From assembly GCA_016869175.1 (NCBI GenBank), contig VGEV01000029.1, positions 1-32,437 of the forward strand: a stretch of 32,437 bases of DNA. Reading direction: 5' to 3'. Of the stretch, positions 1-32,437 are shown in pieces. The stretch comes from Alphaproteobacteria bacterium (GTDB lineage Bacteria > Pseudomonadota > Alphaproteobacteria > GCA-2731375). The notes beneath the pieces are model-generated. The model was not told the DNA's origin. It searched no databases and saw nothing but the letters and a program-made list of their open reading frames with translations. The position numbers and the translations under genes are program-made. The first letter of the stretch is position 1; each line of letters opens with the position of its first letter.

Positions 1-9
1 CACCTGCAT
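1..9 (-). CDS. 5' end of an unidentified gene running off the left edge
   Basis: On the minus strand an ATG at 9-7 is followed by two codons (Met-Gln-Val) before the window ends. It is preceded at 21-16 by AAGGAG, with six bases between, which is an ideal ribosome binding site. This makes a real start codon likely, but only three codons are visible and no function can be given. The gene would be downstream of the MaoC-like gene on the same strand, about 260 bases away, so it may have its own promoter. Confidence 0.35.
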
Positions 10-59
10 GGGGTTCTCCTTTGCTTCGAGTCTCAGCAACCCGAGCTTCGGAGAACCCC
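10..59 (-). promoter_or_regulatory. Inverted repeat enclosing the ribosome binding site of the left-edge gene
   Basis: GGGGTTCTCC at 10-19 and GGAGAACCCC at 50-59 are perfect 10-base inverted repeats separated by 30 bases. In a minus-strand transcript the second arm contains the GGAG ribosome binding site and ends directly at the ATG at 9. A closed stem would therefore hide the translation start. No T-run follows on the minus strand, so a terminator is less likely. The remaining bases 60-270 hold no convincing gene; a promoter for the left-edge gene is expected there but none stands out. Confidence 0.4.
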
Positions 60-270
60 TTCCCTTACTCAACCCGCCTCACTTCTGTGCGAACCCGGAC
101 AGCCGGCGACCGCGCGCCCGTCGTGGTCGGCAGGGCAGCGTGACGGGAAGACCTCGAGATGAACAGGATGTGCGCCGGGGACGTGGCCTCCGCCATGCCG
201 GTCCGGCAAGCCTGGCGACAAGGCCGCGCCTCTCTTCCCCAGGCCGTCCGGTCGGCGGCCCGTCGACCCG

Positions 271-726
271 CTATTGGTCGCGGCCCGCCATCATGCGCAA
301 CGGATTGTAGGTGATCACCGCCTCGCCCCTCTGGTTGACGATGCGGTTGAAGGTGCGGACCAGGCCGCGGTTGTTGCGCGTGGGCTTTATTTCCGTCACT
401 TCGCACTCGACGTGAATGGTATCGCCGGCGAAGGTCGGTCCCTTGACGTTCAATTCCATCTTGAGGAACGCCAGCCCGGTATGCTGCATGGTGGACTGAA
501 CCAACAGGCCCTCGGCGAAGCTATAGACCAGGGCGGCCGGCGCCACCCGGCCCTTCATCGGCGCATGCTCCTTCAGATATTCAAGGTCGGTGAACAGCAC
601 TTCCAGCATGCCGGTGCAGCCGATGAAGTTGACGATGTCCGGCTCGGTCACGGTGCGGCCGACGGTCTTGAACCGCTCGCCAAGGCTGAGGTCGTTCCAA
701 TGCAGGCCAAGCCCGACGGTGCGCAT
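271..726 (-). CDS. MaoC-like hot-dog fold protein
   Basis: A protein of 151 residues, the usual size of a single hot-dog domain of the MaoC/(R)-hydratase family, which acts on acyl-CoA thioesters in the cytoplasm. It is the last gene of a minus-strand operon after an acyl-CoA dehydrogenase and a CoA-transferase. Nine bases separate it from the CoA-transferase stop, and that TAG is part of its own ribosome binding site (TAGGAG). The family motif G-D-x-N-P-L-H-x-D aligns with residues 39-47, which read GMLEVLFTD. The catalytic Asp and His positions are thus Met40 and Phe45, while Asp47 is kept. Hydratase activity is doubtful; a thioesterase-like or binding role is possible. The fold is fairly certain, the reaction is not. 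Confidence 0.8.
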   Translation of the reverse strand: MRTVGLGLHWNDLSLGERFKTVGRTVTEPDIVNFIGCTGMLEVLFTDLEYLKEHAPMKGRVAPAALVYSFAEGLLVQSTMQHTGLAFLKMELNVKGPTFAGDTIHVECEVTEIKPTRNNRGLVRTFNRIVNQRGEAVITYNPLRMMAGRDQ

Positions 727-735
727 GCGATGCTC

Positions 736-1938
736 CTAGTTTGGCGGCAGCAGCAGAGCGCCGCTGGCTCTGAGGCTGTCGATCTCGGCGTCGCTGAAGC
801 CGATCTCGCGCAGCAGTTCGGGGCCGTGCTCGCCGAAGCGCGGCGCCGGCCGGCGGATTTCGCCGGGCGTCGCCGATAACGTGACCGGCACGCCGGTCAG
901 CAACACCTCGCCCTCGCTGGGATGGTTCTGCCGCTGGAACAGGCCTACTTCCCGCAGGTGTTCGTCCTGCAGCAGCTCGTCCAGGTCGGCCACGGGCGCG
1001 CAGGGGATCTCTTTCTCCTGGCAGGCGCGCAGCCATTCGGCGTTGCTGCGGCTTGCCGCCAGTTCGTCGAGAAACCGGTAGAGCGCATCGATGTTCCGGG
1101 TGCGGCTGCCATAGTCGTGGAACCGCGGATCGGTCGCCAGGTCGGGCCGGCCAGCGATCTCGAACAGCCCCCGCCAATGCCGATCGGTATAGGGCACGAT
1201 GGTGATGAAGCCGTCCTTGCTGCGATAGGGCCGGCGGTAGGGCGTGGTCAGCCGGCCGTACCCGGTCTTGCTGAGGGGCGGCACGAAGCCGGCGCCGTAG
1301 AGGTGCTCGATGCTCATGAAGGCGGTCAGCGTCTCGAACATCGGCACTTCGATGAACTGCCCCTGGCCGGTTCGGGCGCGATGGTACAGCGCCGCCGCGA
1401 TGCTGAGCGCCGCGGTCAGCCCCACGGTCTTGTCTGCCATTACCGTCGGCGCGAAGCGCGGCTCGCCGTCGATGCGGGCGGCCATGCCAGCCAAGCCGGC
1501 ATGGCTCTGGATCAGGTCGTCATAGGCCGGGCGCGCGGCATAGCGGCCCTTCTGCGAATAGCCATAGGCGCCGCAATAGACGATGTCGGGCTTCCGCTTG
1601 GCCACCGCGGCATAATCGAAGCCGAGCTTGGCGATGGCGCGCGGACGCATGTTGTGCATGAAAACATCGGCGCCCGCGATCAACCGGTCGAGCGCGGCCT
1701 TGGCCGCGGGCTGCTTCAGGTCGAGCGCGATCGAGCGCTTGTTGCGGTTGGCGTTGAGAAAGGTGCCGCTCATGCCGTGGTTCCGGTTGGGGCCGACATG
1801 GCGGGTGCTGTCGCCCTCGGGCGGGGCTTCCACCTTGATCACGTCAGCGCCGAGATCGCCCAGCCACTGCGCCGCATAGGGACCCAGCAGCACCGCCGTC
1901 ACATCGATCACGCGGATGCCCGCGAACGGTCCCGCCAT
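736..1938 (-). CDS. Type III CoA-transferase (CaiB/BaiF family)
   Basis: A 400-residue protein of family III CoA-transferases, which move CoA between carboxylic acids through an aspartyl-CoA intermediate. The N-terminal Rossmann-like start (FAGIRVIDVTAVLLGPYAAQ, residues 5-24), ADVIKVE (31-37) and NANRNKRSIALDLK (62-75) are typical. The catalytic aspartate is Asp169 in VMADKTVG. The start ATG at 1938 is preceded by GGGAGAGGGCG. It lies 20 bases after the acyl-CoA dehydrogenase and is probably co-transcribed with it, so it likely activates or recycles the substrate of that dehydrogenase. It is one of three paralogues in the window. The acid substrate cannot be read from sequence. Confidence 0.93.
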   Translation of the reverse strand: MAGPFAGIRVIDVTAVLLGPYAAQWLGDLGADVIKVEAPPEGDSTRHVGPNRNHGMSGTFLNANRNKRSIALDLKQPAAKAALDRLIAGADVFMHNMRPRAIAKLGFDYAAVAKRKPDIVYCGAYGYSQKGRYAARPAYDDLIQSHAGLAGMAARIDGEPRFAPTVMADKTVGLTAALSIAAALYHRARTGQGQFIEVPMFETLTAFMSIEHLYGAGFVPPLSKTGYGRLTTPYRRPYRSKDGFITIVPYTDRHWRGLFEIAGRPDLATDPRFHDYGSRTRNIDALYRFLDELAASRSNAEWLRACQEKEIPCAPVADLDELLQDEHLREVGLFQRQNHPSEGEVLLTGVPVTLSATPGEIRRPAPRFGEHGPELLREIGFSDAEIDSLRASGALLLPPN

Positions 1939-1958
1939 CGCCCTCTCCCTGGTGTGGC

Positions 1959-3125
1959 TCAGTAGGATTTCGGCAGGCCGAGCACCCGCTCGCCCAGATA
2001 GTTCAGGATCATCTCGCGGCTGACCGGGGCGATGCGCGCCACCAGGATCTCGCGGAAGTAGCGTTCGACATGGAATTCCTTGGCATAGCCCATTCCGCCA
2101 TGGGTCAGCACCGCCCGCTCGCAGGCGTGGTAGCCGGCCTCGGCCGCGAGATACTTGGCGGCGTTGGCCTCGGCCCCGCAGGGCTGGCCGCTGTCATAGA
2201 GGGCGGCGGCCTTGAACACCATCAGGTTGGCCGCTTCCAGCTCGGCCCAGCTTTGCGCCAATGGGTGCTGGATCGCCTGGTTCTGGCCGATCGGCCGGCC
2301 AAACACGACGCGCTCCTTGGCATAGGCGGTCGCGCGCTGCAACGCCGCGCGACCCAGGCCAACCGCTTCCGCCGCCACCAGCACGCGTTCGGGATTGAGG
2401 CCGTCGAGGAGATAGTAGAAACCTCGGCCCTCCTCGCCCAGCAGGTCCTCGTCCGGGATCGGCAGGCCGTCGATGAACACCGCGTTCGAATCGACCGCCT
2501 TGCGGCCCATCTTGTGGATTTCGCGCACCTCGACATAGCGGCGGTCGAGGTCGGTGTAGAACAGGCTCAGGCCGTCGGTCGATTTGCGGCATTTGTCGCG
2601 CGGCGTGGTGCGCGCCAGCAGCAGGATCTTGTTGGCGCTCTGCGCGGTTGAGGTCCACAGCTTGCGGCCATGCGCCACCCAGCCTTTGTTGTCGCGTTCG
2701 GCCCGGGTCTCGATGGCCGCCGTATTGAGGCCGGCATTCGGCTCGGTCACGCCGAAGCAGGTGCGGTCCTTGCCCTGGATCAGCGGCGGCAGCAGTCGCC
2801 GCTTCTGTTCCTCGGTGCCGTGCACGACAATGGGGTTGGGGCCAAACAGGTTGATGTGCACCGCCGAGGCGCCGGAGAAGCCGGCACCCGACTGGGCGAT
2901 CGCCTGCATCATCAAGGCCGCCTCGGTGACGCCCAGGCCCGAGCCGCCATATTCCGGCGGCATGGCGATGCCCAGCCAGCCGCCGGCTGCCAGGTCGGCC
3001 ACGAAGTCGTCCGGGAAGCCACCTTCGTCGTCGCGCCTGAGCCAGTAGTCGGCATCGTATTTGGCGCACAGCTTGGTGATGGAATCGCGGATCGATTGCT
3101 GTTCGGCGGTAAGGCTGAAGTCCAT
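1959..3125 (-). CDS. Acyl-CoA dehydrogenase family protein
   Basis: A 388-residue FAD enzyme of the acyl-CoA dehydrogenase family, starting MDFSLTAEQQSIRDSI. It has the N-terminal helical domain, the middle beta domain (FGVTEPNAGLNT and the WTSTAQSANKILLLAR region) and the C-terminal helical domain with HGGMGYAKEFHVERYFRE. The ATG at 3125 was chosen because homology begins there; the open frame continues far upstream with low-complexity, non-homologous sequence. In the usual catalytic-base position (the E of I-x-E-G-T) this protein reads IAPVSREM, so the base would be Pro367. Such members are common but their base must lie elsewhere. It is first in the minus-strand operon with the CoA-transferase and MaoC-like genes and diverges from the EamA gene. 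Confidence 0.92.
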   Translation of the reverse strand: MDFSLTAEQQSIRDSITKLCAKYDADYWLRRDDEGGFPDDFVADLAAGGWLGIAMPPEYGGSGLGVTEAALMMQAIAQSGAGFSGASAVHINLFGPNPIVVHGTEEQKRRLLPPLIQGKDRTCFGVTEPNAGLNTAAIETRAERDNKGWVAHGRKLWTSTAQSANKILLLARTTPRDKCRKSTDGLSLFYTDLDRRYVEVREIHKMGRKAVDSNAVFIDGLPIPDEDLLGEEGRGFYYLLDGLNPERVLVAAEAVGLGRAALQRATAYAKERVVFGRPIGQNQAIQHPLAQSWAELEAANLMVFKAAALYDSGQPCGAEANAAKYLAAEAGYHACERAVLTHGGMGYAKEFHVERYFREILVARIAPVSREMILNYLGERVLGLPKSY

Positions 3126-3254
3126 GGTTGGTCCCGGGTCTCGGCGTGATGCTTCCCCATAGTCTAGCCGAAAGCCGGCGCGCAACACCCGGCCGGGCAG
3201 CGATGCCGGGGCGGCCGCGTTGACAGAGCGGCGGGCGGGGCCTTTGCTGCGGCC

Positions 3255-4169
3255 ATGACTGATGCGCAAGCCCCGGCGGCGGCGCGACCGGCCGGCTTGC
3301 GCAGGGCGGCCGGCGTCGGCTTCGTGTTGCTGCTCGGCATGTGCTGGGGCTTCAACTGGCCGTCGATGAAGCTGGTGCTGGCGGATTTCGACCCTATGTT
3401 CTTCCGCGGCACGTCGGGCGTGGTCGCGGCTGTGGCGATGATGGCGACGGTCTGGCTGGCCGGCACACAGCTGCATGTGCCGCGCGCGGAGATCCGGCCC
3501 CTGGTCGGGGTGTCGCTGTTGAACGTTTTCGCCTTCTCCTTGCTGGTGGTCCTGGCCTTGCGCTTCTACCAGGCCAGCGCCGGCGTGATCATCGCCTACA
3601 CCATGCCGATCTGGGCCTCCCTGATCGGCGGCTTGGTGCTGCGCGAACGGCTCGGCTGGCGGCCATTGCTGGCGCTGGCGCTGGGCGTTTCCGGGCTTGC
3701 CTTGCTGCTGCTGCCGCGCGTGCTGGCCGACGGAGGGCTGCCGGCCGGCTCGCTTTTCGTACTGGGCGCCGCCTTGTTCTGGGCGGTCGGGATCGTCTGG
3801 CAGAAGCGCACGCGCTGGACCATTCCGGTGACGGTGCTGACGGCCTGGCAGCTCACCATCGGCAACCTGCCGTTTCTGCCGCTCGCCATCTGGGCGGCGA
3901 CGGAGAGCGGCCTGCCCGAGCTGCATTGGCCCTCGGCGCTGGCCTGGTGCTACGCCACCTTCATCGGCACCATCGGCGGGCACTACTTCTTCTACCGCAT
4001 CGTCGCGGTCTATCCGGTCAGCATCGCCAGCATCGCGAGCCTGGCGGTGCCGGTGTTTGGTGTCACCGGCAGTGCCGTGCTGCTGGGCGATCGGATAACC
4101 TTTGCCGTGGCGGCGGCACTGGCCTTGGTACTGACGGCCGTATCGCTGGTGCTGTTCGAGCGCCGTTAG
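3255..4169 (+). CDS. DMT superfamily (EamA) transporter
   Basis: A 304-residue inner-membrane protein with about ten hydrophobic segments arranged as two EamA repeats (roughly residues 15-145 and 160-300). Features include MCWGFNWPSMKLVL in the first helix region, AYTMPIWASLIGGLVLRE at the end of repeat 1, and SIASLAVPVFGVTGSAVLLG in repeat 2. The family exports or takes up amino acids, nucleotide precursors and other small metabolites. It diverges from the acyl-CoA dehydrogenase operon across 129 bases and is followed 23 bases later by the GH19-like gene. It could move the substrate or a by-product of the local catabolism, but nothing in the sequence gives the cargo. Confidence 0.93.
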   Translation: MTDAQAPAAARPAGLRRAAGVGFVLLLGMCWGFNWPSMKLVLADFDPMFFRGTSGVVAAVAMMATVWLAGTQLHVPRAEIRPLVGVSLLNVFAFSLLVVLALRFYQASAGVIIAYTMPIWASLIGGLVLRERLGWRPLLALALGVSGLALLLLPRVLADGGLPAGSLFVLGAALFWAVGIVWQKRTRWTIPVTVLTAWQLTIGNLPFLPLAIWAATESGLPELHWPSALAWCYATFIGTIGGHYFFYRIVAVYPVSIASIASLAVPVFGVTGSAVLLGDRITFAVAAALALVLTAVSLVLFERR

Positions 4170-4192
4170 GCGGTGCTGGGAGGTGTGATCCG

Positions 4193-4999
4193 ATGCTGAT
4201 CTTGCGGCGTGGCGACAAAGGCCCGGAAGTGCTCTCCGTGCAGCGGGCGCTGCTGTGGGCGGGACAGACACCCGGCCTGCTGGACGGCGACTTCGGCCAG
4301 GGCACCGAAGCGGCGGTCAAGGCTTGGCAACGCAACGCCGGTCAGACGCCGAGCGGTGTCGCCGACGACGCGTTGCGGGCCGCCTTGCCACGGCCCGCCC
4401 CGCCGACCGCCGTTGTCGCGGGCGACGGCGTGCTGGCGTCGGTGGATCTGTCGGTCATGCGCGCGGTCTTCCCGCACACGGCCGAGCGCAATATCACGCT
4501 GCATCTGCCCTTCGTGCTGGGCGGGCTCAAGGATTTCGCGCTGACCGACCGGGTCATGGCCTTGGTGGCGTTGGCCACGATCCGCGCCGAGACCGAGCGC
4601 TTTCTGCCGGTGGACGAGGCCGTCAGCCGCTACAACACCGATCCGGGCGGCGCTCCCTTCGGGCTCTACGACCGGCGCGCCGACCTGGGCAACCAGGGAC
4701 CGCCCGACGGCGAACGGTTCCGCGGCCGCGGCTTTGTGCAATTGACCGGGCGGGCCAACTACCGCCGGCACGGCCCGCTGGTGGGCGTGGCGGACCTGAT
4801 CGATCGGCCGGAACTGGCGAACGATCCCTGGGTGGCCGGCTGCCTGCTGGCCAGCTTCCTGGGGTCGGTGACGACGCGCATTCGCAATGCCGTCGCGGCC
4901 GGCAACCTGAAGGTCGCGCGCGAGGCGGTCAACGGCGGCAGCCACGGCCTCGACCGCTTTCTGGCGGCCTACGCCGCCGGTGCCGCCCGGCTTGCCTGA
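4193..4999 (+). CDS. Peptidoglycan-binding and GH19-like lytic enzyme
   Basis: A 268-residue protein beginning at the ATG at 4193, after a GGGAGG ribosome binding site. Residues about 4-62 form a PG_binding_1 domain (LRRGDKGPEV, LDGDFGQGTEAAVKAWQ). Residues about 80-265 resemble the lysozyme-like GH19/chitinase fold: ATIRAETERFLPV carries the likely acid Glu, and RFRGRGFVQLTGRANY is the signature of that fold. The expected role is cleavage of peptidoglycan or chitin-like glycans. There is no signal peptide and no holin, spanin or phage gene nearby, so how it reaches the cell wall is unclear. Its stop codon directly abuts the stop of the convergent amidohydrolase gene (TGA then TCA). Confidence 0.82.
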   Translation: MLILRRGDKGPEVLSVQRALLWAGQTPGLLDGDFGQGTEAAVKAWQRNAGQTPSGVADDALRAALPRPAPPTAVVAGDGVLASVDLSVMRAVFPHTAERNITLHLPFVLGGLKDFALTDRVMALVALATIRAETERFLPVDEAVSRYNTDPGGAPFGLYDRRADLGNQGPPDGERFRGRGFVQLTGRANYRRHGPLVGVADLIDRPELANDPWVAGCLLASFLGSVTTRIRNAVAAGNLKVAREAVNGGSHGLDRFLAAYAAGAARLA

Positions 5000-5902
5000 T
5001 CAGGGCAGCCGATAGAACCGCCTGGCGTTGTCGTGGAACAGGCCGCGCCGCTCGGCCGGGCTCAGATCCTGCACCATCGCCTTGAAGGCCTCGAACATGG
5101 CGTCGTAGCCGATGCGCACACTGTCGACGGGGAAGTTGGAAGCGAACATGCAGCGTTCCGCGCCGAAGATGTCGATGGTCTCCCGCACGATCGGTCGGTT
5201 GCCTTCGAGCGTCCAGGGGCCAGCGCGCAGGCACAGGCAAGACAGCTTGCAAGACACGTTGGGCTGTTTCGCCAGGGCCCGCATGCCCCGTCGCCAGAGC
5301 GCCAAGCCTTCCGCGCTGCGGTCCCAGGGAAACCCGGTGTGATTCAACACCACCGGGATGTGCGGATGGTCGCCCGCCACCTTGGCCGCTTCCTCCAGAT
5401 GCCAGAACGGTACGCGCAAGTCCCAGGACAGGTTGTATTTCCCCAGCAGCTTGTAGCCGGCGAGCCAGTCGGGATGCTGCATCGTGCGCTTCTGGCCGGC
5501 GACGGACTGGCCGGGCCTGGCGGTGGTGAGGGGCTTGGAACGGATGCCGCGCACCAGGGGGAAGCTCGCCTGTTCGGCCAGGATCGCCTCGGCTTCCGGC
5601 ACGTCGAACCAGGCATGCGCGACGATGGCGGTCGGCAGGCCGTGTTCGCCTGCCACCTTGGTCAGCCAGCGGGTCTCCGCCACCTGCTGTTCGCGGCTGC
5701 ATTCGGCTTCCACATGCACGCTGGCGACGAGGTTGTGTCGGGCGGCGTCGCGCCTGAGGTCGGGCGGCAGATAGACGCGCTTGATGCTGGCATAGTCGCC
5801 AAGGAAGAAGTCATGCGGCTCGCTGTCCATCAGCCAGGGATAGTAGAGCGCCTTGAGATCCCAAAGATGGTGATGTGCATCGACGATCGCCAACTCGTCC
5901 AT
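5000..5902 (-). CDS. Amidohydrolase family protein (lactonase-like)
   Basis: A 300-residue TIM-barrel metal-dependent hydrolase of the amidohydrolase-2 group (COG3618 type, related to L-fuconolactonase and 2-pyrone-4,6-dicarboxylate lactonase). Visible motifs are the HxH in IVDAHHHLWDL (residues 7-17), VHVEAEC, VVLNHTGFPWDRS and the C-terminal MFASNFPVD carrying the catalytic Asp. The start at 5902 follows AGGAG. The group usually opens lactones or hydrolyses C-C or C-N bonds of carboxylates. It resembles the gene at 8408-9310 over its whole length and has the same size, so the two are paralogues. It diverges from the crotonase gene by 85 bases. Confidence 0.9.
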   Translation of the reverse strand: MDELAIVDAHHHLWDLKALYYPWLMDSEPHDFFLGDYASIKRVYLPPDLRRDAARHNLVASVHVEAECSREQQVAETRWLTKVAGEHGLPTAIVAHAWFDVPEAEAILAEQASFPLVRGIRSKPLTTARPGQSVAGQKRTMQHPDWLAGYKLLGKYNLSWDLRVPFWHLEEAAKVAGDHPHIPVVLNHTGFPWDRSAEGLALWRRGMRALAKQPNVSCKLSCLCLRAGPWTLEGNRPIVRETIDIFGAERCMFASNFPVDSVRIGYDAMFEAFKAMVQDLSPAERRGLFHDNARRFYRLP

Positions 5903-5987
5903 CGGAACACTCCTGGCCCTGCATGGCCGTGACTTTACAGGCGCGGCCCTTACGCTGTCACATGGACGCTGGCAACGGAGGTAGACG

Positions 5988-6767
5988 ATGGCCGAGGAGA
6001 TCCATCTCACGCGCGAGGGGCACATCGCCACCATCGTGCTGAACGCGCCCGAGCGCATGAACGCTCTGGGTCTCGACATGTTCCGCGGCTTGCGGCGGCT
6101 GTTGGCGGAATGTGAACGCGACGGCGACGTCCGCGCCATCGTGCTGCGCGGCGAGGGCGGCAAGGCGTTGTCGGCCGGCGCCCATATCGGCGAGTTCAGC
6201 GAGTGGCGCTCGTCCAAGGCCAAGGCGCGCGAATATGCCGGGATCAGCGTGCCGGCCTTCCAGGCATTGTGGCATTGCCGGCATCCGACCATCGCCGCCA
6301 TACAGGGCCTGGCGGTCGGCGGCGGCCTCGGCCTCGCGGCGTGCTGCGATTTCCGGGTGTGCGGCCGGTCCAGCCGGTTCGGCGTACCGGTGAAGCGGCT
6401 GGGCCTGGTCGAAGCGCACGACGAGATGGCGCCGCTGGTGCAGAAATTCGGCGCCAACGTGGCGTTGGAGATCCTGGTGCTGGGCGAAGTGTTCGGCGTC
6501 GAGGACGCTGTGCGCTTGCGTCTGGTCAACAAGGTGGTGGAAGACGACAAGGTGCTGGACGCGGCCTACGACATGGCGCGCAAGATCGCCGAGGGTGCGC
6601 CGCTCGCCGCCCGGTGGCACAAGAAGTTCATCTACCGCCAACTCGACCCCCGGCCGATCGCGCCATCCGAGCAGGACGAAGGCTATGATTGTTATGACAC
6701 CGAGGATTTCCAGATCGGCTACCGCGCGTTCCTGGCCAAGCAGAAGCCGACCTTTGTCGGCCGCTGA
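5988..6767 (+). CDS. Crotonase (enoyl-CoA hydratase/isomerase) family protein
   Basis: A 259-residue crotonase-fold protein preceded by GGAGG at 5977-5981. The oxyanion-hole segments LSAGAHIGEF (residues 61-70) and AVGGGLGLAACCDF (109-122) are present. The two glutamates of classical enoyl-CoA hydratase (GGGCE and QPE, spaced by 20) are replaced here by Gly115 and Val135. It is therefore unlikely to hydrate by the standard mechanism; an isomerase, decarboxylase, thioesterase or C-C hydrolase activity is equally possible. Seven bases separate it from the AcnX small-subunit gene, so the three genes form one operon and probably act on one acyl-CoA or acid intermediate. Confidence 0.9.
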   Translation: MAEEIHLTREGHIATIVLNAPERMNALGLDMFRGLRRLLAECERDGDVRAIVLRGEGGKALSAGAHIGEFSEWRSSKAKAREYAGISVPAFQALWHCRHPTIAAIQGLAVGGGLGLAACCDFRVCGRSSRFGVPVKRLGLVEAHDEMAPLVQKFGANVALEILVLGEVFGVEDAVRLRLVNKVVEDDKVLDAAYDMARKIAEGAPLAARWHKKFIYRQLDPRPIAPSEQDEGYDCYDTEDFQIGYRAFLAKQKPTFVGR

Positions 6768-6774
6768 GGCGGGC

Positions 6775-7197
6775 ATGGGCAACATGCTGCAAGGCATCGG
6801 TGTCGTCGCAGGCATCGCCGAAGGGCCGGCGCTGGTCACGCGCGACGGCGTGGCCTTCAACCTGGGCGTCGACATGACGAGCGGCCGCGTGGTGGAACGC
6901 GGGCACGAACTGGAGGGAGCGTGCCTGAAAGGCGCGGTGCTGGTCTGCCGTGGCGGCAAGGGCTCGGGCGGCTTGTCCTATGGCTTGCTGCAGGTGGTGG
7001 CGAACGGCTGCGGGCCGGTGGCGATTGTGGCCGAGCAGGCCGACGCGCTGATCGCCGCCGGCGCCGTGCTGGCGAACATACCGCTTGTGCACAGGATTTC
7101 GGGGCACGATCGGCTGCGGCCGGGAATGCGGCTCAGGATCGACGGCGGCCAGGGCACCGTGACCGTGCTGAATGGGCAAGGCACGCCATGCGGCTGA
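6775..7197 (+). CDS. AcnX small (swivelling) subunit, DUF126 family
   Basis: A 140-residue protein matching the small swivelling domain of aconitase-X (COG1786). Typical elements are a start with GIGVVAGIAEGPALVT, then HELEGACLKGAVLVCRGGKG and the loop GKGSGGLSYGLLQV (residues 61-74), and a GxRLRIDGGQGTVTV end. In known two-subunit members this domain closes over the Fe-S large subunit; described reactions include cis-3-hydroxy-L-proline dehydration and archaeal phosphomevalonate dehydration. The start at 6775 was preferred to the Met three residues on because it lies seven bases after the crotonase stop. Its 3' end overlaps the large-subunit gene by ten bases. Confidence 0.88.
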   Translation: MGNMLQGIGVVAGIAEGPALVTRDGVAFNLGVDMTSGRVVERGHELEGACLKGAVLVCRGGKGSGGLSYGLLQVVANGCGPVAIVAEQADALIAAGAVLANIPLVHRISGHDRLRPGMRLRIDGGQGTVTVLNGQGTPCG

Positions 7198-8420
7198 CGG
7201 CCGAGCAGCAGGCGATGGCGGACGGCCGGGCCGGCGAGGCGGTGCGCCAAGCCATGGCCATGCTGCTGGCCGTCGGCAAGGCGGTCGAGGCGCCGCGATT
7301 GATCCCGGTCGCCTCCGCCCACATTGTGATCGACGCGGTGACGCTGGGCGAACCCGGCCTCAAGCAGGTGGATGGCCTGGCCAGGGCCGGCGGCCGCTTC
7401 GTCATCCCCACCACGATCAACGCCGTGGCCTGCGACCGCCGGGCCGCGCCGGACCGTTTGCAAGGCGCTGCCCTGCGCCAGCACGAGGTGCTGCAGGCCT
7501 GCATCGCGATGGGCGGGCTTGCCACCTGCTCCTGCAATCCCATCGGCCAAGGCATCGTGCCGTCCTTTGGCCAGTCGGTTGCCTGGAGCGAGTCGGGCAC
7601 GGCGCCCTATGTCAACGGCGTCCTGGGCGCGCGCACCAACCGGGAAGGTGCCACGTCGCTGGCATCCGCCTTGACCGGCTTCACGCCCGACTACGGCATG
7701 CACCGGCCGCAAGCGCGCAAGGGCGAGATCCTGGTCGATCTGGTGGCGCCGATCTCCGGCATCGACGGTTTCGGCCTGTTGGGCCTGCATCTGGCACGGC
7801 GCTGGCCGGGCCGCATTCCGGTCCTGCGCGGCCTGTCGTCGCCGCAACTGGACGAATGGATTGCTCTTGCCTCCAGCTTCGCCATCGCCGGCTCGGCGCC
7901 GATGTTCCATGCCGTCGGCCTGACGCCGGAGGCGCCCAGCCTGGCGGCGGCGTTCCCCGAGGGCGCGCCGGCACCCGAACGGGTCGGCGATGACGATCTG
8001 CGGGTCGAGCGGCAGCGCCTGGAGAGCGAGCCCGGCGAAACGATCGACCTGGTGGTGCTGGGCTGCCCGCATGCCTCGTTGCAACAACTGGCGGAAGCGG
8101 CGCGGCTGATGGCCGGCCGGCGGGTGAAGAGCGGCGTCGACTGCGTGCTGCATACGAGCCAGGGCGTCCATGCGTTGGCCGAGGCGGCAGGACATGTGGC
8201 GGCCCTGACCGCGGCCGGTGCGCGCCTGACGGTCGGCGCCATGTGCTACGGCTGCGATTTCCGCGACCCACGGTTCCCGGAAGGCGCGCGCGTCGCGACC
8301 AATTCCGGCAAGCTGCTGTTCGTCGCGCCCGGCAGTCAGCGCGCGCGCCTGCGCCTGGCGGACACCGCCGCCTGTCTCGACGCCGCCGTGACCGGCCGGC
8401 TGCCGCGCTACAACCGATAG
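7188..8420 (+). CDS. AcnX large (catalytic) subunit, DUF521 family
   Basis: A 410-residue protein matching the aconitase-X catalytic subunit. Characteristic segments are FVIPTTINAVACD (residues 71-83), CSCNPIGQGIVPSFGQ with Cys114 and Cys116 (114-129), AWSESGTAPYVNGVLGART (132-150), and near the C-terminus TVGAMCYG with Cys353. These cysteines are the likely iron-sulfur ligands. The family dehydrates hydroxy acids, but only cis-3-hydroxyproline and phosphomevalonate substrates are established. Here the genes sit next to a crotonase and two lactonase-like hydrolases, not proline genes, so another hydroxy or lactone-derived acid is plausible. The last 13 bases overlap the convergent amidohydrolase gene. 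Confidence 0.9.
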   Translation: MRLTAEQQAMADGRAGEAVRQAMAMLLAVGKAVEAPRLIPVASAHIVIDAVTLGEPGLKQVDGLARAGGRFVIPTTINAVACDRRAAPDRLQGAALRQHEVLQACIAMGGLATCSCNPIGQGIVPSFGQSVAWSESGTAPYVNGVLGARTNREGATSLASALTGFTPDYGMHRPQARKGEILVDLVAPISGIDGFGLLGLHLARRWPGRIPVLRGLSSPQLDEWIALASSFAIAGSAPMFHAVGLTPEAPSLAAAFPEGAPAPERVGDDDLRVERQRLESEPGETIDLVVLGCPHASLQQLAEAARLMAGRRVKSGVDCVLHTSQGVHALAEAAGHVAALTAAGARLTVGAMCYGCDFRDPRFPEGARVATNSGKLLFVAPGSQRARLRLADTAACLDAAVTGRLPRYNR

Positions 8421-9310
8421 ACCGCCACCGCGTTGTCGTGGAAGAGCGCCCGCTGCTCGGTCGGCGTGAAGTTGCGTACCATGCGTTTGAAGCCGCTGTA
8501 GATGGTGTCGAAACCGGCGCAGATGCCGTCCACGGGGAAGTTGGAAGCGAACAGGCAGCGATGCACGCCGAAAATGCTGATGGCGTCCAGCACGACCCGT
8601 TCGTTCGAAGCATAGCCCCAGGTCTGTTCGCGGCTGCCGATGCCGGACAGCTTGAGGCGGGTATTGGGCTGCCGGGCCAGGCCCTGCAACGCCTGCCGCC
8701 AGGCGGTGAGCGCCTCCGAACTGCGGTCGGCCGGCAGGCCGGTATGGTTGAGGATCAGCAAGGTGTCGGGAAAACTGCGCGCCAGGTCGACCGCCTCGGG
8801 CAGGTGCCACCACGGCGTCTGCAGGTCGTAGGAGAAGCCGTAGCGAGCGAGCAGCGCGTAGCCGCGGCGAAAGCTCTCGTGCCCCATGCTGCCGGGCGCG
8901 CCCGGCGTGCAGTCGCCCGGCCGCGCGGCCGCCACCGGCTTCTGCCGCACGCCGCGCACGAAGCCGTAAAGGGCATGTCCGGCCAGCACTTCGCCGATGT
9001 CGGGCCGCTCGAACCAGGCTTGGCCGACCGCAACCGTCGGCAGTCCCTCGCGTTCGCGCAATCCGGCCAGCCAGCGGATTTCGGCCAACGGATCGGCTTG
9101 CGGCCATTCCGCCTCGACGTAAACGGTCTTGACCACATTGTGGCGGGCGGCGTCGCGGCGATAGTCGGCCGGCAGGTAGCTGCGCCGGAGCTTGTCGATG
9201 CTGCCGTAGCGGAAGGCATGCATCGGCTCGCCCTTCAGCCAGCGCGGGCACTCGCCCGTCTCCAGGTTCCAGAAATGCTGGTGCGCATCGGCGATCGGCA
9301 AGGCGTCCAT
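8408..9310 (-). CDS. Amidohydrolase family protein (lactonase-like), second copy
   Basis: A 300-residue TIM-barrel hydrolase, paralogous to the product of 5000-5902. Matching motifs are IADAHQHFWNL (HxH, residues 6-16), VYVEAEWP, LILNHTGLPADRS and LFASNFPVD. The start at 9310 follows GAGGGAGAAG. It begins ten bases after the stop of the methyltransferase gene on the same strand, so the two form an operon downstream of the palindrome at 10234-10249. It converges on and overlaps the AcnX large-subunit gene. The two copies may handle related lactones or successive steps; the substrates are unknown. Confidence 0.9.
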   Translation of the reverse strand: MDALPIADAHQHFWNLETGECPRWLKGEPMHAFRYGSIDKLRRSYLPADYRRDAARHNVVKTVYVEAEWPQADPLAEIRWLAGLREREGLPTVAVGQAWFERPDIGEVLAGHALYGFVRGVRQKPVAAARPGDCTPGAPGSMGHESFRRGYALLARYGFSYDLQTPWWHLPEAVDLARSFPDTLLILNHTGLPADRSSEALTAWRQALQGLARQPNTRLKLSGIGSREQTWGYASNERVVLDAISIFGVHRCLFASNFPVDGICAGFDTIYSGFKRMVRNFTPTEQRALFHDNAVAVYRL

Positions 9311-9320
9311 GGCTTCTCCC

Positions 9321-10137
9321 TCAGGCGCGCTTGCGCCCGACGTAATTGTAATGCGTGCAAAGGGGGGCGAGCCACCTCCGGGCCAGCAGCCGCTCCAAGC
9401 CGAACAGGCGGTCGAACAGGGGGTGCGCGGGAAACGCCCGGAAATACCGGCCCGCCACCGGCTCGACGCCAACCGCACGGAAGGCGCGGGTCAGCGCGCC
9501 CAGCGTCAGGATGCGCTCGTTGCCATAGATCAGCCGGCCGTCCGGCGTGTCGACCTGCAACTCGAACTGCAAGCCCCGCCCGCGCAGCAGCTGCGCTTGC
9601 AGCAGCGGGTTGAGGGCATTGGCTTCGGACACCGCGACATAGCCGCCCGGCCGCACCAGTTCCGCCAGCTTGGCGAAACTGTCGGCGCGCGGTTCCATGT
9701 GATGGATCACCTGCTCCAGCCAGAGGATGTCGAAGCCCTCGCCATCGACATAGTCGAGCAAAGGCTGGCGCTCGATGCGGCAGTCGAGCGGGCGGCCGAG
9801 GGCGCGCTCGACGATGGCCAGGCGCTCGCGCGCCGCGTCGACGCAATGCTGGAAGGCGTCGATCGCGGTGACCTGGGCGCCGTTCAGCGCCAGCCAGAGC
9901 GTTTCCGTGACGGTGCCGACACCCACTTCCAAGAGACGCGGCCGGCCGTGCCGACGAACCAGGGCCAGCACCTCGGCCGTCTGCTGGTTGTACCAGTGCC
10001 GCAGGCGCGGCGAGGCCGCGGAAGTTGCCGTAATAGTCCTCCAGCAAGCGCTGGCTGGCCGGCGACAGCAGCGGTTCGCGCAGCCACAGGGCGAGAAACT
10101 CGGCGGCGCTTGCGGCCGTGGCGAAGTCGACGGTCAT
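9321..10137 (-). CDS. Class I SAM-dependent methyltransferase, interrupted by an apparent frameshift
   Basis: From about 10017 down to 9321 one frame encodes a methyltransferase domain with the SAM motif LLEVGVGTVTETLWLA, WLEQVIHHME, LVRPGGYVAVSEANALNP and a C-terminus CTHYNYVGRKRA. The natural N-terminus, starting MTVDFATAASAAEFLALW at 10137 and ending LLEDYYGNF, is in a different frame. The reading continues convincingly as SPRLRHWYNQQTAEVLALV only after skipping one base around 10015-10021. Removing one base gives exactly 272 codons (271 residues). This is either a real inactivating frameshift, a sequencing error, or a shortened protein from an internal GTG. It shares an operon with the amidohydrolase at 8408-9310. 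Confidence 0.75.
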
Positions 10138-10233
10138 TCGGGGCATGTCCCCCGGCTTGCGCCCTCTTGAGGCTGGCAGGGCCGGTATGCCAGAAGCCGG
10201 CTCCGATTGACAGCCGGGAAGCGTTGACCTCCT

Positions 10234-10249
10234 ATTTGTCCGGACAAAT
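10234..10249. promoter_or_regulatory. Palindromic operator, site 1 (ATTTGTCCGGACAAAT)
   Basis: A perfect 16-base palindrome lies in the divergent region between the methyltransferase (start 10137, minus) and the MaoC gene (start 10280, plus), 30 bases upstream of the latter. The core TGTCCGGACA recurs at 18142-18157 and 24492-24505. Its two-fold symmetry and TTGT...ACAA arms suit a dimeric GntR-family repressor. TTGACC at 10224-10229 could be a -35 element, which would put the operator in the promoter spacer. Confidence 0.72.
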
Positions 10250-10279
10250 TCTGCCGCCGACTGCCAGGGGAGAAGGCGC

Positions 10280-10828
10280 ATGGCGCAAGGCTGGATGAAG
10301 ACCGGCGAGAACCGCTATCGCGAGAGCTTCGGGCGGTATTACGAGGATTTCCAGGTGGGCGATGTCTATGAGCATCGGCCCGGCCGCACCATCTTGGAAG
10401 CCGACAACACCTGGTTCACGCTGCTGACCATGAACAAGCATCCCCTGCATTTCGACGCGGAATACGCCAAGTTCAGCGAGTTCGGGCGGCCGCTGGTCAA
10501 CTCGGCATTGACCGTCTCCATCGTCGCCGGCATGAGCGTGTCGGACGTCAGCCAGAAGGCCATCGCCAACCTGGGCTGGACCGACATCAAGATGCCGGCG
10601 CCGGTCTTCAACGGCGATACGCTCTATGCCGAGAGCCGGGTGCTGGACAAGCGGGAGTCCAATTCGCGGCCGACCCAAGGTATCGTCACGGTCGAGACGT
10701 TGGCCAACAAGCAGGACGGCACCGTCGTCATGAGCTTCGTTCGGCGCATTCTGGTGCCCAAGCGCGGGCACGGCGTCGATGACAAGATGCTGGCGGCCGA
10801 ACAGGCCAGGAAAGCCGGCAGGGCCTGA
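10280..10828 (+). CDS. MaoC family dehydratase
   Basis: A 182-residue single hot-dog protein, a probable (R)-specific enoyl-CoA hydratase or beta-hydroxyacyl-CoA dehydratase. Key segments are YYEDFQVGDVYEHRPGRTI (residues 20-38), LEADNTWFTLLTMNKHPLHF (39-58) and FGRPLVNSALTVSIVAGMSV. In the G-D-x-N-P-L-H motif position it has N52-K-H-P-L-H57, so the catalytic His is kept and Asp is Asn, as I recall for relatives in mesaconyl/methylmalyl-CoA-type and mycobacterial CitE-linked clusters. It is the first gene of a six-gene operon behind operator site 1, with ribosome binding site GGGGAG at 10267-10272. With the dehydrogenase and aldolase downstream it would do the hydration step. Confidence 0.92.
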   Translation: MAQGWMKTGENRYRESFGRYYEDFQVGDVYEHRPGRTILEADNTWFTLLTMNKHPLHFDAEYAKFSEFGRPLVNSALTVSIVAGMSVSDVSQKAIANLGWTDIKMPAPVFNGDTLYAESRVLDKRESNSRPTQGIVTVETLANKQDGTVVMSFVRRILVPKRGHGVDDKMLAAEQARKAGRA

Positions 10829-10840
10829 GGAGCAAGTCCG

Positions 10841-12016
10841 ATGAGCACGGCAGTCGATACCCGCCCGGTCCACGACGAGGCCGAGGACGAACAGATCCTC
10901 GATGCCATCCGCAAATGGCTGGAACGCGACGTGAAACCCCATGTGCTGGAGCTCGAGCACAAGGACGAGTACCCGCAGAAGATGGTCGAGCAGATGATGG
11001 AGTTGGGCCTGTTCGGCGCCTCGATCAGCGCCGATTATGGCGGGCTCGGCCTGTCGGCCACCACCTATGCCAAGATCGTCACGACCATCTCCGAGGTGTG
11101 GATGTCGCTGACCGGCATCTTCAACTCGCACCTGATCATGGCGGCCGCCGTGCAGCGCTTCGGCACCGAGGAGCAGAAGCGCAAATGGCTGCCCAAGTTC
11201 GCCACCGGCGAGATCCGCGGCGGCCTGGCCCTGACCGAGCCCGATTGCGGCACCGACCTGCAGGCGATCCGCACCCGCGCCGTGCGACAGGGCGACCATT
11301 ACGTCATCAACGGCACCAAGACCTGGATCTCCAACGGCATCAAGGGTTCTTGCTATGCGCTGTTGGTGAAGACCGATCCCGAGGCGCAGCCCCGGCACAA
11401 GGGCATGTCGATGTTTCTGGCGCCCAAGGGGCCGGGCTTCCGCGTCAGCCGCAAGCTGGAGAAGCTGGGCTACAAGGGCATTGACTCGGCGGAGCTGATT
11501 TTCGAGGACTACAAGGTTCCGGCCGAGAACCTGATCGGCGGCGTCGAGGGGCGCGGCTTTCATAACGCCGTCGGCGGCCTGGAACTCGGTCGCATCAACG
11601 TGGCGGCGCGCGGCGTGGGCATCGCCAACGCGGCGCTGAAGGAATCCGTCGCCTATTCGCAGATCCGCAAGACCATGGGCAAGCCGATCTGCCAGCACCA
11701 GGCCATCCAGTTGAAGCTGGGCGACATGGCGACGCGCTGCGAGGCGGCGCGGTTGCTGGTGGAGCAGGCCGCGCGCGCCTACGACAAGGGCGAGCGCTGC
11801 GACATGGAAGCCGGCATGGCCAAGCTGTTCGCCTCCGAGGCGGCGGTCGAGAACTCGATGGAGGCGATGCGCATCCACGGCGGCTACGGCTATTCCAAGG
11901 AGTTCAATATCGAGCGCTACTACCGCGACGCGCCGTTGATGTGCATCGGCGAGGGCACCAACGAGATGCAGCGCATCATCATCGCCCGGCAACTGGTGGA
12001 GCGGAACCCGGTATGA
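10841..12016 (+). CDS. Acyl-CoA dehydrogenase
   Basis: A 391-residue acyl-CoA dehydrogenase with complete family features: FGASISADYGGLGLSATTYA, ALTEPDCGTDLQAIRT (flavin-binding region), TWISNGIKGSCYALLVKT, and the C-terminal HGGYGYSKEFNIERYYRD followed by MCIGEGTNEMQR. The catalytic base is Glu371 in IGEGTNE. It oxidises an acyl-CoA to the alpha,beta-enoyl-CoA and passes electrons to ETF (no ETF gene is present here). It starts 12 bases after the MaoC gene and overlaps the next CoA-transferase by ATGA. Unlike the enzyme at 1959-3125 it has a canonical active site. Confidence 0.95.
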   Translation: MSTAVDTRPVHDEAEDEQILDAIRKWLERDVKPHVLELEHKDEYPQKMVEQMMELGLFGASISADYGGLGLSATTYAKIVTTISEVWMSLTGIFNSHLIMAAAVQRFGTEEQKRKWLPKFATGEIRGGLALTEPDCGTDLQAIRTRAVRQGDHYVINGTKTWISNGIKGSCYALLVKTDPEAQPRHKGMSMFLAPKGPGFRVSRKLEKLGYKGIDSAELIFEDYKVPAENLIGGVEGRGFHNAVGGLELGRINVAARGVGIANAALKESVAYSQIRKTMGKPICQHQAIQLKLGDMATRCEAARLLVEQAARAYDKGERCDMEAGMAKLFASEAAVENSMEAMRIHGGYGYSKEFNIERYYRDAPLMCIGEGTNEMQRIIIARQLVERNPV

Positions 12017-13200
12017 CGCTGCCGCTGGCCGGCCTGCGCGTCGTCGCGGTCGAGCTCTATGGCGCGGGGCCTTACGGCACGCAGCATCTGGCCGATCTCG
12101 GCGCCGAGGTCATCAAGGTGGAAAACCGCAAGACCGGCGGCGACATCAGCCGCGCCGTCGGTCCGTTTTTCCTGGGCGAGAACGACAGCGAGTTCTTCCA
12201 GTCGGTCAACCGCAACAAGCGCTCGCTCTCGCTCGATCTGAAGCACCCGCGCGGCCGCGAGGTGTTCCTGAGGCTGATCGCCACCGCCGACGGCCTGGTC
12301 GACAACATGCGCGGCGACCAGCCGGAAAAGCTGAAACTGACCTATGCCGACCTGAAGGCGGCCAACCCGCGCATCGTCTGCGCGCATCTGTCCGCCTATG
12401 GCCGCGACGCCGGCCGCAAGGGCTGGCCCGGCTACGACTACCTGCAACAGGCGGAAGCCGGCTGGCTGTGGCTGACCGGCGAGCCGGGCGGCCCGCCCGC
12501 CCGCTTCGGCCTGTCGGTGGTCGACTTCATGACCGGCACCATGACGGTCATGGCGCTGCTGGCCGGCATTCTGCAGGCGCGCGCCACGGGACGGGGCCGC
12601 GACGTCGATGTCTCGCTCTACGATGTCGCCATGCACCAGTTGAGCTATCCCGCCGTCTGGTATTTGAACCAGGGCCTCAAGACCGAGCGCGTGCCGCGTT
12701 CGGGCCACCCGTCGATCGCGCCCTCGCAATTGTTCAAGACCCAGGACGGCTGGCTGTTCATCATGGCGCAGACGCAGAAATTCTGGGAGCTTCTGTGCGA
12801 TGCGCTGGGTTGCGGGGAGTTGAAAAGCGATCCGCGTTTCATCGACTACGAAGCACGCCGGACCAACCGCGATGTGCTGACGGACGTGCTCGACGCCGAG
12901 TTCGGCAAGCGCACGACGGCTGACTGGGTGCGGCATCTTTCCGGCACGGTGCCGTGCGGGCCGGTGCTGGACATGGCGCAAGCGCTCGACAATCCCTATT
13001 TCCGCGAGCGCGGCGGCGTGGTGGCCACGCCGCATCCCCAGTCGCCCGGCTTCCGGACGGTGGCGAGCCCGATCCGTCTCGACGAGCCCTTGCCGGCCCG
13101 GCCCGCCTCGGCGCTGGGCGCCGATACCGACGACATCCTGTCCGGCCTCGGCTACAGCGCGGAAGACATTGCCGATCTGCGCCGCGACCAGGCGATCTGA
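12013..13200 (+). CDS. Type III CoA-transferase (CaiB/BaiF family)
   Basis: A 395-residue family III CoA-transferase, starting MTLPLAGLRVVAVELYGAGP at an ATG that overlaps the preceding stop (ATGA). Family signatures are LADLGAEVIKVEN (residues 26-38), SVNRNKRSLSLDLKHPRGRE (64-83) and the catalytic Asp171 in SVVDFMTGTMTV. It probably loads CoA onto the acid that the neighbouring dehydrogenase and hydratase act on, or recovers CoA from a product. It shares the operon with a second family III transferase (14073-15263), which suggests two different acids are activated in one pathway. Sixty-one bases separate it from the aldolase gene. Confidence 0.94.
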   Translation: MTLPLAGLRVVAVELYGAGPYGTQHLADLGAEVIKVENRKTGGDISRAVGPFFLGENDSEFFQSVNRNKRSLSLDLKHPRGREVFLRLIATADGLVDNMRGDQPEKLKLTYADLKAANPRIVCAHLSAYGRDAGRKGWPGYDYLQQAEAGWLWLTGEPGGPPARFGLSVVDFMTGTMTVMALLAGILQARATGRGRDVDVSLYDVAMHQLSYPAVWYLNQGLKTERVPRSGHPSIAPSQLFKTQDGWLFIMAQTQKFWELLCDALGCGELKSDPRFIDYEARRTNRDVLTDVLDAEFGKRTTADWVRHLSGTVPCGPVLDMAQALDNPYFRERGGVVATPHPQSPGFRTVASPIRLDEPLPARPASALGADTDDILSGLGYSAEDIADLRRDQAI

Positions 13201-13261
13201 TCTCGCGGCCGGACCGTCCGATGGCTAGACTGCGCGGCAGTGGCGAACGAGGGGGGCAAGC

Positions 13262-14047
13262 ATGGCGACGATCCGCAATCGGGTGAAGGAACGGCTGGCG
13301 GCGGGCGAGATGGCGCTCGGCATCGGCATCCGCCAGGCGCGCACGCCCGACATCGCCAAGGCGATGAAGACGGCCGGCTTCGACTGGCTGTTCCTGGACA
13401 TGGAACACAGCGCCTTCGGCGTCGATACCGTAACATCGCTGGCGGTCGCCACGCAGGATGCCGGGCTGACGCCGGTCGCCCGCGTGCCGGGACCGGAACA
13501 CTACCATGCGACGCGCCTGTTGGATTGCGGCGTGCAGGGCATCGTGCTGCCGCATTGCGACACCGCCGACGACGCGGCCCGCGTCGTCGCCAACACCAAA
13601 TACCCGCCGATCGGCAAGCGTTCGGTCGGCGGGCCGGCCCCGCAGCTCGATTTCGCGCCGCTGCCGGTGGCCGAGATGACCAAGGCGGTCAACGAGGCGA
13701 CGCTGACCATCGCGCTCATCGAGAGCAAGCAGGCGGTGGACAATTGCGAGAAGATCGCCGCCACGCCCGGCATCGACGCGCTGCTGATCGGCACCAACGA
13801 CCTCTGCATGGACATGGGCATGCCGGGCCAGGTGGGCGATCCGAAGGTGGCCGAGATCTATCAGCGGGTGATCAAGGCGGCGCGCTCCAACGGCAAGCAT
13901 CCCGGCTTCGGTGGGGTCTACGAGCCGGCCTTGATGCAGAAATATGTCGGGCTTGGCATGCACCTGGTGCTGTGCGGCAGCGACCTCAGCCTGCTCATGC
14001 TGGCCGGCAAGCAGCGCACCGACTTGCTGCGCGCGAGCAAGGCCTAG
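13262..14047 (+). CDS. HpcH/HpaI family aldolase
   Basis: A 261-residue class II (metal-dependent) aldolase of the HpcH/HpaI family, which cleaves hydroxy-oxo acids or, in close relatives, beta-hydroxyacyl-CoA compounds to pyruvate, glyoxylate or acetyl-CoA plus an aldehyde or acid. Compared with HpaI (His45, Arg70, Glu149, Asp175) the equivalents here are His49 (LDMEHSAFG), Arg74 (ARVPGPE), Glu154 (ALIESKQA) and Asp180 (LIGTNDLCMDMG), with the same spacing, so it should be active. GAGGGGGGCAAGC precedes the ATG at 13262. In this operon it would supply the carbon-carbon cleavage step after dehydrogenation and hydration. Confidence 0.93.
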   Translation: MATIRNRVKERLAAGEMALGIGIRQARTPDIAKAMKTAGFDWLFLDMEHSAFGVDTVTSLAVATQDAGLTPVARVPGPEHYHATRLLDCGVQGIVLPHCDTADDAARVVANTKYPPIGKRSVGGPAPQLDFAPLPVAEMTKAVNEATLTIALIESKQAVDNCEKIAATPGIDALLIGTNDLCMDMGMPGQVGDPKVAEIYQRVIKAARSNGKHPGFGGVYEPALMQKYVGLGMHLVLCGSDLSLLMLAGKQRTDLLRASKA

Positions 14048-14072
14048 CCGGCCGTCGAACGGGAGACCAGCC

Positions 14073-15263
14073 ATGAAGCTCGAAGGCATCCGCGTGCTCG
14101 ACCTGTCGATGTTCCTGCCAGGGCCGCTGTTGACCCAGCTCATGGCCGACCACGGCGCGGAAGTGATCAAGATCGAGACGGTGGACGAGGGCGAGCCCAA
14201 CCGCGAGATCGGCGCCAGGCGCGATGGCGTCACGGTGTTCTTCGCCAACTCGCACCGCAACAAGAAGAGCTTGGCGCTCAATCTGAAGACCGAGGAGGGG
14301 CGCGAGATCTTCCTCAAGCTGGCGGAACAGGCCGACGTGGTGATCGAGGCCTTCCGGCCGGGCGTCGCCAAGCGGCTGGGGGTCGACTACGAAAGCGTCG
14401 CCACCCGTTCCCCCGGCATCGTCTATTGCTCGATTTCTGCCTGGGGGCAGGACGGGCCCTACGTCAAGATGGCGGCGCACGACCTGACCTGCGAGGCCAT
14501 CGCCGGCATCCTGTCGGTCAACCAGGGGCCGGACGGCAAGCCCGCCATGCCCGGCCTCGCCAACGCCGACATGCTGTCCTGCACGCTGGGCCTTTCCGGC
14601 GTGCTGATGGCGCTGCTGCGCCGGCAGCGGACCGGCAAGGGCGATTTTCTCGACATGGCCATGCTCGACAGCCTGCTCGCCTGCATGCCGAACAATTTCG
14701 GCCCGCCCATGGCGGAAAAGCGCCCGCCCGAGCCCAAGCAGGAGCGGAGTTGGGGCGGCAACGCCATGTATGGCATCTACGAGACCAAGGACGACCGGCA
14801 CATCGTGCTGGGGGCCGCCGAGATCAAGTTCGCCACCAACCTGCTGACCGCACTCGGCCGGCCCGAACTGATCGAGCTCTGCAAGCTGCCGCCGGGCAAG
14901 GGACAGGATCCGGTGCGCGAATTCTTCCGTGCCACCTTCCGCGGCAAGACCCAGGCCGAATGGGTGGCGTGGTTCGCCGGCCGTGACATCGCTTTCGCGC
15001 CGGTGAAGAACCTGCGCCAAGCGCTGGACGACCCGCAGGTGCGTGCGCGCGAGATGGTGGTGGTGGACGAACGCGGCTGGGAGCATATCGGCAACCCGAT
15101 CAAGTTCCGCAACGAGCCGGCGGAACTCAAGTTCGACCTGCCGGCGCACGGCCAGCATTCGGAAGAGATCATCCGCGGGCTCGGCTATGACGAGCGGCAA
15201 CTCCAGGCCATGCGCCAGCGCGGCGTGTTCGTCGCGCACCGCTGGGCCAAGGCGGCGGAGTAG
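14073..15263 (+). CDS. Type III CoA-transferase (CaiB/BaiF family)
   Basis: A 396-residue family III CoA-transferase starting MKLEGIRVLDLSMFLPGPLL at 14073, after GGGAGACCAGCC. Signatures include MADHGAEVIKIET (residues 24-36), NSHRNKKSLALNLKTEEGRE (59-78) and the catalytic Asp166 in GLANADMLSC. It lies 25 bases after the aldolase and four bases before the SDR gene, in the operon driven from operator site 1. Compared with the transferases at 736-1938 and 12013-13200 it is clearly divergent, so a different acid is likely. The substrate is not evident. Confidence 0.94.
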   Translation: MKLEGIRVLDLSMFLPGPLLTQLMADHGAEVIKIETVDEGEPNREIGARRDGVTVFFANSHRNKKSLALNLKTEEGREIFLKLAEQADVVIEAFRPGVAKRLGVDYESVATRSPGIVYCSISAWGQDGPYVKMAAHDLTCEAIAGILSVNQGPDGKPAMPGLANADMLSCTLGLSGVLMALLRRQRTGKGDFLDMAMLDSLLACMPNNFGPPMAEKRPPEPKQERSWGGNAMYGIYETKDDRHIVLGAAEIKFATNLLTALGRPELIELCKLPPGKGQDPVREFFRATFRGKTQAEWVAWFAGRDIAFAPVKNLRQALDDPQVRAREMVVVDERGWEHIGNPIKFRNEPAELKFDLPAHGQHSEEIIRGLGYDERQLQAMRQRGVFVAHRWAKAAE

Positions 15264-15267
15264 GACG

Positions 15268-16056
15268 ATGGACCTGCAACTGAAGGACAAGGTGGCGCTG
15301 GTCACCGGCGGCAGCAAGGGTATCGGCCGGGCGGTGGCCGAACGGCTGGCGGCCGAAGGCGCGGACGTGCTGCTGGTGGCGCGCGGCAAGGAGGTGCTGG
15401 AGAAGACCGCGCGCGAGGTGGCCAAGGCATCGGGCCGGCGGGTAGAGATCTGCGCCACCGACCTGCGCTCGGCGCAGGGCTGCGCGGCCGCCGTCGGTGC
15501 CCTGGGACAGGCCTTCGGCCGGCTCGACGTGCTGATCAACAACGCCGGGGCGACGCAGAGCGGCGATTTCTTCCAGCAGGACGACGCCGTGTGGGAAGAC
15601 GGTTTCGCGCTGAAATTCTATGGCTACGTGCGCCTCTCGCGCGCGCTCTGGCCGCTCTTGAAGGCCGCGCAAGGCAGCGTCGTCAATGTGATCGGCGCGG
15701 CATCCAAGACGCCCAACGTCAATTTCATGATCGGCGGCGCGGTCAACGCCGCCTGCGCCAACTTCACCAAGGCGCTGGCGGGCCTGGGCTTGCGCGACGG
15801 CGTGCAGGTCAACGCGCTGCATCCGGGGCCGGTGGTGACCGACCGGCTGAACGCGCTGCTGGACCAGCGCGCCAAGGCGGAAGGCCTGCCCCGCGCCGAC
15901 TACGAGAAGAAGGAACTGGCCGCCAGCGGCATGCGCGCCTACAGCAAGCCCGAGGAGATCGCGGCCGCGGTGGCCTTTCTCGCTTCACCGCTGTCGCGCC
16001 AGGTGCACGGCGCCGATGTGTTTTGCGACGGCGGCTCGACCAAGACCATTCTCTAG
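15268..16056 (+). CDS. SDR-fold protein lacking the Ser-Tyr-Lys triad
   Basis: A 262-residue short-chain dehydrogenase/reductase fold protein. The nucleotide-binding motif TGGSKGIG (residues 13-20), LVARGKEV, and NNAGATQSGD (91-100) are intact, so NAD(P) binding is likely. The catalytic region reads VIGAASKTPNVNFMIGGAVN followed by AACANFTKAL, placing Gly143, Gly156 and Asn160 where Ser, Tyr and Lys should be. A standard alcohol/ketone oxidoreduction is therefore doubtful, although a divergent SDR subfamily with this GN motif exists as far as I recall. It is the last gene of the site-1 operon and its stop (TAG) overlaps the convergent regulator's stop in the palindrome CTAG. Confidence 0.9.
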   Translation: MDLQLKDKVALVTGGSKGIGRAVAERLAAEGADVLLVARGKEVLEKTAREVAKASGRRVEICATDLRSAQGCAAAVGALGQAFGRLDVLINNAGATQSGDFFQQDDAVWEDGFALKFYGYVRLSRALWPLLKAAQGSVVNVIGAASKTPNVNFMIGGAVNAACANFTKALAGLGLRDGVQVNALHPGPVVTDRLNALLDQRAKAEGLPRADYEKKELAASGMRAYSKPEEIAAAVAFLASPLSRQVHGADVFCDGGSTKTIL

Positions 16057-16781
16057 CGGCTGGTCTCCCGCCGGATGCGCATCACGTAGCTGAAGCGCTC
16101 GGCCGGGTGCAGGTTGACGGCCGCCTGCAGCAGCCGGCCGTGCGGTGCCAGGTAGCGGCGCACGATGCGCAAGGCGGCCCGGCCGGCCGGCAGGCCCAGC
16201 TTGGCGGCCTGGCGCGGGGCTAGCGTCACGGCATCGATCTCTTGGCGGATTTCGTCCACGGCCACGCCAAAGGCTTCCTCGATCAGCTCGTAGACGGCAC
16301 CAGGCCGCTCGCCGAAATGCCGCTCGATATCGCGGAACTCGGGATCGACATAGAGTTCGGTCAGGCCGATGGGCGTGCCGGCGGCGTCGCAGCGAAGCCC
16401 GGCATAGCGCAGCCAGGCCCTGCCGACGGCGCTGCCGATCAGCCGGGCCAGTCGCCCGCGCGCCACCACCGGCTCGGCCGGACCCAAATGGAGCCGGGTC
16501 GCCTTGGCGTATTGCAAGAGGTCGGCGAGCGAGGCGAGCGACTGGCGGTAGGTCGAGGCCTGCGGCCGTGCTGCCGTGACATGCGTTCCGGAGCCTTGCC
16601 GGCGGCTGATTAGGCCCAGTTCGGCCAGGCAGCGCAGCGCCTCGCGCACGGTATGCCGGCTGACGCGATGCGTCGCGGCCAGCTCGCCCTCGGTCGGCAG
16701 CGTGGCGCCGACCGGCGGCCGGCCGGCGGCGATCTCGGCCCGCAGCCGCTCCGCCAGCGCGCGATAGCGCGGCCGATGCAT
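16053..16781 (-). CDS. GntR family transcriptional regulator (HutC/UTRA type)
   Basis: A 242-residue regulator. Residues about 4-70 form the winged helix-turn-helix (GATLPTEGELAATHRVSRHT, VREALRCLAELGLISRRQGS, GTHV). Residues about 90-235 form a UTRA ligand-binding domain (TPIGLTELYVDPEFR, GRLLQAAVNLHPAERFSYVM), as in the HutC subfamily. Such proteins bind DNA palindromes as dimers and let go on binding a pathway metabolite. It follows the CoA-transferase gene by eight bases, and the palindrome at 18142-18157 sits in front of that gene, so autoregulation is likely. It is the only transcription factor in the window and the best candidate for all three palindromes; direct binding is inference. 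Confidence 0.93.
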   Translation of the reverse strand: MHRPRYRALAERLRAEIAAGRPPVGATLPTEGELAATHRVSRHTVREALRCLAELGLISRRQGSGTHVTAARPQASTYRQSLASLADLLQYAKATRLHLGPAEPVVARGRLARLIGSAVGRAWLRYAGLRCDAAGTPIGLTELYVDPEFRDIERHFGERPGAVYELIEEAFGVAVDEIRQEIDAVTLAPRQAAKLGLPAGRAALRIVRRYLAPHGRLLQAAVNLHPAERFSYVMRIRRETSR

Positions 16782-16789
16782 GCCCGCGG

Positions 16790-18073
16790 TCAGTGGCCGA
16801 GCGGCCGGCCGCGCAGGCGCTGCCAGGCCTCGGCCAAGCTGTCGCGGAATTGCGGTGCGGCCACCGCCACCAGCGCCGCCGCGCGTTCGTCGACCGACTT
16901 GTCGCGCAAGTCGGCGACGCCGTGTTCGGTTGCCACGATGTCGATGTCGGCACGCGCGCAGCTCACCACGCCACCGGCGTCGATCTTCGGCACGATGCGC
17001 GAGAGCTTGCCGCCTTGCGCGGTCGACAGCACCGCCAGCACCGAGCGGCCACCCTTGGACATACGTGCCGAACGCACGAAGTCGATCAGGCCGCCGGTGC
17101 CGCTGATCATGCGGTTGCCGAGCATTTCGGCATTGGCCTGCGCGAACAAATCGACTTCCAGCACCGAGTTCAGCGAGACGAAGCGGTCGACGCGGGAGAC
17201 CACGCGGGGATCGTGGGTATAGGACACCGGCTTGATCAGCACATCGGTGCGGCCATCGACCCAGCGATAGACCTTGTCGGTGCCGAGCGCAGCGCCACAG
17301 ACCAGTAAGCCCCGGTCGATCGACTTCCGTTCGCCGGTGATGACGCCCGCCTCGACCAGGTCGACGACCTCGTCGCTGATCATGCCGCCTTGCAGTCCCA
17401 GCGCGCGCTTGCCGTTGAGCCGGGTCAGGATGGCCGCGGGCACCTTGCCGATGCCGATCTGGATGGTGTCGCCGTCCTGCACCAGGCCGGCCACGTTGTC
17501 GCCCAGACGCTGCAAGTCCGGCGGAATCTCGCCCGTGACATATTGCAGCATCGGCCGGTCGCTCTCGACCGCGTAGTCGATGCGGGAATAGTCGAGCGTC
17601 GGGCCGCCCGGACAGCGCGGCAGGCGCGCATTGACTTCGGCGACGATGCATCTGGCCTTGGCCAGCATGGTCGGCTGGAAATCGACGCAAGGCCCCAGGC
17701 TGCATTGCCCAGCCAGATCGGGTGGCGCGACCTGCACGATGGCGAGGTCGGTGCCGGGCAGGCGGTCGAGATAGGCGTGGATGCCGCTGTAGTGCAACGG
17801 CATATGGCGGAAGCGGCCTTGGGCGTAGCTCTTGGCCACCTCCGGCGCGACGAAAAAGCCGGTCAGGCTGGCGCTGTCGTTGATCTGCGCCAGGTCGGTG
17901 CGGTTGATGCCTGGCAACAGGCAGGAGATGTAGTGCACGCCGGCGCTGGCCTCGGGTGCGGCCTTGAGCGCCGCCACCAGCGGCAGCGGCTCGCCCGTGG
18001 CGCCTTGCACGAACACCGTCATGTCTGGCTTCAACAGAGCCGGCAGGGCGTCGGGCGGGATCGATCTTGGCAT
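16790..18073 (-). CDS. Family I CoA-transferase / acetyl-CoA hydrolase-like protein
   Basis: A 427-residue protein of the acetyl-CoA hydrolase / 4-hydroxybutyrate CoA-transferase family, starting MPRSIPPDALPALL. Family segments are DGDTIQIGIGKVPAAILTRL (residues 200-219), GLQGGMISDEVVDLVEAGV (226-244), and the glycine-rich loop GTGGLIDFVRSARMSKGGRS. Enzymes such as AbfT use a glutamate in the H-S/T-E-M motif to carry CoA; here the same place reads Q-G-G-M, so Gly230 stands in for Glu. It may belong to a divergent subgroup or use another mechanism. The start at 18073 was chosen because homology begins there. It is first in an operon with the GntR gene, behind operator site 2. Confidence 0.88.
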   Translation of the reverse strand: MPRSIPPDALPALLKPDMTVFVQGATGEPLPLVAALKAAPEASAGVHYISCLLPGINRTDLAQINDSASLTGFFVAPEVAKSYAQGRFRHMPLHYSGIHAYLDRLPGTDLAIVQVAPPDLAGQCSLGPCVDFQPTMLAKARCIVAEVNARLPRCPGGPTLDYSRIDYAVESDRPMLQYVTGEIPPDLQRLGDNVAGLVQDGDTIQIGIGKVPAAILTRLNGKRALGLQGGMISDEVVDLVEAGVITGERKSIDRGLLVCGAALGTDKVYRWVDGRTDVLIKPVSYTHDPRVVSRVDRFVSLNSVLEVDLFAQANAEMLGNRMISGTGGLIDFVRSARMSKGGRSVLAVLSTAQGGKLSRIVPKIDAGGVVSCARADIDIVATEHGVADLRDKSVDERAAALVAVAAPQFRDSLAEAWQRLRGRPLGH

Positions 18074-18141
18074 GCGGAACCCATCTCTAGGGCGGCGACC
18101 GGCCAACGCGGGCGCGGTTGAGGCAAGCCGGCCGCATGCTA

Positions 18142-18157
18142 ATATGTCCGGACAAAT
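18142..18157. promoter_or_regulatory. Palindromic operator, site 2 (ATATGTCCGGACAAAT)
   Basis: A 16-base near-palindrome with one mismatched pair (18144 with 18155) shares the TGTCCGGACA core with the other two sites. It lies between the divergent CoA-transferase/gntR operon (start 18073) and the PrpD operon. A good extended -10 element, TGCTAATAT (18137-18145), reads rightwards and overlaps the operator, so a bound repressor would block this promoter. Confidence 0.7.
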
Positions 18158-18200
18158 TCTCAAGACAGCGGTCGGCGGCGTGACTTGGCGCGGGGGCGGA

Positions 18201-19547
18201 GTGGGAGAGGCGACGGGGCGGTCGTTGACCGAGGGCTTGGCCGCGATACTCGCCCGCCCGGTCGGGGGGGCCGCGCGCGCGCGCGCCGCCTTGCACTTGA
18301 TGGACTGGCTCGGGTGCGCCGTCGCCGGGCAGGCCAGCGAAGCGGGCCACATTGTCGCCGCCTATGCCGGCAAGCTGGGCGCCGGCGCCGCCAAGGCGAT
18401 CGGCGGCGGTCGGCTGGAGGCGGGCGCCGCGGCGCTGGTCAACGGCTGCTATGGCAACGTGCTGGAGATGGACGACATCCACCGCACCTCGATCCTGCAT
18501 CCGGGCCCGGTGGTGGTGCCGGCGGCGCTGGCCGTGGCGGAGCGCGAGGGTGCTTCGGCGGAGGCGCTGTTGACGGCATTGGTGCGCGGCTACGAGGCGG
18601 TCATCCGCGTCGGCCGCTCGTTCGGGCCGGGACATTACCGCCATTGGCACAACACCTCGACCGGCGGGCCGTTCGGAGCTGCGGCGGCGGCCGGCTCGCT
18701 GCTGGCGCTCGAGCAGCCGCAGATGGTGGCGGCGCTGGGCAATGCCGGGACGCAGGCCAGCGGTCCTTGGCAGTGTCGCCTGGAAGGCGCGATGTCGAAG
18801 CAGCTGCATACCGGCCGCGCGGCCGCCAGCGGCCTTGCCGCGGCCGATCTGGCGGCGCTCGGCTTCACCGGCCCGCGCCTTATCCTCGAGGGACCGCTCG
18901 GCTGGTATGCGGCGACCTGCCCCGATGCCAGGCCGGAGCGCGTCCTGGCCGGGCCCGAGGGCGATTGGCTGATGCTGGAAACCAGTTTCAAGCCTTGGCC
19001 GGCCTGCCGGCATGCGCACGCCACCATCGATGCCACGCTGAAACTGCGTGACAAGGTTGCGGCCGAGGTGATCGAACGGGTGCTCGTCCGCAGTTTCGCC
19101 GACGCCGTCGGCATCTGCGACAATCCCGCGCCGCAGACGACGTTGCAGGCGAAGTTTAGCCTGCAGCATACCGCCGCCGTGGTGCTGCTGGACGGTCCGC
19201 CGCGCCTGGAGGCGTTCGATCCGCCGGCTTTGCGCCGGTCCGACGTGGCGGCGTTGCGCGCCAAGGTCGCGCTGGAGGCGACGGAGCCGTTCACTTCGGC
19301 CTATCCGGAACATTTCGGCGCCGGCGTCGTGGTGGAATTGAAGGACGGCCGCCGGCTGGAGGCCAGCGTGCGGGATTCGCTGGGCGATCCGGAGAACCCA
19401 GTCAGCCTGGGCGAGATCGAAGCCAAGGCGCGCATGCTGATGGCCTCGGCCGGGCTGGCGGCGGCGCGGATCGAGGCCATCGTCGGGGCGGCGCTGGCGC
19501 TGCCGGGGGGTGGCGACCTGCGCCGCATGACCGATCTGCTGCCCTGA
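18201..19547 (+). CDS. MmgE/PrpD family protein, first copy
   Basis: About 448 residues of the MmgE/PrpD fold, which includes 2-methylcitrate dehydratase, cis-aconitate decarboxylase and iminodisuccinate epimerase. Recognisable segments are ALHLMDWLGCAVAGQ near the start, LEMDDIHRTSILHPGPVVVP, STGGPFGAAAAAGSLLALE, SKQLHTGRAAASGLAAADLA and FKPWPACRHAHATIDA. The start is uncertain: GTG at 18201 is used, GTG at 18180 and TTG at 18225 are alternatives. An in-frame ATG at 18144 lies inside the probable -10 element and the operator, so it was rejected. It heads a four-gene unit with a second PrpD, a CoA ligase and an amidase. Confidence 0.88.
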   Translation: MGEATGRSLTEGLAAILARPVGGAARARAALHLMDWLGCAVAGQASEAGHIVAAYAGKLGAGAAKAIGGGRLEAGAAALVNGCYGNVLEMDDIHRTSILHPGPVVVPAALAVAEREGASAEALLTALVRGYEAVIRVGRSFGPGHYRHWHNTSTGGPFGAAAAAGSLLALEQPQMVAALGNAGTQASGPWQCRLEGAMSKQLHTGRAAASGLAAADLAALGFTGPRLILEGPLGWYAATCPDARPERVLAGPEGDWLMLETSFKPWPACRHAHATIDATLKLRDKVAAEVIERVLVRSFADAVGICDNPAPQTTLQAKFSLQHTAAVVLLDGPPRLEAFDPPALRRSDVAALRAKVALEATEPFTSAYPEHFGAGVVVELKDGRRLEASVRDSLGDPENPVSLGEIEAKARMLMASAGLAAARIEAIVGAALALPGGGDLRRMTDLLP

Positions 19548-19558
19548 GGGAAACAACC

Positions 19559-20917
19559 GTGGATGCCATTCGCGCCTTCGCCGAGCATGTCGCACGCAGT
19601 CGTTTCGAAGATCTGTCGCCGGACGCGGTGCGGGCGGCAAAGGTCTATACCCTGGACAGCTACGGCGTCGGCCTGGCCGGCAGCGCCGGTCCGTGGGTTG
19701 CGGAACTGATCGCTTGCCAGCAGGGCTGGGGCGGCGGCGAACAGGCCCGGGTCTGGGTCAGCGGCGCGCGCCTGCCGGCGCCGGCGGCGGCGATGTGCAA
19801 CGCCTACCAGATCCACAACTCCGAGTTCGATTGCGTGCACGAGCAGGCGGTGGTGCATCCCATGGCCGTGCTGCTGGCCGCACTCACGGCCTTTGCCGAG
19901 CGCGAAGGCGGCGTCGACGGCAAGGACTTCCTGACCGCCGTGGCCTTGGGCGTGGACGTCGCGGCGGGCCTGGGCGTTGCCTCGAAGTCGCCGCTCAAGT
20001 TCTTTCGCCCGGCGACCGCCGGCGGTTTCGCCGCCACCGCGGCGATCGGCAAGCTCATGGGCTTCGATGCCGACCGCCTGGTCAACGCCTTCGGTATCGT
20101 CTACAGCCAGCTCTGCGGCACCATGCAGGCGCATACCGAGGGCTCCATGCTGCTCGGCATGCAGATCGGGTTCAACGCGCGCAACGCGGTCTTCGCCTGT
20201 GACATGGCGCGGCGCGGGCTGGCGGGGCCGCAGAACGTGCTGGAAGGCGCTTTCGGTTTCTTCAAGTTGTTCGAGGGCGAGCACGACCTGGCCCTGGTGC
20301 TGGCCGCGCTGGGCAAGACGTGGCGGATCGCCGAAGTGGCACACAAGCCGTTTCCAAGCGGCCGCGCCACGCATGGCGTGGTCGATGCCTGCATGGAACT
20401 GAAAGGCGCGCATGGGTTCGCCGTGGCGGAGATCGACACGGTCGAGGCGCGCGTGCCTTCGCTGGTGCATCGTCTGGTCGGCCGCCCGCCGACCGACGAC
20501 ATGGCGGTCAACTACGCCCGTCTGTGCGTTGCCTTCGTCAGCGCGCGAGCCCTGATGAACGGTTTCGTCGGCGTCGACGACTTCCGGCCGGAGGTGCGCA
20601 CGGACCTTGCCACGTTGGCCTTGGCGCGGCGCTTCAGCGTGCGGATCGACGACAATCCCGATCCCAACGCGCTGGTGCCGCTGACGGTGGAGATCGGGCT
20701 GAAATCGGGCGCGCGGCATGCGCGCAAGCTGGATGTCGTCTATGGCAACCCGGCCAAGCCGATGAGCCGCGAGGCGCATCTTGCCAAGTTTCGCCGCAAC
20801 TGGACGGCGGGCAGCCGGCCGCTGCCGGCGGCGGGCTGCGAGCGCATGATCGCCCTGGTGGACGATTTGGAACGACTGCCCGACATGCGCCTCCTGGTCG
20901 ATCTGATCGCCCCATGA
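19559..20917 (+). CDS. MmgE/PrpD family protein, second copy
   Basis: A 452-residue MmgE/PrpD protein starting with GTG at 19559, preceded by GAGGG at 19546-19550. Typical segments are RAAKVYTLDSYGVGLAGS, NAYQIHNSEFDCVHEQAVVH (residues about 81-100), FRPATAGGFAATAAIGKLMG, GTMQAHTEGSMLLGMQIG and HKPFPSGRATHGVVDACMEL. It is only distantly similar to the protein encoded just upstream, so the pair may do two different reactions or form a hetero-oligomer. Dehydration, decarboxylation or epimerisation of a tricarboxylate-like acid are the known options. Its stop overlaps the start of the ligase gene (ATGA). Confidence 0.92.
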   Translation: MDAIRAFAEHVARSRFEDLSPDAVRAAKVYTLDSYGVGLAGSAGPWVAELIACQQGWGGGEQARVWVSGARLPAPAAAMCNAYQIHNSEFDCVHEQAVVHPMAVLLAALTAFAEREGGVDGKDFLTAVALGVDVAAGLGVASKSPLKFFRPATAGGFAATAAIGKLMGFDADRLVNAFGIVYSQLCGTMQAHTEGSMLLGMQIGFNARNAVFACDMARRGLAGPQNVLEGAFGFFKLFEGEHDLALVLAALGKTWRIAEVAHKPFPSGRATHGVVDACMELKGAHGFAVAEIDTVEARVPSLVHRLVGRPPTDDMAVNYARLCVAFVSARALMNGFVGVDDFRPEVRTDLATLALARRFSVRIDDNPDPNALVPLTVEIGLKSGARHARKLDVVYGNPAKPMSREAHLAKFRRNWTAGSRPLPAAGCERMIALVDDLERLPDMRLLVDLIAP

Positions 20918-22302
20918 CCGACTATTTCCAAGAGGTCGACCGGGAGCGGATGCTGGCCGAGTATCCGATCGGCCAGGCCTTCCTCGACGGCCCGGCCAAG
21001 TTGTCGCCCGACGAACTCCATGGCTTGCAGAACCGGCGCTTTCTGGCGGTGGTGGCGCGCGCCTGGCAGGTGCCGTTCTATCGCCGGCGCTGGCGGGCGG
21101 CCGGGCTGGAGCCGGGCGACATCCGCGGTCTGCGGGACATCGGCCGCATCCCGCCCTATTCCAAGTCGGACCTGATGGCGAGCGTGGAAGCCTATCCGCC
21201 CTGGGGCGACTATCACGGCGTCGATCTCGGGGCGGGGGCGCTGCGTCCCAGCCTGGTGTTCCATACCACCAGCGGCACCACCGGCACGCCGCAGCCGCTG
21301 TTCTATGGCGCCTGGGACCGCGAATTGCAGAACCTAATGCTGGCCCGGGCCTATCGCCTGCAAGGCATGCGCGACGACGACGTCGTGCATTCGGTCTATG
21401 GCTTCGGCACGGTCAATGGCGGCCATTACATCCGCGAGACCATCGTGCATTTCACCAAGTGCCTGCTGTTGACCGCGGGCACCGGTCTGGAGACCCGTTC
21501 GGAACAGCAGGTCGAACTGATGCGCCATTTCGGCGCGACCGTGCTGGTGGGCTTTGTCGACTACATCAAGCGTCTGGCCGAAGTGGCGCGCGAACGCGGG
21601 CTGGTGCCCGGCCGCGACATTCCCTTGCGGATGATCTCCGGCCATATCGGCAAGGAGAACCGCGAGGCGATCCGCGCCATGTGGGGCGGCGCCAACATCT
21701 TCGACTGGTATGGCGTCGGCGATACCGGGACGATCTGCGCGGAGGGGCCGGCGCGCGACGGCCATTACGTGTTCGAGGACGCGCACTATCTGGAGATCCT
21801 GAGCCCGGAGACGGGACAGCCGGTGCCAGAGGGCGAGCCCGGCAACATGTGCGTGACCGTGCTGTTCAAGACCGGCGTTTATCCCATCGTGCGGTTCAAT
21901 ACCAACGACGTGTCGGCCTTCCTGCCGCGGGACGCGGGCGATCCCATCCGCTTTCGCCGGGTGCTGGGTTTCCAGGGGCGCAGCGACAACATGGTCAAGC
22001 TGCGCGGCATCAACGTCTATCCGACGGCGATCGGCGGCATCCTGTCGGAACATGCCGCGGCCGCCGGCGAATACATCTGCCGGGTGGAACGCCATGGCGC
22101 CCGCGAGGAAATGGCGGTGGTGGTGGAAATTCGCGCCGACCAGCCGCGCGACGCGGCGGTTCAAGGGGCGTTGCGCGAGCTCTTGCGCCGCAAGCTCGGG
22201 GTCGAGGTGGCGGTTGAACTGGTCGGCGTCGGCGAGACCGCAAGCCTGACCCAGATCGAGCAACGGCAGAAACCGATCCGTCTCATCGACCGGCGGGAAT
22301 AG
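20914..22302 (+). CDS. PaaK-like adenylate-forming CoA ligase
   Basis: A 462-residue member of the phenylacetate-CoA ligase (PaaK) branch of adenylate-forming enzymes, which activates a carboxylic acid with ATP and CoA. Visible motifs are the ATP loop HTTSGTTGTPQPLFYG (residues about 112-127), FDWYGVGDTGTICAEGP, FQGRSDNMVKLRGINVYP (hinge and C-terminal domain) and a C-terminal KPIRLIDRR. The core motif usually written YGxSE/TE reads YGVGDTG here. It is translationally coupled to the upstream PrpD gene by ATGA and precedes the amidase by one base. It likely activates the acid released by the amidase, or a related acid; an aromatic substrate is not required. Confidence 0.9.
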   Translation: MTDYFQEVDRERMLAEYPIGQAFLDGPAKLSPDELHGLQNRRFLAVVARAWQVPFYRRRWRAAGLEPGDIRGLRDIGRIPPYSKSDLMASVEAYPPWGDYHGVDLGAGALRPSLVFHTTSGTTGTPQPLFYGAWDRELQNLMLARAYRLQGMRDDDVVHSVYGFGTVNGGHYIRETIVHFTKCLLLTAGTGLETRSEQQVELMRHFGATVLVGFVDYIKRLAEVARERGLVPGRDIPLRMISGHIGKENREAIRAMWGGANIFDWYGVGDTGTICAEGPARDGHYVFEDAHYLEILSPETGQPVPEGEPGNMCVTVLFKTGVYPIVRFNTNDVSAFLPRDAGDPIRFRRVLGFQGRSDNMVKLRGINVYPTAIGGILSEHAAAAGEYICRVERHGAREEMAVVVEIRADQPRDAAVQGALRELLRRKLGVEVAVELVGVGETASLTQIEQRQKPIRLIDRRE

Positions 22303-22303
22303 C

Positions 22304-23695
22304 GTGCTCGACCTCAGCGTGCTCACAGTGGCCGAAGCGTCCGCGGCGTTGACTGCCGGGCGGATCAGCGCCACGCAGCTGACGGACGCGTATCTTTTTC
22401 GAATCGAGCACCTGGACAGCCGAATCAACAGCTACACGCTGGTCCTGCCCGAACGCGCGCGCGTCGAGGCGGCTGCCGCCGACGCCCGCCGCGCGGCCGG
22501 CGCGCGGCTGGGGCCGCTCGATGGCATTCCGTATGCGGTCAAGGACAACATCGATATTGCGGGCCTGCCGACCAGCGATGGCTTGGGGCCGCGCGGCAGG
22601 CCGCCGGCGGCGGCCGACGCGGTGGCGGCGGCGCGCCTGGCGGCGTCGGGCGCGGTGCTGCTTGGCAAGCTCAACCTGCATGAAGGCGCGCTGGGGGCCA
22701 CCACGCAGAACCGGCATTTCGGGCCGACGCACAATCCCTGGCGGCACGGCTTCACGCCGGGCGGCTCGTCGGGCGGCAGCGGCGCCGCGGTGGTGGCCCG
22801 GATGTGCGCCTTCGCCCTCGGCACCGACACCATGGGCTCGATCCGCCTGCCGGCGGCCTATTGCGGCTGCGTCGGCTTGAAGCAGAGCTATGGCCTCGTC
22901 AGCAATCGCGGCGCCACCCCGGCTTGCGACGGCCTCGACCATATCGGTCCGCTCGCACGCCGTGTCGGCGATGCGGCGCATGTCCTGCGGGCCCTGGCCG
23001 GGTACGACGCCGAATGGCTTGGCTCGCGGGACGCGCCCGCCGGCTGGAATCCGCTGCCAGCCGAACTGCCGGACCTGTCGGGCATCAGAATCGGCGTGTT
23101 GGACAACTTCGCGCGCTACCCAAGCGAGCCGGCGGTGGCACAAGGATTCGCGGAGGCAGTGGCTCTGCTGCGCCGGCTTGGCGGCAGAATCGAACGCCTG
23201 GACATTGCATCTTACGAGCCGCTGCCGGCGCGCCGGGCGGGCCTCCTCTGGGTTGAGGCGGCGGCGGCGGCCACCCACGAAGTCGACCTGGCGACACATC
23301 CCGGTGCCTTCCCGCCGGCGATCCGCGCCATGCTGGACTATGGCCGCGCGCTGTCGGCCGCGCGGCTGGCCAAGGCCGTTGCCGAGGTGCGGCGCCTGGG
23401 CGCCGCGTTCCGGCGGACGGTCGGCCTGGTCGACGTCATCGCCGCGCCGGCGGCGCCGCAGCTTCCCTTCGCCTTTGCCGGTCCGCAGCCGGCCGATCAG
23501 GCGGAATTCTTGGCGCTCGCCAATTTCTCCGGCCTGCCGGCGATCACGCTGCCAAGCGGCATCTCGGGCGACGGCCTGCCGCTCAGCTTGCAGCTGGTTG
23601 GCCAGCGGTTCGGCGAGGCGCGGCTATTGTCGGTTGCCGCGGCGTTCGAGCGCGCGGTCGCGCTGGCACCGCGGCCGCCGCTCAACGATAGCTGA
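22304..23695 (+). CDS. Amidase (amidase signature family)
   Basis: A 463-residue amidase signature enzyme starting with GTG at 22304, one base after the ligase stop. The Ser-cisSer-Lys triad is visible: Lys80 in IPYAVKDNIDI, cis-Ser155 in TPGGSSGGSGAAVV and the nucleophile Ser179 in DTMGSIRLPAAYCG, with the 24-residue spacing seen in malonamidase. The enzyme cleaves a carboxamide to acid plus ammonia or amine; GatA, atzF-type and general amidases belong here, and the isolated context (no gatB or gatC) excludes a tRNA role. As last gene of the site-2 operon it could free the acid that the ligase activates. Its last 14 bases overlap the convergent crotonase gene. Confidence 0.94.
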   Translation: MLDLSVLTVAEASAALTAGRISATQLTDAYLFRIEHLDSRINSYTLVLPERARVEAAAADARRAAGARLGPLDGIPYAVKDNIDIAGLPTSDGLGPRGRPPAAADAVAAARLAASGAVLLGKLNLHEGALGATTQNRHFGPTHNPWRHGFTPGGSSGGSGAAVVARMCAFALGTDTMGSIRLPAAYCGCVGLKQSYGLVSNRGATPACDGLDHIGPLARRVGDAAHVLRALAGYDAEWLGSRDAPAGWNPLPAELPDLSGIRIGVLDNFARYPSEPAVAQGFAEAVALLRRLGGRIERLDIASYEPLPARRAGLLWVEAAAAATHEVDLATHPGAFPPAIRAMLDYGRALSAARLAKAVAEVRRLGAAFRRTVGLVDVIAAPAAPQLPFAFAGPQPADQAEFLALANFSGLPAITLPSGISGDGLPLSLQLVGQRFGEARLLSVAAAFERAVALAPRPPLNDS

Positions 23696-24476
23696 ATTTG
23701 GCCTTGCGCTTCTGCAGGAAGGCATCGCGTCCCTCGCGGTAGTCGACGCCCTGAAAGCCGGAAGCCACCAGCGCACGGGTGTCGGCATTGTCGTCGGTCG
23801 CGCCATAGGTGATCTTGCCGACCATTTCCTTCACCGCGCGGATGGTGAACTGCGAAAGCTCGCCGAGGGTGCTGGCGAAAGCATAGGTCTCGCGCGCCAC
23901 GTCGGCGGCCTCGAACAGCCGGGTCACCAAGCCGACCGCGGCCGCCTCCTCGGCCTCGATCACCTTGGCGCCCATCAGGATCTCCTTGGTCTTGGACGGG
24001 CCGACCAGATCGTAGAGCCGCTTGGTCTCGTGCAAGGAATAGACGATGCCGAGCCGGGCGGGGGGAATGGAAAAGCGTGCGGTGCGGTCGGCGTAACGCA
24101 GGTCGCAGCACAGCGCCAAGGCGCAGCCGCCCCCGAAGCAGATGCCCTGGATCAGCGCGATGCTCGGCTTTTGCAGGTTGGCGACCGCGTCATAGGCGCG
24201 GCGGATCAGGGCATGGTAGTCGCGGGCACTCTCCGGCGTGGCATGCACTTGCGGGAACTCGGCGATGTCCGCGCCGGCGGAAAAGGCCTGCGGCGTGGCG
24301 CCCTTGATCACCAGCACCTTGACGTCCTGGTCGGCCGCCACCGCCGCGCAGCCATCGAGCACGCCCTGCCAGATGGCGCGGTTCATGGCATTGAGCTTGG
24401 CTGGCCGATTGAGCGTCAGCGTGGCGATCTCGTCTTCGACCGACAGCAGCACCGGTTGTTCGCTCTTGTTCGTCAT
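23682..24476 (-). CDS. Crotonase (enoyl-CoA hydratase/isomerase) family protein, second copy
   Basis: A 264-residue crotonase-fold protein starting MTNKSEQPVLLSVEDEIATL at 24476, preceded by AGGAAGG. It has the oxyanion-hole segments AFSAGADIAEF (residues 64-74) and GICFGGGCALALCCDL (111-126). Where enoyl-CoA hydratase has its two glutamates it has Ala119 and Pro139 (FSIPPARLG), so classical hydration is unlikely. The IPPARLG stretch recalls decarboxylases such as methylmalonyl-CoA decarboxylase, but this is only a resemblance. The operator at 24492-24505 lies 16 bases upstream of its start. It is a single-gene transcript diverging from the flavoprotein-sox operon. Confidence 0.91.
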   Translation of the reverse strand: MTNKSEQPVLLSVEDEIATLTLNRPAKLNAMNRAIWQGVLDGCAAVAADQDVKVLVIKGATPQAFSAGADIAEFPQVHATPESARDYHALIRRAYDAVANLQKPSIALIQGICFGGGCALALCCDLRYADRTARFSIPPARLGIVYSLHETKRLYDLVGPSKTKEILMGAKVIEAEEAAAVGLVTRLFEAADVARETYAFASTLGELSQFTIRAVKEMVGKITYGATDDNADTRALVASGFQGVDYREGRDAFLQKRKAKFSYR

Positions 24477-24491
24477 CGCGGGCCTTCCTAA

Positions 24492-24505
24492 CTTGTCCGG
24501 ACAAG
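24492..24505. promoter_or_regulatory. Palindromic operator, site 3 (CTTGTCCGGACAAG)
   Basis: A perfect 14-base palindrome with the same TGTCCGGACA core as sites 1 and 2. It sits between the divergent crotonase (start 24476, minus) and flavoprotein (start 24550, plus) genes. A/T-rich hexamers flank it on both sides (TAACTT reading right, TATCTT reading left), so it may cover two opposed promoters. It would put the sox operon under the same regulator as the CoA-pathway operons. Confidence 0.72.
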
Positions 24506-24549
24506 ATAACCCGCCGGCAGGCGGCGCGCTAATGCCGGGAAAGGCCCGC

Positions 24550-26490
24550 ATGTCCTCGCCCTATCCGCACCTGTTCTCGCCACTGCAAGTGGGCGCGCGG
24601 CGTCTGCGAAACCGGGTGGCCTTGCCGGCGACGCTGACCAATTACGGCGCCGGCAACCGGGTGACCGAGCGCTGGATCGACTTCCTGGTGGAGCGGGCCA
24701 AGGGCGGCTGCGGCCTGCTGGTCAGCGAGGTCATCGCGGTCGATCCCGAAGCGCTGGCGACCGGCGCCATCGTCACCGGGTTCGACGATGGCAACGAAGC
24801 GGGTTTCAAGCGGGTGGCGCGCGAAGTGGCATCGGCGGGCGGCGTGCTGGTCGGCCAGCTCTGGCATCCCGGGCGCCAGCAGCTCTGGCATCCCACCAAG
24901 TCGCCGCGCGCCGCTTCGGCCGAACCCGATGCCTATAGCTGGACGGTCGGCCACGTGATGAGCGTGGCCGAGGTGCGCGAGGTGATCCAGGCCTACGTCG
25001 CGGCTGCCCGGCGCCTCAAGGCCTGTGGCTTCGCCGGTGTCGAAATCCACAGCGCGCATGGCTATCTGCCGCAGCAATTCCTCTCGCCCTGGTCGAACAG
25101 CCGCGGCGACGAGTTCGGCGGCAGTCTGGAGAACCGCGCCCGCTTCGCCGCCGAGATCGCCACCGGCATCCGCGAGGCTTGCGGGCGCGAGTTCATCGTC
25201 GGGATCAAGCTTCCGGGCGATGAAGGGGTGGCTGGCGGGATCGACCCGCCCGAGGCTGCCCGGGTCACGCGCCACCTGGCCGGCTTCGACGTGCTCGACT
25301 ATTTCGCCTACGGGCAGGGCAACTTCTCGCTCAGCCTGGAAACCCACGTGCCGGACTTGTATTTTCGTCCTGGGCACTTCCTGGAGATCCACAAGGCCAT
25401 GCGGGCCGCGGCCGGTGGCGTGCCGGTGATGGCGCTGGGCCGCATCGGCACGGCGGAACTGGCCGAACGCGTGGTGGCGGAAGGCTATGGCGACCTCGTG
25501 GGCATGACCCGCGCGCATATCGCCGACGCCGCCTTCGCCAACAAGGCCGCGGCCGGCCGCGCGGCCGACATCCGCCCGTCGGTCTACGACAATTTCTGCT
25601 GGGGCGAGGTGCACCAGGGCAAGCCGCTGGTGGAGTTCCACAACCCCGAGATCGGCCGGGCCGGCGAGGCGGACTGGCGGCCGACCCCGGCGGGGCGGCG
25701 CAAGCGCATCGCGGTGGTCGGCGCGGGTCCGGCCGGCCTGCAGGCGGCCTGGGTGGCGGCGGCGCGCGGCCATGCCGTGACCCTGTTCGGTGCTTCGGTG
25801 CAACCGGGCGGCAAGCTGGCGCTGGAGGCGACGCTGCCGGGCCGGCAGGAGATCGGCAAGACCATTGCCTACCAGCGTCGCCTGGCAGAACGGCACGGCG
25901 TCACGTTCCGCCTGGGGCAGCGGGCGAGCGTGGCCGACCTGCTGGCGCTGGCGCCGGATGCGGTGGTGCTGGCGAGCGGTGCGAGGCTCGGCTGGCCGCC
26001 GGGCGTGCCGGTGGGCGAGGGGCGCCTCGTCTCGGCGCGCGACTATGCCGCCCAGCCCGACGGCGGCGAGGCGGCCCTGCTCTACGATCACGACCACACC
26101 GCCGCCGTCTACGCCGTTGCCGACCTCATGGCCGGCCGCTTCAAGCGGCTGGTGCTGGCGACCCCCCGGCCGGATTTCGCGCAAGCTGTCAACTATTGCA
26201 GCGCGATCGGCGTGCATCGCCGGCTGCATCGCGCCGGCGTCGAACTGCTGGCAGCCCACCAACTGCTGGGCCACGCCAACGGCCTGGTCCGGCTGCGCAA
26301 CGTCTATAGCGATGCGGAAACGAGCCTGGCCGGTATCGAACGGGTGGTCTATGTGACGCCCCGCACGGCCGACGCGGGCCTGGCGGCCCGGCTTGGCGAT
26401 GTGCCCATCCACTGCGTCGGCGATTGCAGGGCGCCGCGCAACCTGATGGCGGCGATCCACGAAGGCCAAGCGGTGGCGGAACGGCTGTGA
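24550..26490 (+). CDS. Trimethylamine dehydrogenase-like FMN/FAD oxidoreductase lacking most cluster cysteines
   Basis: A 646-residue protein of the family of trimethylamine dehydrogenase and 2,4-dienoyl-CoA reductase. Residues about 1-335 are an old-yellow-enzyme FMN barrel ([37 protein letters not shown]). From about 390 there is a dinucleotide-binding domain ([20 protein letters not shown], then PGGKL). Between them, the four [4Fe-4S] ligands of trimethylamine dehydrogenase (Cys345, 348, 351, 364) fall on Ser344, Asp347, Cys350 and Phe363, so the cluster is probably absent. The ATG at 24550 is preferred (GGAAAGG five bases upstream); ATG at 24532 is possible. It precedes soxB by 41 bases, hinting at oxidation or demethylation of a methylated amine. 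Confidence 0.92.
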
Positions 26491-26531
26491 ATGCTGGCGC
26501 GGCGCCGCGTGGCGACGCTATAACTCGTGCG

Positions 26532-27782
26532 ATGTCCCGCTATTCCGCCATCAACCTGCTCCGCAACGCCCTGGGCGGCCACCGCCACTGGCCGGTCGTC
26601 TGGCGCGACCCGGCGCCGAAGCCGCGCTACGAGGTGGTGATCGTCGGCGGAGGCGGACATGGCCTCGCCACCGCCTACTATCTGGCGAAGCATCACGGCA
26701 TCCGCGACATCGCCGTGCTGGAGAAGGGCTGGCTCGGCGGCGGCAACACCGGGCGCAACACCACGGTCGTGCGCTCGAACTATCTCAACGACGAAAGCGG
26801 TTCGCTCTACGAACTGTCCTTGAAGCTGTGGGAGGGCCTGAGCCAGGAGCTCAACTACAACGTCATGTTCAGCCAGCGTGGCGTGCTCAACCTGGCACAT
26901 ACCGAGCACGACGTGCAGTCGTTGCGCCGCCATGTCTTCGCCAACCGAACGCAAGGCATCGACGCGGAGTGGCTGTCGGCCGACGAAGTGCGCGCCTTCT
27001 GCCCGATCCTGAACTTCAGCCCGGGGGCACGCTTTCCCATTCGTGGCGGCTCGTTACAGCGGCGCGGCGGCATCGCCCGCCACGATGCGGTCGCCTGGGG
27101 CTTCGCCCGGGCGGCCGACCGGCTGGGCGTCGATATCATCCAGAACTGCGAGGTGACGGCGTTGAAGCGCGAGGGCGATCGTATCGTCGGACTGGAAACC
27201 AGCCGTGGCGAGATCGCGGCCGGCAAGGTGGGCGTGGTGGTGGCCGGCCATTGCGGCGTGCTGGCGGCGATGGCGGGCTTCCGTCTGCCGATCGAAAGCC
27301 ATCCCTTGCAGGCGCTGGTCTCGGAGCCGCTGAAGCCGGTGCTGCATACCGTGGTCATGTCGGGCCTGGTGCATGTCTATGTGAGCCAGTCGGACAAGGG
27401 CGAACTGGTGATCGGTGCCGGCGCCGATACCTACAATTCCTATGCCCAGCGCGGCAGCCTGGGCATCATCGAAGGCACGGCGCACGCGCTGATCGAGCTG
27501 TTTCCCTGTTTCAGCCGCCTGCGGATGCTGCGGAGCTGGGCCGGCATCGTCGACATCTGCACCGACGTCAGCCCGATCATCTCCAAGACCCCGGTGGCGG
27601 GGCTGTATTTCAACTGCGGCTGGGGAACCGGCGGCTTCAAGGCGACGCCCGGATCGGGCTTCGTCTTCGCCCACACCATTGTCCGCGACGAGCCGCACCC
27701 GGTGGCCGCGCCGTTCAGCCTGGACCGCTTCACCTCCGGCGCCATCGTGCCCGAGCACGGCGCCGCCGCCGTGGCGCACTGA
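26532..27782 (+). CDS. soxB: Sarcosine oxidase beta subunit family protein
   Basis: A 416-residue protein matching the beta subunit of heterotetrameric sarcosine oxidase along its whole length. It carries the FAD-binding [19 protein letters not shown] (residues 39-57), the conserved [20 protein letters not shown], and [12 protein letters not shown], in which His184 corresponds to the histidine that covalently holds FMN in known enzymes. The C-terminal [16 protein letters not shown] and EHGAAAVAH are also standard. This subunit oxidises the N-methyl group of an amino acid to the imine; the resulting CH2 goes to tetrahydrofolate on the alpha subunit. The gene is first of the canonical order soxB-D-A-G. 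True substrate may be another N-methyl amino acid. Confidence 0.95.
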
Positions 27783-27785
27783 ACC

Positions 27786-28067
27786 ATGCTGTTGCTGCAC
27801 TGCCCCTATTGCGGCCCGCGCTGGGAACAGGAATTCCAGTGCCGCGGCGAGGCGCATATCGCCAGGCCCGAGCCAGCGGCCGAGGCGAGCGACGCGACCT
27901 GGGCCGCCTACCTTTATCTCCGCAGCAATCCGAAAGGCCTGCATTACGAACGCTGGCAGCACACGCATGGGTGCCGGCGCTGGTTCAACGTCCTGCGCAG
28001 CACGCTGACCCATGAAATCGTCGCGATCTACCGGCCGGGCGAACCCAAGCCGGAGCTTAAGCGATGA
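27786..28067 (+). CDS. soxD: Sarcosine oxidase delta subunit family protein
   Basis: A 93-residue zinc-binding subunit. The ligands Cys6, Cys9, His59 and Cys63 are at the same positions as in characterised delta subunits (LLHCPYCGPRWEQEF near the start and RWQHTHGCRRWFN in the middle), and the length is typical. It has no catalytic role of its own and stabilises the heterotetramer. The start lies three bases after the soxB stop, and its stop overlaps the soxA start in ATGA, consistent with coupled translation. Confidence 0.95.
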   Translation: MLLLHCPYCGPRWEQEFQCRGEAHIARPEPAAEASDATWAAYLYLRSNPKGLHYERWQHTHGCRRWFNVLRSTLTHEIVAIYRPGEPKPELKR

Positions 28068-31057
28068 GCAGCCAGCCGTTCCGCCTGGCGACCGGTGGCC
28101 GCATCGACCGGCAGCGCGCATTGTGCTTCCGCTTCGATGGGCAGGTCTACTGGGGCCATCCCGGCGACACCCTGGCCTCGGCGCTGCTGGCCAATGGCGT
28201 GCGCCTGGTCGGGCGCAGCTTCAAGTATCACCGGCCGCGCGGCATCCTGGCGGCCGGGGTGGAGGAGCCGAACGCCCTGGTCCGGCTGGGCGAGGGGGCG
28301 CGGGCGGAACCCAACACGCGGGCAACCCAGGTCGAACTGTTCGACGGGCTGGTGGCGGAAAGCCAGAATCGCTGGCCGAGCCTGGCGTTCGATGCCGGGC
28401 AGGCGGGCGACCTGTTGTCCGCGTTGCTGCCGGTCGGCTTCTATTACAAGACCTTCATGCGGCCGAAAGGCTGGTGGGAGCGTTACGAGCGCTTGATCCG
28501 GCAGGCCGCTGGCATGGGGCGCGCGCCCCAGGGGGCCGATCCCGACCGCTATGCCAAGATGCATGCGCATTGCGATGTGCTGGTGGTGGGGGCGGGCCCG
28601 GCCGGCATCGCCGCCGCGTTGGCCGCCGGCCAGCGCGGGGCGCGTGTCGTCTTGGCCGACGAGCAGGCGGAACTGGGCGGCGGCCTGCTGGCGGCCGCAA
28701 GCCTGATCGACGGCCAATCCGCCGGCGACTGGCTCGCCCTGGCTCTGGCGACCTTGCGGGCGATGGATCAGGTGCGCCTGCTGCCACGCACCACCGCCTT
28801 CGGCTATTACGACCATAACTTCCTGGGGCTGGTCGAACGGGTGAGCGATCACCTGGCCGCGCCGCCCGCGCACCTGCCGCGGCACCGGCTGTGGAAGTTG
28901 CGGGCGCGACAGGTGGTGCTGGCAACGGGCGCGCTGGAACGTCCGCTGGTCTTCGCCGATAACGACCGGCCCGGAGTGATGCTGGCGGGCGCGGCCGCGA
29001 CCTATGCCACGCGCTATGGCGTGCGGTCCGGCAAGCGCGCGGTGCTGTTCACCAACAACAGCGAAGCCTATGGCGCGGCCATAGCCTTGGCGGACGCCGG
29101 CGTCCAGCTCACCGCCATCGTCGATGCGCGCGAGGATGTGCGCGACGACTGGGCAGCCCGGGCGCGCGAGCGCGGCATTCGGCTGCTCGCGGGCCAAGCC
29201 GTGGTGGCGGTCGAAGGCCGCCGCCAGGTCGCCGGCGTACGGGCCATGCGGCTGGGGCCGGGGGCCGACCAGGTGACCGGTCTTCCGGCGCGACTGGAAT
29301 GCGATCTTCTCATGATGTCAGGTGGTTACAGCCCAACCTTGCATCTTTACGCGCAGTCGGGCGGGCGGCTTGTCTGGGATCCGCTGCGGGCCTGCCAACT
29401 GCCCGGCGAGGCACGCCAGGCGGTGCACGTGGCCGGCGCCGCGCGTGGCAGCCTGGAGCTGGCGCAGGCCCTGGTCGAAGGGACGGCGGCCGGCGCGCAG
29501 GCGGCCGCCGAATGCGGCTTCGCCGGCGCCCTGCCGGAGGCGCCGCAGGCCGAACCGGCGCCGGCGGCGGCATCGCTGCGGCCGCTTTGGCTGGTGCCGC
29601 TGAGCCAAAGCAGCGGCGGCAAACGCTTTGTCGACCTGCAGAACGATGTCACCGCCGCAGACCTGATGCTGGCCACCCGCGAGGGCTATCGGGCCATCGA
29701 GCACGTCAAGCGCTACACCACCGCGGGGCTCGGGACCGATCAGGGTAAGACCGGCAATATCAATACGTTGGCGATTGTTGCTCAAAAATTGTCGGCGGAC
29801 ATCGCGGGGCTCGGCCATACCACCTACCGGCCGCCTTACACACCGGTCAGTTTCGCCGCGCTGGCCGGCCAGGACCGGGCCCCGCTGCACGAGCCGGTGC
29901 GTCGCACTGGGATGCAGGGCTGGCACGAGGAGCGCGGCGCGGAGTTCGAGCCGGTCGGCCAGTGGCGCCGCCCGCACCATTACCCGCGCCCTGGCGAAAG
30001 CATGCACGAGGCGGTGGCGCGCGAATGCCTGGCTGTGCGGCAGGCGGTTGGCGTCGTCGATGCCTCGACGCTCGGCAAGATCGACATCCAGGGGCCCGAC
30101 TCGCCGAAGGTGCTGAACTGGGTCTACACCAACGCCTGGGATCGCCTGCCGATCGGCCGTTGCCGTTATGGCCTGATGCTCAACGAAGAGGGCATGGTAT
30201 TCGACGATGGCGTGACCGCGCGCCTGGACCAGCACCACTTCCACATGACCACAACCTCGGGCGGTGCCAGCACGGTCATGAACTGGCTCGAGGAATGGCT
30301 GCAGACGGAATGGCTGAACTGGCGGGTGCGCTTCACCTCGGTTACCGAGCAATGGGCGGTGGCGGCCATTGCCGGTCCCAGTTCACGGGCGCTGCTCAAG
30401 GACTTGGCGGAGAATCTCGACCTCAGCGACGAAGCGCTGCCGTTCATGGGCGTGAGCGAGGGACGCGTGGCGGGCTTGCCGGCGCGGGTCTTCCGCATCG
30501 GCTATACCGGGGCCCAGAGCTACGAGATCAATGTTGCCGCCAGCCACGGCATGGCGCTCTGGCTGGCGCTGCTGGCCGCCGGCGAGAAGTATGGGATCAC
30601 GCCGTTCGGCACCGAGGCCATGCACGTGCTGCGGGCCGAGGTCGGCTTCATCGCGGTTGGCCATGAGACCGATGGAACGGTCACGCCGGACGACTTGGGC
30701 CTCGCCCGCCTGTGCAAGACGAGCCAGGACTTCCTGGGGCGGCGCGGGCTGGCGCGCCCGGCGTTGCGGGCGGAGCGCAAGCAGTTGGTGGGGCTGCTGA
30801 CCGACCATCCGAAGACCGTGCTGCCGATGGGCGGACAGGTGATCGACCGCGCCGAATTGCGGCCGCCGCACCCTTCGCTCGGCCATGTCACGTCGAGCTA
30901 TTGGAGTGCCCATCTGGGTCGTTCCATCGCCTTGGCCCTGATCAAGGGTGGACGGGCCCGGCAGGGCGAGCGGGTGTGGGTGACCAACGATGGCGGGCTG
31001 GCGCCGGCGACGATTGCCCCCGCGCGCTTCCTGGCGCCGGCCGAGGCAGCGCGATGA
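28064..31057 (+). CDS. soxA: Sarcosine oxidase alpha subunit family protein
   Basis: A 997-residue alpha subunit of a heterotetrameric sarcosine oxidase, the usual length. Domains in order: a ferredoxin-like N-terminus without cluster cysteines (about 10-100, FRFDGQVYWGHPGDTLASAL), an NAD-binding Rossmann fold (GAGPAGIAAALAAGQRGARV, from about 174), a second nucleotide-binding half (RYGVRSGKRAVLFTNNSEAY), and from about 600 to 970 a GcvT-like aminomethyltransferase domain (GVVDASTLGKIDIQGPDSPK, GYTGAQSYEINV). The last domain binds tetrahydrofolate and makes 5,10-methylene-THF from the methyl group. No folate genes (glyA, purU, folD) follow it here, unlike many sox operons. Confidence 0.95.
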   Translation: MSSQPFRLATGGRIDRQRALCFRFDGQVYWGHPGDTLASALLANGVRLVGRSFKYHRPRGILAAGVEEPNALVRLGEGARAEPNTRATQVELFDGLVAESQNRWPSLAFDAGQAGDLLSALLPVGFYYKTFMRPKGWWERYERLIRQAAGMGRAPQGADPDRYAKMHAHCDVLVVGAGPAGIAAALAAGQRGARVVLADEQAELGGGLLAAASLIDGQSAGDWLALALATLRAMDQVRLLPRTTAFGYYDHNFLGLVERVSDHLAAPPAHLPRHRLWKLRARQVVLATGALERPLVFADNDRPGVMLAGAAATYATRYGVRSGKRAVLFTNNSEAYGAAIALADAGVQLTAIVDAREDVRDDWAARARERGIRLLAGQAVVAVEGRRQVAGVRAMRLGPGADQVTGLPARLECDLLMMSGGYSPTLHLYAQSGGRLVWDPLRACQLPGEARQAVHVAGAARGSLELAQALVEGTAAGAQAAAECGFAGALPEAPQAEPAPAAASLRPLWLVPLSQSSGGKRFVDLQNDVTAADLMLATREGYRAIEHVKRYTTAGLGTDQGKTGNINTLAIVAQKLSADIAGLGHTTYRPPYTPVSFAALAGQDRAPLHEPVRRTGMQGWHEERGAEFEPVGQWRRPHHYPRPGESMHEAVARECLAVRQAVGVVDASTLGKIDIQGPDSPKVLNWVYTNAWDRLPIGRCRYGLMLNEEGMVFDDGVTARLDQHHFHMTTTSGGASTVMNWLEEWLQTEWLNWRVRFTSVTEQWAVAAIAGPSSRALLKDLAENLDLSDEALPFMGVSEGRVAGLPARVFRIGYTGAQSYEINVAASHGMALWLALLAAGEKYGITPFGTEAMHVLRAEVGFIAVGHETDGTVTPDDLGLARLCKTSQDFLGRRGLARPALRAERKQLVGLLTDHPKTVLPMGGQVIDRAELRPPHPSLGHVTSSYWSAHLGRSIALALIKGGRARQGERVWVTNDGGLAPATIAPARFLAPAEAAR

Positions 31058-31659
31058 GTTGGCACTATCCGCGGCAGAGTCCGCTTGCCCATCTGCACTT
31101 GGCGGTGCGGGCGACGACCGCCGAGGCCCCGGTCTGGCTTTGCGAACGGCCGCCCGCCAGCCTGGCGATCGTGCGCGGCGACGCAGACGATGCCGGGTTC
31201 AGGGCGGGCGTCGAACGCGCCTTCGGGCTGGCGCTGCCCCTCGTGGCGGGGACGAGCACCGGGCAAGCGGAGCGGTGCCTGCTCTGGCTGGGTCCGGACG
31301 AGTGGCTGATCCGCGGGCCCGATGGCGCCGACCTGACCGGCAGGCTGGGGCAGGAACTGGGCGACGTGCTGCATCAGCGGGTGGCGATCAGCGATGCGCG
31401 GGCGCTGATCGGCCTGGGCGGCGAACGCGCCCGAGAGGTGTTGTCGAAAGGCTGCGGCCTGGACCTGCACCCCAGCCTGTTCCGGCCGGGCGCCTGCACG
31501 CAAACGTTGCTGGGCCGGGTTGGCGTGCTGCTGCACGCCCTGCCGGCCGACCGCCCGCAATTCGATCTCTACGTCGCCCGCAGCTACGCCGACTATCTGT
31601 GGCACTGGCTTGCGGATGCGGCGAGCGAGTTTGGCTGCGCGATCCGCGAAGGCGGCTGA
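31054..31659 (+). CDS. soxG: Sarcosine oxidase gamma subunit family protein
   Basis: A 201-residue gamma subunit, the usual size, related in fold to aminomethyltransferases. Recognisable segments are CLLWLGPDEWLIRGP (residues about 74-88), HQRVAISDARALIGLGGERA (107-126), GCGLDLHPSLFRPGACTQTL and DLYVARSYADYLWHWL. It contacts the alpha subunit and helps form the folate pocket. Translation is coupled to soxA by an ATGA overlap. It ends six bases before the stop of the convergent biotinyl-domain gene, leaving no room for a separate terminator. Confidence 0.93.
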   Translation: MSWHYPRQSPLAHLHLAVRATTAEAPVWLCERPPASLAIVRGDADDAGFRAGVERAFGLALPLVAGTSTGQAERCLLWLGPDEWLIRGPDGADLTGRLGQELGDVLHQRVAISDARALIGLGGERAREVLSKGCGLDLHPSLFRPGACTQTLLGRVGVLLHALPADRPQFDLYVARSYADYLWHWLADAASEFGCAIREGG

Positions 31660-31665
31660 CCCGGT

Positions 31666-31887
31666 TCAGCCTTCCAACACCGCCACCACCTGGCCTTCCT
31701 GAACCGACTCGCCTTGTTCGACCAGGATCTCCTTCAGCGTGCCATTGGCCGGGGCCACGACGGGGATTTCCATTTTCATCGATTCCAGAACGATGATCGG
31801 ATCTTCCTCGTTCAACCGGTCGCCGGGCTTGGCCTCGATGGCCCACACCTTGCCAGTGATCTCGGATTTCACCCGGATATCAGCCAC
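31666..31887 (-). CDS. Stand-alone biotinyl (biotin carboxyl carrier) domain protein
   Basis: A 73-residue single biotin/lipoyl attachment domain starting with GTG at 31887. This start is chosen because GGAGGT lies at 31900-31895 with eight bases between, and family members begin here (ADIRVKSEITGKVW); a TTG at 31974 would add 29 non-conserved residues. The lysine to be modified is Lys38 in LESMKMEIPV, and the MKM context indicates biotin, not lipoate. Such mini-BCCPs serve acyl-CoA or other biotin carboxylases, but no biotin carboxylase or carboxyltransferase gene is present in the window, so the partner is elsewhere. It follows the TusA-like gene on the same strand after 90 bases. Confidence 0.88.
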   Translation of the reverse strand: MADIRVKSEITGKVWAIEAKPGDRLNEEDPIIVLESMKMEIPVVAPANGTLKEILVEQGESVQEGQVVAVLEG

Positions 31888-31977
31888 GGGCCGCACCTCC
31901 ACCGTTGCCGGGCCTGTCGCGCCCGCGTCCACCCTTGTTCGCTGCTTCTGCGCCGTGGGCGGCCGCCAGGTCAAGCC

Positions 31978-32226
31978 TCATGGCCCGCGCGCGATGCGAA
32001 AGCGGCTGACGCCCGGAGCGGCCTCCGACACCGCCAGCAGGCGATGGCCGGCGGCCTGGCAAAAGGCACGCATGTCGCCCTCTGCCGCCGGATCGTCCGC
32101 CAGCACGTCCAGCACGGCGCCCGGCGCCAACGCGACCAGGCGCTTGCGCGCCCGAAGAACCGGCAGCGGGCAGCGCAAGCCGGTGGCGTCCAGCAGCATC
32201 GCCCCCGCCTGCTCAGGCAAGTCCAT
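31978..32226 (-). CDS. TusA-like sulfur carrier/transferase family protein
   Basis: An 82-residue protein (from ATG at 32226; an ATG at 32199 is the alternative, giving 73 residues). It contains the TusA/SirA signature LDATGLRCPLPVLRARKRL with the sulfur-carrying cysteine at position 19, as in E. coli TusA. The rest fits the family (PGAVLDVLADDPAAEGDMRA, then FCQAAGHRLLAV). Family members relay persulfide sulfur in tRNA thiolation, molybdenum cofactor assembly or sulfur oxidation. It is upstream of the biotinyl protein on the same strand; no functional link between the two is evident. The 211 bases to its right, to the window end, contain no convincing gene. Confidence 0.87.
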   Translation of the reverse strand: MDLPEQAGAMLLDATGLRCPLPVLRARKRLVALAPGAVLDVLADDPAAEGDMRAFCQAAGHRLLAVSEAAPGVSRFRIARGP

Positions 32227-32358
32227 TGACTCACGGCCTCGATCGGCTTCACGGACCTGTGTTCGGCCATGCATGGCGCGAACCGACCCGGGCGGCATAA
32301 ATCACTCTAACCCGGTTTATTCACGAGAGGCCATGATGTGATGGGCAGGGAGGCAAGG

Positions 32359-32393
32359 CGATCACGCGGCATGCGTGGTCGTTGCGTCTTTTT
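32359..32393 (+). terminator. Possible rho-independent terminator at right edge
   Basis: CGATCACGC (32359-32367) and GCGTGGTCG (32373-32381) can form a nine-pair stem with one G-U pair and a five-base loop. TCTTTTT follows at 32387-32393, after a short gap. The gap weakens the call, and no plus-strand gene lies directly upstream, so it may be incidental or belong to an antisense transcript. Confidence 0.25.
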
Positions 32394-32437
32394 CATCGCG
32401 GGTTGGTTTGTCGGGTGTCGGGTTATTGGTTTGGGAT

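Follow-up and report, generated by a model that had tools for sequence, protein, structure and literature searches.

Fe-S flavoenzymes of the OYE superfamily bind a [4Fe-4S] cluster between their two halves through a CX2CX2-3CX11-13C motif (PMC11574389), and possession of this cluster is taken as a hallmark of the family of the trimethylamine dehydrogenase (TMADH) and 2,4-dienoyl-CoA reductase (DCR) type. In dienoyl-CoA reductase the cluster is a bridge between two redox halves (PMC11574389). In TMADH it is the site of electron transfer to ETF, which the enzyme anchors and to which it hands its electrons (PMC8097209). 6-Hydroxypseudooxynicotine dehydrogenase (Pno), which belongs to the histamine dehydrogenase branch, contains FMN, [4Fe-4S] and ADP, uses EtfAB as its acceptor and accepts neither NAD(P)+ nor O2 (PMC7688666). 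No description of a clusterless TMADH/DCR subfamily was found in the literature that we searched, most subscription journals lying outside its scope.

In this study we analyse a flavoprotein gene in a 32,437-nucleotide stretch of alphaproteobacterial DNA (assembly GCA_016869175.1, contig VGEV01000029.1), referred to here as the window, and the clade to which its product belongs. Loss of the cluster in this clade is strongly supported. The clade is a variant of a known enzyme family, of interest because the cluster was lost cleanly and once while extant sisters still carry it. A single well-supported loss, with cluster-bearing sisters that have the same pocket, is a natural experiment on acceptor change in a flavodehydrogenase.

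Domain layout and relationship to described enzymes

The flavoprotein gene, whose GC content by codon position is 0.75/0.52/0.88, and the domains of its product are placed as follows.

24550..26490, forward strand: gene for the putatively clusterless TMADH/HDH-type flavoprotein, 646 aa, coding to 26487; an alternative ATG is at 24532
24571..25563, forward strand: FMN-domain TIM barrel (PF00724), in which H167/H170/Y172 form the HxxHxY triad
25579..25638, forward strand: former [4Fe-4S] loop, with S344, D347, C350 and E362 (F363 by raw TMADH spacing)
25702..25995, forward strand: dinucleotide (ADP/FAD) Rossmann domain, with intact GxGxxG, residues about 385-482
26017..26487, forward strand: C-terminal third, histamine-dehydrogenase-like, without the NAD(P)H GxGxxG motif

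Pfam and Foldseek both recover the architecture of the OYE-superfamily Fe-S flavoenzymes, in which an OYE-type FMN barrel at the N terminus is joined to a dinucleotide-binding half at the C terminus. The protein matches Oxidored_FMN (PF00724, 5.8e-58) and Pyr_redox_2 (PF07992), and its AlphaFold model (pLDDT 83, pTM 0.85) matches 2-naphthoyl-CoA reductase (NCR), DCR, histamine dehydrogenase (HDH) and TMADH in Foldseek with TMq values of 0.82-0.87, as well as the fold of HisD. The best full-length sequence and fold scores are those of DCR (1ps9) and NCR (6qkg), but both of these enzymes keep the four-cysteine motif and neither is matched by the C-terminal third of the window protein. Histamine dehydrogenase (3k30, 6de6) shares with it the C-terminal third, a 'YDxDH' motif and the full-length fold, and Pno/HisD (6l6j) likewise resembles it in full-length fold; the window clade differs from both in being unable to supply four cysteines. 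TMADH (2tmd/1djn) is alike in full-length fold, domain order, FMN domain and type of C-terminal domain, but besides the four-cysteine motif several of its hallmarks are missing from the window protein. Cys30, the residue of the 6-S-cysteinyl FMN, aligns with Leu; the aromatic bowl Tyr60/Trp264/Trp355 is replaced by Val, Ser and, depending on gap placement, Glu or Val; and Asp267 aligns with Thr. Since Cys30 and the three bowl residues are absent, the window enzyme probably does not act on trimethylamine.

Among NCBIfam models the best match, over the full length, is the mycofactocin system FadH/OYE oxidoreductase 2 (TIGR03997), but a score of 466 bits against a cut-off of 793 does not make the window protein a member, and no NCBIfam model scores above its cut-off. 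It would be a mistake for automatic annotation to label the clade proteins as Fe-S flavoenzyme, TMADH or FadH. A genuine member of the mycofactocin OYE 2 family, encoded on a Streptomyces plasmid (NZ_CP107797.1; L062), keeps all four cysteines, and its gene sits between mftC and genes for a mycofactocin-associated ETF alpha/beta pair and a 4Fe-4S dicluster protein. This gene order supports ETF coupling of the four-cysteine relatives.

Replacement of the cluster ligands

Counted from the ATG at 24550, Ser344 is encoded at 25579-25581, Asp347 at 25588, Cys350 at 25597 and Phe363 at 25636-25638. The preliminary description of this DNA had put these four residues in place of the cluster cysteines. 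For the first three the coordinates and our alignments agree with it, as S344, D347 and C350 lie opposite the first three cluster cysteines of TMADH and dienoyl-CoA reductase in BLAST and HMM alignments. At the fourth position it was right that no cysteine is present, but not about the residue: Glu362 (25633-25635) aligns there both in the family alignment and in pairwise HMMER comparisons, which rules out Phe363. The latter had been assigned because the count ran along TMADH, whose loop is longer by one residue than that of the window protein. The resulting S344-D347-C350-E362 does not conform to the CX2CX2-3CX11-13C motif. Other cysteines in the same place, which had been named as a finding that could overturn the claim, were looked for by alignment, and none is conserved in the loop of the window protein or of its clade.

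The clade was gathered by searching relatives, genome contigs and the class, and comprises 32 sequences including the window protein; the other 31 are distinct, have the motif region visible and are 51-65% identical to it. Their hosts are Alphaproteobacteria, mostly marine and other environmental ones, with SAR116 single-cell genomes among them, and a wider search of the phylum (398 genomes) gave no additional member at E <= 1e-90. Throughout the clade the four-cysteine motif is absent and is replaced by x-D-x-[E/D]. The first position is occupied by Cys in 13 sequences, Ser in 12 and Thr in 7, the second by Asp in all 32, the third by Cys, Ala or Ser in 10 each and Pro in 2, and the fourth by Glu in 28 and Asp in 4, so that at most two of the four motif cysteines occur together in any one member. 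In the nearest relatives outside the clade (L056 and L067-L070, 45-47% identity) the four cysteines are all retained in every case (5/5). Because Asp at position 2 and Glu or Asp at position 4 are found in 32 of 32 clade members, where the sisters have Cys in 5 of 5 at both, chance or sequencing error is excluded as the source of the motif loss. The surrounding loop is itself strongly conserved, W351, G352, H355, G357, K358 and P359 each being present in all 32 sequences.

Asp and Ser do ligate Fe-S clusters in isolated cases, such as the CxxDxxC of Pyrococcus ferredoxin. The window protein taken alone, with Ser, Asp, Cys and Glu, would be compatible with an odd cluster of this kind, and the case against a cluster is made by the clade, in which variants such as SDPD and TDAE, to judge from their residues, could not offer a plausible set of four ligands for a conventional one. 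We therefore infer that the clade proteins bind no cluster; the earlier claim of cluster loss is upheld by the change of motif in 32 of 32 members, by a single loss and by the acidic nature of the replacements.

In the tree that includes the motif the clusterless proteins are monophyletic with support of 100/100, and removal of the motif columns from the alignment leaves the SH-aLRT support at 100. A single loss of the cluster therefore suffices, the minimum number of changes being one. In eight close pairs dN/dS is 0.08-0.17, showing at the level of the sequences that the clade is under purifying selection, and a clade member is carried by 13 of the 15 genomes of the window's order. The gene is thus in use. 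In two distant relatives outside the main clade (L030 and L078) the second cluster cysteine alone is missing (CxxA and CxxG), and a three-cysteine or [3Fe-4S] cluster is possible in them.

The FMN pocket and the C-terminal third

The four-cysteine sisters, which differ from the clade in keeping every cluster cysteine, have nearly the same FMN pocket. No difference between the clade and its five sisters is seen at Q110-Q111-L112-W113, H167, H170, Y172, Q256-G257, H266, P268-D269, W351 and G352, and almost none at E264 and H355, a conservation that far exceeds the overall identity. Since the pocket is near-unchanged, the chemistry at the FMN is probably the same as in the four-cysteine ancestors. 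The His-x-x-His/Asn-x-Tyr triad of the single-domain OYE ene-reductases is present as H167, H170 and Y172 in 32 of 32 members, and also in the sisters, and hence is not specific.

When the C-terminal third alone was searched against PDB sequences, its sole match was histamine dehydrogenase (3k30, 4.3e-7; 6de6, 0.0071), with which it has the 'YDxDH' motif in common, and this search of solved structures gave no DCR or NCR match. The one remaining hit, a designed protein with an E value of 0.8, was discarded as a chance match. These comparisons show, on the sequence side, a C-terminal third of the histamine dehydrogenase type, predicted to be of the ADP-binding, non-NAD(P)H kind. The preliminary description had regarded the FMN and dinucleotide domains as intact, which holds for PF00724 and the Rossmann GxGxxG, while the C-terminal third has no NAD(P)H GxGxxG. 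It had also argued that the two halves must exchange electrons in a different way. The loss of the cluster stands, but the argument presupposes the NADPH-FAD-cluster-FMN layout of dienoyl-CoA reductase, and a histamine-dehydrogenase-like C-terminal third without that motif speaks against a layout of two redox halves. Because the branch to which this third is akin combines ADP with transfer from cluster to ETF, the loss probably affected the exit from FMN through [4Fe-4S] to ETF and not a connection between two redox halves. The second half probably had no redox activity even before the cluster was lost. Two cysteines of the C-terminal domain also deserve mention: C550 (26197) is specific to the clusterless clade (31/31), and C626 (26425) is invariant across it.

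Possible electron acceptors

On balance, we lean towards the view that the window protein is an FMN-only enzyme of the TMADH/histamine dehydrogenase branch of the OYE superfamily, which has lost its cluster and would carry out both half-reactions at the FMN. The old substrate would exchange two electrons, given or taken, at the FMN, and a small molecule (candidates are O2, NAD(P) nucleotides and unsaturated compounds) would turn over the reduced FMN in the same pocket in an OYE-style ping-pong manner, in place of one-electron transfers to ETF by way of the cluster. The D347/E362 pair may serve as a structural filler of the old cluster cavity, and the second half may be a structural, ADP-binding, non-redox module. 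The wider evolutionary proposal, for which we put the chances a little short of even, is that an ETF-linked Fe-S flavodehydrogenase became an FMN-only oxidase or a nucleotide- or ene-dependent enzyme by one ancestral cluster loss, with its pocket unchanged and the cavity re-used by the Asp/Glu pair. If true, this would be a change of acceptor made by nature, with living four-cysteine sisters at hand for comparison.

The main rival, which we consider unlikely, is that the cluster has been lost and ETF is still reduced directly from the FMN, the rebuilt loop letting the FAD of ETF come close enough. Such donation would agree with the retained C-terminal domain of the TMADH/HDH type, with the fact that TMADH anchors ETF and donates to it (PMC8097209), with the strong conservation of the loop described above and with the ETF pair that the genomes carry, a single one in the whole genome of the window organism. 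The known path, however, runs from the cluster to ETF (PMC8097209), and no ETF gene was recognised beside the window flavoprotein gene or in the clade neighbourhoods examined. Much less probable is a C-terminal half that holds FAD and exchanges electrons with the FMN directly, with no cluster in between; the dinucleotide domain with its GxGxxG is intact, but the NAD(P)H-domain motif is absent, the match of the C-terminal third is to histamine dehydrogenase alone, an ADP-type enzyme, and electrons would presumably need to cover in a single step the FMN-FAD gap that the cluster bridges in dienoyl-CoA reductase. We give an equally low rating to a new metal site, or a cluster with odd ligands, built from D347, E/D362, H355 and, where available, S/C/T344. 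Although D347 and H355 are invariant in the clade, position 362 is always acidic and Asp-ligated clusters exist, Thr, Ala or Pro is tolerated at positions 1 and 3, and H355 did not arise with the change, since 4 of the 5 cluster-bearing sisters have it too. The loop geometry predicted by AlphaFold is moreover of low confidence, parts of the loop falling below pLDDT 50 in the models of the window protein and of the four-cysteine control L056 (overall pLDDT 82) alike. That the protein is merely a remnant, in decay or moonlighting and devoid of redox function, as the loss of a cofactor-binding motif might suggest, is hardly credible for a gene with frames open throughout the clade, an invariant pocket, the low dN/dS given above and a presence in nearly all genomes of its order.

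Gene neighbourhood

The genes that surround the flavoprotein gene in the window are the following.

20320..22302, forward strand: ORF whose 3' two thirds contain an adenylate-forming gene (phenylacetate-CoA-ligase-like); syntenic in L086, 68%
22304..23695, forward strand: amidase gene; syntenic in L086, 53% identity
23682..24551, reverse strand: divergent enoyl-CoA hydratase-family (ECH) gene; syntenic in L086
26532..27782, forward strand: soxB-like gene (TIGR01373, 699 bits, cut-off 529)
27786..28067, forward strand: soxD-like gene (TIGR01374, 124.5 bits, cut-off 116.5)
28064..31057, forward strand: soxA-like gene (TIGR01372, 1384 bits, cut-off 1164)
31171..31659, forward strand (matched part; start not fixed): soxG-like gene (TIGR01375, 113 bits, below the cut-off of 144)

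The four sox-like genes follow the order of heterotetrameric sarcosine oxidase, soxB, soxD, soxA, soxG, the first three scoring above cut-off and soxG below it but in place. The soxB-like gene starts 41 bases past the flavoprotein stop, and the flavoprotein gene is probably co-transcribed with soxBDAG in the window. The order ligase, amidase, ECH (reverse), flavoprotein, soxB, soxD, soxA is found again in L086, from another genus of the same family, with 53-72% protein identity, and its recurrence there argues for a real, selected arrangement. The linkage to soxBDAG weakly suggests an N-methyl or other amine substrate in the window.

The expectation that the cysteine-less clade always sits beside soxBDAG was not borne out, as only the window and L086 show this linkage among the genomes examined; soxB is present in all 10 genomes checked and adjoins the flavoprotein gene in only 2. 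Elsewhere the clade member has other neighbours: in L034 and relatives two amidohydrolases together with an SDR, in the SAR116 group DAHP synthase and a glutamine amidotransferase, and in L083 and L084 an isochorismatase-fold hydrolase and a CoA-transferase. Since the neighbourhoods differ across the clade, they imply no common substrate; the recurring C-N hydrolase neighbours hint at a nitrogenous one. A four-cysteine relative (33%) on pAMI5 of Paracoccus aminophilus (L064) lies near aconitase-family, proline racemase-family and 4-hydroxyproline epimerase genes, a neighbourhood that suggests N-methyl(hydroxy)proline metabolism. The window itself also carries an aconitase X (AcnX) gene at 6921-8420 (forward strand), within a catabolic stretch of CoA-transferases, acyl-CoA dehydrogenases, an HpcH aldolase and MmgE/PrpD, and, just past soxG, a small biotinyl/lipoyl carrier-like gene that adjoins a TusA-like sulfur carrier gene (31666-31974 and 31978-32298, reverse strand).
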